A stretch of DNA of 64,000 nucleotides, taken from the NCBI GenBank assembly GCA_028066245.1, contig JALCBR010000003.1:62001-126000 (forward strand), written 5' to 3'. Shown here piece after piece: positions 1 to 64,000 of this stretch; positions within the stretch are counted from its first letter, which is position 1, and the number at the start of each line of letters is the position of its first letter. A model generated the notes under the pieces. It searched no databases, was not told the origin of the DNA, and saw only the letters and a list, made by a program, of their open reading frames with translations. The stretch is from Pirellulales bacterium (GTDB taxonomy: Bacteria; Planctomycetota; Planctomycetia; Pirellulales; S012-138). The position numbers were made by a program, and so were the translations under genes.

Positions 1-176
1 GCGCTTGATTTCGTATCAATAGCGCTTCCATTTGATGTGGGTGGTGCGGTCTTCATCACCGGCTGTGATTCAAGCACGCGCGCACCCTCAGAGGTGCCAA
101 CCATGTGACTGCTCAACGTGAGGACGACGAGAATCCAGAGAATGAAAGGGGGCGAACTTCCGGTTGGCCGGATCAT
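1..176 (-). CDS. Secreted protein of unknown function, N-terminal part only
   Basis: This reading frame runs off the left edge of the window, so only the first 58 codons are visible. The start ATG is preceded by a near-perfect ribosome binding site (AAGGAGATTCTC then ATG). The first 35 residues look like a Sec signal peptide: a short basic start (MIRP), a hydrophobic stretch (FILWILVVLTL) and then polar sequence. What follows is Ser/Thr/Pro-rich and gives no family clue. It lies 64 bases downstream of the isochorismatase-like gene on the same strand, so it is probably the third gene of that operon and exported to the periplasm. Function unknown. Confidence 0.6.
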   Translation of the reverse strand, partial: MIRPTGSSPPFILWILVVLTLSSHMVGTSEGARVLESQPVMKTAPPTSNGSAIDTKSS

Positions 177-240
177 GAGAATCTCCTTGTTTGTTTTGGG
201 TGTGTTGCGTCTTTCCGAGGAACTTGGGCAAGCAGGTCGT

Positions 241-960
241 CTAGCTGGACACTAAGGCGGCTTTCGCCGACTGACATTGCTCACCGCAGTTCTCGGCACG
301 CCCAGCAATCCGCTCAACGGCTTGAGCTGTGCTCATGACTTCGCTGGCCAGCATGCGGAAGTTAGTTCGGGCCGCAGCCATGCCGTCTCCCTCTGGGACT
401 TGAGCTGCCGCAGTCGCGTCTACGACAACGCCGACAGCAAAGCCCTGCTCAATGAGTTCGCGTAGGTGACTTTCGACACAGAGATTGGCCGACATGCCGC
501 CAAGCAGTACTTTGTCGATACCGCGTTTGCGAAGTTGCAACACAAGGTCGTTCGATTCTGGACCAAACACTTTGTGCGGGCTTGTCACGACCGTGGAACC
601 GTCATTGATGTAGGGCTTGTATTGTTCCAGCCAGTCCGCTCCCGAGTTTTCAAAGTTAGTCAGATTGAGTGGTCCTTCGCGGTCGAACATCCGGATGTCA
701 TGCATCAGTTGTTCGAGGGCGCCCTCAAACCGCCAACCGTGATCGTGAGGATAGTAGTAATGTGGAGAAACAAAGACCGGCATTGATGCGGTCTTTGCTG
801 CGCGGAACAGCGACTCGATGTTGTCAACCGTGCCGTTTTCGACGACGCTTTCACCAACAACGCCCCAAGCTACTCCCTCAGGGCTGAGGAAGTCATTCTG
901 TGGATCCGTGATCACGAGAGCTGTTTGTTCGTCGATTGTGATTCCTGGCTGTGGAAGCAT
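241..960 (-). CDS. Isochorismatase-family cysteine hydrolase
   Basis: A 239-residue cysteine hydrolase of the isochorismatase/nicotinamidase fold. All three family catalytic positions can be seen: Asp19 in TDPQNDF, a Lys in SPHKVFGP near residue 130, and the nucleophilic Cys in MSANLCVESH near residue 160. Members hydrolyse amide or enol-ether bonds in small molecules (nicotinamide, isochorismate, ureidoacrylate, biuret); the sequence alone does not give the substrate. A GGAG ribosome site precedes the ATG. It sits 26 bases downstream of the AhpD/CMD-like gene and should be co-transcribed with it from the sigma-54 promoter near 1580. The C-terminal 25 residues are polar and probably outside the catalytic core. 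Confidence 0.88.
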   Translation of the reverse strand: MLPQPGITIDEQTALVITDPQNDFLSPEGVAWGVVGESVVENGTVDNIESLFRAAKTASMPVFVSPHYYYPHDHGWRFEGALEQLMHDIRMFDREGPLNLTNFENSGADWLEQYKPYINDGSTVVTSPHKVFGPESNDLVLQLRKRGIDKVLLGGMSANLCVESHLRELIEQGFAVGVVVDATAAAQVPEGDGMAAARTNFRMLASEVMSTAQAVERIAGRAENCGEQCQSAKAALVSS

Positions 961-986
961 AACTTGGTCTCCAAAAGGGTTACGGG

Positions 987-1529
987 TTAGTTATCGATGA
1001 CAGGCACTGAAGGAAAGTCGATGTCGGTTTGAGCGACGTTGTTGAGGTAATTCGCAAAGGTCACGAACACGATTTGCCCAAGGATTTCTATAACCGCTGG
1101 GTCGTCGCAACCGGCGGACCGGAGATCTTCGAGATCGTCCTCAGAGACGTTGCCGCGTTTCTCAATGACTTGGCGTGCGAAGCGAAGGACAGTCTCAAGG
1201 TGTTGGTCAGGTGAATCGCTGTTTCGCGCGTCGCGTACTGCGTCTTCCGTAAGGCCGATCGATCGCGCGACAGCGGAGTGGGAAGCGACGCAATAGTCAC
1301 AGCCATTGACCTGACTCACGGTCAAAGCGACTTGCTCGCGAAGTTCCTGCGACAACTCACATTGGTCCAGAGCATTGCCTAGCCCCAAATAGGCCTGCGC
1401 GACGGAAGTTGAATGGGCCATCGTGGCGATAAAGTTGGGCACCATGCCAAGTTGTTCTTCCACATTGGCCATCAACTTCTGCGTCGCGCGAGGCGCTGAT
1501 TCGAGATCGATAGGATGCAAACGGGGCAT
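987..1529 (-). CDS. Carboxymuconolactone decarboxylase/AhpD-like protein
   Basis: About 180 residues of the CMD/AhpD alpha-helical fold. The core motif is NGCDYCVASHSAVAR, carrying the CxxC pair and the downstream His that AhpD-type alkylhydroperoxidases use for peroxide reduction. This makes a peroxidase-related role more likely than true carboxymuconolactone decarboxylation. I chose the ATG at 1529 (MPRLHPIDLE); an in-frame GTG nine bases upstream (1538) is also possible. It is the first gene after the sigma-54-type promoter at 1579-1597 and is followed closely by an isochorismatase-like hydrolase. The pairing suggests a small-molecule detoxification or catabolic operon induced on demand; that is inference. 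Confidence 0.85.
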   Translation of the reverse strand: MPRLHPIDLESAPRATQKLMANVEEQLGMVPNFIATMAHSTSVAQAYLGLGNALDQCELSQELREQVALTVSQVNGCDYCVASHSAVARSIGLTEDAVRDARNSDSPDQHLETVLRFARQVIEKRGNVSEDDLEDLRSAGCDDPAVIEILGQIVFVTFANYLNNVAQTDIDFPSVPVIDN

Positions 1530-1578
1530 TTGAGTCACTCTCTGATCGCTTCACGTTTCGCTTTAACGCTCGCTTCAA

Positions 1579-1597
1579 AAGCACACGCCGTGCCAAC
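1579..1597 (-). promoter_or_regulatory. Sigma-54 (-24/-12) promoter for the AhpD/isochorismatase operon
   Basis: Read on the minus strand the sequence is TTGGCACGGCGTGTGCTTT. It matches the sigma-54 consensus TGGCACG-N4-TTGC with one mismatch (GTGC for TTGC) and has exactly ten bases between the essential GG and GC doublets. The predicted start of transcription is about position 1569, leaving a 5' leader of about 40 bases before the ATG at 1529. A sigma-54 activator gene is divergently transcribed next to it, and a palindromic upstream site lies about 110 bases away, which is the normal architecture of such promoters. Confidence 0.8.
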
Positions 1598-1666
1598 CGC
1601 GACTGGGGAAGCGCAAGTGCATACTCACAAAACGCTTGCGGCAAGAAACGCCCCCCGGTACGTTGT

Positions 1667-1697
1667 CATGAGATTTCATGATTCGTGAAATCTCATG
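1667..1697. promoter_or_regulatory. Perfect 12-bp inverted repeat, likely activator binding site (UAS)
   Basis: Arms CATGAGATTTCA (1667-1678) and TGAAATCTCATG (1686-1697) are exact reverse complements separated by seven bases. A third half-site-like copy, TGAAATCTCG, lies at 1708-1717 in the orientation of the second arm. The palindrome centres about 110 bases upstream of the predicted sigma-54 start site. It also overlaps the region where the activator's own promoter should be, so it could serve both activation and autoregulation. The binding protein is inferred to be the adjacent Fis-type regulator. Confidence 0.7.
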
Positions 1698-1756
1698 TTG
1701 CCGTTGTTGAAATCTCGTTTTGCGAATGCCGGGCGTTAAGAGTGCGAACACAAGCG

Positions 1757-3358
1757 ATGAATCTTGAGTCGCTGCACGCCATCTCCACGATGGTCGCTAA
1801 ACAGCGGAACGTCGAATCCGTATTGAAAACGGTGGTCGACTCGCTCGTGCAAAGTTCGGATCTGGCCCTTGCCCGAATTTGGCTGACGCAGCCTGGGGAC
1901 ATCTGCGAAACATGTGTGATGCGTTCGGAGTGCCCGAATCAGTCCCAGTGCCTTCATTTGGTTGCCAGTGCAGGTCGACCGCAAAATCCCGACAGTGGAG
2001 AGGATTGGTCGAAACTCGATGGTTTCTACCGCCGCTTTCCGTTGGGAATTCGCAAAGTCGGCGTGATCGGGCGCTCGGGCGAATCGATGAAGCTCTGCGG
2101 AAGCGTCGCTGAGGACAGAGCGTGGTTTGCCCGTGGCGACTGGTTACGACGTGAAGGCGTCCAATCGTTTTGTGGACACCCGCTGGTGTTTCGAGAGCAG
2201 ATCCTTGGAGTCCTCGCGATCTTTAGCCGCTCATTCGTCAGTGATCAGGAGTTTGCCTGGCTCCGCGCGTTTGCCGATAGCGCAGCGGTGGCCATCGCGA
2301 ATGCGCGGGCCTTTCAGGAAATCGAGGAACTCAAAGCCAAACTTGAGTTGGAGAATGAGTATCTACGTGAAGAAATCCGCACTGACCAAGCGTTTGGGGG
2401 GATCGTTGGAAAGAGCCTCGGCTTGAACAAAGTCCTCGAGCAAGTCGAACTTGTTGCTCCCACTGACACAAGCGTGCTCATTCTCGGTGAATCGGGCGTT
2501 GGGAAAGAACTCATTGCGCGAGCCATTCATGATCGCAGTGATCGGGCAGACCGCTCCTTGGTCAAAGTGAATTGCGCTTCAATTCCGCGCGATCTGTTCG
2601 AGAGTGAATTCTTCGGCCACGTTGAAGGCTCCTTCACAGGTGCCACCCGAGACCGCACAGGCCGATTTGAATTGGCCGACGGAGGAACCCTGTTCCTTGA
2701 TGAAGTCGGCGAGATCCCCTTGGACATGCAAAGCAAGCTGCTGCGCGTGCTGCAAGATGGTGCGTTCGAGAGGATCGGTGAAGAACGAACCCGATCTGCG
2801 AATGTCCGAATTGTTGCGGCAACAAATCGCGACCTGCAAGTCGAGGTTGCGGAGAAGCGGTTTCGGCAAGACCTGTACTATCGCCTGAGCGTGTTTCCAG
2901 TCGACGTGCCTCCGTTACGGGATCGAAAAGAAGATATCCCTCAGCTTGCTTTGCACTTCTTGGAGCGCAGCTGTCGGAAACTCGGGAGTGAAAGTCCGAA
3001 ACTCCGACAACGACATATCATTGAGCTACAACAGTACGATTGGCCTGGCAATATTAGGGAACTCCAGAACGTCGTCGAGCGTGCGGCAATCACGTCGCGG
3101 TCTGGGCCATTGCAATTCTTGCTGCCGAGAACCGAATCGGTGAATGAGCAGGATCACGCTTCAGATCTTGCCAACGATCACGGCGAGTTAATGACAGATG
3201 CTCAAATCAAGGACCGTGAGCGTAAGAACATTCTGGCAGTCTTGGAGCAGACTGATTGGAAGATTTCAGGATCTGGCGGCGCGGCGGAGTTTCTCGGAAT
3301 CAACCCAGCAACTCTCACATCGCGGATGCGATCGATGGGAATTAGTAAACCAAAATGA
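1757..3358 (+). CDS. Sigma-54-dependent transcriptional activator (GAF-AAA-Fis)
   Basis: A 533-residue bacterial enhancer-binding protein. Residues about 1-190 form a GAF-type sensor domain, followed by a short coiled coil. The AAA+ domain has Walker A GESGVGK at 245-251, the sigma-54 contact loop as GSFTGA (292-297, a variant of GAFTGA) and Walker B TLFLDE near 312-317. A Fis-type helix-turn-helix is at the extreme C-terminus. The sensor domain carries Cys50, Cys53, Cys59 and Cys65 in a C-x2-C-x5-C-x5-C arrangement that could bind metal or sense redox state. An in-frame GTG at 1685 lies inside the palindrome and is an unlikely start, so the ATG at 1757 is preferred. The presumed target is the divergent AhpD/isochorismatase operon. 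Confidence 0.92.
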
Positions 3359-3410
3359 TGGTCCGTGCATGCGCTCGACCGTGAGGGGCATCAGCACAAG
3401 CGGCAGATCG

Positions 3411-3884
3411 ATGAAGACTATAGGCGATGAGCCAGGAACGCACGAACGCTATATGCAGCGATGCATTGAGTTGGCGCGAACTGCCTTACAACGCGGCAAT
3501 GTTCCGGTCGGCAGTATTGTCGTGTTGGAGGGATCGATCGTTGGTGAAGGATTCGAAACCTTGCCAGCCAGCAACGACATCCTAGGGCACGCAGAGGTTA
3601 TCGCCTGCGGGGATGCGGTCGCTCGAACCGGTAGCAAATCGCTGGTGGGAGCAAGTCTCTACTCAACCGCCGAACCTTGCTTTATGTGTTCATACCTCAT
3701 TCGTGAATATGAGATTGGCCAAGTGGTATACGCTATCGATTCGCCCGGCATCGGCGGTGCGACTTCAAATCATCCCATCCTGACGGACGTGTCCATTGCG
3801 AATTGGGGTCCGGCACCCAATATCGTGGCCGGTATTCTTCGGGAAGAATGCCAATTACTGCGGTCCTCCACTACGCGTCAATAA
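3411..3884 (+). CDS. Zinc-dependent nucleoside/cytidine-type deaminase
   Basis: 157 residues of the cytidine/deoxycytidylate deaminase fold. The zinc-binding motifs are GHAEVIA (His ligand plus catalytic Glu) and PCFMC (two Cys ligands). The family deaminates adenine, cytosine, guanine or related rings, and the bulk order resembles guanine/tRNA-adenosine-type deaminases; the substrate cannot be read from sequence. The ATG at 3411 begins just before the first conserved helix; a further in-frame ATG at 3369 would add 14 residues. It starts 52 bases after the regulator and may be co-transcribed with it. Downstream lies a gap of about 240 bases before a convergent methyltransferase. Confidence 0.85.
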   Translation: MKTIGDEPGTHERYMQRCIELARTALQRGNVPVGSIVVLEGSIVGEGFETLPASNDILGHAEVIACGDAVARTGSKSLVGASLYSTAEPCFMCSYLIREYEIGQVVYAIDSPGIGGATSNHPILTDVSIANWGPAPNIVAGILREECQLLRSSTTRQ

Positions 3885-4084
3885 ATCACTCTCGTAGAAA
3901 CAGGGTCAGTGGACCGTTGAGTGTCGTCTGGTACGGACTCGATTCCATGCTCACAGGTGTTCACGATCTCGTGCTAGGCGCTCCCATTGCTCGTCTGTCA
4001 ACACACGTCGGGCTTTCTGACCATCCTCAGCTCCTTGAGTCCATAAAAAAGATTGTTCCGTCGCCGATTTGCCAATTCATAGCA

Positions 4085-4107
4085 AGAGACGTTTTGAAAC
4101 GGTCTCT
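4085..4107. terminator. Hairpin between convergent genes
   Basis: AGAGAC-GTTT-TG-AAAC-G-GTCTCT forms a ten-pair stem with one bulged base. It lies between the end of the deaminase gene (3884) and the end of the methyltransferase gene (4126), which face each other, so it may terminate both. There is no clear U-tract on either side, which lowers confidence. The rest of 3885-4125 shows no gene I can support. Confidence 0.4.
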
Positions 4108-4125
4108 AGGGGGTTGGGCCTCTGT

Positions 4126-4869
4126 CTACGCACGGGCAGATCCGACGAAAATCTCACGTGGGTTGGACTCTTCCCCATCGCACACAGCCGGTACGATCGA
4201 CGGATGCAAGCCGGCATCGCTGAGAGCTTTCATCCATTGCGGACGCGTGAACAAACCCTCGACATGGCGTTCTTGAACAACTCTCGGCACCCCCGTGCCT
4301 TCACGCATCACATATGTGTAGTCGACGGTATACGTTGTGTCCGCAGCATCCGGATCCCATGTCCATTCCAAGTAGCGCAGGCTGCGTGTCACACCATCAT
4401 GTCCGCCGCAATCCGTTGACGGCCTGAAATTCTCTTTCAGGTGATCAGGGACAAACAGGATGGCCCCGCCAGGTCGGCAATGCAGTGCGGCCGTTTGTAC
4501 TGCATTGCGCAACTCGGCTTCGCATGTCATATAGCAGATGGCATCATGGACGAACACACAGTCGAACTTTCGATTAAGTCTCACCGTACGCATGTCGCCT
4601 TCCACATGCTCGCAGTCGGGGTTCAATTGGCGACTGACGGCCAACATCTGAGGTGAGCGGTCAACTAGCGTCGACGCGAATCGCTTCTTCAGGTAATAGG
4701 CGTTGTTACCGCCACCGCTGCCAAGCTCTAGCATCGTTTCTGCACGCCCTTGGCAGGCTTGCACCAGCAAAGATTCAAAGAATGTTGCCTCTTGTTCGTA
4801 CTCCCAATGCGGAGACAACAGCGGCCACCATTCCGCCAGTTCAGTGTAGAGCAACGCCTGTTCATTCAT
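4126..4869 (-). CDS. Class I SAM-dependent methyltransferase
   Basis: 247 residues with the Rossmann-type methyltransferase core. Motif I is LELGSGGGNNAYYL near residue 50, followed by an acidic loop (VEGDMRTV) and motif IV-like FDCVFVHDAICYM. The substrate is unknown. The ATG at 4869 (MNEQALLYTEL) was chosen because it begins at the conserved N-terminal helix; an in-frame ATG further upstream would overlap the intergenic spacer. It follows the CbiX-like chelatase gene by 55 bases on the same strand, so the small membrane protein, the chelatase and this enzyme probably form one transcript. A tetrapyrrole substrate is conceivable from context, but the sequence shows no specific hallmark of the cobalamin methyltransferase families. 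Confidence 0.85.
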   Translation of the reverse strand: MNEQALLYTELAEWWPLLSPHWEYEQEATFFESLLVQACQGRAETMLELGSGGGNNAYYLKKRFASTLVDRSPQMLAVSRQLNPDCEHVEGDMRTVRLNRKFDCVFVHDAICYMTCEAELRNAVQTAALHCRPGGAILFVPDHLKENFRPSTDCGGHDGVTRSLRYLEWTWDPDAADTTYTVDYTYVMREGTGVPRVVQERHVEGLFTRPQWMKALSDAGLHPSIVPAVCDGEESNPREIFVGSARA

Positions 4870-4924
4870 GATCCGTCCCCAACTTTCTGCGACGCATACG
4901 TTAACCCGGTATGGCGGACACTGC

Positions 4925-5395
4925 CTAGGAATTGGCTGCAAGATTGAGGCAGTCTTGACCTTCCTGACACAAGTCGCAGCGTCGTTGTGGATCTTGTTGG
5001 CGAGAGAGACAGGTCTCGATGCGCTCGTTGATGATGGTTGCCATCAGGGGATGAGGGCCTAATGGAGCCGTGACGATGAAGGGAACTTGTGGAAAACTGG
5101 CGGCGGCTTCTCTGGCCAAACGGGGGATATCGTCCCTCCAGTGCCGCCCTGGTCCAAGAAAGTATGGAAAAACGATGACGCTCTTTGCGCCGCGGTCAAC
5201 GCAAGCGCCAAATGCCTCTGCGATGCTGGGAGAGGCCAGTTCCATGTGCGCAGGTTCAACGATTGAATAGCCCGACTGCTTGCCAGCGATGTCCGCGAAA
5301 ATACGAACGACCTCTTCAAGTTGGCGGTTGCTTTCTGCCATGCGCGAACCGTGGTCAACCAGAATGACGCCAATGGGCTGCGGCAGTTGAGGCAT
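4925..5395 (-). CDS. cbiX: Sirohydrochlorin chelatase, small CbiX type
   Basis: 156 residues of the short CbiX/SirB chelatase fold. The N-terminal motif LVDHGSR carries the first metal-site His and the second lies in FLGPGRHWRDDIP. These enzymes insert cobalt (towards B12) or iron (towards siroheme) into sirohydrochlorin in the cytoplasm. The C-terminus holds a short Cys-rich tail (RRCDLCQEGQDC), a possible metal-binding segment. The ATG at 5395 has a GGAG site six bases upstream. An in-frame ATG at 5419 would overlap the stop of the small upstream gene, consistent with translational coupling. No other B12 or siroheme genes are visible nearby, so the metal is undecided. Confidence 0.85.
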   Translation of the reverse strand: MPQLPQPIGVILVDHGSRMAESNRQLEEVVRIFADIAGKQSGYSIVEPAHMELASPSIAEAFGACVDRGAKSVIVFPYFLGPGRHWRDDIPRLAREAAASFPQVPFIVTAPLGPHPLMATIINERIETCLSRQQDPQRRCDLCQEGQDCLNLAANS

Positions 5396-5411
5396 GGTCA
5401 CTCCACCACCT

Positions 5412-5570
5412 TCATTCATGGTTCTGGCGGTCAAGCTGCGGGAATTTGAACTTTGCAGCGGGGGTTCGAGCAGTGCGCATGATCTCGGCCATTTTGGCGA
5501 CAACATAAATGACCACGGCGCAGACCGCCACGAGATTCCAGGCAGCAACGCCATTGAATAGTCTGGACAT
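5412..5570 (-). CDS. Small single-pass membrane protein (52 aa)
   Basis: A short open frame of 52 codons. It has an AGGAG ribosome site seven bases before the ATG and one clear hydrophobic segment (VAAWNLVAVCAVVIYVVA, residues 8-25), followed by a basic, polar tail. Its stop region overlaps the alternative start of the chelatase gene, the usual sign of a coupled operon. I do not recognise a family. The predicted topology is an N-terminal anchor with a cytoplasmic tail. It is the first gene of the minus-strand operon that diverges from the Mo/NrfD oxidoreductase genes. Confidence 0.6.
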   Translation of the reverse strand: MSRLFNGVAAWNLVAVCAVVIYVVAKMAEIMRTARTPAAKFKFPQLDRQNHE

Positions 5571-5925
5571 CGCAGACTCCTGGAGTTTAACTCGAAGAGG
5601 AAACGTGGCTCAGAAGGCCCTCGAACGCTCCCAACGCGCTCGTTATTTCGACCGCATCGAGTCTAAGCTCGGCTTGTGGGGGACGCAATTTGCCGACTGG
5701 AGTTTCGTGCCGAATCGAGGCTGGCGGGAGGCACTCCGGCGACCTTGTCCCGAACCCCTATTATGCTACGATCCGAGCACCTTGATTGCCCACGCCAGCC
5801 AGATCCGCGCGATGCTGCGTTATCTCGGCGATCCGAGAGCCAATTTGCCGGTGCGGCTTTCTTACATATCACGTCCAACTTGACAACTTGGTTCTCGCTA
5901 GACGAATTGAAGAAGGCGTTGATCT
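5571..5925. other. Divergent promoter region (355 bases), no gene
   Basis: This spacer separates the small-membrane-protein/chelatase operon (minus) from the ferredoxin-NrfD/molybdenum operon (plus), so promoters for both should lie here. A TTGACA hexamer is present at 5880-5885 but I see no convincing -10 partner at the right spacing. No inverted repeat or small coding frame stands out. Confidence 0.4.
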
Positions 5926-7476
5926 ATGCCGACCCTTGGGTTCTTGATTGACAATCGCAAATGCATTGGGTGTCACGCTTGTACGGTGGCCTGCAAAAGC
6001 GAGCACGAAGTTCCCCTCGGCGTCGATCGTACTTGGGTGAAATACATCGAGAAGGGCGCTTTCCCCAACAATCGCCGCATGTTCACTGTGATGCGGTGTA
6101 ACCATTGCGATCACTCACCCTGTACAACGATTTGCCCCGTCACGGCTTTGTACCGCAGGGATGACGGCGTTGTTGATTTTAACAATGATCGGTGTATCGG
6201 CTGTAAAGCGTGCATGCAAGCATGCCCTTATGACGCCCTCTACATTGATCCCGCCACGAGCACCGCAGCCAAGTGTAACTTCTGCACCCATCGACTGGAC
6301 GCTGGCTTGGAGCCAAGTTGCGTTGCCGTTTGTCCTGAACAAGCTATCGTCATTGGCGATCTTGACGATCCCGGCAGCAAGATCTCACAGCTCATCGAAC
6401 GGCATCCCGTGCAAGTGCGTAAGCCGGAAAAGGGCACCAAGCCCAAGCTTTGCTATATCGAAGCGGACGAGGCTGCCCTTGTTCCTTCACGAACGGAACC
6501 GGACCGACAGTTCATTTGGAGCCGTGGTGATGCCGCGACGAACGGTCACTCGGCGAACACACTCAATGTTGATCAGTCTGGTCATGATTCTCAATTGCCG
6601 ATTATCACCGCACCGCCAGAACCCAGTCGCGTCTATGACGTAAGGCCTCGCCCGCCAGCCTGGGGTTGGGAAGTCGTGGCTTACACATGGACGAAGGCAA
6701 TCGCAGCAGGATCATTCTTGGCTGTGGGCGCGGCCCGATTGTTTGGCTCCGAAGAGATGGCCGCGGCGATGTCCGTATGGATGGGGATCGTGGCCATTGT
6801 TTTTCTGCTGGCGACCACGGCGCTCTTGATTGCTGATTTGAAACAACCCAAGCGTTTCTTATACGTGCTGCTTCGTCCTCAATGGAAATCCTGGCTGGTA
6901 CGCGGGGCTTATGCGTTGGTCAGCTATGGCGGCATCCTCACGATCTGGCTTGTTGCCCGGTTGGTGGGCGCGGATGGGCTTGCCGATGCGTTGCTGTGGC
7001 CGGGATCTGTGTTGGCTGTACTTTCGGCCGTCTACACAGCATTTCTCTTCGCCCAAGCCAAAGGTCGGGACCTGTGGCAAAATCCACTGCTGAGTCTTCA
7101 TCTGTTGGCACACGCGTTGTTGGCTGGCGGAGCCATCTGGTTGCTCTTCCTGGCTGCCACCTCGAACGAAGGGACAGTCTTGGCCAGTCGGCTGGTCATC
7201 GGCACATTGGTTTTCAGCTTGGTGACGCTCCTGGCGGAGATCATGACTGCTCATCCAACGGCTGACGCCCGCAAGGCCATGAAGATGATCATCGGGCAAG
7301 AATACGGCATTCAGTTTTGGGTGGCGGGTGTCTGTTGTGGGCATGTTTTGCCGCTCGTTTTGCTATGGCTCGGCGGTGGCTGGGCATTGACTTTGGCAGC
7401 GCTGCTCGTCTTAAGCGGAATTTTTGCGGTTGAACGCTTATGGATCTTGGCTCCGCAGAGGATTCCCTTGAGCTAG
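5926..7476 (+). CDS. Ferredoxin-NrfD fusion: electron-transfer and membrane subunit
   Basis: 516 residues that fuse two subunits usually encoded separately. Residues 1-145 are a DmsB/PsrB/NrfC-type ferredoxin with sixteen cysteines in four groups (13/16/19/23, 58/61/66/70, 90/93/96/100, 117/120/132/136), enough for four [4Fe-4S] clusters. After a polar linker of about 90 residues, residues about 240-510 hold roughly eight membrane helices of the NrfD/PsrC type, including the hallmark DLKQPKRFLYVLLRPQWKSW. There is no Tat or Sec signal, so the clusters should face the cytoplasm. The likely role is to pass electrons between the quinone pool and the molybdenum subunit encoded just downstream, whose frame overlaps its end. 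Confidence 0.92.
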   Translation: MPTLGFLIDNRKCIGCHACTVACKSEHEVPLGVDRTWVKYIEKGAFPNNRRMFTVMRCNHCDHSPCTTICPVTALYRRDDGVVDFNNDRCIGCKACMQACPYDALYIDPATSTAAKCNFCTHRLDAGLEPSCVAVCPEQAIVIGDLDDPGSKISQLIERHPVQVRKPEKGTKPKLCYIEADEAALVPSRTEPDRQFIWSRGDAATNGHSANTLNVDQSGHDSQLPIITAPPEPSRVYDVRPRPPAWGWEVVAYTWTKAIAAGSFLAVGAARLFGSEEMAAAMSVWMGIVAIVFLLATTALLIADLKQPKRFLYVLLRPQWKSWLVRGAYALVSYGGILTIWLVARLVGADGLADALLWPGSVLAVLSAVYTAFLFAQAKGRDLWQNPLLSLHLLAHALLAGGAIWLLFLAATSNEGTVLASRLVIGTLVFSLVTLLAEIMTAHPTADARKAMKMIIGQEYGIQFWVAGVCCGHVLPLVLLWLGGGWALTLAALLVLSGIFAVERLWILAPQRIPLS

Positions 7477-10415
7477 CTGCAAATCATACGTCGAACGACC
7501 GAAACCAGCCTGCGCGCGAGACCGACTTCTCGTGTGCAGGACAATTTGTGCAGGACAAATCCGTGTCAAAGAATATCGGCTTGATCGAACGTTGGGCGAC
7601 GAACTTGGGGATTATCCCCAGCGCGCCCCCCAGGAAAGAAGCCTGCAACACCGCAGAGTTGGTTAGCGCGCCGCCACCGGATCAGTGGGAAGACTGGAGC
7701 GAAGTCGAAACGACAGGCTGGCCTGGCACCAAGACCGTGCGCCATTATGACCTGATCCCCACCACTTGCTTCAATTGCGAATCCGCCTGTGGCTTGATTG
7801 CCTATGTGGATAAAGAGACGCACAAGATCCGCAAGTTTGAAGGCAATCCCGTGCATCCCGCCAGCCGGGGACGTCTCTGCGCCAAAGGTCCCGCCACAAT
7901 CAATCAAATCAATGATCCGGACCGAATTCTGCATCCGCTCAAACGTGTGGGAAAACGGGGCGAGGGAAAGTGGGAGCAAATCAGTTGGGCGGACGCCCTG
8001 GAGATGGTCGCTGGGCGAATTCGTACGGCACTGGAAGAAGAGCGCCGCAATGAGATCGTCTATCACGTTGGACGTCCCGGCGCAGAAGGCTACGTGGACC
8101 GAGTACTAAAAGCTTGGGGCATTGACGGGCACAACAGCCACACCAACATCTGCTCGTCCGGCGCCAGGCTTGGCTATGCCCTTTGGCACGGCTATGACCG
8201 CCCCAGCCCTGACCATGCCAACGCAGAATTCATTTTGTTGATCTCCGCCCACCTGGAATCCGGGCACTACTTCAATCCGCACGCCCAGCGAATCATCGAA
8301 GGGAAACTCTCAGGCGCAAAGTTGGCCGTCATTGATCCCAGGCTCTCTAACACGGCGTCCATGGCCGATTACTGGATGCCAACTCGTCCGGGGTCCGAAG
8401 CCGCGTTGTTGTTGGCAATCGCGCGGGTGATTCTTGTCGAAGGACTCTACGACAACGAGTTTCTCCAACGGTGGACAAATTGGGAGGCGTTTTTGCGGGC
8501 GAAACACCCCACTCGGCCGGTCGAGTTCGCGCAGTTCATCGAGGCATTGATTGGAGACTATGCGGAGTTCACTCCGGAGTTCGCCTTTGATGAATGCGGG
8601 ATTCCTGCCGAGACCGTGGTGGAAGTCGCTCGACGGATTGGCCGCGCGGGCCATCGCTTTGCTGCGCACAACTGGCGCGGCCCCTCCAGCGCGCATTTGG
8701 GAGGCTGGCAAGTCGCTCGCTGCCTGCATTTCTTGAGCGTGCTCGTCGGAGCGGTCGGAACCGAAGGTGGCACAAACCCCAACTCATGGACAAAGTACAA
8801 ACCCAAGCTGTTTGACAATCCGCCACATCCGGATGTGTGGAACGAGTTGCACTTCCCGCTGGAATATCCACTCACGCATTACGAGTTGAGCTTCCTCTTG
8901 CCGCATTTCCTCAAAGAAGGCCGCGGTAAGCTAGACGTTTATTTCACGCGCGTCTTCAACCCAGTTTGGACATATCCAGACGGGTTCAGTTGGATGGAGA
9001 TGCTCTGCGACGAAGAAAAGGTTGGGCTGCACGTTACGCTCACGCCCACTTGGAATGAGACGGCCTATTTCGCGGATCTTGTCTTGCCGATGGGGCACTC
9101 CGCCGAGCGGCACGACATCAACAGCTATGCCACGCACGACGGCATGTGGATCGGGTTTCGGCAACCGGTGCTGCGCGTGGCCAAAGAACGAGCAGGCGAG
9201 AAGCTTGAGTTCACGCACGAAGCAAATCCCGGCCAAGTCTGGGAGGAGGATGAATTCTGGAACGAGCTGTCCTGGCAGATCGATTCCACCGGCAAGCTCG
9301 GCATCCGCAAGCACTTTGAAAGCCCCTACCGGCCCGGAAAAAAGATCACCATTGACGAATATTACCGCCACATCTTTGAGAATGTGCCCGGCCTTCCGGA
9401 GGCGGCAGAAAAAGAAGCAATGACGCCGCTGGCCTACATGCGGAAGTATGGAGCTTTTCAAATCTCGTCCGGCAATTTCAAGCGACATGAGCGACCCATC
9501 GAAAACGATGCCGCCGAGATCAAGGTCGATGAGAATACTCGTGTCGCTTCGCGTAACGGCACGGCCATCGGAATCGAACAAGACGGAAAACTGGTGGAGG
9601 GATTCCCCACACCCTCGCGCAAGCAAGAGATCTACTCGCAAACAATGGTTGATTGGGGTTGGCCGGAATATTCTATCCCCGGATACATCAAGAGCCACGT
9701 GGACTGGCGCGGCCTGAACTTGAAAGAGGGCGAGTTCTGCCTGTTGCCAACCTTCCGGCTGCCAACGTTGATCCACAGCCGCAGCGGTTCCGCAAAGTGG
9801 CTCAACGAGATCGCGCAGTGTAATCCCATCTGGCTGCACCCGTCGGACGGCCAACGGTTGGGTATCGCTGACGGCTCGCTCGCCCGGGTGACAACGGATA
9901 TCGGCTACTTCGTTGATCGCGTCTGGCTGACGGAATCGATTCGGCCAGGCGTTGTCGCCTGTTCCCACCACTTGGGTCGTTGGCGGAGAGAGCAAGACGC
10001 GGATGGAAACCGCTTTAGCGCCAACATCGTGCAGATTTCACAACTGGAGTCCGGCAAATGGCGCATCAGGCAGCAGCAAGGACCTAAGCCGTTTGCGAGC
10101 AATGACCCTGACTCGGCCCGCATTTGGTGGAGGGAAGGGGGAGTTCCACAAAACCTCACACATGCCGTTCACCCTGATCCCCTCAGTGGGATGCACTGTT
10201 GGCATCAACGGGCGACAGTCGAACCGGCACACGCTGATGATTGTTATGGCGATGTGTTTGTTGACACCGACAAGTCACACGAGGTCTACAAGCAATGGTT
10301 GACCAAAACCCGCGGCGGGCCGGGCCCAGGCGGACTGCGGCGACCCTTGTGGATGAATCGACCGTTGAGGCCGACGACGGAGCAGTTCTACGTGAGTCAG
10401 TCAAAACCGGAGTGA
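7440..10415 (+). CDS. Molybdopterin oxidoreductase catalytic subunit
   Basis: 991 residues of the DMSO-reductase superfamily. Near the N-terminus Cys110, Cys113, Cys117 and Cys147 form the [4Fe-4S] site. The molybdenum ligand is probably Cys238 in HTNICSSGARLG, as in formate dehydrogenase, polysulfide/thiosulfate reductase and periplasmic nitrate reductase relatives. The C-terminal molydopterin-dinucleotide-binding domain is present from about residue 760. No twin-arginine signal is visible, implying a cytoplasmic location. The ATG overlaps the previous gene by 37 bases; a GTG at 7563 preceded by AGGA would give 950 residues and may be the true start. The substrate is unknown: formate, sulfur compounds or oxyanions are all possible. 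Confidence 0.9.
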   Translation: MDLGSAEDSLELAANHTSNDRNQPARETDFSCAGQFVQDKSVSKNIGLIERWATNLGIIPSAPPRKEACNTAELVSAPPPDQWEDWSEVETTGWPGTKTVRHYDLIPTTCFNCESACGLIAYVDKETHKIRKFEGNPVHPASRGRLCAKGPATINQINDPDRILHPLKRVGKRGEGKWEQISWADALEMVAGRIRTALEEERRNEIVYHVGRPGAEGYVDRVLKAWGIDGHNSHTNICSSGARLGYALWHGYDRPSPDHANAEFILLISAHLESGHYFNPHAQRIIEGKLSGAKLAVIDPRLSNTASMADYWMPTRPGSEAALLLAIARVILVEGLYDNEFLQRWTNWEAFLRAKHPTRPVEFAQFIEALIGDYAEFTPEFAFDECGIPAETVVEVARRIGRAGHRFAAHNWRGPSSAHLGGWQVARCLHFLSVLVGAVGTEGGTNPNSWTKYKPKLFDNPPHPDVWNELHFPLEYPLTHYELSFLLPHFLKEGRGKLDVYFTRVFNPVWTYPDGFSWMEMLCDEEKVGLHVTLTPTWNETAYFADLVLPMGHSAERHDINSYATHDGMWIGFRQPVLRVAKERAGEKLEFTHEANPGQVWEEDEFWNELSWQIDSTGKLGIRKHFESPYRPGKKITIDEYYRHIFENVPGLPEAAEKEAMTPLAYMRKYGAFQISSGNFKRHERPIENDAAEIKVDENTRVASRNGTAIGIEQDGKLVEGFPTPSRKQEIYSQTMVDWGWPEYSIPGYIKSHVDWRGLNLKEGEFCLLPTFRLPTLIHSRSGSAKWLNEIAQCNPIWLHPSDGQRLGIADGSLARVTTDIGYFVDRVWLTESIRPGVVACSHHLGRWRREQDADGNRFSANIVQISQLESGKWRIRQQQGPKPFASNDPDSARIWWREGGVPQNLTHAVHPDPLSGMHCWHQRATVEPAHADDCYGDVFVDTDKSHEVYKQWLTKTRGGPGPGGLRRPLWMNRPLRPTTEQFYVSQSKPE

Positions 10416-10436
10416 TGTCCATACTCCTGGGTGACA

Positions 10437-11540
10437 TCAAGAGACATCAACCACGACGGGGCCCAGCACATCTTGCCTGGGCTGAACGCCAAGTCCCGGC
10501 GAATTGCTTGCTCGCATAAAACCTTGCTCGCGCTGGGGAGCTCCTTCCGCCGTGCTGACGGTGACGTAGCTGTTGAAGTCCGTGCTGGTGAAGCGGAACT
10601 CTTCTGGCGTGCTGTGGGCGAGGTGTGCGATGGCGGCGGTTGTGATATCGCCGCCCCAACTGTCTTCGATCGTCATCGCGATGCCCATCGAGACACACAG
10701 GTCGCGAGCCAAAGCTGTCTTCGTCAATCCTCCCAGCTTGCTGATCTTGAGGTTGACCACATCCATGGCGAGATCAGCCTTTGCCCGCAGCAGCATTTCC
10801 AGGCTGTCGATGTTTTCATCCAGAACGAAGGGATGATTCGTGTTTCGCCTGACGGCCAGACATTCCTCGTATGTCAGGCAGGGTTGTTCGATGTAAACAT
10901 CGAGATCACGCACCCCCCGCACAACGCGCATTGCTTCATGCTGGGTCCAGCCAGTGTTGGCGTCAGCTACAAGCCGGCATGGCGCAGGCAAGATCTCCCG
11001 AGCAGCACGGATTCGTTCGATATCCGTATCAGGGTCTCCGCCAACTTTGAGTTGAAAGCGTGTGTAGCCTTCGTCTCGATAGCCAGCAACGTTCTGTACC
11101 ATGACGTCCGGGGGAGTTTGAGAAATGGCACGATACAGCCGAACGCTTTCACCAAACCGGCCGCCCAACAATGTGCAGACCGGGAGTCCCGTCGCTTGCC
11201 CCAAAATATCCCAGCATGCGATGTCGATTCCTGACTTTACGTAAGGATGTCCCTTGAGCGCCGCGTCCATGCCGTGGTTGAGCTTGGCCGTTTCTCGTGG
11301 ATCAAGACCCAGCAGGTGTGGGGCCAACTCCCGTAGACCCGCCCGGACACCATCAGCGTAGGCCGGCAAGTAAAATGGTCCCAGCGGACAGACTTCACCG
11401 TAGCCAACCAAACCGGTGTCCGTCTCGACACCGACGACTGTGCTGTCGAACACGGAGACAGATTTGCCGCCAGACCATTTGTAGCTGTCCTCTTTGAGAG
11501 GCAACTCAACGCGATGGGCGAAGATGCGACGAATTTTCAT
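10437..11540 (-). CDS. Mandelate racemase/muconate lactonizing enzyme family protein
   Basis: 367 residues of the enolase superfamily. The N-terminal capping domain is followed by a barrel with general-base Lys165 (FQLKVGG), metal ligands Asp193 (VADANTGW), Glu218 (IEQPC) and Asp241 (VLDEN), and the second catalytic Lys in NLKISKLGG (265-268). The EDSWGGD motif and the Gln-x-Lys arrangement recall hydroxyproline-betaine epimerase and cis-3-hydroxyproline dehydratase relatives more than classical muconate cycloisomerase, but specificity is not certain. The start at 11540 ([10 protein letters not shown]) begins exactly at the first conserved strand. It is divergent from pcaI and ends 21 bases from the molybdenum gene, which converges on it. 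Confidence 0.87.
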
Positions 11541-11840
11541 GAGTTTTGCCGACTCTAACGCGGTGCAAAATGTTTGACAACAAAGGGAAACGTGACGCAC
11601 GGGCTCGGATACAAAAGGTCCACTGTGATCATAAGCAAGCTGTCGTGCGCCGCCAGTGCGCGCCGTCCCAACAACAATCTTTGGCAATTTGGACGCGCCA
11701 ACTCCGCTCTCGCTGACAATCCCCCTCTATTCTCCAACGGGTATCCTGACGCCTGTTCTAATCGCAGCCCAGCGGTAGAATGGCCGTCTGACGATAAACC
11801 TGCGGCGACTCAATTCGCCCGCAGCCAGGGATCTTCAACG
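11541..11840. other. Divergent intergenic region (300 bases)
   Basis: This spacer separates the enolase-superfamily gene (minus) from pcaI (plus) and should hold both promoters. An open frame continues upstream of the pcaI start, but its sequence has no family resemblance and no ribosome site. I see no strong palindrome or sigma-54 element here. Confidence 0.35.
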
Positions 11841-12551
11841 ATGATTGACAAGCGAGTCGACACAATTGCCGAAGCGGTGGCTGGCATTGCCGATGGCGCC
11901 ACAGTGATGATCGGCGGGTTTGGCGAAGCCGGCAGCCCCATCGAGTTGATCCATGCGCTGATCGATCTGGGACCGAAAGACCTCACCGTCATCAACAACA
12001 ACACCGGCAGCGGGCATGTCGGGCTGGCGGCGTTGATCGCCGCTGGCCAGGTCGCCAAGATGATCTGTTCTTATCCGCGTTCACTCAACTCAAAGGTCTT
12101 TCCGGAACTCTATCGCGCTGGAAAGATCGAGTTGGAACTGGTTCCTCAAGGCACACTAGCGGAGCGAATCCGCGCTGGCGGGGCTGGCATTCCCGCGTTC
12201 TACACGCGAACATCCATCAACACGCCGCTAGCGGATGGCAAGAAAGTCCGCACGTTCGCCGGCAAAGAGCATGTCCTCGAATTCGGACTCACCGCAGATT
12301 TTGCGTTGGTCAAATGCCAGACCGCGGATCGATACGGCAACCTGCTGTTTAACAAGACGGCACGGAACTATAGCCCCATCATGTGCACGGCTGCCGAAGT
12401 CACGGTGGTGCAAGCGCGGAACATCGTCGAGGTGGGGCAGATTGATCCGGAATGTGTTGTCACACCCGGCATTTTCGTCAATCGATTGTTCAACGTGCCT
12501 GACCCGGTGGTCGAGTCCGAATTGGTCAAAGCGGGAACACAGTATCCATGA
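11841..12551 (+). CDS. pcaI: 3-oxoadipate CoA-transferase subunit A
   Basis: 236 residues matching the alpha subunit of 3-oxoacid CoA-transferases. It shows the CoA-site glycine loop GGFGEAGSP near residues 28-36 and conserved NNTGSG, VPQGTLAERIRAGG and NYSPIM segments typical of PcaI. With PcaJ it transfers CoA from succinyl-CoA to 3-oxoadipate in the lower beta-ketoadipate pathway; acetoacetate is the main alternative substrate. I took the ATG at 11841 (MIDKRVDT) because homology starts there. The stop overlaps the pcaJ start by four bases (ATGA), indicating coupled translation. Confidence 0.85.
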   Translation: MIDKRVDTIAEAVAGIADGATVMIGGFGEAGSPIELIHALIDLGPKDLTVINNNTGSGHVGLAALIAAGQVAKMICSYPRSLNSKVFPELYRAGKIELELVPQGTLAERIRAGGAGIPAFYTRTSINTPLADGKKVRTFAGKEHVLEFGLTADFALVKCQTADRYGNLLFNKTARNYSPIMCTAAEVTVVQARNIVEVGQIDPECVVTPGIFVNRLFNVPDPVVESELVKAGTQYP

Positions 12552-13216
12552 GCAAGCCTGGGGACAATCCGCGGGGTTGGTCGCGTGAGGAAATGGCGCA
12601 GCGAACGGCGCTCGACATCCCCGATGGCGCCTATGTCAACTTGGGAATTGGCATCCCTGAGATGGTCGCTCAATTCATCCCGGCCGGGCGTGAAGTCATT
12701 TACCATACGGAAAACGGATTGCTCGGTATGGGGCCAGAGCCATCGCCGGACAACGCCGATCCGGAATTGATCAATGCGGGGAAGAAAATGGTCACCGCAG
12801 TGCCAGGCGCGGCCTTCTTCCACCATGCGGATAGTTTCGTGATGATTCGCGGCGGCCACATTGACTTGTGTGTGCTGGGCGCTTTGCAGGTTTCACAACA
12901 GGGCGATTTGGCCAATTGGTCAACGGGAGCGCCTGACGCCATCCCGGCAGTCGGCGGAGCCATGGACCTTGTCGCCGGCGTCAAGAAGATTGCCGTGATT
13001 ACTCAGCACACGACCAAGGACGGTCACCCCAAGCTTGTGCAAGCCTGCACGTATCCATTGACGGGGAAAGCGGTCGTTAACCGGATCTACACAAACCTGG
13101 CCGTGGTTGACGTTGAGGATGCCGGGTTCGTGGTTGCAGAGTTGGCGCCTGGCGTCGATTTTGATTTCGTTCGTGACCGGACGGAAGCGCCGATTAAGAT
13201 GCGGTCATCGTCGTAA
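12548..13216 (+). CDS. pcaJ: 3-oxoadipate CoA-transferase subunit B
   Basis: 222 residues. The catalytic glutamate that forms the enzyme-CoA thioester is Glu55 in HTENGLLGMGP. GAFFHHADSFVMIRGG and ANWSTGAPDAIPAVGGAMDL follow, the usual signatures of the beta subunit. It overlaps pcaI by four bases and together they make a complete heteromeric enzyme. It is followed by a class III aminotransferase and pcaF on the same strand, which argues for 3-oxoadipate or a closely related six-carbon 3-oxo acid as substrate. Confidence 0.85.
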   Translation: MSKPGDNPRGWSREEMAQRTALDIPDGAYVNLGIGIPEMVAQFIPAGREVIYHTENGLLGMGPEPSPDNADPELINAGKKMVTAVPGAAFFHHADSFVMIRGGHIDLCVLGALQVSQQGDLANWSTGAPDAIPAVGGAMDLVAGVKKIAVITQHTTKDGHPKLVQACTYPLTGKAVVNRIYTNLAVVDVEDAGFVVAELAPGVDFDFVRDRTEAPIKMRSSS

Positions 13217-13345
13217 AGCCGCCGGCCGCGCCCAGACCCAACGTTCTTTTGGTTCGCATGTGTTGGTTTCCACGTTGTCATCGTTGTCGGTCACAGCGTG
13301 GCGACGCACCCGACCGTAACACCATCCCAAAACAAACGAGCGGAG

Positions 13346-14692
13346 ATGAACGCGGACGCCAGTGACAAGAGCGAGATTCCCAGCGCCCGGTTGTATGCGC
13401 GGGCGAAGCAGGTGCTGCCCGGTGGGGTAAGCCGGAACACCGTGTTTCGCCGGCCGCACCCTGTCTATGCCGTACGTGGGAACGGATGCCGCGTGACTGA
13501 CCTGGAAGACGTGGAGCGAATCGACTTTTCCAACAACATGGCCTCGCTGATTCATGGCCACGCCCATCCGGCAATTGTCAGCGCCGTCTCGGAACAATTG
13601 CAGCGAGGTTCCGCGTTTGCCCTCGGGACTGAAGCCGAAGTCATCTTTGCCGAACAGTTGTGCGCTCGGGCTCCTGGGTTTGAGAAAATCCGCTTCGTCA
13701 ACTCCGGAACGGAAGCCGTGATGACGGCGCTGAAAGCCGCTCGGGCGTTCACGGACCGGCCCAAGATCGCCAAGGTTGAAGGCGCTTACCACGGTGCATA
13801 CGATTACGCAGAGGTCAGCCAAACAGCAAAGCCGGCAAATTGGGGTGATCCTCAAAACCCCGCCTGCGTTCCCGTCGCCAAAGGCACGCCTGCGGGCGCG
13901 CTCAAGGACGTGGTCGTTCTCCCTTTCAACAATCCAGATTGTGCCCTGGAACTGCTCAATCAGCACGCTGACGAAATCGCTTGTGTGTTGATCGACCCTT
14001 TGCCGCACCGGGTGGGCTTTATCTGGGCTGAAGATGAGTTCGTCACCGTGCTGCATGAATGGACGCGCCAACATGGGGCCTTGTTGGTCTTTGACGAGGT
14101 CATCACGTTCCGATGCAACTTTTCCGGCGCCCAACAACGGTACAGCGTGCGTCCCGATTTGACCGCCTTGGGCAAAATGATTGGGGGAGGGTTCCCCGTT
14201 GGCGCCGTCGCTGGGCGGGATGACGTGATGTGCGTACTTGACCCCACCCGCGATGATCTTCCCTATCCTCACTCAGGGACGTTTTCAGCCAATCCGATCT
14301 CAATGGTCGCTGGCAGTGTTGCCATGCAACTGTTCGATCAAGACGCGATCGATCAAGTCAACGCACTGGGTGACTCATTGCGGCAGCGAATGACTGAAGC
14401 GATCCGTTCAATCAATGCAGATGCTTGCGTCACTGGCGATGCCTCTCTGTTTCGTCTTCATCTCAAGCCACAACCGCCCACTGACTTCCGCTCGTGCTAC
14501 GCTGGGCCGGACGAGGCTCGTCAGCTTCGCGTACTGGTCGATCACTTGTTCGACAACGGCGTAACTGTGATCAACACATGCTCAGGCGCTCTTTCCACGC
14601 CAATGACCGAACGTGACATCGACCACCTGGTTGATGTCGTTAAGAGCGGGCTCGCACGAGTGAAGTCGCTGGCCAACGAGTCAACGATCTGA
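13346..14692 (+). CDS. Class III PLP-dependent aminotransferase, GSA-aminomutase-like
   Basis: 448 residues of the class III (ornithine/GABA/glutamate-1-semialdehyde) aminotransferase fold. Visible landmarks are FVNSGTEAVMTALKAAR (PLP phosphate region), the Asp250 in FDEVITFR that contacts the PLP ring nitrogen, and the PLP-binding Lys277 in LGKMIGGG. The opening LYARAKQVLPGGVSRNTV is typical of the glutamate-1-semialdehyde-aminomutase branch, which also holds beta-amino-acid and omega-aminotransferases. Its position between pcaIJ and pcaF suggests a catabolic aminotransferase feeding a 3-oxo acid rather than haem synthesis. A GTG at 13298 could extend it by 16 residues, but the ATG at 13346 fits better. 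Confidence 0.85.
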   Translation: MNADASDKSEIPSARLYARAKQVLPGGVSRNTVFRRPHPVYAVRGNGCRVTDLEDVERIDFSNNMASLIHGHAHPAIVSAVSEQLQRGSAFALGTEAEVIFAEQLCARAPGFEKIRFVNSGTEAVMTALKAARAFTDRPKIAKVEGAYHGAYDYAEVSQTAKPANWGDPQNPACVPVAKGTPAGALKDVVVLPFNNPDCALELLNQHADEIACVLIDPLPHRVGFIWAEDEFVTVLHEWTRQHGALLVFDEVITFRCNFSGAQQRYSVRPDLTALGKMIGGGFPVGAVAGRDDVMCVLDPTRDDLPYPHSGTFSANPISMVAGSVAMQLFDQDAIDQVNALGDSLRQRMTEAIRSINADACVTGDASLFRLHLKPQPPTDFRSCYAGPDEARQLRVLVDHLFDNGVTVINTCSGALSTPMTERDIDHLVDVVKSGLARVKSLANESTI

Positions 14693-14718
14693 AAACTGAC
14701 GGGCGATCACTGGGAAAC

Positions 14719-15927
14719 ATGATGCGAGATGTCTATATCTGCGACGGGACGCGAACGCCGATTGGCCGCTATGGTGGCGGGCTCTCCTCGATTCGTACAG
14801 ATGACCTGGCCGCCATCCCCATTCGAGCGCTGATCGAACGGAATGACTCAATCGATTGGACGCAATCAGATGACGTGATCCTTGGCTGCGCCAACCAAGC
14901 TGGCGAAGACAACCGCAACGTCGCCCGGATGGCGCTGTTGCTGGCCGGACTCCCGGAGCAGGTTCCCGGCGTTACCGTCAACAGGCTGTGTGCGTCGGGC
15001 TTGGACGCAATCGCGACTGCCGCGCGAACCATCGCCACGGGCGAGGCCAACCTGGTGATTGCCGGCGGTGTCGAGAGCATGTCACGGGCTCCCTGGGTGA
15101 TGGGAAAGCCAAAGGACGCCTTCTCGCGCGCTCCTGAGGTTTTCGACACGACGCTTGGCTGGCGGTTTGTGAACCCCAAGTTGCAGCAAGAATACGGCGT
15201 GGACTCCATGGCGGAAACAGCCGAAAACCTCGCCGACGAGCGGAAAATCTCGCGGGAAGATCAGGACCGTTTCGCCCTGTGGAGTCAAACCAAAGCCGCG
15301 GACGCGCAGCAAGCGGGCCACCTGTCAGGCGAGATCACCCCGGTGGCCGTTCCGCAACGTAAGGGAGACCCCATCACGTTTGACACCGATGAACATCCCC
15401 GTCTCAGCTCATTGGAACAACTGGCGAAATTGAGGACGCCGTTCCGAGATCCTGGCACGGTCACGGCTGGAAACGCTTCGGGGATTAACGATGGCGCCGC
15501 CGCGCTCCTGTTAGCATCCCAACAAGCGGTCGAGCAATTCTCTTTGCAGCCCCAAGCTCGCTATTTAGGTGCCGCGGTCGCTGGAGTGCCGCCGCGGATC
15601 ATGGGGATTGGCCCAGTCCCAGCAACGCAAAAACTCCTAGCTCGACTTGGCCTGCAATTATCCGAGTTCGACATTATCGAACTCAATGAAGCGTTTGCCG
15701 TTCAATCGTTGGCTTGCACTCGCGAGCTTGGGCTGGCGGACGATGACCCGCGGGTCAATCCGTGGGGGGGGGCGATTGCGTTGGGACACCCCTTGGGGAT
15801 GAGCGGCGCCCGGTTGGCGTTGACCGCTTTGCGGCAACTTCACACGTCAAATCACACAAGAGCGTTATGCACGATGTGTGTCGGCGTCGGCCAAGGAATG
15901 GCGCTGGCGCTGGAACGCTGCGGCTAA
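14719..15927 (+). CDS. pcaF: 3-oxoadipyl-CoA thiolase
   Basis: 402 residues of the thiolase family. The acylated Cys91 lies in VNRLCASGL, the catalytic His in [11 protein letters not shown] (about residue 357) and the second Cys in CVGVGQG (about residue 387). The N-terminus [23 protein letters not shown] and the [16 protein letters not shown] segment are characteristic of PcaF/PaaJ, which cleave 3-oxoadipyl-CoA to acetyl-CoA and succinyl-CoA. An adjacent second ATG at 14722 is also possible. It closes the plus-strand run pcaI-pcaJ-aminotransferase-pcaF and faces the KamA-like gene. Confidence 0.85.
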
Positions 15928-16011
15928 CAGGTTGTTGAGAACGTCGCTGCCAAACGCCATCGTGAGTGACGTTTTTCAACCTGAGCTAAGTACGAGGGGT
16001 AAGTCTCGTAC
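15928..16011. terminator. Two stem-loops between convergent genes
   Basis: Directly after the pcaF stop, CAGGTTG (15928-15934) pairs with CAACCTG (15977-15983), and inner AACGTC pairs with GACGTT. Together they make an interrupted stem followed by the second hairpin. That hairpin is GTACGAG (15990-15996) with CTCGTAC (16005-16011), a perfect seven-pair stem and eight-base loop. They separate pcaF from the convergent KamA-like gene (stop at 16069) and probably act as terminators. No strong T-run follows the second stem. Confidence 0.5.
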
Positions 16012-16068
16012 GACTCCAATCGCGTCACGATTCGGAATCCCGCTCCGGGAGTCACCGCCTGTCAGCGA

Positions 16069-17484
16069 TCAATCTTGCGAGATCAACTTGGAATCCGGAT
16101 ACAAGCCGGCTTCATCATAGATCACGCGGTCGGCATACCCGTCAAACCAAAGGGCGTCTGGGTTACGTCCGACGATGGTCACCTTGCCGCGGTCCGGAGC
16201 ATCTTCCACGCTGCGGAGCAATTTGAAGATCACCACTCCGTTTTCCGCGCCGCGCAGCCCTGGGATGGGTTTGTTGGTTACGGAGTTGACTTCTGTCTTT
16301 CCTTTGTAGTGCGTGATGGAAAGCCGGGCGTGAGCTTCAACGCCGGAGAGTCCCTTTTGAGAATCATTGAGAATCTGCCACGTGGTTTCGATCGGCACGT
16401 TGAACGCTTTGTATCCGACGATATCTCGTCCGCAGAAGAAGTAGTGATTTTCCACGCGGTTGCGCTTCAATTCACGTTGCATGATCCGCAAGGCGTCTGG
16501 ATCATCATTGATCCCTTTGATGATGGGCGATTGATTGTCAATGTTGACCCAATCGCAGGCGGCCAAACGCTTCACACTGCGCTCCGTTTGCTCGACCCAA
16601 ACAAAGCCGCCTTCAGGGTGCTCGATGAACTGGCCGTTCTCATCCTTTTGCAGGAATTCATCGGGATGGTTGAAGTGGACCATGAAGCGCAGCGCCGTCC
16701 TGGGATACGACTCATGGAACTTGTGCATCATGTCGAAGAAGGCATCATCAAAGCGTCCGGGAAAGAACGCCAGTTCTTTGGTGCCAATCCGAATGGAATC
16801 AATGCCGGCGTCTGAAAGCGCGGCCCACCAGGAGGCCATCTTTCGGTTGGTCAGCACCATCGGATCGCCACCAGACATCAAGATTTCGCGCAGCCGTTCG
16901 CGTCCGGTTTCCGGATGCCTGCCGCCGTTGGATTCCACTTCTCGGTTGTGATTGCGGATGTACTCAACAACCTCAGGGATCTGGGCAAGCCCCTTAGGTG
17001 CGACAGTGCCGTCAGGACGAGTCACCTCTTTTCTGGCGATCAATTCTTCCCGATAGCAAAATCGACAATGCGCGGAACAGGTGGAAACCACATAGAGCAG
17101 CGCTAACTCATACTTGTGGATCATCCCTTCGATCGGGCTGTAATCCATCTGGTTGCCCGGGTCAGGCGCTCCTTGCATATCGAGCGTCTCGTTGGGATCC
17201 GCCTTGACCAGTTTCTGGATTGGTTTGCTCCGCTTGGCGAGCTGCAAGTAATGCTCGGTGATCTTGACCGGCATCCGAGCTTCCACGTCGCGCTCGGATC
17301 CTTTGACGCCTTCCAATGCAATCAGCTCATCAGCCGAATAGAGTGATTGCAGATCTGTGGGGGCTTCACCTTTGACGAGTTTCGTCAGCCCGGCCGTGAT
17401 CTGGCGGTCGTATTTCTCTGGACCCAACGAATCAACGAGTGACTGAGCTTTGGTCGTGGGAGCGTAGCTTTCTGCGATCGACAT
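16069..17484 (-). CDS. KamA-family radical SAM enzyme, lysine 2,3-aminomutase-like
   Basis: 471 residues. The radical SAM cluster motif CxxxCxxC is at Cys136, Cys140 and Cys143 (STCSAHCRFCYRE), and the GGDPM loop (LMSGGDPMVLTN) and barrel follow as in lysine 2,3-aminomutases. One point does not fit. Where known aminomutases have a glycine-rich PGGGGK loop carrying the PLP lysine and a preceding Asp, this protein has THYKGKTEV: the Lys is retained but the loop is different. It may therefore act on another amino acid or use PLP differently. I chose the ATG at 17484 (MSIAESY). The neighbouring 3-oxoadipate genes are convergent, so a functional link is inference. Confidence 0.8.
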   Translation of the reverse strand: MSIAESYAPTTKAQSLVDSLGPEKYDRQITAGLTKLVKGEAPTDLQSLYSADELIALEGVKGSERDVEARMPVKITEHYLQLAKRSKPIQKLVKADPNETLDMQGAPDPGNQMDYSPIEGMIHKYELALLYVVSTCSAHCRFCYREELIARKEVTRPDGTVAPKGLAQIPEVVEYIRNHNREVESNGGRHPETGRERLREILMSGGDPMVLTNRKMASWWAALSDAGIDSIRIGTKELAFFPGRFDDAFFDMMHKFHESYPRTALRFMVHFNHPDEFLQKDENGQFIEHPEGGFVWVEQTERSVKRLAACDWVNIDNQSPIIKGINDDPDALRIMQRELKRNRVENHYFFCGRDIVGYKAFNVPIETTWQILNDSQKGLSGVEAHARLSITHYKGKTEVNSVTNKPIPGLRGAENGVVIFKLLRSVEDAPDRGKVTIVGRNPDALWFDGYADRVIYDEAGLYPDSKLISQD

Positions 17485-17736
17485 CGGTTCTTTCGAGCAA
17501 GCGGAAACCCGCCAGGCCCTGTGGGCTGGCTGAGCGATAGTCCCCCATGGCAAGCGAAATCTCACCGGGGGGAGATATACAGTCTAGTTTGGCCGGAAAA
17601 GCGCGTGGTCGCAACCGAGGTTGAGCCCGAATCTGGCCATAAAACGCAAGTAAATAACGGATTTTGTCACCTGCCAACTGTGACAACAGCCCACGTGCGG
17701 AGTCTTACCGCCTGCGGCGACTTTAAGCGGCCATCA

Positions 17737-18081
17737 TCATTCCTCTTCTCGCAGTGCGCGTGGATCGAGCTTGCCATCCATAATGCCATCCAAGAAGTCC
17801 ATCTCATCAACGACGCTGCGAAACTCTTCTTTGCTGAAAACGCCTTTGCGTACGCAAACCTCCAGCAACGTGTGGATGACCAATACCGCCCTGGCGAGTT
17901 CCTCTTCCAATGCATCGACGCGTTCGGCAGTTTTGGAGTGCGTATTTCTCTCTTGCTGAACGAGCGCGTTGACGGCGGTATTGAGTTTGTCGATCTGGCT
18001 CGTTTGCCAGTAGTCGTGCATAAAGTGTTTGGACCAATCCATGTTAGCCTCGGGGGGTGCGTCGTTAGGTCGCTTAGGCAT
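17737..18081 (-). CDS. Hypothetical protein with predicted coiled coil (114 aa)
   Basis: 114 residues, not recognised. The middle (residues about 28-75) is rich in Lys, Glu, Ala and Leu with heptad-like spacing and is probably a coiled coil; the C-terminus is acidic. No signal peptide or membrane segment. The ATG at 18081 gives a basic N-terminus (MPKRPND). It sits alone between the KamA-like gene and the divergent HIT gene. Probably a cytoplasmic scaffold or regulatory protein, but this is a guess. Confidence 0.6.
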   Translation of the reverse strand: MPKRPNDAPPEANMDWSKHFMHDYWQTSQIDKLNTAVNALVQQERNTHSKTAERVDALEEELARAVLVIHTLLEVCVRKGVFSKEEFRSVVDEMDFLDGIMDGKLDPRALREEE

Positions 18082-18297
18082 AGCTATTCTGGGTCAACGA
18101 TTGTCAGGGAAACGGAGATTGGCCGGACATCACCAGCTGGCGACAATCGCACGTTCTTTCCGTAACTCGACTCTGAGAAATCATATTCAACGGTCGATCT
18201 GGCTCTGGGGCAGACTTCGTTATAATGCAGCCCAACGCACGCTGGCAAAGACTCAGTCCCAGTTCGTTCGGCTGTAACTCCGTTGAGAACCAATCCG

Positions 18298-18642
18298 ATG
18301 ACCGAAAAAACTATCTTCAAAAAGATTATCGACCGGGAGGTTCCCGCGGACATCTTGTTTGAAGATGATCACTGCCTGGCATTTCGCGATGTTTCTCCGC
18401 AAGCGCCGACGCACGTGCTGGTGATCCCCAAGGAAGAGATCGAATCGCTCGCCCACGCGGAGGACCACCACAAGGAACTGCTTGGGCACATACTGCTTGT
18501 TATCCGAGATCTGGCCAAGAAGCTCGGCCTGGAGAAAGGCTATCGCTTGGTGGCCAACACCGGATCTGACGGAGGCCAAACTGTGTTCCATTTGCATTTT
18601 CACCTGATGGGAAAACGCAAATTAGACTGGCCGCCAGGTTGA
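18298..18642 (+). CDS. HIT-family nucleotide-binding hydrolase
   Basis: 114 residues of the histidine-triad family (HinT branch). The triad HLHFHLM places His98, His100 and His102 close to the C-terminus, and the N-terminal FKKIIDREVPADILFEDD segment is typical. HinT-type enzymes hydrolyse nucleoside phosphoramidates and aminoacyl-adenylates. Length is normal. The ATG at 18298 is used; an upstream TTG at 18283 is a weaker start. It stands alone on the plus strand. Confidence 0.92.
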   Translation: MTEKTIFKKIIDREVPADILFEDDHCLAFRDVSPQAPTHVLVIPKEEIESLAHAEDHHKELLGHILLVIRDLAKKLGLEKGYRLVANTGSDGGQTVFHLHFHLMGKRKLDWPPG

Positions 18643-18772
18643 TGGTTGCGATTTGCTCGCGCGTCAGCGCGGCTCGGGAAGTTGGCGATTGGTTCAACCA
18701 GACGGCGTCGTACGCTTGGCAGGGATGCCATCAGTGACAATCGGCAAGCCCAAAAATGGGGGCGTCCGGGCG

Positions 18773-18848
18773 CTGGCGCGCCCGTTGGCACCCCTGTCGG
18801 ATCAGACCCTGGCGCACCTGTTGGAAACACTCTTGGCGCGCCTGTTAG
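18773..18848 (+). repeat. Three imperfect copies of CTGGCGCRCCYGTTGG
   Basis: Copies begin at 18773, 18809 and about 18833 (CTGGCGCGCCCGTTGG, CTGGCGCACCTGTTGG, CTTGGCGCGCCTGTTAG), spaced about 36 and 24 bases. They lie in the region 18643-18919 between the HIT gene and the first Hsp20 gene. Open frames run through it on both strands (repeated GAPVG on one, PTGAP on the other) but none has a ribosome site or a recognisable product. I regard it as non-coding or a degenerate repeat tract. Confidence 0.35.
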
Positions 18849-18919
18849 AACTTCGAAGAAATCCACTCGCCAGAGGGGGCGGAAAATCGCTTGACCTGAA
18901 CCAAGCTTGATGGCAAACG

Positions 18920-19411
18920 CTAGCCGGGCTGTTCCCCGGAACGGATGGCGATCTTCTGCCGCTTGGCACCGGCGTGCTTTTTCAGTCGTACGGTCAACAC
19001 GCCATTTTTGAATTCCGCGTCAGCTGATTCGCTATCCACCGCGCATGGCAGCGGAATGCTGCGACGAAACGAACCGTAGCGGCTTTCCTTGCGATAGAAC
19101 TCCCCTTCTGACTCTTCGTGCGTTTCGATCTTCTCGCCGGAGAGCGTGATGGTATTCTCTGCAAGGCTCAAGTCGATCTTGTCTGGCTCCACGCCCGGTA
19201 GCTCCGCACGTACGATCACCTCCTCATCCTTCTCCGCTACATCGACGGATGGATGCATAGCACCGGAAAACGGCCTGGTCATAAAGCCCAACGGGCTGTC
19301 AACAAACTGATCGAACACCCGATCAAACTCCTGGCGCATGTCCGACCAAGGGGAAATGGAATGGCTCTTGCCGCCATCATCTTGCTTATTGCTCCAGCGA
19401 ATCAGGCTCAT
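18920..19411 (-). CDS. Small heat-shock protein, Hsp20/alpha-crystallin family
   Basis: 163 residues. The alpha-crystallin domain spans about residues 50-140, with SVDVAEKDEEVIVRAELPGVE at its start and the FKNGVLTVRLKK segment (A-x-x-x-NGVL type) at its end. These proteins form oligomers that hold unfolded proteins for later refolding. The C-terminal tail is basic. It is the most downstream of three Hsp20 genes on the minus strand and is the most divergent, with a longer N-terminal region. Confidence 0.93.
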   Translation of the reverse strand: MSLIRWSNKQDDGGKSHSISPWSDMRQEFDRVFDQFVDSPLGFMTRPFSGAMHPSVDVAEKDEEVIVRAELPGVEPDKIDLSLAENTITLSGEKIETHEESEGEFYRKESRYGSFRRSIPLPCAVDSESADAEFKNGVLTVRLKKHAGAKRQKIAIRSGEQPG

Positions 19412-19544
19412 TGCGTTTCTCCTTTTGTAGTTCTATTCCAGCGGTTGCTGGCCGCGCTCCGCGAAGAATAGCGCCTGGGAAATTATCGCATCTTCCAGGG
19501 AGAGCCGCCATCAAATTGTGGAACTGCCCTATCCCCTAAGCTTG

Positions 19545-19937
19545 TCAGTTTACATTGACGGCAATCTTGCGCGGCTTGTGCGATTCGGCCTTGGGTAGAT
19601 TCAGGATCAACACACCATCGCGATAGTCCGCCGAAATCTTTGCCGCATCGATCTTCTCGCTTACCCGGAACGTGCGGTGAAATCCGCCAACGCCGTACTC
19701 GTTGAGCGAATATTCCGTGCCTTCAGGCTGTCGCGGAGCCGCTTTGCCGTTGATGGTCAACGTCCCTTCTTGAAAGTTGATATCGATCGCGTCTTCGGGC
19801 ACGCCTGGCATATCGGCATACAGTACGAGTTGATCTTCACGCTCGATGATATCTACGTTCGGACGAAAGACTGGACCGCTGTGTGTCGATTCCGTTGCCG
19901 TGGTGTTTTCACTTGCTTGTTTGGTGGAAGTTGTCAT
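19545..19937 (-). CDS. Small heat-shock protein, Hsp20/alpha-crystallin family
   Basis: 130 residues. The alpha-crystallin domain begins at RPNVDIIEREDQLVLYADMPGV and ends with ADYRDGVLILNLPKAE, followed by RKIAVNVN. The ATG at 19937 (MTTSTKQASEN) has a purine-rich AGAGAGAGAACC leader. The frame stays open back to 20042, overlapping the upstream gene, but that extension lacks family similarity. Middle gene of the three-gene set, presumably co-transcribed from the promoter upstream of 20467. Confidence 0.92.
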   Translation of the reverse strand: MTTSTKQASENTTATESTHSGPVFRPNVDIIEREDQLVLYADMPGVPEDAIDINFQEGTLTINGKAAPRQPEGTEYSLNEYGVGGFHRTFRVSEKIDAAKISADYRDGVLILNLPKAESHKPRKIAVNVN

Positions 19938-20038
19938 GGTTCTCTCTCTTTCTACGCGGTGTGACTCTTGTCTGCGTTGAATGATTTGTGTGTGCGTGAT
20001 GAGGATGCGAAGGTCGCGCCCTCTCATCTGCATAACGC

Positions 20039-20467
20039 TCAACCGGCGTTGACCGTGATCTTACGCGGCTTGGCTGCTTCCGCCTTGGGAAGGCGAATCT
20101 CCAAGACGCCGTTCTCCAGTCGTGCTTCAATCTTGGCGGTGTCAACATCGACTGGTAGCCGCAATCGGCGAACGAAAGAACCCGTCCCACGCTCTTGCCG
20201 GTGGTAGGATTCGCCTTGTTGCTTGATGTCGGGGCGATGCCCCTTGATCGTCAGTTCACCGCCGACAATCTCTAGTTCCAAATCATCCTGCGAAAGTCCC
20301 GGCAGCTCCGCTTCAATGAACAGCGCGTCTCCCGTTTCCCAGACGTTAAGCGCCGGAAAGGAAGCCCCAAACGCGCCGCTGGAAACGCGTGACACATCTC
20401 GCCAAACTTGGTCCACTTCATCCCGCAGCTTGCGAAATGCATCTGTGCCAATACGAGTCCCAAACAT
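20039..20467 (-). CDS. Small heat-shock protein, Hsp20/alpha-crystallin family
   Basis: 142 residues. The alpha-crystallin domain runs from about residue 35 (FPALNVWETGDALFIEAELPGL) to ARLENGVLEIRLPKAEA near residue 130, with the C-terminal RKITVNAG tail shared with the next gene. The N-terminal arm (MFGTRIGTDAFRKLRDEVDQVW) is an amphipathic helix typical of the oligomerising region. A GGAGGAG ribosome site precedes the ATG. It is the promoter-proximal gene of the Hsp20 trio. Confidence 0.93.
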   Translation of the reverse strand: MFGTRIGTDAFRKLRDEVDQVWRDVSRVSSGAFGASFPALNVWETGDALFIEAELPGLSQDDLELEIVGGELTIKGHRPDIKQQGESYHRQERGTGSFVRRLRLPVDVDTAKIEARLENGVLEIRLPKAEAAKPRKITVNAG

Positions 20468-20797
20468 CGCTCTCCTCCATCATCTTGTTGTGTTGTGAGC
20501 GCACGGATAGTGCGCGCTCATGGTCAATTAATCTCAAAGCGTTCCACACAGCAGAGAAGCAAAACGCGTGCCGAATTTCCAAGCCATTGCGACAAAGGGG
20601 TTTGTGCACAAACGCTTGGAAAGCGGTCAGGTGATGGTTTATCGAACTGTCAGAATGGCAGTTCGCACGTTACGATTTTAATGCCATATCGGATTCGCTC
20701 GCGAGCCAGCAGTTGACCGCGTCAGATGTTCCAACATGACGAATCCGCGGCCAGCAGATAAGTCGCCGTTCCTCAAAACAGTCAGGCTTTGAAGGAC
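20468..20797. promoter_or_regulatory. Upstream region of the Hsp20 genes with an inverted repeat
   Basis: This 330-base spacer lies between the Hsp20 set and the M48 peptidase gene, both on the minus strand. Thirty bases upstream of the first Hsp20 start is an inverted repeat, GCGCAC (20499-20504) and GTGCGC (20510-20515) separated by GGATA, in the context GAGCGCAC...GTGCGCGCTC. A TTGACC hexamer follows further upstream on the minus strand. It does not match CIRCE. It could be a repressor site or a 5'-leader hairpin controlling heat-shock expression. No gene seen. Confidence 0.45.
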
Positions 20798-22189
20798 CTA
20801 CTGCTGATGATGGCGAACTTCAAGTGGTTTGACATGAGAGTCGCTCTCGGCGAATTCAACCGGCGCGCCGGGATGGTTCTGCACGGTCACATCAAGGGAA
20901 TTCTCACCAGTGTCTGCATCTGCAGACTGCATCGGACGCAACCTCTCCTCGATCCGTTTTTTACCAGCGATCGTCTCTTCAGAGTGATCCTCGGAATGCC
21001 GGTCGAAGACAAGTTGCCGGGAAAACAAGAGCGACATCCTGTGTTCAAGCTGGCCGAAGTCTGGGAACAAACTGCGGGCATTCTCAAGATCGAGTTCCTG
21101 GTCGTCATTCTCTCGCTGGTCAGGTTTACTGGCAGCAGAGAATTGCCGCATGCAGGCGATACGCACTCCTGTTGTTGGATGCGAGTCCCAAAAACCTGAA
21201 CGCTCTTCTTCCTCCAACCGCCGAAGCAGATAAGCCCTCCCCTCAGGGCTGAACTCCTGCCAAGATTCGCGAAACGCGCGAAACAACCCTGTCCAGCCAT
21301 CGGCATCGCCAGCGGCTCCATAACCGGCCACCACAGCATGGAACTGGTGGTTGAGTTGCCATTCCTTGAGGAGCGTTAGCGAGGCCAATTCGCCCCCAAA
21401 GACAACGGCCGTCATTGCGTCTGCCAGCAATTCCTGCCGTCTTACCAACGGCGCCGTCAAGGGTCGCATCAGCGCCCCGTACAATAACGAAAGTGGGTAC
21501 AGGATATTGATCCAGCGCCAGCGACTTTCTCTAGCGAGTTCTATGCCGGCTTTCAGCGATTCCAAGAAACGGAACACGAACACGCCCATCCGCGTATCAC
21601 CGGCGCGAACGTGTGAAAGTTCGTGGGCCAGGATCACGTCCAATTCCCGTCGAGAGAGCACACACAGGTGCGGCATCCCCAGCACCAAGACCAACCGACG
21701 ATCCGAGAGGATCGAGAACCGACGGACCTCGACGGCGTGGCATTCCGGCTCTGGCGTGACACGGATCTCGTGAGGGACGGGAGCATCGATCTGGCGGGCA
21801 ACGGACGCAACATGGGCGTAAAACTCCGGATACCGGTCCTCAGAGAGTGGGATACCGAAGAGTGCTTCTGCGTCGTTTTCGTCGTGCTGTGCTGTGACGA
21901 GCCCCTTTAGCTGACTCCACAACATCGGCACGATCTGCCACAACAGGACGCATGTGCCCAGCAGAAGCGTCCCGTTCCATACGGATTCGAGCTCAAACTG
22001 CGCGGAAAAGTTGGCAATGATGCGGGCCGCGAGAATCGAGGCATTGCCCAAGAGCCACAGAGAAATCGCCAGCGCAAACGCATAGTACGAGATCATCACC
22101 AGGAACAATGCCAGGTGATAGAGCCCAATCTGGAAGACTTTCTTCCACGGCCGGTCGAGACGACCATCCGCTGTCGCGAACGATCTCAT
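20798..22189 (-). CDS. Membrane-bound M48-family metallopeptidase
   Basis: 463 residues. Two N-terminal hydrophobic segments (about 22-52 and 72-92) anchor the protein. The zinc motif HExxH is at 189-193 (ILAHELSHVRAGDTRMG), and a downstream RRQELLADA segment supplies the likely third ligand Glu, as in HtpX/M48 peptidases. The C-terminal 110 residues are soluble and polar, and cytoplasmic if the usual topology holds. HtpX-type peptidases degrade misfolded membrane proteins, which fits its position next to heat-shock genes, although the 330-base gap suggests separate transcription. Confidence 0.88.
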   Translation of the reverse strand: MRSFATADGRLDRPWKKVFQIGLYHLALFLVMISYYAFALAISLWLLGNASILAARIIANFSAQFELESVWNGTLLLGTCVLLWQIVPMLWSQLKGLVTAQHDENDAEALFGIPLSEDRYPEFYAHVASVARQIDAPVPHEIRVTPEPECHAVEVRRFSILSDRRLVLVLGMPHLCVLSRRELDVILAHELSHVRAGDTRMGVFVFRFLESLKAGIELARESRWRWINILYPLSLLYGALMRPLTAPLVRRQELLADAMTAVVFGGELASLTLLKEWQLNHQFHAVVAGYGAAGDADGWTGLFRAFRESWQEFSPEGRAYLLRRLEEEERSGFWDSHPTTGVRIACMRQFSAASKPDQRENDDQELDLENARSLFPDFGQLEHRMSLLFSRQLVFDRHSEDHSEETIAGKKRIEERLRPMQSADADTGENSLDVTVQNHPGAPVEFAESDSHVKPLEVRHHQQ

Positions 22190-22527
22190 GGCACCTTGTG
22201 GCTATCGCGAGCAGGAATAAGTGTGCGAATCCGCCCCTTGTGTAGCAATTCTTACGCTGGCGCCGGGATGAGGGATGAAGACAAAGAACGGCCGCCTACC
22301 TACAGCGTAACATTCTCACCTCGCGGAGGAAATAAAAATCCACCAGTGTGAGACAAACGTGATTCAACCGTCGAAACCGCGTTTTCGCACGCTTCTGAGA
22401 CCTGCCAAGCCAAAACAACGTGTAACGTGCGATCAATCCTCGCCCGGCTTGAAGGGGGCCTCACACAACGCCGCCTTGGCAATCTGGCGAGTCGAACTGC
22501 TGACAACCGTTTGCTGTCGCCAGATCG
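22190..22527. other. Intergenic region (338 bases) with a hairpin after the GT2 gene
   Basis: No gene seen. At its left end the region should hold the promoter of the M48 peptidase. Close to the GT2 stop, ATCTGGCGA (22482-22490) and TCGCCAGAT (22517-22525) are perfect nine-base inverted arms around a 26-base loop, positioned to act as a terminator for the minus-strand polysaccharide operon. The long loop makes this only moderately convincing. Confidence 0.4.
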
Positions 22528-23601
22528 TTAGATCTCGCGCTGAATGTTACGCTTGGTGCGCAAACGCACATGCCACCAACAGGCGTAGAGACGCGGGCGC
22601 TTGAGGAGGAAGTCGCGCGCGGTCGCACGGATACCTCGGAAGAGGGAAGGCTTAACTGCCTGTGCTTCCAAAGGTTGCGAAGAGGAGTTCCTCTGCTGCT
22701 GCTTGGGCTCCCGCGGAGAACGGGGGGAGTCACCGATACCGCGTTGATGCGAAGCGGATAATTGCTGACGCCCAGGGTCAAGTCGCCAGAGACGCTCCAC
22801 CGTCTCTTGGTAATCTCGAAAGATCAATTGCCGGCGGCGGGCGGACTCTGGGTCACCCGGCACGCGATAGAGCGATGTGATCTCATTGACGAACGCAAAC
22901 GGAGCAGCTGATGAATACCGCCTCCACAAGTCCCAGTCCTCCAGCGCGTCAAGCCGTTCATCCAAGCCACCGCGCCAGCGGAAGAGGTCGCTGCGAAACA
23001 AGACCGACTGGATCGAAGTGAGATTTCGCCTGGCCAGAGCATCTGCGTCAAACGGGTGCGCGAGTGAAACAAATCGTTTCAGCTCACGGTATCGCAGCGG
23101 CGAGAGTGACTCGATCTGCGTCGGCACTTCCCAGGCAATCGCGTAAGCGGCTCCACAGTTGGTTTGCCGCTTGAGCGCTGAGACCAGCGTTGTAACGTGT
23201 CCCGGCAGAAACAAATCATCGTCATCCAGAAAGCCACACAACTCTCCCTGTGCAGCGAGCAACCCTGCGTTTCCCGCACGGCAACGCCCTCCCTGCTCCA
23301 CAGGATTGTACGTCAACGTGATCGATTTCAAATTCTCGGCAGCCAATCTTGCTTGCTGTTCGACAATCCACTCGGAAGCGTTCGTCGTTCCATCTTCGAC
23401 AACAACGATCTCCAACGGTCGGTAATCTTGCGCGATGATCGAAGCCACGGCCTCCTGGAGGAATCCCAGACGCTGTCCGTGAGTGCGAACGATAATGCTC
23501 ACCAAGGGGTCAGCAGGGAGTTGCGCAAAGCCGTGATTCCTGGGAACCACAGGAATCTCAGTCGACTTGAAAAGCGCGCTTTGATCCGCGGTTTTGCTCA
23601 T
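22528..23601 (-). CDS. Glycosyltransferase family 2
   Basis: 357 residues. The GT-A fold starts at VSIIVRTHGQRLGFLQEAVASI. The nucleotide-sugar site VVVEDGT and the metal-binding DxD-type FLDDDDLFLPGH are clear, and ALEDWDLWRRY is the usual acceptor-side motif. The C-terminal 70 residues are basic and low in complexity. The ATG at 23601 is preceded by AAGGGG and lies eight bases after the RmlA stop, so translation is probably coupled. Likely a cell-surface polysaccharide or glycoprotein transferase. Confidence 0.88.
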   Translation of the reverse strand: MSKTADQSALFKSTEIPVVPRNHGFAQLPADPLVSIIVRTHGQRLGFLQEAVASIIAQDYRPLEIVVVEDGTTNASEWIVEQQARLAAENLKSITLTYNPVEQGGRCRAGNAGLLAAQGELCGFLDDDDLFLPGHVTTLVSALKRQTNCGAAYAIAWEVPTQIESLSPLRYRELKRFVSLAHPFDADALARRNLTSIQSVLFRSDLFRWRGGLDERLDALEDWDLWRRYSSAAPFAFVNEITSLYRVPGDPESARRRQLIFRDYQETVERLWRLDPGRQQLSASHQRGIGDSPRSPREPKQQQRNSSSQPLEAQAVKPSLFRGIRATARDFLLKRPRLYACWWHVRLRTKRNIQREI

Positions 23602-23608
23602 TGGCCCC

Positions 23609-24565
23609 TTAGGCAGCCGCGCGCCCGCTGGAGATATGTGGTGTCGCGGCGACCGCTGAGTCAAGTTGATATGGCGTCTGTGCGATGTCGGCCAAGTATT
23701 CGCCGTATTCGTTAGGGATTTCGCGAGCAAGTGTCAGCAATTCCCCGGCCGTGATATAGCCCATCCGATAGGCGACTTCTTCGATGCAGCCAATCTTTAA
23801 GCCTTGGCGTTCTTCAATGGCGGCCACAAAGTTGGCCGCACGGAGCAGCGCGTCGTGCGTTCCGGTATCGAGCCAGGCGAAGCCACGTCCCAACGCCTCG
23901 ACGTGCAGCTTGTCGCGGTGAAGATACTCGCGGTTGATGTCAGTGATCTCCAATTCGCCCCGCGCAGAAGGCTTGAGGTTTGCCGCGATCTCCACAACGT
24001 CCCGGTCGTAAAAATACAGGCCGGGCACGGCGCAGTTGGATTTGGGTTGGTCCGGTTTTTCTTCCAGAGAAATCGCGCGACCGGAACGATCAAACTCGAC
24101 GACCCCGTACCGCTGTGGGTCTTTGACTGGGTAGGCAAAGATTGTGGCTCCGTCAGTGCGCGCGGAAGCGGCGCGGACGATGTCAACCAGCCCATGGCCG
24201 TAAAAGAGGTTGTCACCGAGCACCAGCGCGCTGGGGTCGTCTTCAAGGAACTCTCGTCCCAAGATGAATGCTTGCGCGAGACCTTCCGGCCGAGGCTGCA
24301 CACAGTACTTGAACTGCAACCCGAGCCGTGCTCCGTCTTCGAAGAGCTGTTCGTAAAGTGGCGTGTCGCGAGGCGTTGAGATGATCAAGATCTCTCGCAC
24401 ACCCGCCAGCATGAGCGTTGAGAGCGGGTAATAAATCAGCGGCTTGTTATAGACGGGCATCAGTTGTTTGCTGACGCAGCGGCTGAGCGGATCCAACCGG
24501 CTGCCAGAACCGCCGGCGAGAATAATCCCTTTGCGGCGCGGCAGGTGATCAAAGCAGTAATTCAT
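23609..24565 (-). CDS. rmlA: Glucose-1-phosphate thymidylyltransferase
   Basis: 318 residues. The nucleotidyltransferase signature [35 protein letters not shown] matches RmlA, which makes dTDP-glucose from glucose-1-phosphate and d[18 protein letters not shown] and YFYDRDV segments are also present. RmlA usually has GTRLYPLT where this has GSRLDPLS. The C-terminus carries about 25 extra residues. The ATG at 24565 is placed just before the conserved region. RmlB and RmlD are not in the window, so the pathway product is uncertain. Confidence 0.9.
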
Positions 24566-24637
24566 GAAGCCTGGCTTACTGTACGGTCGGTTGCGGAACA
24601 CGCTTTGAGCGCGTCAGATCATTCATCGCCCTGAAAT

Positions 24638-25177
24638 TCAATCCAACACATACGGCGAATCCGGATCATCCTCATGCCGGATTTCATCAACCGGCGAACG
24701 GCGGCCCTCGCCGGCATAGAGCTGATTGGGAGCATTAAACACCCAGCCCGGCGTATTTCCCAAGCAACGATATGCGTGAACAACGCCTGGCGGAATGATC
24801 ACGATGCACGGATTTGTCACGCCAGCCACAACGCGATACTGACGGCGATACGTCGCCGAGTCCTTACGGTTGTCCCACAAGTAGATTTCGAAATCGCCTG
24901 GTCCGATAAAGGCAAAACAGTCCGTTTGATGTTGGTGCTCGTGCGGTCCACGTGCCTGACCCGGTTGTGTCTCGCTGACATAGCTCATGCGGGGACGCAA
25001 TTCCCACGCGAGTTCGTCCTCGCGGAAGAGCTCGACCAGCCAGCCGCGACCGTCCCGGTGGCGTTGCGGCGCGCGGATCAAGACTCCGTCGATTTCGCCA
25101 GCCAAAAATTCTGACGACGTGCGCCGAGTCGTCCGGCGTCGACGGGCTGTCCCAGTTTCGATCATGGTTGTTGTCAT
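24638..25177 (-). CDS. dTDP-4-dehydrorhamnose 3,5-epimerase-like cupin protein
   Basis: 179 residues of the RmlC cupin fold. RDGRGWLVELFREDEL, MSYVSETQPGQARGPHEHQHQTDCF and IIPPGVVHAYRCL follow the family order, with the His of ARGPHEHQ in the position of the catalytic base. The first 25 residues are basic and Thr-rich and lie outside the fold. The neighbouring rmlA supports a role in making a dTDP-deoxysugar, but the active-site region is atypical (RGPHEH in place of RGLHYQ), so it could be a 3- or 3,5-epimerase of different specificity or an isomerase. Confidence 0.8.
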   Translation of the reverse strand: MTTTMIETGTARRRRTTRRTSSEFLAGEIDGVLIRAPQRHRDGRGWLVELFREDELAWELRPRMSYVSETQPGQARGPHEHQHQTDCFAFIGPGDFEIYLWDNRKDSATYRRQYRVVAGVTNPCIVIIPPGVVHAYRCLGNTPGWVFNAPNQLYAGEGRRSPVDEIRHEDDPDSPYVLD

Positions 25178-25244
25178 CTTTTCTCTCGCCGTTCCTGTTT
25201 CGCAGGTGTGTGACGCACAACACGCCAGAGGTTCTTCTTTGCGC

Positions 25245-26330
25245 TCAAGCAGCGCGGCTGATGCCTTTTCGCTGAGGAGTTACGTCCGGCCTGTTGTCCT
25301 TCAAACCAGCTTGCGCGACGGCGCTTGGTGAAAATCCCCACTTTCGTAAGAAGCGCAAATAAGCACGAACGTGCCACCAAGCGTCGGCACTCCACAATCG
25401 TCGGCTGGCTCTCTGCTCCCAATGCCAGGCATAAGTCTTTCCATTGAACATGACCTGCCAGCCGCGTTGTTGCATCCTCAGGCAATAGTCCACATCTTCG
25501 AAGTACTTGCGGTAGGACTCGTCCAGCAACCCAACGTCATTCGCCGCGTCACGTCGGACGAATAGCAGGCAACCAGACACCCAATCGCAAGCGAACGCGT
25601 CTGAATGCTCGTGCTCGCCGTAAAAATGATCTCTCAACGTGGCGGAAAGCAGCTTTCCAAGCCCTAGCCGCCGGGCGGCGATTGTCCGCAACGTTTGAAA
25701 CCTCCGAGCCGGATAGCCATATGACCCGTCAGGGTGATAAAGTCGGCAGCCAGCCAAACCGCAGCGCGGATGAGAATCCATGAACTCAACCATCCGAGCA
25801 ATGGTTTGCTCTTCCGGTTCAAAAAACATGTCCGTGTTGAGCAACAACACGTACCGAGCGCCGCTGGCATCGAGGATCTTGTTCAGGTTTTCGGCGTAGG
25901 TCATTCGCCGATCATTGCGCAGGATTTCGACATGCGGAAAGTGTGACCTCCATTTTTCAGCACCAGCGTCAGAATGATTGTCGACAAGCAGCAATCGCAT
26001 TCGCACTTGATCGCCGGACGCCGCCAATGTTGACAAAAGCGGCGGCATGAAATTGTCTTCGTGAGTGTAAATCACGCCCAGATCGACATCGAATTCCGCA
26101 GCAGCAGGTGTCACAAAACAACCGAGAAGAGCGGGGGCTGGAGGCTTGAATTGAGCGCGCACAGAACGCCAGATTGGAGCAACAGACTCAACGGAGCGCC
26201 GGAAATGGCGCGGCAAACTAACACACGCCCCGCCTCTGAGCCAGATCAACCATGCCAGCAAAAATCGGCGCAGAGAGACTACGGTAGCAAGCTGGCAGTG
26301 CTGGCGCTCCGGGTGGCTATAAGGCGACAA
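25245..26330 (-). CDS. Glycosyltransferase family 2, WbbL-like
   Basis: 361 residues. The GT2 core begins near residue 80 (DLGVIYTHEDNFMPPLLSTL), with LLVDNHS and the DxD motif in LLLNTDMFFEP. FEDVDYCLRMQQRGWQV is the diagnostic ED-containing motif of rhamnosyltransferase-like GT2 enzymes. The first 75 residues contain a hydrophobic stretch (LLAWLIWLRGGACV) and may be a membrane-associated extension or an over-called start. It starts the polysaccharide gene run RmlC-RmlA-GT2 and lies 42 bases after dnaE. Confidence 0.86.
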   Translation of the reverse strand: MSPYSHPERQHCQLATVVSLRRFLLAWLIWLRGGACVSLPRHFRRSVESVAPIWRSVRAQFKPPAPALLGCFVTPAAAEFDVDLGVIYTHEDNFMPPLLSTLAASGDQVRMRLLLVDNHSDAGAEKWRSHFPHVEILRNDRRMTYAENLNKILDASGARYVLLLNTDMFFEPEEQTIARMVEFMDSHPRCGLAGCRLYHPDGSYGYPARRFQTLRTIAARRLGLGKLLSATLRDHFYGEHEHSDAFACDWVSGCLLFVRRDAANDVGLLDESYRKYFEDVDYCLRMQQRGWQVMFNGKTYAWHWEQRASRRLWSADAWWHVRAYLRFLRKWGFSPSAVAQAGLKDNRPDVTPQRKGISRAA

Positions 26331-26372
26331 GCACTGAAGTTCACCGCGAGTGAAAGAGAGCTCTCGCGATCG

Positions 26373-29957
<3,585 letters not shown>

Positions 29958-30140
29958 GGAGAATCCTTGCGCAGATGAACGGTCCGTCCGAAAGAAAGAT
30001 GCGCGCGAGAACCCGCGCGACGGCCAACCTCCATCGTAGCCGAGAAAGATGTGACCTCAAGGGATTGGGCGCGCATCAGCAAATCGCGGCCAAGTCACAA
30101 GATGTGTCGCTGACAAGAAACAAACGCCGCAGCCGGCCAA

Positions 30141-30578
30141 TCAGCCGGCTGCCACCGGTTGTGAAGCGATCTGCTCGATGCTCTCCAGATGTGCCCGCTC
30201 CATGCCGAGAATCTCCTCCGCCAAGTTGCGGGCTTCTGGCTCATGACTCAATGCGCCAACGCAATCCTCAAGATCCTCGACCGCTATTCGCTGATATCTT
30301 AGCAGCTCACCCAGCAGATAATCCAACGACAGGAAATGCAGATCTGTGAATTCCATGGGGAATTCATCAGGTGACGGCGCTTCGTCCATGTCTTGAATGA
30401 AGGCGGCGATTCTCTGCGACGCCTGTCGTTGATCCGCGATGATGTCATTGAGCATGTCTCGCCCGGCCGAATCCGAAGCATGCGCCCACGGGTCCGCATC
30501 ATGCAAGTACATCGGCAGCGAACGATACTCGATCGTCAGTAATCGGTTGAGTTGGCTCAATGTGTCCAAATCGCTCAT
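30141..30578 (-). CDS. Ferritin-like domain protein
   Basis: 145 residues, predicted all-helical. Glu in LTIEYRSLPMYL, Glu residues in LLGELLRYQRIAVEDLED and the Glu/His pair of GMERAHLESIEQ are spaced like the iron ligands of ferritin-like/bacterioferritin-type four-helix bundles. I read it as a ferritin-like protein; whether it binds iron is not shown. The ATG at 30578 (MSDLDTLSQ) was chosen; the open frame upstream overlaps the nuoN end and shows no similarity. It is the last gene downstream of the nuo operon (93-base gap). Confidence 0.65.
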   Translation of the reverse strand: MSDLDTLSQLNRLLTIEYRSLPMYLHDADPWAHASDSAGRDMLNDIIADQRQASQRIAAFIQDMDEAPSPDEFPMEFTDLHFLSLDYLLGELLRYQRIAVEDLEDCVGALSHEPEARNLAEEILGMERAHLESIEQIASQPVAAG

Positions 30579-30670
30579 GAGACGAATCGATGTCAAAACT
30601 ATGCTCAAGACGGACCAAAGAAATGCACTCAAACCAAGTTGCCCATGCCAGCGACCACATGGCAAAGGCA

Positions 30671-32626
30671 TCAAGAAAGCAATTGCGAACACGCAGCCAA
30701 CGCCCATTCACGCAGCGGACCCCAGAACAGGCCGAGCACAACAACCGGCAACGTTAACAGAAAGATGAACCAGCCATCAATATTTTTCCAAATGGGGAAA
30801 ACCGCTACTTGCTGACCTTCCTCAGGAACATCCAGGCACATCGCCTTAATCACGCGAAGATAATAGAACAGGCTGATCACGGTGTTGAGCGCCCCAACAA
30901 TCAACAACACCCACAACCCGGAATCCGCCAGGGCGGAGAAGACCAGCAGCTTGGCGGCAAAGCCAGCCAAGGGGGGAAGCCCAATCAGGCTCATTAACAG
31001 CAGAGAGAAGCACACCGCCAAGCCAGGGCTGGTGCGAATCAATCCAGCGTAGCTAGAGATCTCTTCACTGCCGGTCTGATTACGCAGGAAGGCGATGATG
31101 GCGAACGCCGTGAAATTCATAAACAAGTACACAGCCACGTACACCGCCAGGGCGGAGATGTGATCTTGCGCAAGTGTCGTTGACGTTCCGATGGACGGGA
31201 TTGCCCCCGCGACGGCGAACATCATGTAGCCAGCGTGAGCAATCGTGGAATAGGCCAAGAGCCGTTTGATATTGGATTGACCGTAAGCGGCCATGTTGCC
31301 AAAAGTACAAGTGATGGCCGCCAAGAACCCCACCAGGTAGGAGATATAGGTGCGAACCGGTCCCAAGCTTTCGTTGGCTACCTCCTGAGCTTCACGACGC
31401 TGCGCAATGCCCAACGCTCGAGCTTCCTCGGCAAGACGTTCTGCCTCGGCCGCTTGTTGCTCTGGAGAGAGCTGAGACTCATCAGGCTGTGTTAGTTCTG
31501 TTTGTTGGTCGGCACCTTGTTGGTCAGTACCTTGCTGATCGCCGCTTTGTTGATCGGTGTCTTGCTGATCGGTGCCTTGCTGATGATCAGCACCTGTGGT
31601 CTGCACATCCTGGCTGTTTTGCCCGGATGCACTGTTGCCATCCTGAATTCTTGCAGCAATGAAGATCTGGCTTGTTGTTTCACCGCTCGCGCTAGCAATG
31701 GAAGTCTGATCTACGCCGTTTGTTGTCTGAACCACCGATTGGTCTTCAGCATCAACCCAGGCAGACGCTTCTTGCACAAAGCCAAAACCGATTGCCACGC
31801 GAACGAGCAAAGCGATAGCGGCAGCTTTTGATGCTACGGACAGGAAGCCACCCACTTCCGCAGCGGCACCCTCAAACACGTCTGGAGCCCAAAAATGAAA
31901 TGGCACGGCAGAGAGTTTGAACGCCAGCCCAACCATGACCATCAATCCGCCCAAGCCCAAGACCCACAACACACTGCTTGAAGGATCTGCGGCCATGGTA
32001 TTTGCAAGCGATGCGCCAATGGACGGCAAGTGCACGGTCCCCGTCACGCCAGCGATGAGGCTGATGCCGTAAAGCATGATTCCCGCGGCGCCAGCTCCAT
32101 AGACGGCGAACTTCAACGCGGCCTCACTGGATTTGCGCCTGCCTTTGAGAATTCCGGCCAGCACGTAGGACGGGACGCTGGCCATTTCAAACGCCATAAA
32201 CACCATCAACAGATGATTGGCGGCCACCATCAAGCACATGCCCAACAAAGAGCCAAGCGCCAGTGTGTAGAAATCGGCGGCGTCTTCCCTGTCCGGGATG
32301 CCGGACCGCCAGGTAAAAACGACAAACAAGACCGCAAATGCCAAGAGGAAAATGCGGAAATAGATAGTGAACGAGTCAATCACCAGCATGCCGGTGAAAG
32401 CTTCTTGCGACGTGCCGGCAACTTGAGACCAACTGAACAAGGCGGCAACCAATCCGACCACCGTGCCAGCGAAAGCGACCAAGGTCGAGGAAAGCCGGTC
32501 ACCGATCACTAACCGGCACAAGAGCAGCAGGATAATTGTGCCGCACAGCGCCAACTCCGGCCCAAACAACGCAAGCGACCGCTGCGTGTCGTCAATCAGA
32601 GCGTCAATCTGTTCGTGAAATCCCAC
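30671..32626 (-). CDS. nuoN: NADH-quinone oxidoreductase subunit N, with Gln/Asp-rich insert
   Basis: 651 residues, clearly longer than the usual 480-500. It has the antiporter-like fold with proton-path Glu147 (FMAFEMASVPSYVL) and Lys237 (LAFKLSAVPFHFWAPD). Residues about 285-420 are a soluble, charged insert absent from typical NuoN. It contains five consecutive (G/D/S)(T/A/G)DQQ pentapeptides at 351-375, followed by a likely helix (EQQAAEAERLAEEARALG). The fold resumes with ISYLVGFLAAITCTFGN. NuoN is a proton-translocating membrane subunit of complex I. It is the last nuo gene of the operon. Confidence 0.93.
   Translation of the reverse strand: MGFHEQIDALIDDTQRSLALFGPELALCGTIILLLLCRLVIGDRLSSTLVAFAGTVVGLVAALFSWSQVAGTSQEAFTGMLVIDSFTIYFRIFLLAFAVLFVVFTWRSGIPDREDAADFYTLALGSLLGMCLMVAANHLLMVFMAFEMASVPSYVLAGILKGRRKSSEAALKFAVYGAGAAGIMLYGISLIAGVTGTVHLPSIGASLANTMAADPSSSVLWVLGLGGLMVMVGLAFKLSAVPFHFWAPDVFEGAAAEVGGFLSVASKAAAIALLVRVAIGFGFVQEASAWVDAEDQSVVQTTNGVDQTSIASASGETTSQIFIAARIQDGNSASGQNSQDVQTTGADHQQGTDQQDTDQQSGDQQGTDQQGADQQTELTQPDESQLSPEQQAAEAERLAEEARALGIAQRREAQEVANESLGPVRTYISYLVGFLAAITCTFGNMAAYGQSNIKRLLAYSTIAHAGYMMFAVAGAIPSIGTSTTLAQDHISALAVYVAVYLFMNFTAFAIIAFLRNQTGSEEISSYAGLIRTSPGLAVCFSLLLMSLIGLPPLAGFAAKLLVFSALADSGLWVLLIVGALNTVISLFYYLRVIKAMCLDVPEEGQQVAVFPIWKNIDGWFIFLLTLPVVVLGLFWGPLREWALAACSQLLS
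31502..31576 (-). repeat. 15-bp tandem repeat (five units) inside nuoN
   Basis: Five consecutive 15-base units start at 31502, 31517, 31532, 31547 and 31562, all of the form TTG(T/C)TG(G/A)TC followed by six variable bases. A partial sixth unit starts at 31577. On the coding strand each encodes a pentapeptide ending DQQ. Units differ mainly at third positions, so the array has had time to diverge but keeps phase and protein sequence. Confidence 0.85.
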
Positions 32627-32699
32627 GGGCGTCTTTGTGAAGCGTTAGTGGCTGTTGCGAAATGCTGAATCTGCGAATGCGATAAATCTTTGGCGCAGG

Positions 32700-34823
32700 C
32701 TACGGTTCATTGCCGGTCTTCGCGAGGACCTCACCAGGCTGCTGATCTCCTGGTTGGGAACTCACGACCAGAGGATCCTCAGGCGCGTTCTCAGCTTCAT
32801 CCTGACGAATCTTCCAGGCGACGTTGTTATCCACCACGGCATCAACGCTAGGCGTCATGTAGCTCCAGATCGCGCTGGGATAGACGCCAAACAGGATCGC
32901 AAAGGCGATCAACGGCGCGATGATCAGCTTTTCGCGGACTGTCATCGGCGTCAGAGCTTCTGGATGAGGCCCTTTGTATTCCGGACCGAGGAACACCCGC
33001 TGTACCGTCCAAAGAATGTAGCCAGCGGTGAAGATCACGACCGAAGCCGTCACAATCGCCAGGAAGTAACTGAAACTCCAGGCGGAGAGCGTCACATAGA
33101 TTTCCCCAATGAATCCGCACAACCCTGGCAGGCCCATTCCGGCAAAGAAGATCACAATTGAAACGCCGCCGTAGACAGGCATTTTGGCGAACAACCCGCC
33201 AAACTCGTTGAGATTGCGATGGTGCACGCGGTCATAAACCACACCCACCAGGAAGAACATCCCAGCGGAGGAAATACCGTGAGCAATCATCTGGAACATG
33301 GCGCCGTTCATGCCCAGCTTCCAGCCGTGTGTGTCATAACCTGCCGCGGCACTTCCCGCCGCCAAGCTGACCACACCCATCCCCAGCAGGACGTAGCCCA
33401 TGTGGCTGACAGAACTGTAAGCGACGAGCCGCTTGAAGTCTCGTTGGGCGAGGGCCGCGAAGGCGCCATAGACCATGCTCAAGACGCCAATTCCGCAAAC
33501 CCACCAAGCCAGGTCAAACCCGGCAGCCGGGCAAATGGGATAGCAAATACGGATAATCCCGTATCCTCCCAGCTTCAACAGAATGCCGGCCAGAATCATG
33601 GAGATGGGCGTGGGAGCTTCCACGTGAGCGTCAGGCAACCACGTATGAACCGGAACTGCCGGAACCTTAATGGCGAATCCAATGAACAGCAGGATGAATG
33701 CCCAAATCTGGACTCGAGCCCCGAGTACTTCCTGATTGAACAAATCCGTATGCTGACCCATGGCCGTCAAAGCCAGCAGGTTGAACGTGTGGATCTTGAG
33801 ATCAGGACTGAATGCCGGCAGCGTTGCCGTACTGTCCGAACCGACATCGTCAGCCTCAACCTGAGCGCTACCATCTCCCAAAGCTTTCGCCGTTACGAGC
33901 CCGGCGGCATCTGAACCGTTGACCGCTTCCGCAACCTCAGCCGCTGTGGGCGCTTGAGCACCCCAAGTGACTTGGATCATTGACCCACTCTCACCCTTTT
34001 CCACGGCTACGGACAGCTCATCACCACTGTTTTCAAAATGAATACCGAGCGGATCTTTTCCCGCCGTGACATCATCCGTGCGTTGAAAGCTGATCCGCTG
34101 GTTGACGTCGTCACTCTCGGTGATGAAGAGCCCGAGCTGACCTTGGACCGAGTCCGGTACATGCAGGTCAGCCCATTTCACCGCAGCGTTTTGGTTTCCG
34201 TAGAGGTCAGACGCTTTGGCTAACGTTCGCATGTCGCTGTTGAAGTACAGCATCAAGATTGCGACGAGCATCAACACGCCGCCAAAGAGCGTGTAGAGAA
34301 AGAACTTGATGGCCGCGTATTCTCGCCGTGGTCCCCCCCACACTCCGATGAGGAAGTACATCGGCAGAAGCATGACTTCCCAGAACACGTAAAACAGGAA
34401 GAAATCGAGCGCCAAAAAGACGCCCATCACGCCGGTTTCCAATAACAGGAACAGAACACAATAGGCTTTCACATGCTTGGTGATCGGCCAACTGGCCCAC
34501 ATCGCGAGCATGGTGATAAATGACGTCAGCAACACCAGCGGAAAGCTGATACCGTCCGTGCCCATGAAGTAATGAATATTGAATGACTCAATCCAAGGGA
34601 CACTGAACGTCTTTTGCATCTTGGCGACGCCCAATTCGAAACCGGCGCTATCACTGGTTCCGGGAATGGCCATGAACACGGTCATGGCAAAAACAACCGC
34701 CGTTACGGCCAGGGAGAATGTCTTGGCCGCGTCTGGGTTGTCCTTGGGGATCATTAACGCCACAACCAAGGCGCCCAAGGTTGGGAGAAAAACCACCAGG
34801 CTGAGAAGAATGATCGGCGTCAT
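32700..34823 (-). CDS. nuoM: NADH-quinone oxidoreductase subunit M, with large insert
   Basis: 707 residues, about 200 longer than usual NuoM. Key residues are Glu149 in FYVFWEVMLLPMYF and Lys386 in FAIKVPAVPVHTWLPDAH. Between the helix ending near 195 and the one starting near 345 lies a soluble segment of about 135 residues, rich in Asp, Glu, Ser and Val, which looks like a small beta-rich domain (SVAVEKGESGSMIQVTW). The C-terminal tail is also longer and acidic. It forms one of the three proton channels of complex I. It is flanked by nuoL and nuoN in the usual order. Confidence 0.94.
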   Translation of the reverse strand: MTPIILLSLVVFLPTLGALVVALMIPKDNPDAAKTFSLAVTAVVFAMTVFMAIPGTSDSAGFELGVAKMQKTFSVPWIESFNIHYFMGTDGISFPLVLLTSFITMLAMWASWPITKHVKAYCVLFLLLETGVMGVFLALDFFLFYVFWEVMLLPMYFLIGVWGGPRREYAAIKFFLYTLFGGVLMLVAILMLYFNSDMRTLAKASDLYGNQNAAVKWADLHVPDSVQGQLGLFITESDDVNQRISFQRTDDVTAGKDPLGIHFENSGDELSVAVEKGESGSMIQVTWGAQAPTAAEVAEAVNGSDAAGLVTAKALGDGSAQVEADDVGSDSTATLPAFSPDLKIHTFNLLALTAMGQHTDLFNQEVLGARVQIWAFILLFIGFAIKVPAVPVHTWLPDAHVEAPTPISMILAGILLKLGGYGIIRICYPICPAAGFDLAWWVCGIGVLSMVYGAFAALAQRDFKRLVAYSSVSHMGYVLLGMGVVSLAAGSAAAGYDTHGWKLGMNGAMFQMIAHGISSAGMFFLVGVVYDRVHHRNLNEFGGLFAKMPVYGGVSIVIFFAGMGLPGLCGFIGEIYVTLSAWSFSYFLAIVTASVVIFTAGYILWTVQRVFLGPEYKGPHPEALTPMTVREKLIIAPLIAFAILFGVYPSAIWSYMTPSVDAVVDNNVAWKIRQDEAENAPEDPLVVSSQPGDQQPGEVLAKTGNEP

Positions 34824-34897
34824 GGAAGCGATGGATTCGTTGGTTGGAATCGCAAGAGTGGAATGAAATCAAACAGTGCATACGCGGCGATGGCGCG

Positions 34898-37396
34898 TTA
34901 GTGACCCGCGTTGAGGAAGCTGCTGTATTCAATCAGCACGAACAGCACGACGGTCCCCAGTACGATAAACAGCACGTACTGCCGGAGCTTGCCGGTCTGC
35001 ACGTTGCGGAACCAATTGGCGACCGAATAGATCCAACCAGCGGTCAAGTTGACCAATCCGTCGACCAAGCCTTTATCGATGATTGCATCACCTGTGTCAG
35101 AAACCTTGCGAGCAACTTTTGCCGTCCCGTTGACCACCCAGTCAATCGCACGGCGGTCAAACTTGGCCACCAACTTGGAGACAAAGTGCGTGGGCTTAAA
35201 AAATAGGATGTGGTACAGCTCATCAAAGTACCACTTGTTGCGGAAAAAGCCGTAGACAGGTGCAAATTGTTTGGCAGCATCCTCCGCACTGATCCGTTGC
35301 AGTCCGTACATGACAAATGCCAGCAAGAACCCAGCCATTGCCGTGCCGAAGGCGACCAAAGTCGCCATGACATGAATCTCTTCCGCGTGCGATGCAGCTT
35401 CCGCCGGATACGTCACGTCGAAGTTGACGCCGGTTCCAGCACCATCAGCTGTGCCCGCAGGCCGCGCCGTCTCTAGCAAGGCCGTGACGCCCAATTCTTT
35501 GTGGTTGCCGCTGTCCGCATCCGTACCCCAAGGGATGGACCAACCAACGGCAACAGCCAATACGGCCAGCACCACCAAGGGCACGTACATCACCTTCGGT
35601 GACTCATGGGCGTGATCGTAGACGTGCTGATCTCGCGGCTTGCCGGAAAAGGTCAAGAACCATAAACGGAACATATAAAAGGCCGTGATCGCGGCTCCGC
35701 CTGCGGCGACAAAAAACAGAATCTTGTGCGACGGATTGGCATCCGTGAAGCTGATCGCCTGGGCGATAATTGCGTCTTTTGAGTAGTAGCCGGAAAAGCC
35801 AATCAGGAACGGAATGCCGGCTCCGGCGATGGCCAAACAGCCCACCAGCATGGTGTAGGCCGTCCACGGCATCTTCTTCCGCAAGCCACCCATCTGCGGC
35901 ATTTCGTTGGTGTGACAGGCGTGAATCACCGAACCCGAACACATGAATAACAGGCTCTTAAAGAACGCGTGCGTGATCAGATGAAACAGCCCTGCGATCC
36001 AACCACCCATCCCCAAGGCCAACATCATGTAGCCGAGTTGACTGACCGTTGAGAAAGCGAGCACGCGTTTGATATCAGTGGCGACAATGGCAATGGTGGC
36101 CGCCATGAACAGCGTAATGCCGCCAACGTACGCGATGATCAGTAAAACCTCCGGCGTGAAGACCGGATAGAACCGGCCAACCAAGTAAACGCCAGCAGCC
36201 ACCATCGTGGCCGAGTGCACCAAAGCGGAGACCGGCGTGGGGCCTTCCATCGCGTCAGGCAACCACGTCTGCAAAGGGAATTGGGCGCTCTTGCCAACAC
36301 AACCGCAGAAGATGCCCAAGCCAGCGACAATCAGCAGACCATAGCTGAAGCTCGCGGGATTGCTCGCGTTCGCGTCAGTAGTATCGTCACCAGATTCACC
36401 TTCAGTGGAGGCACCGCCAACCTGAACCAGCCCGTCCTTCGTTGTCATCTGGTGTTGATTTTCGGCCGGGCGAATCAGACTGAACAACCCGGGCTGTCCG
36501 TCAACATCGCCAAAAGAGAATGTGCCAAAACTGGCCCAAAGGGCAGCCAGCCCAATCAACATGCCGAAGTCGCCAACCCGGTTCATGATGAACGCTTTGT
36601 TGGCCGCGGTACTGGCGCTCTTGCGTTCGATGTAAAAGCCAATCAGGAAATACGAACAAACGCCGACCAGCTCCCAAAAGACGAACACCATCAACACATT
36701 GCCGGCGATAACCAACCCCAGCATGCTGAAACAAAACAGCGACAGATACTGAAAGAACCGGTGGAATCGCCCAGGGCGGCGGAGGTGCTTGCCATCGGAT
36801 AGCGTGACTTCATGGTCGGTCACGTCATGCAATTCTTCATGCATGTAGCCGCCAGCATAAAAATGAATGCAGGAGGCAATAAACGTGACCATCACAAACA
36901 TCACGATGGTCAACGTGTCGATGTGATAACCGATCGACATCTTGGGGATGCCGGGAGGGCTGATCGTGTACCAATCATCGGCCACATAATCTGGACCATG
37001 CGCGGCGCTGGCGTGGTCTTTGCCGACACCACCTTCTTTGTGATCGTCGTCGGTCAACGCGATGAACTGCGAGTCCTGACCTTTCTCGACAAGTTTTCCC
37101 TCGGCAAGACTTTCACCGAGATGATCTGCACCTGCTGAGTGACTCCCCGCGGCATGTTCTTCATGCCCTCCATGTCCATGGGCATCGTGCTCATGGACTT
37201 CAGGGATTCCATGTGTGGAGAGCCAAATACACATGGCCGTGAAGGACAGCACGAACGAGCCGAGAATAGCGCCCGTGGCGATATAGTGGGTGGGAACGTG
37301 GGCTTTGCGCATGGCCGCGCCGAACAGCACGATCACAACGAACGAGATCAGCGGCAGCAGGACCGCGGCTCCCAATATCGTCGGCAAGTAGTCCAA
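34898..37396 (-). CDS. nuoL: NADH-quinone oxidoreductase subunit L, with His-rich insert
   Basis: 832 residues, about 200 longer than usual. It has Glu242 in FVFWELVGVCSYFLIGFYIE and Lys369 in CVGKSAQFPLQTWLPDAMEGPTP, the conserved proton-path pair. Two soluble inserts stand out: residues 63-135, very rich in His and Gly (HEHDAHGHGGHEEH), and residues about 305-350, acidic. A further loop near 580-660 is also enlarged. The long lateral helix and C-terminal anchor are present. The His-rich insert resembles metal-binding tracts. First of the three antiporter-like genes in the operon. Confidence 0.95.
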   Translation of the reverse strand: MDYLPTILGAAVLLPLISFVVIVLFGAAMRKAHVPTHYIATGAILGSFVLSFTAMCIWLSTHGIPEVHEHDAHGHGGHEEHAAGSHSAGADHLGESLAEGKLVEKGQDSQFIALTDDDHKEGGVGKDHASAAHGPDYVADDWYTISPPGIPKMSIGYHIDTLTIVMFVMVTFIASCIHFYAGGYMHEELHDVTDHEVTLSDGKHLRRPGRFHRFFQYLSLFCFSMLGLVIAGNVLMVFVFWELVGVCSYFLIGFYIERKSASTAANKAFIMNRVGDFGMLIGLAALWASFGTFSFGDVDGQPGLFSLIRPAENQHQMTTKDGLVQVGGASTEGESGDDTTDANASNPASFSYGLLIVAGLGIFCGCVGKSAQFPLQTWLPDAMEGPTPVSALVHSATMVAAGVYLVGRFYPVFTPEVLLIIAYVGGITLFMAATIAIVATDIKRVLAFSTVSQLGYMMLALGMGGWIAGLFHLITHAFFKSLLFMCSGSVIHACHTNEMPQMGGLRKKMPWTAYTMLVGCLAIAGAGIPFLIGFSGYYSKDAIIAQAISFTDANPSHKILFFVAAGGAAITAFYMFRLWFLTFSGKPRDQHVYDHAHESPKVMYVPLVVLAVLAVAVGWSIPWGTDADSGNHKELGVTALLETARPAGTADGAGTGVNFDVTYPAEAASHAEEIHVMATLVAFGTAMAGFLLAFVMYGLQRISAEDAAKQFAPVYGFFRNKWYFDELYHILFFKPTHFVSKLVAKFDRRAIDWVVNGTAKVARKVSDTGDAIIDKGLVDGLVNLTAGWIYSVANWFRNVQTGKLRQYVLFIVLGTVVLFVLIEYSSFLNAGH

Positions 37397-37404
37397 AGTT
37401 CCCT

Positions 37405-37749
37405 CTAACCTTTCAGCTCGTCAGCCCGATCCACGTCGATCGTGGCACGGTTGTTGTAGTAATTGAGCGCGATTGCCAATGCCACGGCAGCTTCCGCAGC
37501 GGCCAACACAATCACAAACAGCGCAATCAACTGCCCATCGACACCCAATGCGTAGTCCGGGTTTCTACGGAGAAACTCACTGCCAAAAGCAACAAAGTTG
37601 AGATTGGCCCCGTTAATGACCAATTCAATCCCCATCAAGATGCCCAGCCCGTTCCGCTTGGTGGCCATGCAGACCACTCCGCAAACGAACATCACGGCAC
37701 CCACGGCCATGAAGTGCGATGCGCCAACGGGATCGGTAAGGAGGTTCAT
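37405..37749 (-). CDS. nuoK: NADH-quinone oxidoreductase subunit K
   Basis: 114 residues with three transmembrane helices. The conserved buried glutamates lie in GILMGIELVINGANLNFV and in VIVLAAAEAAVALAIAL, both required for proton movement in complex I. The ATG at 37749 starts at the first helix; the frame is open much further upstream but that part overlaps nuoJ. It ends nine bases before the nuoL start, so the two are co-translated. Confidence 0.95.
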   Translation of the reverse strand: MNLLTDPVGASHFMAVGAVMFVCGVVCMATKRNGLGILMGIELVINGANLNFVAFGSEFLRRNPDYALGVDGQLIALFVIVLAAAEAAVALAIALNYYNNRATIDVDRADELKG

Positions 37750-37811
37750 GTCGCTTGACTTTGTCGTCTGACTATGGAGAGCAGGCAGTTGCTTGATTTC
37801 TTGAAACGGGC

Positions 37812-38408
37812 CTACGTGGATTCCGCTGGATCGCTCGCCCGTCGCCGCCGTTTTGTTCTGGCCAGATACGCCGAGCCGATCAACACGACCAACAAGTGCA
37901 CGGAAACGATTTCGAATGGCAGCAAATAGCCGGACTCTTTGCCAACAGCTTTTCCGTTGTCGCCGGGCTTCCCGAGCATGCGAATGCCGATCTCGCCGGG
38001 GGGTGCATTTTCCGCGGTGGCGGTCGCGACGCCTTCCGGCGGTCCGCGCCATTCTTCCACGCGAAACGCGGCCTGGAGCAGCAATCCCAACAGCATCAAT
38101 CCCGCAGCACCGCCAATGACCCACTCACCGGCACGCGTCTTCATATTGACGAAAGGACCTTGGGCCGTGAGCATCACGCCAAAGATCAACAACACCAGCG
38201 TTCCGCCGACGTAAATCAGTAACTGCATTGCCCCGACAAACCCCGCTCCAGCCAAGAAGAACAACCCGGCTGTGGCGCCAAGGCACAACGTCAGGTAAAA
38301 CGCCATGCGGACAATACTTCCCGTCAGCACGACCGCAACGGAAAACACACAGGCGGTCAATCCGAACAACAGGAAGTAGAAGGAATGCCAGTTGATATGG
38401 CCGTCCAT
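37812..38408 (-). CDS. nuoJ: NADH-quinone oxidoreductase subunit J
   Basis: 198 residues, five transmembrane helices: YFLLFGLTACVFSVAVVLTG, AFYLTLCLGATAGLFFLAGA, LLIYVGGTLVLLIFGVML (the family signature with pi-bulge YVGG), GGAAGLMLLGLLLQAAF and FEIVSVHLLVVLIGSAYLAR. A soluble loop between the last two helices is somewhat long. The start codon shares one base with the nuoH stop, so they are directly coupled. nuoI, normally between nuoH and nuoJ, is absent. Confidence 0.93.
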   Translation of the reverse strand: MDGHINWHSFYFLLFGLTACVFSVAVVLTGSIVRMAFYLTLCLGATAGLFFLAGAGFVGAMQLLIYVGGTLVLLIFGVMLTAQGPFVNMKTRAGEWVIGGAAGLMLLGLLLQAAFRVEEWRGPPEGVATATAENAPPGEIGIRMLGKPGDNGKAVGKESGYLLPFEIVSVHLLVVLIGSAYLARTKRRRRASDPAEST

Positions 38409-39730
38409 CAGTTGTCCCCTCCCGCCAGCGCGGTCGCCGGACTTCGCCGATTGTCATCCTGAGAGGCCAACTCACCCGGAAGGGATTGACTTAAGGCAGA
38501 GTCATTACTTGCCAAACCTGAACTTTGGACTGATTCATCGAAATCACCACGAGCTTCGGTTCCTGCAGAGTTGGCCACTGGCAGCAGGGCCATCTCATCG
38601 GCCTCACGGAATCCGGCATAAGGTTCAGCTTTCAGCAACATGCCGCCGGGAAACGCCCACGTCCAGATCGCAGCGCCCAAGAAGCAAAAACACGCCAACG
38701 GAGTGCAGTACTTCAAGCAGGTGCGCATCACCTGGTCAATTCGTAACCGGGGGAGGGTCCAGCGGACCCACATCATGATGGCCACACCAGCGAAGCCCTT
38801 GAACAGCAAATTGGCAACGCCCGCGACATTGGCCAGGAAACCGCCCCAACTGAAGGCCGCCGCGCTACTTTCATACGCGATGCCTGTTGACGTGAAGATC
38901 GGAATCGGACCGTGCCAGCCGCCGAGGAACAAGATACTGGCCAGAAAACTTACCAGCAGCATCGAGTTGTATTCAGCCATGAAGAACACACTCCAGCGGA
39001 CGCCAGAGTATTCTGTGTGAAAACCGGCCACCAACTCACTTTCAGCTTCAGCCAGGTCAAACGGAGCACGATTCACGCTCGCCGTAGCACAAGTGATATA
39101 GACAAAGAACACCAAGAATGTGAATGGATCATGAAACACGAGCCAGTTGGTAAACCAACCCCGCTGCATTTCGCCAATGACATTCAGGTCCATTGTTCCG
39201 GCAATCATGACCGGAACTAGCACACAAAGCCCCAACGGCACCTCATAGCTGACCACTTGAGCCGCTTCTCGCATGGCGCCGAAGAGCGACCACTTACTCC
39301 CAGAAGAATATCCCGCCAAGATGACGCCAAAGACCTCAACTCCCAAGATGGCGATGATCAGGAAGATCGAAATGGACGACGTGACCGCCGACCAGCCAGT
39401 GGCAAAGGGGAGCACAATAAACGTGGCGTATGACGCGCACAACGCAACATAAGGCGCTATTTTGAAGAGAATAGGGTCCGCGTCACGCGGCATCGTATCT
39501 TCTTTGGTGGCCAATTTCAGGCCGTCAGCCACGGTTTGCAGCCAACCAAATTTGCCGCCAACCCGCGTAGGACCCAGCCGATCCTGAATACGCCCGGCGA
39601 TCTTCCGTTCCATCCAAATGAAAATCACGGTTCCGACCGCCACCAGCCCCAGCAGCAGCAACGCATGGACAATACCGGTGAGCAGATACGCCACCGATGG
39701 CCAGAGGTATTGAGAGAGCGCTTCCGCCAT
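38408..39730 (-). CDS. nuoH: NADH-quinone oxidoreductase subunit H
   Basis: 440 residues, eight helices. Quinone-site hallmarks are present: WMERKIAGRIQDRLGPTRVG at the start and the AEAESELVAGFHTEYSG loop with its conserved glutamates. The last 65 or so residues form a hydrophilic, Ser/Asp-rich tail (GTEARGDFDESVQSSG) not usual for NuoH. NuoH couples quinone reduction to the proton channels and contacts NuoI in most organisms. It is the first gene of this operon; no NuoA-G or NuoI gene precedes it. Confidence 0.95.
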   Translation of the reverse strand: MAEALSQYLWPSVAYLLTGIVHALLLLGLVAVGTVIFIWMERKIAGRIQDRLGPTRVGGKFGWLQTVADGLKLATKEDTMPRDADPILFKIAPYVALCASYATFIVLPFATGWSAVTSSISIFLIIAILGVEVFGVILAGYSSGSKWSLFGAMREAAQVVSYEVPLGLCVLVPVMIAGTMDLNVIGEMQRGWFTNWLVFHDPFTFLVFFVYITCATASVNRAPFDLAEAESELVAGFHTEYSGVRWSVFFMAEYNSMLLVSFLASILFLGGWHGPIPIFTSTGIAYESSAAAFSWGGFLANVAGVANLLFKGFAGVAIMMWVRWTLPRLRIDQVMRTCLKYCTPLACFCFLGAAIWTWAFPGGMLLKAEPYAGFREADEMALLPVANSAGTEARGDFDESVQSSGLASNDSALSQSLPGELASQDDNRRSPATALAGGDN

Positions 39731-40227
39731 TTCCGCCGCCTATGCGATATTGGCGAGTAAAAAGCTGGGCAAAAGTCCAGATGGGAGCCGTGAACTCACT
39801 CAAACCTTGAACAAGATCTCGGCAGGACCAAGGAAACACCTCACTGCACCGCTGATCGAGAGTTGCTGTTGCTTCTCGGCCATCGGCGCAAACCATTGCT
39901 TCCCCGGCAATTGAGATCGTGAAATATGGCACAAGCGGCGGCGGCCAGACAACCCCCTGGGCCCGGTTTTCGACGAAAACCGGGCGGAAACGCCCAAAGC
40001 TTCGATCAGTCGTCTCTTCCATCATCCGCGCAGGTGCGACTGATTTGCCGGTCGCCTTCAGGCGAAAGCGCTTTTCTTGGCGACGTTCGGCCCCAACCAT
40101 CGACCAAGCCGAACACCGCGGAATGACCTGACGTCTCCGTTTGGCGAGCAGGACAACAATTGAACAGGCGCTCTCAGCGATGCCGGTTACCAGAGGCGAA
40201 ACCACCAGCGCCAACAGCAGTGCTCAT
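39731..40227. other. Intergenic region upstream of nuoH (497 bases) with a 25-base palindrome
   Basis: At 39961-39985 the arms GCCCGGTTTTCG and CGAAAACCGGGC are exact reverse complements around a single A, giving a 12-pair palindrome. No T-run follows on either strand, so it does not look like an intrinsic terminator; it could be a regulator site or a folded RNA leader for the nuo operon. A minus-strand frame continues from inside nuoH through most of this region and begins with a hydrophobic stretch, but has no conserved motif or normal start and is not called. Confidence 0.5.
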
Positions 40228-41211
40228 TTAGTAATTTGGCGTGGGCGGACGGTAAGCGGCCAAATCTACTGAGCGGAACCAGTCAATCGTCTTTTGCAAT
40301 CCTTCACGGAGCGGCGTGCTCGGCACCCAGTTGAGATGCTGTTTGGCTAAGGTGATATCAGGCTGTCGCCGGGTGGGATCATCTTCCGGAAGTGGCTCAA
40401 AAGTCAGCTGGGACGTTGAGCCGGTCAGCTCAATCACCTGCTCCGCGAGTTCGCGAATTGTGAACTCACTAGGGTTTCCCAGGTTGCACGGCCCTGGGAA
40501 ATCATCCGGGCCGTTCATCATCGCCATGATCCCCTGCACCAGGTCATCAACGTAACAGAACGAGCGGGTCTGATCCCCTTCGCCAAAGATCGTAATATCT
40601 TCACCACGCAGTGCTTGGCGAATGAAGTTTGAGACAACGCGGCCATCGAAGGGGTGCATTCGTGGCCCGTAGGTATTGAAGATGCGGACCACCCGGATGT
40701 TAATCCGATTGGTCCGGTGGTAGTCAAAGAACAGCGTCTCCGCGGCGCGTTTGCCTTCGTCATAACAAGCGCGGGGGCCGATGGGGTTCACTGAGCCACG
40801 ATAGTCCTCAGTCTGCGGATGAACTTCGGGATCGCCGTAGATTTCGCTGGTACTGGCCTGCAAGACCTTTGCCCGGCAACGTCGTGCCATGCCCAGGACA
40901 TGAATGGCTCCTAAGACGGAGGTCTTCATGGTCTTGATGGGATTGTACTGATAGTGGCCCGGCGCGGCGGGGCACGCCAAGTTGTAGATCTCGTCAACTT
41001 CCAGCCACAGCGGCTGCGTGACATCGTGTCGGATGAGTTCAAAGTTGGGCTGGGAAAGCAAATGAGCAACGTTTTGCTTCTGGCTGGTGAAGAAGTTGTC
41101 CACGCAGATGACGTCATCGCCGGCTGCGACAAGGTGCTCGCACAACCGACTCCCCAGGAAACCGGCTCCGCCAGTGACAAGAATTCTTTTGTGGGGTCGA
41201 TGGTTGGCCAT
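40228..41211 (-). CDS. UDP-glucuronate decarboxylase (UXS-type SDR)
   Basis: 327 residues, extended SDR. The NAD motif [16 protein letters not shown] is at the N-terminus. The catalytic residues lie in [15 protein letters not shown] (Ser/Thr) and [10 protein letters not shown] (Tyr and Lys). The segment [24 protein letters not shown] is diagnostic of UDP-xylose synthase. It converts UDP-glucuronate to UDP-xylose in the cytoplasm, supplying envelope glycan synthesis. The ATG at 41211 (MANHRPHKR) is preferred over an upstream in-frame one. It has no operon partner here. Confidence 0.92.
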
Positions 41212-41334
41212 GAATGTGGTGGCGAATCGCGGACAAGGATTCCAATAAGGCCGGGCGCGGAAGCTGATCAAGAATCAAAGCCACTCAAGACTTCGCCCGG
41301 CGCACGTGGAAGTATAGCCCGCGGCGCAAGATTT

Positions 41335-41657
41335 GTGAGGGCAAGGAGGCAGCCCTCACCAGATTGCGAACCCCCACTGAAGTTCGAACGCCGCCCATCA
41401 CTCATTGACAGGCGGCGTAACGACCGGTCCAACACGAGGAGGAGCAAAATCTGCCAGTGAACCGGGCGTTTTGTTTGCCTCATACTTGTGCTTACCGACC
41501 CCGTGCAGCGGGCGAGCCGATTTGTATACTCCGGCTCGCCCGCGGGAAAATTTTGCTGACGGGTGCTGTCGCCAGCCGCCCGAGGGTCGCAGCCTGCCGC
41601 ACTCAGGCGGCCGGCTGCGAGGCGTTACCAAGCATGTTCGCAAAAACGGGGTAACGC
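41335..41657. ncRNA. Structured intergenic region with four consecutive hairpins
   Basis: Within the 503-base gap between the UXS and TadG-like genes four good stems follow one another. GTGAGGGC/GCCCTCAC is at 41335-41342 and 41352-41359. CGGGCGAGCCG/CGGCTCGCCCG is at 41509-41519 and 41532-41542. A nested stem at 41587-41620 has TCGCAGCC/GGCTGCGA outside and GCCGC/GCGGC inside around ACTCAG. GCGTTACC/GGTAACGC is at 41622-41629 and 41650-41657. No coding frame is convincing. It may be a structured RNA, a complex leader or terminator set, or a repeat-derived element; the strand is not known. Confidence 0.45.
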
Positions 41658-41714
41658 GAAGATCGGGCAAGACGTGTAAGAGGACCGGCCGAACCGGTGC
41701 AAGTTGGGGGGCGA

Positions 41715-43154
41715 CTACTTGACCAGTTTGAGCGGCCGGTCACTGGCGATGTCCTCAAACACTTGTTTCAGATCTTCTTCATAGTCTGCGACAGGTTGAC
41801 CACCGGGCACGTTAAAGTGGATCCCGCCGGTCAAATCAGCGATATCTTGCATCAGCCACGTATCCGCTCCTGCGCCAAGGCTGATCGTGACAATCGGAAT
41901 ACCCTCATCTGCCGCCAACTGGGCTTCGTCCATGGCGTACTGCTTTGCGGTCACGGTGTCATACGGACGATTGGCGATGCCGTCAGTGATGAGCACGATC
42001 ATTTTGAACGCGCCCGTTCGCCCATGATCGACAATCTCTTGACGGCCAACGTTGATCCCCGCGCCGATGTTGGTGTAGTAGTCATAGTGGCCGGCCTGGC
42101 GATGGCGCGATGTCTCTTCCACTGCGGCGAAATCAGCTGTCAATTCGTGCTCAAGCGTTGCCGTGCCATCTTGCGCCGTGTAAACGGCCAGTCCCAGGCG
42201 GTCATCCGTATCAACCTGTTGTAGGAAGGATAGAAACACCGTCACGGAGTTCTTCAACGCTGTGATGGGCTGCTCGCTCGTCTTCCAGAGGTCTGGCGTT
42301 TGGTTGGCCTTGGGTTGCCGCTGCAACCAATAATTCATCAAGGTCATATAGCCGAAGTGATGCCGGTACTGACTGGGGAGGCTGGAGCCTTTCACGTAGT
42401 TCACGTAGTCATACCAACTTCCGCTGGGATACGGATAAGACACGGAGTTCAAGCCGAGATAGTTGCGTACGCTCCAATTGCTCCAGGAGGAAGGCAAAGT
42501 CTCGTCCCATTGCATGCTGCCGAAGGTCGGCGAGCCGAGTTCACTGTGGATTGTTGCCAAGTTGCTCTCGATGAACTCGGCACCCATGGTGTCGACGTTG
42601 CGGAGTTCGCTGTCATCATTCATGGAAGCGGAGTAATCCAACACAAGCACAATGTCACGCGGCTGGTACATGGCGATGGACTCATCGGCCAGGTCAAACT
42701 CGTCCTGGCCCAACACGCGGGCAAAAAACAGTGGTTGATCGGGATGCTCAACCTGTACACGCACCGCTGAGGGAAGCTGCTCGCTTGCCAGGAACGTTCG
42801 CGTTTGGTCGTCCCAATGGCCAAGTTCGACGGTAACGTCTTCTGGCAAGACAGTCCTGCCGCCAACGGGATTGAGTTGGATGTATTCGGTCACGCGTTCC
42901 ATGGCCTCATCTGGCCCCAGCACCAAAGCTCCCGCTCCGGCCAACGCTCCAGCGTCGGTAGCCCGCTTGAGCTCGGTCTTGACGGTGGCGACATAGCCCA
43001 AATCAATGGACAGCGCCAGAAAGCCCATCATGCCAACGAGCATGAACGAGAAAAACACAACCGTCATTCCGCGTTTCTTGGCATCATGCGAGCGGCGAGC
43101 AGAATTCGGACGATCCTTCGTGGAAATCGAACGGAACAAACGAAGCGCGCGCAT
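41715..43154 (-). CDS. TadG-like protein with von Willebrand A domain
   Basis: 479 residues. A basic N-terminus is followed by one membrane helix (residues 31-51, VVFFSFMLVGMMGFLALSI) and a TadE/TadG-type Flp-pilus segment (ATVKTELKRATDAGALAGAGAL). The rest is periplasmic. A VWA domain begins near residue 168 with the metal-ion site DYSASM (Asp173, Ser175, Ser177), and later parts include IVLITDGIANRPYDTV. Such proteins are pilus-assembly or surface-adhesion factors. No tad secretion genes are adjacent, so it is an orphan here. The C-terminal part ends with a polar tail. Confidence 0.85.
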   Translation of the reverse strand: MRALRLFRSISTKDRPNSARRSHDAKKRGMTVVFFSFMLVGMMGFLALSIDLGYVATVKTELKRATDAGALAGAGALVLGPDEAMERVTEYIQLNPVGGRTVLPEDVTVELGHWDDQTRTFLASEQLPSAVRVQVEHPDQPLFFARVLGQDEFDLADESIAMYQPRDIVLVLDYSASMNDDSELRNVDTMGAEFIESNLATIHSELGSPTFGSMQWDETLPSSWSNWSVRNYLGLNSVSYPYPSGSWYDYVNYVKGSSLPSQYRHHFGYMTLMNYWLQRQPKANQTPDLWKTSEQPITALKNSVTVFLSFLQQVDTDDRLGLAVYTAQDGTATLEHELTADFAAVEETSRHRQAGHYDYYTNIGAGINVGRQEIVDHGRTGAFKMIVLITDGIANRPYDTVTAKQYAMDEAQLAADEGIPIVTISLGAGADTWLMQDIADLTGGIHFNVPGGQPVADYEEDLKQVFEDIASDRPLKLVK

Positions 43155-43443
43155 GATCGAACTCCTTCAAACCGAAGATGGGGAGATTCTTGTCTTGAAG
43201 TGACGCCAGAAGGTTGCCGTCAGGTCGTACACAGCAGGACGCCGTGCATTCTCGCGAAGGACTCGCGGATTGATTTGCTATACAAACCTAGCATAAGAAT
43301 TCGCCGCTCTTCGGAAATCTCCGCACATTCCGGGTTTTCCCGGGGACTCTCCCACAAGTGGCAGCCCGGCAGCGAGCTTGCGGCGCGCGAGGATCATCGA
43401 ATCTCACATCGAGAAAAGACTAGCAGGAAGTCATCGCTGCATG
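43155..43443. other. Intergenic region (289 bases) upstream of the TadG-like gene
   Basis: This stretch lies between the TadG-like gene start (43154) and the zinc-ribbon gene stop (43444), both on the minus strand. It should contain the TadG-like promoter. No obvious palindrome, small gene or known motif was seen. Confidence 0.3.
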
Positions 43444-44931
43444 CTAACGCACAACCAGCGGAAATCCGCCCCACACAACCAGTGGCTCTTGCCCTTGGAA
43501 ATCCGGCAAGGTCTGTTGGGGATTCTTGAGGACCGCGCCGGCAACCAGCAAAGATTCGCCTAACAAGCCGACCGCTCGCTGCCGGGCAGCTACCACAACC
43601 TGTCGATCGCCTTCTGCGGACGGGGAAGAAGCGGAACTAGCCAACTTCAGCACGGTCAGAAAGTACGGTCCACTTTGACGGTGCTCAATGATTTGGCCGA
43701 CAAGGACAACACCGTCCCCATTCTCAAAATGCATCGAGGAAGAACTCGCTTCCGCACGCTGCAAACGTTCGCCCGCCAATTCGTTGAGCAGGCTTTGCTG
43801 CTCGGCCGTTTGAGCCGTTTGCAAGAGCAGCGTGCGCAACGCTTCTGCACTTCCACGCGCTGTCACGTCGCTGCTATCTACCCAAGTGACTGTCTGCGCC
43901 AACTCACACAGCGCTTGATAGCCTTGGGGATTGACCTTGGAATAGGGTTTACCAGCGCAGGTGGGACACGCTGCTTGAACGCGCTCACCGCTGTTGTTTG
44001 CGCCGAAGATGCGCTGCGTGACAAAACCTGTGGAATCGCAATCCGGGCACCCCAAGGCACGGCTTGCTGTTGCGAGCGTCCTTTGCAGGTCCGCGGCGCG
44101 GAACACCGGCGGCGTAAACTGCTTCACAAACGGCTCGGCTCGACCGGATCGCCCATTAGTTCGTTCACCGTCTCGACCTGATACCAACGCAACTTCAGCA
44201 TCCTCGTTCCGCTGACCAACGGATGGATTGGAAGAGTTTTCGGCATTTCTTAGCTGGCTTTCGTCCTTGGCCGGAGGCTGCGGCGCCTTGATGCCTGGCA
44301 ACTTGAGATTCAAGAAATTGAATTGCGCCCCGCCGAAATAGTTCAACAGATAGTAGCCGATCGCCAATCCCAGCGCGCCGCCACCGATGACACCAAGCAA
44401 CTGACCAAACGGATTCTTTTTCCGTCGTGCACGGTTGACGACAGCGGACCGACCCGATGACTCTCCATGGGGGTCCGTCTCAATTGCCAATACAGGGCCA
44501 CGTTTCGCCGAACTCTCCGTCTCGTCATCGGTAATGCGGAACTCTCCCACCGATTGTTCCATCGCTCCGCTTTCCGGTTCTTCGAATTCTTCGGGAAGAG
44601 GTTGAGTCAGGCCGGGCTCGTCACGTGGGTCGCGATGTGAGAAACCCGCTTCACGATACGATGTCGTGTCAACTTGCGACGCCGGAAACTGACTGACAGA
44701 TTGTGCCACGGGAGCCTGTTCGCTTGCCTCTGTCTCCGCGTCGGGACTGACATCCACGCTGGCGGGAGCAAACGGAGGCTGTTGATCAGCGGAGCCATCA
44801 GGGCTTGGAGTGGGCGTGGCCACCGAAAAGCTGAACTCGCCATCGCAGTGAGGACACACCAGCGCACCCTCCACCCGGGATGGCAGCGAGACATCCTGAT
44901 GGCAGTTTGGGCAGGCAATGATCGTTGGCAT
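43444..44931 (-). CDS. Membrane protein with N-terminal zinc ribbon and DnaJ-like Cys pairs
   Basis: 495 residues, function unknown. The start MPTIIACPNCHQDVSL with Cys7/Cys10 and Cys26/Cys29 forms a small zinc ribbon. A long, acidic, low-complexity linker follows. One membrane helix is at about 177-199 (LLGVIGGGALGLAIGYYLLNYF), preceded by a strongly basic stretch (RARRKKNPFG), which suggests a cytoplasmic ribbon. Beyond it two further CxxC pairs, Cys295/Cys298 (CPDCDSTGF) and Cys322/Cys325 (CPTCAGKPY), resemble half of a DnaJ-type zinc domain. The rest is a soluble alpha/beta region. The start at 44931 is chosen because the ribbon begins there. Confidence 0.75.
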   Translation of the reverse strand: MPTIIACPNCHQDVSLPSRVEGALVCPHCDGEFSFSVATPTPSPDGSADQQPPFAPASVDVSPDAETEASEQAPVAQSVSQFPASQVDTTSYREAGFSHRDPRDEPGLTQPLPEEFEEPESGAMEQSVGEFRITDDETESSAKRGPVLAIETDPHGESSGRSAVVNRARRKKNPFGQLLGVIGGGALGLAIGYYLLNYFGGAQFNFLNLKLPGIKAPQPPAKDESQLRNAENSSNPSVGQRNEDAEVALVSGRDGERTNGRSGRAEPFVKQFTPPVFRAADLQRTLATASRALGCPDCDSTGFVTQRIFGANNSGERVQAACPTCAGKPYSKVNPQGYQALCELAQTVTWVDSSDVTARGSAEALRTLLLQTAQTAEQQSLLNELAGERLQRAEASSSSMHFENGDGVVLVGQIIEHRQSGPYFLTVLKLASSASSPSAEGDRQVVVAARQRAVGLLGESLLVAGAVLKNPQQTLPDFQGQEPLVVWGGFPLVVR

Positions 44932-45156
44932 GCCGCACTTCCGCGTGACGATGGGAGTCAACACACTCAGTTTAGCATGATGCCGCGGAGCGGAGCCAGA
45001 CAAGTCAAACAGGGCAATTCACGCTTAGGGAGCAAGCAATGCTGGCATGGCCGCTCGTGACTTAAACCCGAAGAATTGACCCTTGTAACCAGTGGCTGAG
45101 AGCGTAGCGGGAAGCCTCGAACCCAAACGATAGGATCTGCCCCAAAAATTGCCGTC

Positions 45157-45627
45157 TCAATCGCCGCTGCCGCCGTGGAACATGTCTTCCAGCACAAGGT
45201 AGCCCGACGACTTCATTCCCATCCGGTGGTAAACCTCCTGCGCTCGCTTGTTGTCCTTCTCCACATACAGCCGAATTCCAATAACACCTTCGGCCTGCTG
45301 AGCGAGACGGGCGAGGTGCTCATAGAGGGCACGGAAGACGCCCTGTTGCCGAAACTCGGCCCAGACATAGACGCTTTGAATCCACCAGAGATGGCCATTT
45401 CGCCAATCGCTCCATTCGTAGGTGGTCATGATCTGCCCGCACGGTTGGCCATCAACTTCGGCGATGTAATAGCGTCCCTTACTTGGGTCAGCGAACATCG
45501 CCGCCAAACCCGCGGAAAGCGTCTCACCATCCAAGTTCTTATCTTCCGTCTCTGCGGCAATCCGCTGATTGCCGTCAACCAACAGAGGGATATCGTCAGC
45601 GTTGGCAAGGCGAATGGTGATGGTCAT
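45157..45627 (-). CDS. GNAT-family N-acetyltransferase
   Basis: 156 residues with the GNAT fold: the N-terminal strand TIRLANADDIPLLVDGN, then IQSVYVWAEFRQQGVFRALYEHL carrying the acetyl-CoA pyrophosphate loop (R/Q-x-x-G-x-F/A), and RLYVEKDNKRAQEVYHRMGM at the C-terminus. Substrate unknown. It lies downstream of the LarA-like gene (114-base gap) on the same strand. Confidence 0.88.
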   Translation of the reverse strand: MTITIRLANADDIPLLVDGNQRIAAETEDKNLDGETLSAGLAAMFADPSKGRYYIAEVDGQPCGQIMTTYEWSDWRNGHLWWIQSVYVWAEFRQQGVFRALYEHLARLAQQAEGVIGIRLYVEKDNKRAQEVYHRMGMKSSGYLVLEDMFHGGSGD

Positions 45628-45740
45628 GGCGATGTTCTGAAGTGGGGTCTGTTACTTGTCCTGAGTTGCAGGGAAATTGCCTTGCGCGATGTCAGGAGGG
45701 CTGCGCGGGAGATGGAGGATTCATGATGATCAACGAACTC

Positions 45741-47012
45741 TCACCCCACGGCCGCGAGCACATACGGCCCTCGTGGCATCACGGCGATCTTTGTGTCGGG
45801 GCCGTATTCATCCAGTGCCGCGGCCACCGCGACCTCTACACTGGGTGCGCTCTCCACAAACAGCGAATCGAGCGTTTCGGCCGGTAGGCCATCTGAAACG
45901 ACTTTGACCTTGGCCTTGCGGCGAACCTTGGCCAGTTCTTCCAGCTGCCATTGATCCATCACAAAGTAATCCTCCCCCATGATCCGCTCCACAAACACGT
46001 CTAGGCTGGGGTTTTCTTGAAATAATCGCTGAAACTCAGGGCTGCCAATGCCTTCGGTCAGACCTGCGGCCAGGATGATAGTTCCACCCTGTTTGACGAT
46101 GGGGAGTGCCCCGGTGAGGCCTTTGATCGATTGGTAGAATGTGGTATCCAGCGGATAGCCGGCGCAACTGGTCACAACAACGTCGACCGGCTTCGCAACT
46201 TTGTCCGTGACCACACCGCGAACGAACTCCACGCCAGCGTCAAACGCCTGGATCATGTCTCCGGCCACAACTTTTAGCAATTGTTTCTGGGCATCAATGA
46301 CAACGTTGACGATGAAGTCACAGCCGACATGCTGGCCGATCCAAGTATTCTCTTCGTGAACTGGGTTGCCGGTGAGGATTCCGCAATCGGCGTGAGGATG
46401 TTCCAGGAAATCCGGTCCGTGCCAGACTTTGATGGTCTCAAGCGCCGCGATGCCAGGGCAGATCAGCTTGCGTCCGCCGGAAAAACCGGCCATCAAGTGC
46501 GGTTCGATTAAGCCGGTGGTGATCTTGAGGTCCGCCTGCGTGTAGCGGCGATCAATCCAAATCGGCACACCACGAGGGCTTTCGCCCAGGTACTCGTGCT
46601 CGTCCAGCACGGTGCCGTGGTGGTTTTCGATCTGGTAGTTGGCTGCGATTTCCTCGCCGACCAGTTCGATCATCTCCTCGCCCAGGTTGGGCCGATGCAA
46701 GCCGGTGGCGATCAGGATTGTGATCTCTCCACGAGGAATGCCGGTCTGTTCCAGTGTGGGGAGTATCGAATTCAGCAGCAATTGGTTGGGCACCGGTCGC
46801 GTGATATCGCAGATCACCACGCAAGCGTTTCTCTTGCCGGCAGCGAGTTCTGCCAATGATTGGCTGCCGATAGGCTGCGCAATCGCGGCTTCAACCGCTG
46901 CGACCGGGTCCGCCACCGTAGGCGCATCCTTGTACCGCAAGGTGCGGACAACATTCGCCTCGGGCAGTTCGACCTCAAGACCAGTCTTGCCGTAATCAAG
47001 CCGAATTTGCAT
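45741..47012 (-). CDS. LarA-like nickel-pincer racemase (DUF2088/LarA family)
   Basis: 423 residues. The family's pincer-cofactor residues are visible: Asp69 (CDITRPVPN), His106 (ATGLHRPN), His172 ([11 protein letters not shown]) and Lys182 (GRKLICPG). This corresponds closely to the positions of the nickel-pincer lysine and catalytic histidines in lactate racemase. LarA homologues racemise or epimerise 2-hydroxy acids; most are not lactate-specific. Cofactor-maturation genes larB, larC and larE are not in the window. The ATG at 47012 ([10 protein letters not shown]) was chosen. It follows dapF by 84 bases on the same strand. Confidence 0.85.
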
Positions 47013-47096
47013 GGCGCGGTTCTTAGATGGTCGATCCAACCGCTGCCATCGTCCGGCAGTAAGTAACATCGATTGGTTCGATCCCTTTGATGAATC

Positions 47097-48059
47097 TCAG
47101 TTAGCCTTGTCGGCGATCGCATTCGCGGCTTTCGTGATTGGCCATTTCCCGCTGAAGACCTCGACCGCCGGTCCTGTCATGAAGACGTGATCGTTCTCAG
47201 CCCATTCCAGTTCCAGGTCTCCGCCGACAAGGTGAGCCAGGATCTTGCGATTTGTCTTTCCGGCTAATACGCCGGCCACGCAAACCGCACTTGCCCCAGT
47301 TCCGCAGGCGAGCGTTTCCCCGCTGCCGCGTTCCCACACCCGCATGCGAATCTCGTCCGGCGAAATCACCTGCACGAACTCTGCATTCACACGTTCGGGA
47401 AAATGTGAATCCCGTTCGATCTGCGGACCAATTCCTAACACCAACTCGTCCGTTGGCTCGTCGACGTAAATGATGCAGTGCGGGTTGCCCATGGAAACGC
47501 AGGTGACGGCAAAATTGTGACCGGCCACGGAGAGCGGCGCATTGACAATCTTCTCGCCGGAGAACGTACTGGGGATCTGTTCGCCGCGCAAGGTCGGTTT
47601 GCCCATATCGACACGAACGCGATCCACGATCGGCTGTGATTCACTAGTGGTAAAAAGTTGCAACTCCAACACGCCGGCACCGGTTTCAATGTGCAGCGTC
47701 TCTTGTCGGCAGATTCCGTGATCGAACAGATACTTGGCCACGCAGCGAATCCCGTTGCCGCACATTTGGGCTTCCGAACCATCGGCGTTGAACATCCGCA
47801 TCCGAGCGTCAGCAGTTTCCGACGGACCGATCAAGATCAAGCCATCGCCGCCAATTCCGAAATGCCGGTCGGAAACTTCGCATGCCAGCCGCGTCACATC
47901 AATCTCGCCGGGCGTTTCCACAGCCGACCAGACATCCGCCTGCTCAAAGCAATTGACGTAGACGTAATCATTCCCAGCTCCCTGCATCTTGGTGAAGGGA
48001 AGCAGGCGAGTCGCCGGGGAGGAAGTGCGTTGAGATTCGGGCTGCGCGGTCGTGGCCAT
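47097..48059 (-). CDS. dapF: Diaminopimelate epimerase
   Basis: 320 residues. Both catalytic cysteines are present: Cys100 in [13 protein letters not shown] and Cys252 in [13 protein letters not shown]. The family signature [15 protein letters not shown] is at the N-terminus after about 20 extra residues. It converts LL- to meso-diaminopimelate, needed for lysine synthesis and peptidoglycan cross-links in the cytoplasm. No other dap gene is adjacent; the next gene on the strand is the LarA-like enzyme. Confidence 0.95.
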
Positions 48060-48154
48060 AGACTTGAAAACGGCGTGGTCGAGTGATCAACAGCACTACC
48101 ATGATCGTCCAATTAGCTCGTGCTGGCAACTCGCGCAGACCGAGAGTTACTGAC

Positions 48155-49789
48155 TTAATCAGTGCCGCCCCTCTGCTTTTTATGCGCGTCGCCGCCTCGA
48201 TACGCCAAAATCTTCATTTGGATCTTGTTGATGACGTTCGCGCACTGCATCAAGAAGATGGAGAAAGTTCGATCGCTACGGAGGTCTTCGTGCGATAGCT
48301 TATGGAGCGCTTCAATCTTGATTGCCGTGATCTTGGCCAAGATCTCTTCAAGCTTGTCAGGGTCGCGGCAATTCCACTGCTCACTCTCCAACTTGATCGT
48401 CTGCTCCAAGTATTCGTCCAGCACTTCCTTTTCTTCAATGACCTGCGCCTCATCCCGGCGCCGCACCATCCGAGTGCGGAAGCCATAAAGCAAAAACATG
48501 CCGGCTGCAAATGCCACAAGCAGGTCCTTGCCGCCGGCCAGCAACTCCGTCCAAGTGGCTAGTTCCGAGGGATCAAACGGTTGAAAGTAAGCTTGGGCGG
48601 CGGGATGGAAACTGGAATTGAGGTACTGCGAAAGGACCTCAGTTTGCGAGATCAATTGAATCGGAGGTCGGGCGGTTTCGTCGCGCATTTCGTTTAACTG
48701 GCTGGCGAAGCCGACGGGATCGCCATAGATGGAATCCAGGATTGCCGTGACCAGCGCTTCGGACGCGTCTGACCTGACGGCCACAAAATCAGCTGAGCCA
48801 ATTGTGGTGATTTCGTGTCGCGGAATACGTTCCCCATGCTTGTCATAGCCATAGGCCCCCGGCGGAATGGTCACAATTTCAAACGCTGACTGCTGCGCGA
48901 GCGCAGCGGCATCGATCGATACCAGTTCAATCTCATTATTCCGTAACAACTCTAACGTTGCTTCATCCAACCAGGCGGTTTCACGGACACGGACAACACC
49001 TGCTGAACTTTGCTTTGCGACTGGGTTCCCATCTCCATCAGAGTCCTCGGGCGATAGTTTTGCTGGGGTCAACTGTTGCGGACCTCCTGCTTTCAACCCG
49101 GAACGATAATGTCTGGCGATGACATCTGCGACGCGTCTCGCTCCGGAACCAAGCAGCCCTGCGTCGACACGATGCTCGTGCGCCATCGTTTCCCGCAGAA
49201 TACTTGAAACGGTGAATTGATAGTCGGGATCGTTTGGGTTGAGTTGCTGGAATTCGTTCTCCGTTTTGTTGAGCACACTTTTGTCGACGGCCACGCAGAC
49301 TACGGCGCGAAACAGCGGAGCCACTGCAACAATATCTTGTGTGCCTTGTTGATTTTTTCGGGAAAGATCGCGTTCCTGCAAGATCGCCAAATTGGGCGAA
49401 ACAGGCCGCTTTCCACGGTCGTCCTCTATCGTCGCGATCACACCACGCTCGCGCAGTAAAGCCGCATTTTCTGGACTTCCCGCCAGGTTGCTTCTGTGTA
49501 TGACCGTTGAGTTCGGGAATCGGTTTTCCAAGACTGCTTCCAGCGCTATCCCGGCTCGCTCATATGCTTGACCTGGGGGCCCGGCCGCAATCGCGATGTC
49601 CCCGGGAACCGAATCATGACTAAGCCACCACCCCGCCAACGAAACCCCAACCAGCACAATCAGCAGCGTGATGACTGGCCAGTCCGCGATGGTGGCAAAC
49701 AACGTCGAGATTCGACGAGGTGACGTCGTCGGGTCCTTGCCAGGAGGACTCTGGAGGTTGGACGGAGTCGAGCTCGGTTTGTCTGCCAT
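48155..49789 (-). CDS. TAXI-type substrate-binding protein anchored at both ends
   Basis: 544 residues. A cytoplasmic N-terminal tail is followed by a membrane helix at 38-56 (PVITLLIVLVGVSLAGWWLS). The periplasmic domain resembles TAXI/TRAP solute-binding proteins (PGDIAIAAGPPGQAYERAGIALE, VAPLFRAVVCVAVDKS). A second hydrophobic segment lies near 418-438 (LLVAFAAGMFLLYGF), and a basic, coiled-coil-like tail of about 105 residues is probably back in the cytoplasm. Usual TAXI proteins are soluble periplasmic proteins working with a separate permease. No DctM permease gene is next to it, and the double anchoring suggests a sensor or receptor role; this is inference. Confidence 0.75.
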   Translation of the reverse strand: MADKPSSTPSNLQSPPGKDPTTSPRRISTLFATIADWPVITLLIVLVGVSLAGWWLSHDSVPGDIAIAAGPPGQAYERAGIALEAVLENRFPNSTVIHRSNLAGSPENAALLRERGVIATIEDDRGKRPVSPNLAILQERDLSRKNQQGTQDIVAVAPLFRAVVCVAVDKSVLNKTENEFQQLNPNDPDYQFTVSSILRETMAHEHRVDAGLLGSGARRVADVIARHYRSGLKAGGPQQLTPAKLSPEDSDGDGNPVAKQSSAGVVRVRETAWLDEATLELLRNNEIELVSIDAAALAQQSAFEIVTIPPGAYGYDKHGERIPRHEITTIGSADFVAVRSDASEALVTAILDSIYGDPVGFASQLNEMRDETARPPIQLISQTEVLSQYLNSSFHPAAQAYFQPFDPSELATWTELLAGGKDLLVAFAAGMFLLYGFRTRMVRRRDEAQVIEEKEVLDEYLEQTIKLESEQWNCRDPDKLEEILAKITAIKIEALHKLSHEDLRSDRTFSIFLMQCANVINKIQMKILAYRGGDAHKKQRGGTD

Positions 49790-50111
49790 GAATCTAAGCA
49801 AACCTCCCCAAGGTGGGCAACTTGAGTCGTGCTGTTGCGAGCCGTCATTCTAGGCCTTGATCAGCTCTGACGGTTAGTGATTCAGCAAGAATTCCCAAAG
49901 CAATACGATGCGCACATCTGTCAAAGTTTACGGTGGTGGCATGTCCCGATGTTGTGAACAGCAACGAAGCGATTCTTACGGTCTTGAACTGTTGAGCACA
50001 AAGCCGCCATGTCTCTCGAACCGATCAGAGATTACACATGGCACTTATGACATGGCTGTCGTTCAAGTGCGGCGCGCATGGTGGACTGGTCCCAGGGAGG
50101 GTACAACACTC
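49790..50111. other. Divergent intergenic region (322 bases)
   Basis: This stretch lies between the TAXI-type gene (minus) and the lipoprotein gene (plus). An open frame continues upstream of the lipoprotein start but shows no similarity to a signal peptide or family, so it is treated as untranslated. No clear promoter or hairpin recognised. Confidence 0.3.
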
Positions 50112-51380
50112 ATGACGGAGAATGCATGGCGGCTTGTTTTGTTGCTGCTGGTGTCTGCATGGTGTTGCGGATGTGCCCAAGGTCCACGCGATCTCTCGCG
50201 AATGCGTGCCCCGTATAATCAGGCAATCCAGAGCACCAGTGCAGAACAGATGCTGCAGAACTTGGTGCGGCTGAAGTATCGCGAATCGCCAGAGTTTCTG
50301 GCCGTGACAGCGATCGCCTCTCAATCGACCTACAATGGCGGGGGCTCGGTTGGCGTTAGTCTACCGGAAGCTGCGCTCTCCATGCTCACGCTAGGTGCTT
50401 CGGCCAGTTATTCCGAACGCCCAACGTTTACGTTTCAAAGTCGTGACGATCCTGAGTTTCAGCGAGGTTTGCTTGAGCCGATCCCCCTTTCGACGATTGC
50501 CCTGGTGACTCAAACCGGCTGGGCCACGGATCGTGTGCAGCGACTGACGATCAAGAACATCAATGGTGTTGACAACGCTACCAGCGCCGGTGGCCCAACG
50601 CCTGCTGACAAGCCGGAGTTCGAGAAGTTTCAGCGCGCGGCGTATTTGATGCGCGAACTACAGCAAAAGCGGTGGGTAGAGCTTGCTACCGTGAAGAGCG
50701 AGGAGTTGCTGATCAAGAAACAAGACACAAACTTCTTGGGTATCCCTTGGGAGCAAGTGTCAACGGAAGAAATCGCATTGCTTAAAGACCGTGGCTATTC
50801 TGTTCGGCCTGTTGCGGAGCACCCTGAACTTGCAGAGTTCTATCGCACGACTGGTGACTTGTCGCTTCGATTTCACCCGCTTGCCTGGACAACGCCAGAA
50901 GCAGTCGAACTAGCTCGCTTATTGGAGGTTAAACCATTCCAGGATGCCTACGTGGTCAAGAATTCGACGAGCGAAGAAGGGCAGCTCGGGCGAATTATTT
51001 TGAGACGAGATGGCGATTATCGGACGGAAATGCAATTGCTTGTGACCCCCCGATCCGTCCTGGAAATGATGTACTATCTGGCTCAGGCTGTACCTGCCCC
51101 GCCGGAACATCTCAACGCCAACTGGATGACAACTACGCGCGATGTTACCGGTGCCGTCTTTGATTGGAATCAGCTCACTGCTGGCTTGTTCCAGGTCCAC
51201 GTTTGCGCGGATTGCCCTCCTCCAGATGTAGCGTCTGTGGCCGTTCCTTACAAAGGCTATTGGTACTACATCGCCAACAATGACCTCACATCCAAGGCAA
51301 CGTTTAGCTTGCTGCAAGAAATCTACAACATCGAAGTTCGAGGTGGGGATAAAGGAATACCATTCATTATCGGCTCTTGA
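50112..51380 (+). CDS. Predicted lipoprotein of unknown function
   Basis: 422 residues. The ATG at 50112 starts a lipoprotein-like signal (AWRLVLLLLVSAWCCGCAQG) with a likely lipidated Cys21, and an AGGGAGG ribosome site lies about 13 bases upstream. The mature protein has a Gly/Ser-rich segment early on (TYNGGGSVGVSLPEAALSML) and a mixed alpha/beta remainder with no family motif I know. It would be attached to the inner or outer membrane on the periplasmic side. The next frame downstream is a tiny membrane protein on the same strand. Confidence 0.7.
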   Translation: MTENAWRLVLLLLVSAWCCGCAQGPRDLSRMRAPYNQAIQSTSAEQMLQNLVRLKYRESPEFLAVTAIASQSTYNGGGSVGVSLPEAALSMLTLGASASYSERPTFTFQSRDDPEFQRGLLEPIPLSTIALVTQTGWATDRVQRLTIKNINGVDNATSAGGPTPADKPEFEKFQRAAYLMRELQQKRWVELATVKSEELLIKKQDTNFLGIPWEQVSTEEIALLKDRGYSVRPVAEHPELAEFYRTTGDLSLRFHPLAWTTPEAVELARLLEVKPFQDAYVVKNSTSEEGQLGRIILRRDGDYRTEMQLLVTPRSVLEMMYYLAQAVPAPPEHLNANWMTTTRDVTGAVFDWNQLTAGLFQVHVCADCPPPDVASVAVPYKGYWYYIANNDLTSKATFSLLQEIYNIEVRGGDKGIPFIIGS

Positions 51381-51525
51381 TTCATCACGGCATATACTGT
51401 CAGCGAGTTCGCATTCATGGGATTGGCGGCAATTCCTCAAGGAGCAGAAATGGCAGCGATCGTGATCACCTATAGCTTGGTGGTTCTGCATTAGCCGTGG
51501 CCTGGGTCATGCAGTTCGTCGATTG

Positions 51526-51678
51526 ATGTTGTTGTCCGACGACGACCTTCCCGGCCAGTACGACAAACTGATGTGGGTTGTTGCTTTTGTCTTGTTGTTC
51601 TTTGTCACTCCGATTGCTTTTATCCTGTGGAAAATGGCCATGCGAAAGGCGCGATTGAGAGAGCGCCAGCGGCTATGA
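51526..51678 (+). CDS. Small single-pass membrane protein (50 aa)
   Basis: A 50-codon frame starting MLLSDDDLPGQYDKL, with one long hydrophobic helix (MWVVAFVLLFFVTPIAFILW, residues 16-35) followed by a strongly basic tail (KMAMRKARLRERQRL). The positive-inside rule puts the tail in the cytoplasm. The ribosome site is weak. It lies about 145 bases after the lipoprotein gene on the same strand. Family unknown. Confidence 0.45.
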   Translation: MLLSDDDLPGQYDKLMWVVAFVLLFFVTPIAFILWKMAMRKARLRERQRL

Positions 51679-51798
51679 GGATATGATGAGTTCCAACGAT
51701 CGAGGTTGAACATGGCGTGCGAACTCATTCGCATGCTCTCCAACGTGCGTGTGTGTTACACCTCCTCTGACACGTTGCGAATCATGATTCGCCCGTAG

Positions 51799-53025
51799 TC
51801 AATTGCGATCCGGCCGCCGCCCGAACCGAGCATGATATTTCGCGAACGCCAATTGGCGCTCGCGTTCACCAGCAAAACTCAATGTCACAGGCGTATAGAG
51901 AGTGGCGTCGCTTCGCTCGCGATTCACGAATCCAAAATCCTTGGGGTCTTCTCCTTTCAGGTGCAGCACGCAGGCCAGAGCAATGTCGCGAAGCTGCGCT
52001 TCCCAATTCGTGTTGGCATAGGTCAGACAAACATCCTGTTCATCAAATAATTTGACCAACAAACCGGAATGCGATGCATCTCCCAACTTGGCCACAGCCA
52101 GCACGGCATGCATGCGATCATTCGCGTCTGCGCCTGGGTCGGCAGCTAGCGATTGGGCCAACGGAAGTCCGGCCGGCAAGCCATATCGTAAGGCCATATA
52201 GACACAATCTGCCGGACGAACGAGATCCCCATTTGCGGTAATCCACTCATTCAAGATGCTTTGGCAAGCTTCCGCCCCAGGACCTGTGGTTGCCATCTCC
52301 GTAAAGACGCGCGAGGTTGACAGGAAATTTAGCATGTCCAGGGTTGGCGTTTCGCAGCGGACATTGGGGCGAGAGCTAGCGAAGAACAGGGCGGCCATCG
52401 CCGCTGGTGACTCCATAATGTGAGAAACGTTGACGATCTGTGTGTCAATCGCCACGGCAAGTTCCTCAGGATCACGCGACAACGCCATCATCACACCGCG
52501 TGACTGTTCCAGCATGTTGGCAAACAGCGTTCGGGTTGCTGGAGTGTTGCCTAACAACTGTGTGTAAGCGTCAAACCCCGGCAAACCATAGCCATCAGTC
52601 CCGTCTGGATCTGCCTGGAATCGTTTGACGCGATCTTCAAAATCTCGGCCAATGACGTCGGCAAGAATCGCCTGGCAGCGACTGCGAACTTCTGCGTCGG
52701 AGGATTCCAACCCAGCCTGCAACGCCGCGACTGCGGTCATTCCCATCGCGGCGAGTTTACGCGTCGCCTGATCACGTTCTTGAAATCGCTGAGAGCTCAA
52801 CTGCTCGACAAGCTGAATAGCTTGTTGTGCGGACGCCTTTGTTCCCTGTCCTGAACGTGAGGTGTCCTGTTGAATGGCGAGCAGGATGCGGTTGCCAGAC
52901 GCTGGGATTGCGGCATTAGCTCGATGGTTTTTCTCGCCGGACGCTGTGCAGAATGCCATGGCCATGCACACGGACGCGGTCGCTGTTGACCACGTTTTTC
53001 GACATTTTTGGAATAGGCGATTCAT
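51799..53025 (-). CDS. Exported HEAT-like repeat protein, hypothetical
   Basis: 408 residues. The N-terminus carries a weak signal-like stretch (STATASVCMAMAFCTASG). Residues about 70-125 form a helical repeat (FQERDQATRKLAAMGMTAVAALQAGLESSDAEVRSRCQAILADVI) of the HEAT/armadillo kind that binds proteins. A second helical pair with MHAVLAVAKLGDASHSGLLVKL is near residue 310. The rest is alpha-helical with no enzymatic motif. Probably a protein-interaction factor. The ATG at 53025 is used; another lies 14 residues upstream. Confidence 0.65.
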   Translation of the reverse strand: MNRLFQKCRKTWSTATASVCMAMAFCTASGEKNHRANAAIPASGNRILLAIQQDTSRSGQGTKASAQQAIQLVEQLSSQRFQERDQATRKLAAMGMTAVAALQAGLESSDAEVRSRCQAILADVIGRDFEDRVKRFQADPDGTDGYGLPGFDAYTQLLGNTPATRTLFANMLEQSRGVMMALSRDPEELAVAIDTQIVNVSHIMESPAAMAALFFASSRPNVRCETPTLDMLNFLSTSRVFTEMATTGPGAEACQSILNEWITANGDLVRPADCVYMALRYGLPAGLPLAQSLAADPGADANDRMHAVLAVAKLGDASHSGLLVKLFDEQDVCLTYANTNWEAQLRDIALACVLHLKGEDPKDFGFVNRERSDATLYTPVTLSFAGERERQLAFAKYHARFGRRPDRN

Positions 53026-53496
53026 CGGGGACGCGCTGGCGAGCGACCTCAAAAGTGTGAACACCATTCAGGGTAGAAACAAAACTGATTGCTCGCTGTT
53101 CGATCACGGGCAACTCCATCCTAGGTCGTCACGCCGCGCAGAGGCAATCGTGAATTACTCACCGCTGGCCAGCCAAGCACGAATCCGCATGATTTGGATG
53201 TTGTGAAACGGTCGTTTGCATGGCTAGAATCAGGGCGGTAAGGAAGGGCTTCCGTGACTCGTTCGTCCCTGAGACTCTGCTTTTCGGCAATGATTCAGCA
53301 ACGCGTGACGGTCGCCAACCCCTCCCGCTCAAGCAGGCAATTTCCCGCCGCACCTGCCAACAATAACACACGGATTTCCGGATTACGCCAGGCGTTTGCC
53401 GCGTGGTTCGTGTCGCTTGCCGTGACTCTTCCCAGAGAGAGCCCTCTGCTTAAGGGCTCCGCTGACCAACCTCTGACTTAGGAACGAAATCCCACG
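53026..53496. other. Divergent intergenic region (471 bases) with a hairpin before gdhA
   Basis: This stretch separates the HEAT-like gene (minus) from the glutamate dehydrogenase gene (plus). GAGCCCT (53439-53445) and AGGGCTC (53453-53459) form a seven-pair hairpin 38 bases upstream of the gdhA ATG; if transcribed it would lie in the leader. No further gene was recognised. Confidence 0.4.
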
Positions 53497-54819
53497 ATGA
53501 CCGCGAATGCAACCCTGACAGCTAATCCAACTGACAACATCTTTGATCAAGCGGTTTTGCGACTGGATCGAGCGTTTCAGCATTCCGAGATCGATGAGGA
53601 AGCCGTGCTGAAGCTGAAGTATCCCAAAGCGGTTCTCGAAGTCTCCATTCCTGTGCGGCGAGATGACGGCAGCCTGAGCGTATTTACCGGCTACCGCGTG
53701 CGACACGATGACACCCGTGGACCCACCAAAGGCGGCATCCGCTATCATCCGGGCGTGACGTTGAGCGAAGTCAAAGCGTTGGCGTTCTGGATGACGTTTA
53801 AGTGCGCTGTTGTCGGTATTCCTTACGGAGGTGGCAAAGGCGGAATTGTCGTCAATCCCAAGGAACTTTCGCTCCTGGAGTTGGAGCGCCTCAGTCGCGG
53901 TTTCATCGAACAGATTGCCGACTTCATCGGTCCTGAAACAGATGTACCTGCCCCTGATATGTACACCAACGCCATGATCATGGGTTGGATGATGGACGAA
54001 TACAGCAAGATCGAACGACGCCGCGTACCGTCGGTCATCACCGGCAAACCGATTCCACTTGGCGGAAGCTTAGGGCGAGATGACGCGACAGGGCGTGGCG
54101 CATACTACTGCATTAAGGAACTTGAGCAGCGGCGAAAATGGAACCCGCACGACATCCGCGTGGCCGTGCAAGGGTTTGGTAACGCAGGTCAACATTTCGC
54201 CCGGTTGATGCATGCTGATGGATATCGCATTGTAGCCGTTAGTGATTCGCGTGGCGGTATCTTTCGTGAAGAGGGCTTTGACATCCCCAGTCTGATTTAT
54301 GCCAAGAACGAGATGCGGGAACTCCAGGCCGTGTACTGCAATGGATCCGTCTGCGAAACCGTCGATGCGGAGAAAATCACTAATGAAGAGTTGCTAGAAC
54401 TGGATGTCGATATCCTGGCTCCGGCAGCGCTCGAAGATCAGATCTCGACACAAAACGCGGATGCAATCAAAGCTCCGGTGATTGTCGAAGTGGCCAACGG
54501 ACCAGTCACATTTGACGCTGACGACATCCTCCGCGAGACGGACAAGCTGGTGATTCCGGACATTCTCGCCAACGCTGGCGGCGTTACGGTCAGCTACTTC
54601 GAATGGCTGCAAAACCGGGCGGGCGAGTATTGGGCCGAAGAAGAAGTGCAAACCAGGCTGCAGAAGATCATCTCGCGAGAGTTCAGATCCATCATGGACT
54701 TAAAGGAAGAGCGAGAAATCGACATGCGTACCGCCGCATACGCGCACGCACTAACGCGAATCGGAAAAGCCATCGAAGCTCAAGGAACGAGCCGGTATTT
54801 CAAAAGCAACGGACACTAG
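53497..54819 (+). CDS. gdhA: Glutamate dehydrogenase (Glu/Leu/Phe/Val family)
   Basis: 440 residues. The substrate-binding and catalytic loop PYGGGKGGIVV with its Lys, DVPAPDMYTNA and GRGAYY are typical, and the NAD(P) motif is VAVQGFGNAGQHFARL. Length and the Y-D-x-A-x-x-R-L-x-R-A-F opening fit the short hexameric type found in archaea and bacteria. It interconverts glutamate with 2-oxoglutarate and ammonia; the coenzyme preference is not clear. It ends 51 bases before the convergent acidic-tailed unknown gene. Confidence 0.95.
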   Translation: MTANATLTANPTDNIFDQAVLRLDRAFQHSEIDEEAVLKLKYPKAVLEVSIPVRRDDGSLSVFTGYRVRHDDTRGPTKGGIRYHPGVTLSEVKALAFWMTFKCAVVGIPYGGGKGGIVVNPKELSLLELERLSRGFIEQIADFIGPETDVPAPDMYTNAMIMGWMMDEYSKIERRRVPSVITGKPIPLGGSLGRDDATGRGAYYCIKELEQRRKWNPHDIRVAVQGFGNAGQHFARLMHADGYRIVAVSDSRGGIFREEGFDIPSLIYAKNEMRELQAVYCNGSVCETVDAEKITNEELLELDVDILAPAALEDQISTQNADAIKAPVIVEVANGPVTFDADDILRETDKLVIPDILANAGGVTVSYFEWLQNRAGEYWAEEEVQTRLQKIISREFRSIMDLKEEREIDMRTAAYAHALTRIGKAIEAQGTSRYFKSNGH

Positions 54820-54870
54820 GAATTCGCAACTTCCAAAGTGCTGCCGCCCCTTGAGTTGTGCCCTGCGCAC

Positions 54871-55518
54871 TCAAATCATATCGAAGTCCATCAAGTCTCC
54901 GTCATCTTCGTCGATGTCGCCTTCATCCTCCAGCAGGCTGGAGGACTGCTGCAACTTGACGAACTCGACTTGAGTGGCTTTGCCGATGGCAAGGAACACA
55001 CCGCCGGCTTCATTAGCGAGGAGAAACCCTTGATCAACGCCCACGCCACCGCGGAAGCTGTAGGGGAACTTGTAGATCACTCCATCGCGGAGTTCTTGCA
55101 AGAGTTTTTCTGCCGCTGTATCTGATGCCTTGCTCGCGTTTTCGTCCGGCAGCAAGTCCAGCGAATAGAGTGCACGGATGTTGTGATCCAGGTAATCTTC
55201 AATGGTTGCCTGTTCGACAAGCTCGACAGGCGCAGAGAAAGACGACGGAGCGGGAGGAATCTCATTGCCTTCCACGTCGATCGGTGTCAACGTTCCCCGC
55301 TCGCACCAAGCCCCGTCCGGGGAGAGGTAGCCCATAGCGATGCTTCCCTTGCCGGTAACAGTACGCCCGTCACTGGCCAACGTCGCCAATTCGCAAGGAT
55401 CGCCATCTTCATCCAGGACGAGCGTCTCTTTGTAGCCATACAACTTCGTCCGATCGACCTTCTTTAAGCCAAAGGCAAGGTCTCTCTTGGCGAAGCTAAA
55501 GATAAGTGGTTTGGCCAT
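54871..55518 (-). CDS. Hypothetical protein with acidic C-terminal tail
   Basis: 215 residues, unrecognised. The N-terminal half (MAKPLIFSFAKRDLAFGLKKVDRTKLYG) is mainly beta-strand in character, with a central helical region (ASKASDTAAEKLLQEL). The last 20 residues are almost all acidic (LEDEGDIDEDDGDLMDFDMI), a frequent sign of binding to basic partners. No signal peptide or membrane segment, so it is cytoplasmic. It lies alone between gdhA and the outer-membrane-like gene. Confidence 0.7.
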   Translation of the reverse strand: MAKPLIFSFAKRDLAFGLKKVDRTKLYGYKETLVLDEDGDPCELATLASDGRTVTGKGSIAMGYLSPDGAWCERGTLTPIDVEGNEIPPAPSSFSAPVELVEQATIEDYLDHNIRALYSLDLLPDENASKASDTAAEKLLQELRDGVIYKFPYSFRGGVGVDQGFLLANEAGGVFLAIGKATQVEFVKLQQSSSLLEDEGDIDEDDGDLMDFDMI

Positions 55519-55677
55519 GAATGAACCTGACACCGAGACATAACAGTGTTTCGCAGGCCACACACCCGGGAGGGCAACTTACCGGTGCGGCAATCAGTGC
55601 TGCGAATGCGGTGCGATTATAAAAGGCGAAAGTGTACGATCGCCAGCGCGAAGATGAAGCAAATTCGCCACCTGTCT

Positions 55678-56301
55678 CTATCGCCCCAAGTAGCCCAAGC
55701 TCACGCCGTACATCCAATGATCATAGTCGCGGCCTTTGGTGGTAACGTAATAGCTTGCCGCGGCGGTGAGGCGTATATGCGAGGTCAGCCAGAAATGGAC
55801 TCCCAATTCTGGATAGACGGCTCCCAAGGCCCCATCAACGGACTCCTTCTCTTCGCCACGTTCGTCGATGAATCCATTGTCGTCGTTATCGATGCCATCG
55901 GAATCGGCCACTTCGGAAAACTCGGAGTACCCACCGAATACACCCAGTCCGGCAAACGGAGCCACGCGACTTGGCGTCTGCACACGAGCACCCAGGTTAA
56001 CGCCCAAGAAGGAGTCGTCCGCGGCGGAATTCGTGAGCCACGCGAAGCTGGCGCGACCTTCGATGTCTTCACGAAAGTAATGAAACGCACCCAATTCCGC
56101 TCCCGCGGCGCCGGGGTCCGTTGTGCCAGCAGCACCAGCGAATAACCCGGTTCCGCCATCCACAAACCGAGCATCGACCGCCTGTTTGGCCATTCGGGCG
56201 ATCTTTTCCGCATCATCGTCGGGATAGAGGGCGGAATACTTGGCCGCATGCCGGTTCATCCATCGCCCAGCGAGACGTGCAGCCACTGGCGGCGGCGACA
56301 A
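55678..56301 (-). CDS. Putative outer-membrane beta-barrel protein, N-terminus displaced by a frameshift
   Basis: 207 residues as read. The body is Gly-rich and strand-like, with alternating hydrophobic residues (FLGVNLGARVQTPSRVAPFAGLGVFGGY, RLTAAASYYV, WMYGVSLGYL), consistent with a small beta-barrel. In the middle lies DSDGIDNDDNGFIDERGEE, a calcium-binding-like acidic loop. It ends with an aromatic-rich strand. The present start (a TTG or the ATG at 56259) has no signal peptide. A proper lipoprotein signal peptide exists just upstream in the neighbouring frame (56213-56341), suggesting a frameshift near 56259-56270. Either the sequence contains an indel error or the gene is broken. Confidence 0.65.
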   Translation of the reverse strand: MSPPPVAARLAGRWMNRHAAKYSALYPDDDAEKIARMAKQAVDARFVDGGTGLFAGAAGTTDPGAAGAELGAFHYFREDIEGRASFAWLTNSAADDSFLGVNLGARVQTPSRVAPFAGLGVFGGYSEFSEVADSDGIDNDDNGFIDERGEEKESVDGALGAVYPELGVHFWLTSHIRLTAAASYYVTTKGRDYDHWMYGVSLGYLGR

Positions 56302-56341
56302 CCGCGCAGCACACAGTCAACTTGAAGCGGTAGCAATGCAT
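56213..56341 (-). other. Orphan lipoprotein signal peptide in the neighbouring frame
   Basis: A 42-codon frame beginning MHCYRFKLTVCCAVVAAASGC. The lipobox is ASGC with Cys21, and it continues CTSRWAMD before running into a stop. It overlaps the first part of the outer-membrane-like frame and differs from it by one base of phase. A one-base gain or two-base loss near 56260 would join both into one lipoprotein. Confidence 0.6.
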
Positions 56342-56542
56342 GAATGCCCAATAAAACAAAGGAGCAGCTGCGGACGTTACGGGAAAGCCCCGTAACAGGT
56401 CAAGCCGCTTGTTCGGTGGCTTTCACGCCCACGAGATTGCGACGATGATTTCAGCCGGCACGCGTTATTGTATTGGGAACTGGTATGACAGGCTGCCATG
56501 GGATCATCAGCAGCGAAGGTCTTGAACGGAGATTTTTGAACT

Positions 56543-57100
56543 GTGCCTGATCGAGATTGGGAATTCGTCGCGCGGTCGTTTGTCTCGGACCAACGCATCT
56601 TTCGATTGATGCATGATGAATACCGCCTGGCGCCTGAACGTTCAACGCGAGATTTCATCGTGCTTGAGGTGCCGGATTGGGTGAACGTCATTGCCATAAC
56701 TGAGGACAAGCAAGTCGTGTTTGTTCGCCAGTTTCGCCACGGCGTCCGCGAAGTCACTTTGGAAGTACCGGGCGGGATGGTTGATCCAGGCGAAGATCCG
56801 GCCACCGCCGCGCTCCGTGAACTGCGTGAGGAGACGGGCTACGCGGGTACTAAAGCTGAGTTGCTGGGCGCCGTATGGCCAAACCCGGCGTTCCAAAACA
56901 ACCTTTGCCATTCGTTTCTCGTCCACGATGCCGTGCTGGCGGGCGAACCGCAGCCGGACCCAAGCGAACGAATAGAAGTTGTCACGTACCCATTGGCTGA
57001 TGTTCCGCGACTGATTGCTGACGGCCAGATCATGCACACGCTCGTCATCACGGCCTTTTCGCATTTCGGCATTGCGGGGAAGTCTGAGTACAATCAGTGA
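56543..57100 (+). CDS. NUDIX hydrolase
   Basis: 185 residues. The Nudix box is complete: GGMVDPGEDPATAALRELREETGY (Gx5Ex7REUxEExGU). The surrounding sequence (VVFVRQFRHGVREVTLEVPGG) is like ADP-ribose pyrophosphatases, which remove toxic ADP-ribose. The start is a GTG with GGAG some 12 bases upstream. The C-terminus ends with a short polar tail. The gene just precedes the exported CxxCH protein on the same strand (21-base gap). Confidence 0.92.
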   Translation: MPDRDWEFVARSFVSDQRIFRLMHDEYRLAPERSTRDFIVLEVPDWVNVIAITEDKQVVFVRQFRHGVREVTLEVPGGMVDPGEDPATAALRELREETGYAGTKAELLGAVWPNPAFQNNLCHSFLVHDAVLAGEPQPDPSERIEVVTYPLADVPRLIADGQIMHTLVITAFSHFGIAGKSEYNQ

Positions 57101-57121
57101 AGACCTACCCCGGAAGATTGA

Positions 57122-58342
57122 GTGAAACCTAAAATGCCTATTCTCAGCGGCAACCTCTCGCAGCACTTTCGACTCGCGACAACACCCGCGCGATACTGTG
57201 TCGTTGGGTTTGCCCTCGCGGTGTGTCTGCCGCAGCAAAGCTTTGCCCAAGAGAAGTCCACTTCTCATTTGGCAATCGAACACGGGATTGCCTTTCTAAG
57301 CAATGAAGTTCCCGCTTGGGCAGACAAGCACAACTGCTATTCGTGCCACAACAACGGCAATGCGGCCCAGGCGCTCTATCGCGCGAAATCGCTGGGCCAT
57401 GATGTTCCGCAAGAATCTCTCGCCGATACGACGCGCTGGCTACTACAGCCAGACGAATGGAAGAACAACGGCGGAGATCCCGCCTTTGCTGATGAGACAT
57501 TGGCCAACATTCAGTTCGCCGCAGCGCTGGTGACAGCGATTGAAAACAAGATGCTCACGCAACCGCCAGCCGATCACCCCAAGAATACGAAAGCTGATCG
57601 TCTACGAACGGGAGAGAAGACTGATCGCGCGACTGCCGCGCTCCGTAAGGCTGCAGAACTCATCGCTGCAGATCAGCAGCCGACTGGATTTTGGCGCATC
57701 GGCGGCGATAAGCAGATAGGTGCCCCGGCTACATTGGGCAACATGCTCGCTACTCGCGAAGCCTTGCGAGCTTTGCGGCTCGCCGAAGACGATCGATTCG
57801 CAAACCATATCAGTAAGGCGGAATCCTGGCTTGTTGCCGAGCGCCCTCGGACGGTGTTTGACGCTTCCGCTCAAATTCTGGCTTTAGCCGACATCCGTGA
57901 TTCAGGCAAATCCAAAGCTGACAAAGGACCGGATTCGAGTGATTCAGCTATCGAGTACACAACCACCAAGCAAGACGAGATGCTCTCGGCAGCGGCACAG
58001 CATGCCCTGATTGTGGTCCGGAAAGGGCAGTCTCTCGATGGCGGATTCGGCCCGTACGTCACATCAATGCCCGAACCATTCGATACATCCATTGCCATGT
58101 TGGCTTTGATGCGCTGGGGCGAGAACGAAGATCACGGGCGAATCGGGAAGGCCCAGAAGTTCTTGCTCAGCGAGCAATACGCCGAGGGTGACTGGCCGGA
58201 GACCACCCGCCCCGCCGGCAATCAAAGCTACGCCCAACGGCTGTCAACGGCCGGGTGGGCAGTCTTGGCACTGTTGGAGACAGAAGGTCTGCTAGATAGT
58301 TCCGACCATCGACAGTCGTCGATCATTCCGCAAGACCGTTAG
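57122..58342 (+). CDS. Exported protein with a CxxCH motif and prenyltransferase/squalene-oxidase-like repeats
   Basis: 406 residues. An N-terminal signal peptide (YCVVGFALAVCLPQQSFAQE) sends it to the periplasm or membrane. A single CxxCH haem-c-like motif (Cys72-Cys75-His76, NCYSCHNNG) follows. Downstream sequence repeats of the squalene-hopene cyclase/prenyltransferase alpha-barrel type are visible (FDTSIAMLALMRWGENED, STAGWAVLALLETEG). The combination is unusual. I cannot tell whether haem is really attached, because a second His or Met ligand is not obvious. The start is GTG at 57122, or ATG at 57134. Confidence 0.7.
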   Translation: MKPKMPILSGNLSQHFRLATTPARYCVVGFALAVCLPQQSFAQEKSTSHLAIEHGIAFLSNEVPAWADKHNCYSCHNNGNAAQALYRAKSLGHDVPQESLADTTRWLLQPDEWKNNGGDPAFADETLANIQFAAALVTAIENKMLTQPPADHPKNTKADRLRTGEKTDRATAALRKAAELIAADQQPTGFWRIGGDKQIGAPATLGNMLATREALRALRLAEDDRFANHISKAESWLVAERPRTVFDASAQILALADIRDSGKSKADKGPDSSDSAIEYTTTKQDEMLSAAAQHALIVVRKGQSLDGGFGPYVTSMPEPFDTSIAMLALMRWGENEDHGRIGKAQKFLLSEQYAEGDWPETTRPAGNQSYAQRLSTAGWAVLALLETEGLLDSSDHRQSSIIPQDR

Positions 58343-58375
58343 GTGAATGCCAAGCGTTTTCCACGCGGACAACAG

Positions 58376-61300
58376 CTATTCAATGCCGTTCAGACCGGCC
58401 GGCGGCACTCGCGCGCCGCTTCCATATTGGCCAAACCTCAAACCAGGCAGGAACCGGGGCTCAATAGCCAGCGTAACGCCTACGTTGTCTCGTGTAGCGT
58501 CTACGGAGAACCCAAACGTCACCAGGAACGATTCCCCAATTCGCGTAACGGCCACGTTCTGACCCAGATTGACGTCTTCACCAAAGTCAAAAGACGTGGT
58601 CAACGAAGAGATCCACTTGGGGCTCATGCGATAGTTGTAAGAAAACGACAACAACTGGCTGGAGATGGGACCTTCCAGCGAACTGAAATTGACGAACACA
58701 CTTCCTCGCGGAGGGCGGGAGAGCTGTCCCCCAACGCGAACGATCCGCATTCCATCACCGAACATGTCCGCCATACCATCGGACGTCAGCACCAGGCGAT
58801 CGCCGACATGCCAGCGAAAACCGTAGCTGGCCAGGCCAAATTCCTGTCCAAAGTTATCTCGATCCGCATCGGGGAATAGGGTGATGTCGGAATCGAGGAC
58901 AATCCAATCGAGCGTCCTTCTTCGTCCGGGGAAACCACGCCGTGTCTGCCACCGTTGATGGACTCCCATCCTCACAGTCGCCAGATCATCGACGATTTCC
59001 GTTGACGGGGATGTGACCCAGTCTCCCAAGCCAGAACGCAGGGCATAAACCCGGTCATCAAACTTCGCCGGGATCGGCATGCCGCCAAAAGTGTTGAATT
59101 GCGCCCGGCGGAGGAAGTGCTCTTGCGCATCGTCCTGCAATGGGTCGTAAAGCGGCAAGTCGAAGATGTCTTCGTTCGCGTCAGCGACTGAACCATCCAG
59201 CTCGAAGACAACTTTGTGAGCCAGCCCATGCACGTTGAAGAGATCATTTTCTACGCCGGGATTGACTGACCAGATCGGCAAGCTCGCTCTCACGCCCAGC
59301 TTGCCATAGAGCCGGTCCAGTTGATCACCAAACACATCTTCATCCCAATGAGCAAACTCACCCATTACGTAGGGCACGACTTTCGCCGGACCTGCCTGCA
59401 GCGGCATGTCCAGTTCATGCCGCGTGGCGAAGCGGAGGCCTTCGTTGTCCACTTCCCACGGCAACAGCATGAACTTGCTGGCGTCCACCGGATCTTCCGG
59501 CGTGGTGGCAACTTCAATGTCTCGATAGCCGATCTTCGTGTTCTCGTACCAGGTAATCCTGTCGCTGAAGAGTGACTCCCCCAGCCAGGTATGCTGCGCT
59601 TCTGCTCCCTGGGTTTGAGTAAAGAACGAGTTGAGTTGGACATCTCCACTGAGCGACCAGACGGAGTTGTCGATGATCTTCTTTAGTTCCCCGCCTGTGC
59701 TAAGGTCTTTGAACGTATCCCACTCGCTCTCGAAATATTGTTCCAGGAAATTGCGGTCGCTGATCCAGCCGAGTTCCGTGCTGAGTGTGAGATCGCCTGG
59801 CAGAGACAGCCGTTGGCGTCCAAACAGACGAAAGCGGTAGTTCTTCTCCGGAGTCAACCCGCCGCGATCCTGGCCGAGCGTATCCAACCCGCGATCTTCG
59901 ATGCCCCAGAAATCAACCAGCCCGGCATACGTGCTGGGCACGTTGAGCAGGTTCATTCCCTGGTACGAGAAGCGAGTGCCGTGGCCAAAACCACGTTCGG
60001 AAAGCCAGTCCAACGAGAAATCCCAATCGGTGCCTGGCGGTGGGTTCTCAATGCCCAAAATCTGGTACGGATCCCAATCGGTCAGGATTTGCGTACCAAA
60101 GATATTGTCATTGGCAAAGCTGATTCGGCGCAAATAGTAGGTTGGACGTTCCAGGTTAGCAGCGAAGATCGGCCAATAACCAATAGGAGTCTCTTCCAGG
60201 AAGATGAAGTTGTTCAGTGAGGTGGCGGAACGGTCATGGTCGATCGCCTGTTCGCCCGTCAAGGGATCAATCACGGGAATCCCTGTCAGGGGATCCACAG
60301 CCGGTTTCTGCTTATCTTCAAAGTAGACCGTCCCCGACGAGAGCCGGTAGCTGGGATCGCCCAATCGACTGGTCGTGACGAAGGAGTTTGTGGCCACAAA
60401 CCGGTCACGCGAGATTTGTTGGACAACGTCGGCCTTGAGTCTGATGAGTCCCTCGTACGATTCCAGCGGCGTAAGGATCTCCGCAGCGACGATGGTGCCG
60501 ATTTCGCGCCGCGCGTCGTAGTACATTCGCTGGGCGTGCATGACTCTCTCGCCCTGCCGAAAGACGACGTTACCCTCCAGATATAATTCCAGCGGTTGGT
60601 CCGCATCCTGGGCTTCACTTCCATCCAAAGACAGGTTCTCCGAGGTCCACACCACGACCCGGTCAGCGGAGACATCCACTGTGCCGAAGCGGTCATCGCC
60701 TTCGATGATCACATTCACGCCTGAGTCAATTGTGCCGATGCGTTCCCGCCCGTCAGGACTGAGAAAGTAGGATGCCTGAACCGGCGTGCTGCTCCGCGGA
60801 TAAGCGCGGATTCGGCGGCTTCCGCTGGGAAGTGTGCCAGCGCCTGTCGCGGCGCCGCGTGATTCATCTTGGTAATTGACTTGCTTGAAAGCACCGTCGC
60901 TATAGGCATAGCGCCTCATCTTGGCGCGACCAAGAATAGGCGCAGATTCATGCGAGACTTCCCCGCCGGGCTGCGGTGTATTGAAGGTCGGCGGTTCGGA
61001 CGATTCCCAAGTCCCGTACCAGCTTGGTTCTCGGAGAGTCGCCTGACTGCCATCTTGGGCATACGACACCAGCACGTTGCCATCCAGGTAGGCATTCACG
61101 GAGTGCTTCTCACCATAGCGCCCCCGTTCTAGCCAGAGGACACCACCTTCTGCCTTGGCCAGCGTAGCACCTTGGCGAATCTCGACACCGCCGCTAAGCA
61201 GCCAGACATCAGTCCGATCCTCACGCCAGCGGTTGGCGCCTCCTGCGCTGATCAAAATGGCGTCCGAAAACTCACCAGCGGGAACCTTGATGCGGGTGCC

Positions 61301-61423
61301 TTGCCCGTATGCGCTCGAAAACTCACCCTGCAGTAAGGTGATGGTGCCGAGCAGCAGTGTTCCCAACAGCCGCGCGCAACGAGAGCGCACCGGGGAGAAC
61401 TTCCCTGGCCTTCGGGAATGCAA
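58376..61423 (-). CDS. lptD: LptD-like outer-membrane LPS assembly protein
   Basis: 1015 residues. An N-terminal hydrophobic stretch (ARLLGTLLLGTITLLQGEF) is followed by an OstA-like beta-jellyroll region (about 40-350: GGVEIRQGATLAKAEGGVLWLERG, LYLEGNVVFRQGERVMHAQRMYYDAR). A large Gly/Arg-rich C-terminal part follows (TWESSEP... FGHGTRFSYQG... MSPKWISSLTTSFDFGED) with alternating strands of a beta-barrel. The role is to insert lipopolysaccharide into the outer leaflet of the outer membrane. The family is divergent from proteobacterial LptD. It faces the CxxCH gene (33-base gap). Confidence 0.82.
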   Translation of the reverse strand: MHSRRPGKFSPVRSRCARLLGTLLLGTITLLQGEFSSAYGQGTRIKVPAGEFSDAILISAGGANRWREDRTDVWLLSGGVEIRQGATLAKAEGGVLWLERGRYGEKHSVNAYLDGNVLVSYAQDGSQATLREPSWYGTWESSEPPTFNTPQPGGEVSHESAPILGRAKMRRYAYSDGAFKQVNYQDESRGAATGAGTLPSGSRRIRAYPRSSTPVQASYFLSPDGRERIGTIDSGVNVIIEGDDRFGTVDVSADRVVVWTSENLSLDGSEAQDADQPLELYLEGNVVFRQGERVMHAQRMYYDARREIGTIVAAEILTPLESYEGLIRLKADVVQQISRDRFVATNSFVTTSRLGDPSYRLSSGTVYFEDKQKPAVDPLTGIPVIDPLTGEQAIDHDRSATSLNNFIFLEETPIGYWPIFAANLERPTYYLRRISFANDNIFGTQILTDWDPYQILGIENPPPGTDWDFSLDWLSERGFGHGTRFSYQGMNLLNVPSTYAGLVDFWGIEDRGLDTLGQDRGGLTPEKNYRFRLFGRQRLSLPGDLTLSTELGWISDRNFLEQYFESEWDTFKDLSTGGELKKIIDNSVWSLSGDVQLNSFFTQTQGAEAQHTWLGESLFSDRITWYENTKIGYRDIEVATTPEDPVDASKFMLLPWEVDNEGLRFATRHELDMPLQAGPAKVVPYVMGEFAHWDEDVFGDQLDRLYGKLGVRASLPIWSVNPGVENDLFNVHGLAHKVVFELDGSVADANEDIFDLPLYDPLQDDAQEHFLRRAQFNTFGGMPIPAKFDDRVYALRSGLGDWVTSPSTEIVDDLATVRMGVHQRWQTRRGFPGRRRTLDWIVLDSDITLFPDADRDNFGQEFGLASYGFRWHVGDRLVLTSDGMADMFGDGMRIVRVGGQLSRPPRGSVFVNFSSLEGPISSQLLSFSYNYRMSPKWISSLTTSFDFGEDVNLGQNVAVTRIGESFLVTFGFSVDATRDNVGVTLAIEPRFLPGLRFGQYGSGARVPPAGLNGIE

Positions 61424-61692
61424 AGCTACGCGACGCGCGTTGTGCAGTGGAGCGACTCCTTTCGCTCAAGCGATCCACGACTTGCGGACCATCCACGGTG
61501 TTCGCCCGCTGAGCTGGCGGGTTGCCGATGAAAACGGGTCGGAATCGGGCGAAATGGCGGCGGATTATAGAAATGCCCTCGTCACCGAGCAAGGCGGGTT
61601 CCAACTCGATCATCGAATCGCAATTCCAGCAGTCATGCGACTTTGCGCGCGATCGGCAAAGCACCAATCACGATGTTTGTGCTACACTGCTA
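61424..61692. other. Intergenic region between lptD and the glycerate kinase gene (269 bases)
   Basis: Both flanking genes are on the minus strand; this region should contain the lptD promoter. A short stem, CCCGC with GCGGG, lies around 61503-61519. Nothing else recognised. Confidence 0.3.
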
Positions 61693-63093
61693 TCAGTGTG
61701 TGATGACCACGCGCAGGTCACCGACATTGGTGCCGGTTGGACCTGTTTTGAGTAACCCTCCGGTCAAGTCAAAGAAGCGATAGGCGTCGTTTCCGCCCAA
61801 GAAAGATCGTGCCTCCAAGCCCTGTTCGAGCGCTTTTCGATGGACGGCTGTGTCAATGCAAGCACCGGCTGCATCCGTGGGACCGTCCTCGCCATCAGTC
61901 CCTCCGGAAAGCACAACGATGTCATCGAAGATGCTGTCACCACCAGCACCTGTCACCGGCAATGACGTCAATTCCACGTAGGCTGCCAAGGCAAGCTGTT
62001 GGTTGCGTCCTCCTTTCCCGGGGTCATCCGTGAGCGTCACCACCGGCTCTCCGCCATGAATCAGGCAGTTAGGCAAATTGGGATCACCGCGCATCTTGAC
62101 GGCGAGTTGAGCCAGCTTCCGCCCGACTTCGTTGGCCTCGCCTTCCAGCGCAGCACTTACGTGCATGGCGAATTCATACCCTCGGCGTTCGGCCTCTTGT
62201 CCCGCAGCATCTACGGCTAAGGCCAAATTGCCGATCACGATGTTGGTAACCTCAACACACGGTGAAGCTTCTCGGCTATCCAGCCCCGGTGGCGAATCGC
62301 GGAGATAGCTCATCACTCGGGAAATCTCCGGGGAACTACGTTCATTGATCTTAAAGTCATCAAGCACGCGAAGCGCATCTACCGCAGTGACACTAGCGGG
62401 CACGGTGGGACCAGAGGCGATCAATTCCAGTGGGTCACCAGGAACATCGGAGATGAGCAACGTGATCAGACGTCCCGCACGGCAAGCGGTGGCCAGTCCG
62501 CCTCCTTTCACACGACTGAGCGGAATGCGCACGGTGTTGAGCTGTTGGATGTTGGCGCCCGCCGCAGAGAGCAATCGGGTGATGGCGAGCTTGTCCTCCA
62601 AAGAGATTCCTGTTGCAGGAGCCGGCAGCAGGGCACTGCCGCCACCGGAAACCAAGCAGATGCAAAGGTCGCTGGGATCTGCTGCTTGTAGCAGACGAAG
62701 CATCTCTTCCGTCCCATGCGCAGCAGCTTCAGTTGGCTCGTTAACACCCGCTGGCCTGGCGGGATGCAATTGGATGCGGCGATGTGCTGTGGACTTCCCC
62801 GCAGGAATCGTGTCATTCGGGACGTTAACCCAACCGGTGACGTCCAATTCTCGCATCACCGAAGGCCCCAAAGCCGCTTCCAATCCTGCCACCATCCCAG
62901 CGCCTGCCTTGCCTGCGCCGATGACAATCAGTCGACGGACCGAATCAAGGTCGATCGGTTGTTCGCCAATGAGGAGCGTGCGCTGCCAGACACGGACTGT
63001 TTCTTGTACAAGCCGATTCGCGTCGACCACCGCGACGCCTGCTTGCCAGATCGCCAGCGCATCTTTCCGTAGATCGCGGCTTGTGTGGTTCAT
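61693..63093 (-). CDS. Glycerate 2-kinase, DUF4147/TtuD family
   Basis: 466 residues. The family's two-domain arrangement is visible: the N-terminal VIGAGKAGAGMVAGLE nucleotide-like loop, CLVSGGGSALLPAPATGISLEDK, and the C-terminal MOFRL-type GGTDGEDGPTDAAGACID motif. The enzyme phosphorylates glycerate (usually to 2-phosphoglycerate) for entry to glycolysis. The ATG at 63093 overlaps the stop of the upstream gene by four bases (ATGA), so the two genes are coupled. Confidence 0.92.
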   Translation of the reverse strand: MNHTSRDLRKDALAIWQAGVAVVDANRLVQETVRVWQRTLLIGEQPIDLDSVRRLIVIGAGKAGAGMVAGLEAALGPSVMRELDVTGWVNVPNDTIPAGKSTAHRRIQLHPARPAGVNEPTEAAAHGTEEMLRLLQAADPSDLCICLVSGGGSALLPAPATGISLEDKLAITRLLSAAGANIQQLNTVRIPLSRVKGGGLATACRAGRLITLLISDVPGDPLELIASGPTVPASVTAVDALRVLDDFKINERSSPEISRVMSYLRDSPPGLDSREASPCVEVTNIVIGNLALAVDAAGQEAERRGYEFAMHVSAALEGEANEVGRKLAQLAVKMRGDPNLPNCLIHGGEPVVTLTDDPGKGGRNQQLALAAYVELTSLPVTGAGGDSIFDDIVVLSGGTDGEDGPTDAAGACIDTAVHRKALEQGLEARSFLGGNDAYRFFDLTGGLLKTGPTGTNVGDLRVVITH

Positions 63094-63689
63094 TCCACGC
63101 TCCGCGCGCGAATCACGCCGAGCCAATCAGTCGGCTCCATGATAAATTCGCCCAAACTGTTGGACTTAGAGGCACGGAGAATCAGCGCCACCATGAAGAA
63201 TTCACCTTCGGACTCGAACTTGCCCGCCAAAGAACACCAAGGTGAGCCCTTACCTCGCTCTCCTGGGAGTTTGGCCTTGGAGAAAAACAGGTGAGAAAAC
63301 CCCTTGGCGGAAAGTTGCTCGGGCCAGGCTCTGACCAAGGGATCGTGATCTGCAACCACGTCTTTCAGACCAGGCACAATTTGATCGATGAGATCGGGCC
63401 AGCGTTCGCGCGCTGGCAGTCGATTGAGTCGACCTGCCGGCGCCAGCACAACAGCCGCCAAACGCATCGGGACGTTGTAGCACTCGACTTGCGCGCCTCC
63501 GGCGGGCGGACCATGCGTGCCCAAACTCGATAAGTCAATGGCCAGATCCGGCGGCTCCAGTTTGGGCGTCAACCGCCTGCGACGGAACAACAGCAATGCC
63601 ACGATGAATACGATCGCAACCCCAGCACCAATGACAAGCGCTTTGGCCATCGAATCCATCTCACGATAAGTTTGTAGCAAATCGGCCAT
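63090..63689 (-). CDS. Membrane-anchored hypothetical protein (199 aa)
   Basis: 199 residues, not recognised. A short N-terminal segment is followed by one membrane helix (residues 16-35, ALVIGAGVAIVFIVALLLF) and then a basic stretch (RRRRL). The remaining 160 residues are soluble, with strand/helix character and no catalytic motif; the basic side suggests that this domain is cytoplasmic. The stop overlaps the glycerate kinase start. It follows the DUF1080 gene by 36 bases. Confidence 0.7.
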   Translation of the reverse strand: MADLLQTYREMDSMAKALVIGAGVAIVFIVALLLFRRRRLTPKLEPPDLAIDLSSLGTHGPPAGGAQVECYNVPMRLAAVVLAPAGRLNRLPARERWPDLIDQIVPGLKDVVADHDPLVRAWPEQLSAKGFSHLFFSKAKLPGERGKGSPWCSLAGKFESEGEFFMVALILRASKSNSLGEFIMEPTDWLGVIRARSVE

Positions 63690-63725
63690 TGCGAGCCTTA
63701 CGAATTTTTTCGCGGCTTTTCAATG

Positions 63726-64000
63726 TCATTCTTGATCCCCACGTAGGATCATCCAGACGTTGCGAAATCGAACCGGATCGCCGTGATCTTGAAACCAGAT
63801 GGGCAGTGATTGCGGGCCTTCAGATAGCCCTGCGCCGGTCTTGTTCGATAGCTCGACGTCATCGTGAATCACGATGCCGTTATGTCGCACCGTAATCCGT
63901 GCATTCTCGGTCTTTTCCAGAACGTTGCTTGCATCCGCGACACCATCCGTTCCCGTGGTATTGTAACGTGCCGCGCGGAATTCAATGTCATATGTTTGCC
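63726..64000 (-). CDS. DUF1080 family protein, C-terminal part
   Basis: The frame enters from the right edge, so the N-terminus is missing; 91 codons remain. The sequence reads YDIEFRAARYN, ITVRHNGIVIHDDVELSN, SEGPQSLPIWFQDHGDPVRFRNVW and MILRGDQE, the C-terminal half of the DUF1080 beta-sandwich (3-keto-disaccharide hydrolase type), which is common and often expanded in planctomycetes. The natural stop is at 63726-63728. Confidence 0.88.
   Translation of the reverse strand, partial: QTYDIEFRAARYNTTGTDGVADASNVLEKTENARITVRHNGIVIHDDVELSNKTGAGLSEGPQSLPIWFQDHGDPVRFRNVWMILRGDQE

Follow-up and report, generated by a model that had tools for sequence, protein, structure and literature searches.

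Introduction

The closest described relatives of the protein considered here are the radical SAM enzymes of the KamA superfamily, foremost lysine 2,3-aminomutase (KamA/AblA; structure 2a5h, model TIGR03820). This enzyme harbours a CxxxCxxC motif followed by an arginine after the third cysteine, a PLP-binding lysine at the end of a glycine-rich PGGGGK loop, and two aspartates, D293 and D330, which we take to contact the amine of the substrate. Residues of 2a5h were numbered by counting along the alignment, which places the cysteines at C125, C129 and C132 and the PLP lysine at K337. EpmB and BlsG are likewise PLP users, and the known glutamate 2,3-aminomutase carries a basic residue for the distal carboxylate at the place of D293.

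Bacterial lysine degradation via 2-aminoadipate leads from lysine to L-piperidine-6-carboxylate (P6C), from which P6C dehydrogenase (P6CDH) forms L-2-aminoadipate. The known routes of this kind proceed via 2-oxoadipate to either glutaryl-CoA or 2-hydroxyglutarate. 3-Oxoadipate is the natural substrate of the PcaIJ/PcaF-type enzyme pair of the β-ketoadipate pathway. In an excerpt of one published account, almost all bacterial lysine pathways counted end at glutaryl-CoA (PMC5653290).

In this report we analyse a KamA-type radical SAM protein of 471 amino acids, termed AAM, which is encoded from an ATG start on the minus strand at positions 16069–17484 of a 64,000-nucleotide stretch of DNA from a Pirellulales bacterium (the whole stretch is called the window). 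Judged from its sequence and gene neighbourhood, AAM is probably an L-2-aminoadipate 2,3-aminomutase. Its fold and chemistry would be known ones, while its substrate and pathway are predicted to be new.

Family Assignment and Predicted Fold

A scan of genome contigs matched 114 stretches, 109 of which encode an AAM relative, and the best 80 of these 109 were kept. They share 62–71% identity with AAM over nearly the full length and, according to their titles, stem from Alpha- and Gammaproteobacteria, Acidimicrobiia, Planctomycetota and Chloroflexi. The family alignment comprises 79 rows, i.e., the query and 78 of the 80 loci, since L039 and L042 were dropped due to a stop within the match range. 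Conservation in these rows reaches 98% or more at 156 of the 471 positions.

Six KamA-type NCBIfam models match AAM, every one far under its cut-off: TIGR00238 (KamA superfamily; 91.2 bits, cut-off 199.2), TIGR04468 (arginine 2,3-aminomutase; 90.5 bits, cut-off 600), TIGR04368 (glutamate 2,3-aminomutase; 88.9 bits, cut-off 650), the AblA-like-2 model (88 bits, cut-off 396.25), TIGR03820 (83.9 bits, cut-off 525.4) and TIGR03821 (EpmB; 79.5 bits, cut-off 369.3). A Pfam scan yielded no family at E ≤ 0.001, and the sole PDB sequence match at E ≤ 0.001 is lysine 2,3-aminomutase 2a5h (E 2e-15). An AlphaFold2 model, computed from the query and 38 relatives, reaches a mean pLDDT of 82.7 and a pTM of 0.84, with values below 50 at residues 354–357 adjoining R353. 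It superimposes on 2a5h with a Z score of 28.1 (2.6 Å over 306 residues, 23% identity), compared to a Z score of 13.3 for the runner-up structure. Since all models score below cut-off, yet 2a5h is the only PDB match and stands far apart from the next structure, AAM has, in terms of its predicted structure, a KamA-type fold but belongs to none of the named families.

The cysteine motif CSAHCRFC (residues 136–143; positions 17056–17079, minus strand) corresponds to the [4Fe-4S]/SAM site, and its three cysteines occur in all 79 rows. Together with the match to 2a5h, this agrees with the preliminary description of the protein, which had judged the motif and the barrel to be normal. The predicted model combines the lysine 2,3-aminomutase fold with CxxxCxxC, the arginine after the third cysteine is shared, and the PLP-binding lysine is present.

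EpmB, another member of the superfamily, is encoded in the genome of the window by a gene separate from AAM (G000:C151; 415.3 bits against the cut-off of 369.3).

Active-Site Residues

The loop THYKGKTEV (residues 391–399; positions 16288–16314, minus strand; ITHYKGKTEV at residues 390–399) occupies the place of the PGGGGK segment, as had been noticed earlier, and the PLP lysine is retained as K396. The assignment of K396 to K337 of 2a5h comes from MAFFT with a raised gap cost; at the default gap cost the loop fell opposite a gap, and the profile-profile alignment stops at residue 372, the loop being placed by MAFFT alone. A family-wide alignment around the PLP lysine, which the preliminary description had proposed, reveals an invariant H-Y-x-G-K-x-E signature: H392, Y393, G395, K396 and E398 are found in 79/79 rows and T397 in 78/79, while position 394 varies (K in 64 rows, Y in 10, R in 3 and others in 2).

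The loop forms of KamA proteins are diverse. Lysine 2,3-aminomutase rows (assigned by the match to 2a5h, as for L002, by PGGGGK or by annotation) read VxDAPGGGGK, a planctomycete KamA clade VxDGLHGAGK, and EpmB-type rows, for example, EIPGQSSK. A BlsG-annotated Kitasatospora protein shows VLTTKIGK, and the proteins of Rhizobium leguminosarum and Paenibacillus show IMSHYTGK and SMSHTSGK, compared to SITHYKGK in the query. EpmB-type rows are defined as those grouping with the own-genome EpmB copy L111, which passes TIGR03821; this copy ends before the loop in that alignment and was left out of the loop comparison. The terminal residue of every KamA loop compared is a lysine, and therefore the loss of PGGGGK alone is no argument against PLP binding. 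Among these sequences, the glycine-rich loop is one of several KamA solutions, and PGGGGK is a hallmark of the rows for lysine 2,3-aminomutase rather than of KamA proteins in general. A THYKGK loop was not found in any characterised lysine 2,3-aminomutase among the sequences compared; an uncharacterised R. leguminosarum protein annotated as “lysine 2,3-aminomutase” has SHYTGK.

The residues that would contact the substrate differ as well. The preliminary description had noted the absence of one aspartate for the substrate amine in AAM, and in fact both are gone: D293 is replaced by R353 (positions 16426–16428, minus strand) in the profile-profile and MAFFT alignments alike, and D330 lies opposite I, S or T, depending on gap placement. 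R353 is conserved in at least 98% of the 79 rows and in 39/39 rows of a second alignment, and might contact a distal carboxylate. In addition, R116 of lysine 2,3-aminomutase lies opposite Leu or Met. AAM thus lacks the pair of side-chain aspartates as well as the PGGGGK loop of lysine 2,3-aminomutase.

A tree of these proteins was used for one split (support 100/99), and with reservation, since its long branches (the R. leguminosarum protein, the Rhodococcus/Mycetohabitans pair and EpmB) may join falsely whatever their support. One side comprises lysine 2,3-aminomutase, the EpmB-type proteins, BlsG and the GLHGAGK clade, and has Asp at the place of D293; the other comprises the AAM family and proteins from Rhizobium, Paenibacillus, Rhodococcus and Mycetohabitans, the rows of which have Arg. 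Accordingly, EpmB resembles AAM in that EpmB-type rows also lack PGGGGK, but it retains the D293-type aspartate and falls on the opposite side of the split.

The plasmid-encoded KamA-like proteins of Rhizobium (L178), Rhodococcus (L177), Mycetohabitans (L182) and Paenibacillus (L179) on the AAM side share 25.1–28.6% identity with the query and have loops of the form [M/I]-[S/T]-[H/A]-x-x-G-K. The Rhodococcus gene is flanked by a biosynthetic-type cluster (ATP-grasp, AMP-binding, carrier, monooxygenase and saccharopine-dehydrogenase-type genes), and the Rhizobium gene adjoins two genes of the biotin carboxylase family; neither a class III aminotransferase nor a CoA-transferase is annotated in the 6-kb Rhodococcus and 5-kb Rhizobium flanks. 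Because such remote KamA proteins, uncharacterised and set among other genes, carry the arginine too, R353 is not specific for 2-aminoadipate.

As a separate observation, the Rhodococcus (L177, 5701–7017) and Rhizobium (L178, 4953–6044) proteins, both annotated as “lysine 2,3-aminomutase”, and the Mycetohabitans relative (L182) have arginine at the place of the amine-binding aspartate and lack the glycine-rich loop. For these reasons the two names may be wrong and the substrates acidic, possibly also for the Mycetohabitans relative. Furthermore, the planctomycete proteins with the VxDGLHGAGK loop (L003, L005–L008, L011 and L013) form a separate KamA-like clade with variable C-terminal extensions, which keeps both aspartates in the absence of PGGGGK.

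Genes Adjacent to AAM

Four genes on the plus strand of the window (11841–15927) converge on AAM, and locus L087, titled Planctomycetota, is arranged alike. The first two encode the subunits of a 3-oxoacid CoA-transferase. Subunit A (PcaI/ScoA-like, 11841–12551) matches TIGR02429 with 332.6 bits (cut-off 128.5) and is closest to succinyl-CoA:3-ketoacid transferases (3cdk); the model search was run from position 11844, and the start at 11841 was taken from relatives of 236 amino acids. Subunit B (PcaJ/ScoB-like, 12548–13216) matches TIGR02428 with 301 bits (cut-off 243.55). The third gene (13346–14692) encodes a HemL-like class III aminotransferase (hemL 331.8, cut-off 527.3), for which all 25 families among the matches listed score below cut-off, and which we propose as a 3-aminoadipate:2-oxoglutarate aminotransferase. 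Its top PDB matches are 6k8h and ForI; its PDB relatives include the β-transaminase 2yku and the β-phenylalanine aminotransferase 4ao9, and glutamate-1-semialdehyde aminomutases score equal or higher. The fourth gene (14719–15927) codes for a PcaF-type 3-oxoadipyl-CoA thiolase (TIGR02430 pcaF, 682.7 bits, cut-off 597), with the “Thiolase” 8gqh (569 bits) and the β-ketoadipyl-CoA thiolase 6pca (560 bits) as top PDB matches. As judged from sequence, the aminotransferase and CoA-transferase matches alone do not fix the chain length of the substrate.

The same gene types recur in the best 80 of the 109 relatives (1.02 Mb), where they were counted by tblastn at fixed thresholds. The aminotransferase was found in 55/80 loci, CoA-transferase subunit A in 46, subunit B in 44, the thiolase in 21 and the ferredoxin FdxA in 17. 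At least one of aminotransferase or CoA-transferase subunit is present in 62 loci, and the aminotransferase together with both subunits in 39. P6CDH occurs in nine loci, five of which also contain a gene resembling lysine 6-dehydrogenase (LysDH-like). A 322-kb control, made up of short and mostly planctomycete pieces (further planctomycete stretches plus the remainder of the window) and a third of the size of the 80 loci, contained no aminotransferase, CoA-transferase A or B, thiolase or FdxA. Near AAM in the window, no FdxA was flagged by ORF clustering of the loci. The same clustering, a method that undercounts, assigned a LysR-type regulator (GcvA-like, 283.2 bits, cut-off 288) to 34 loci and a possible second regulator (a weak SapR match, 52 of 500 bits) to 12.

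Neither an aminotransferase nor a CoA-transferase was found in 18 of these best 80 loci. Nine of them are acidimicrobial and have another conserved neighbourhood; L034, L035, L039 and L055 have 6–7 kb of downstream sequence and still no partner, and in L041, L042, L072, L074 and L076 the contig ends at most 1.8 kb past AAM. In the first thirteen of these loci the pathway may be encoded elsewhere, or the enzyme may be used otherwise. The acidimicrobial copies (L096–L098, L100, L102, L104 and L106–L108) lie beside phosphomannomutase-like and FtsH genes. As a further observation, the pathway genes are overlapped by long shadow ORFs on the opposite strand (clusters c6 and c10 in the 80 loci), which are conserved enough to mask real genes in greedy ORF picking.

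Distribution

Among 392 Planctomycetota genomes an AAM copy at E ≤ 1e-60 was found in 23, and across 56 other genomes from the same family or order as that of the window the top match reaches 35% identity (E 5e-21). A conjugative Mesorhizobium plasmid carries a copy with 66.4% identity, annotated as “hypothetical protein”; after it come fdxA and the genes for a class III aminotransferase and a CoA-transferase β subunit. This patchy spread would fit horizontal transfer, though in GC content the cluster (0.578) hardly departs from the window (0.562).

Probable Link to Lysine and 2-Aminoadipate

Among the best 80 of the 109 relatives, a P6CDH gene lies within 3.4 kb of AAM in nine loci (L033, L037, L038, L054, L059, L064, L067, L069 and L089), whose titles name Alpha- and Gammaproteobacteria, Acidimicrobiales and Planctomycetota. 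The last group is represented by L069, in which P6CDH is a fragment at the end of a contig titled Blastopirellula; this title may be wrong, since the loop region is identical to that of Zongyanglinia L054. L095 has two weak aldehyde dehydrogenases and L052 a fragment, which were kept outside this count. The P6CDH proteins of L033 and L064 score 806.7 and 776 bits against NF050084 (cut-off 730). In L059 and L064, the LysDH-like gene, P6CDH, AAM and the aminotransferase form one run on the same strand. The top PDB match of the LysDH-like gene is 3abi (PH1688), presumably an L-lysine 6-dehydrogenase. Among four AAM regions examined in planctomycete genomes, P6CDH lies within 5 kb of AAM in G148 and G429, and not in G257 and G224.

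Of 30 P6CDH loci fetched independently of AAM, 11 hold the LysDH-like gene as well, and hence the pair constitutes a lysine-to-2-aminoadipate module of its own; as these 30 loci were fetched as P6CDH genes, their P6CDH matches provide no measure of chance. At the genome level, P6CDH (E ≤ 1e-180, a threshold at which not all matches exceed the curated cut-off) is present in 22 of the 23 AAM genomes, compared to 139 of the 369 Planctomycetota genomes without AAM (Fisher 1.9e-8, shared ancestry ignored), the single AAM genome without P6CDH being G394. The genome of the window harbours a P6CDH (G000:C46) with 776.6 bits against the NF050084 cut-off of 730, which is unlinked to the window. In the same genome, a search run without a positive control gave no LysDH-like match, and the best hit to L-lysine 6-transaminase (TIGR03251) reaches 167.6 bits, below the cut-off of 520.8.

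A role of AAM as a replacement of HglS, which belongs to the 2-oxoadipate route, was considered and rejected, as HglS is if anything commoner in AAM genomes: in the 392 genomes, the HglS family (PF07063, E ≤ 1e-20) occurs in 5 of 23 genomes with AAM and in 22 of 369 without, a weak excess (Fisher 0.015).

Proposed Route and Alternative Substrates

A 2,3-amino shift is the single step that makes 2-aminoadipate a precursor of 3-oxoadipate. In AAM, the [4Fe-4S] cluster would cleave SAM to produce a 5'-deoxyadenosyl radical, and the radical would then, by the chemistry of lysine 2,3-aminomutase, shift the PLP-bound α-amino group of the substrate 2-aminoadipate onto C3. K396 on the short THYKGK hairpin would hold PLP in place of the glycine loop, and R353 would pair with the distal carboxylate, at the place of the Asp that serves the amine in lysine 2,3-aminomutase. 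Next, the HemL-like enzyme would transaminate 3-aminoadipate to 3-oxoadipate, which the CoA-transferase would activate with succinyl-CoA, and finally the thiolase would cleave 3-oxoadipyl-CoA to acetyl-CoA and succinyl-CoA, thus restoring the CoA donor. Because the thiolase returns the succinyl-CoA spent by the CoA-transferase, lysine would be converted to acetyl-CoA and succinate with zero decarboxylation and no loss of carbon.

On balance, we lean towards a complete, horizontally spread and CO2-conserving lysine route, found mostly in marine bacteria according to their titles. It would run from lysine via P6C, L-2-aminoadipate, 3-aminoadipate, 3-oxoadipate and 3-oxoadipyl-CoA to succinyl-CoA and acetyl-CoA, join the end-reactions of the β-ketoadipate pathway and bypass glutaryl-CoA; its direction, order and individual reactions are those that we infer from the linked genes. 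The known bacterial routes via 2-aminoadipate share the steps from lysine to P6C and 2-aminoadipate but go on via 2-oxoadipate, whereas the route proposed here would use 3-aminoadipate and 3-oxoadipate.

The assignment of 2-aminoadipate is suggested by the recurrent aminotransferase, CoA-transferase and thiolase genes near AAM, the linkage to P6CDH and LysDH-like genes, the co-occurrence in genomes including that of the window, the PcaF-equivalog thiolase and the replacement of both aspartates, one of them by Arg. Counting against it are the 18/80 partnerless loci, a P6CDH link that is physical in just 9/80 loci and absent from the window, the P6C source not found in the own genome, the Arg common to distant relatives, G394, and the slight excess of HglS in AAM genomes.

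An unlikely alternative is that AAM acts as a glutamate 2,3-aminomutase, forming 3-aminoglutarate and, after transamination, 3-oxoglutarate, which would then undergo CoA activation and cleavage. An acidic substrate would be common to this enzyme (TIGR04368) and AAM, from which it is set apart by model score; the acidic side chain of glutamate would suit R353 likewise, and the CoA-transferase and aminotransferase are blind to chain length. However, P6CDH and LysDH-like genes adjoin AAM in some loci, the thiolase exceeds the cut-off of the C6 3-oxoadipyl-CoA model, and AAM itself falls far short of the glutamate model. It is improbable, too, that AAM is a 2,3-aminomutase for another α-amino acid (e.g., an aromatic or branched one) with 2-aminoadipate genes nearby by chance. 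Aromatic genes do lie near the cluster in some alphaproteobacterial loci, namely a gentisate dioxygenase, a maleylacetoacetate isomerase and an HpaB-type oxygenase (identified from a single example per gene), but these three gene clusters are restricted to loci titled Alphaproteobacteria, whereas P6CDH accompanies AAM in all four groups named above.

That AAM is a lysine 2,3-aminomutase after all, with β-lysine being transaminated, activated and cleaved to 4-aminobutyryl-CoA and acetyl-CoA, seems very unlikely: the closest solved structure is that of lysine 2,3-aminomutase and downstream enzymes of these types would suffice, yet both amine-holding aspartates are gone, the TIGR03820 score is far below cut-off, and the adjoining P6CDH has no role in a β-lysine route. 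Finally, a PLP-independent radical SAM enzyme with different chemistry, to which the loss of the glycine-rich loop and the Leu or Met at the R116 place might point, is most improbable, given that the PLP lysine is present in 79/79 rows, as is the Gly just before it, and that EpmB-type (IPGQSSK), BlsG-annotated (TTKIGK) and GLHGAGK rows do without PGGGGK as well. The preliminary description had left the choice between PLP independence and another substrate; the latter is supported, as both side-chain aspartates are gone and the neighbouring genes suggest 2-aminoadipate.

The open-licence literature (5.39 million papers, subscription papers lying outside this set) yielded no lysine route of this kind in which 3-aminoadipate is a metabolite, no KamA protein acting on aminoadipate, and no lysine degradation from aminoadipate to 3-oxoadipyl-CoA. 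In this literature, 3- or β-aminoadipate is named only in a meteorite study and in a reference title, and together with an aminomutase in none of the matches listed. The same papers gave no hit for BlsG with aminomutase and one unrelated survey for a PLP-independent radical SAM aminomutase.

If the 2-aminoadipate assignment is true, an acidic six-carbon amino acid would be added to the substrates of radical SAM/PLP aminomutases, and a function would be given to a family whose one annotated copy among those compared, on the Mesorhizobium plasmid, is a “hypothetical protein”. Lysine would reach succinyl-CoA and acetyl-CoA by skipping glutaryl-CoA, with no CO2 lost, and the family would show which features of the KamA loop are required for holding PLP.

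Other Features of the Window

Two further regions of the window were noted. On the minus strand, three tandem ORFs of 142–165 amino acids (18920–20467) cluster together and, by reading of their sequence, have the look of HSP20-type small heat-shock proteins. On the plus strand (5926–10415), a 4Fe-4S/NrfD protein is followed by a molybdopterin-type oxidoreductase, possibly forming an energy-conserving membrane complex.
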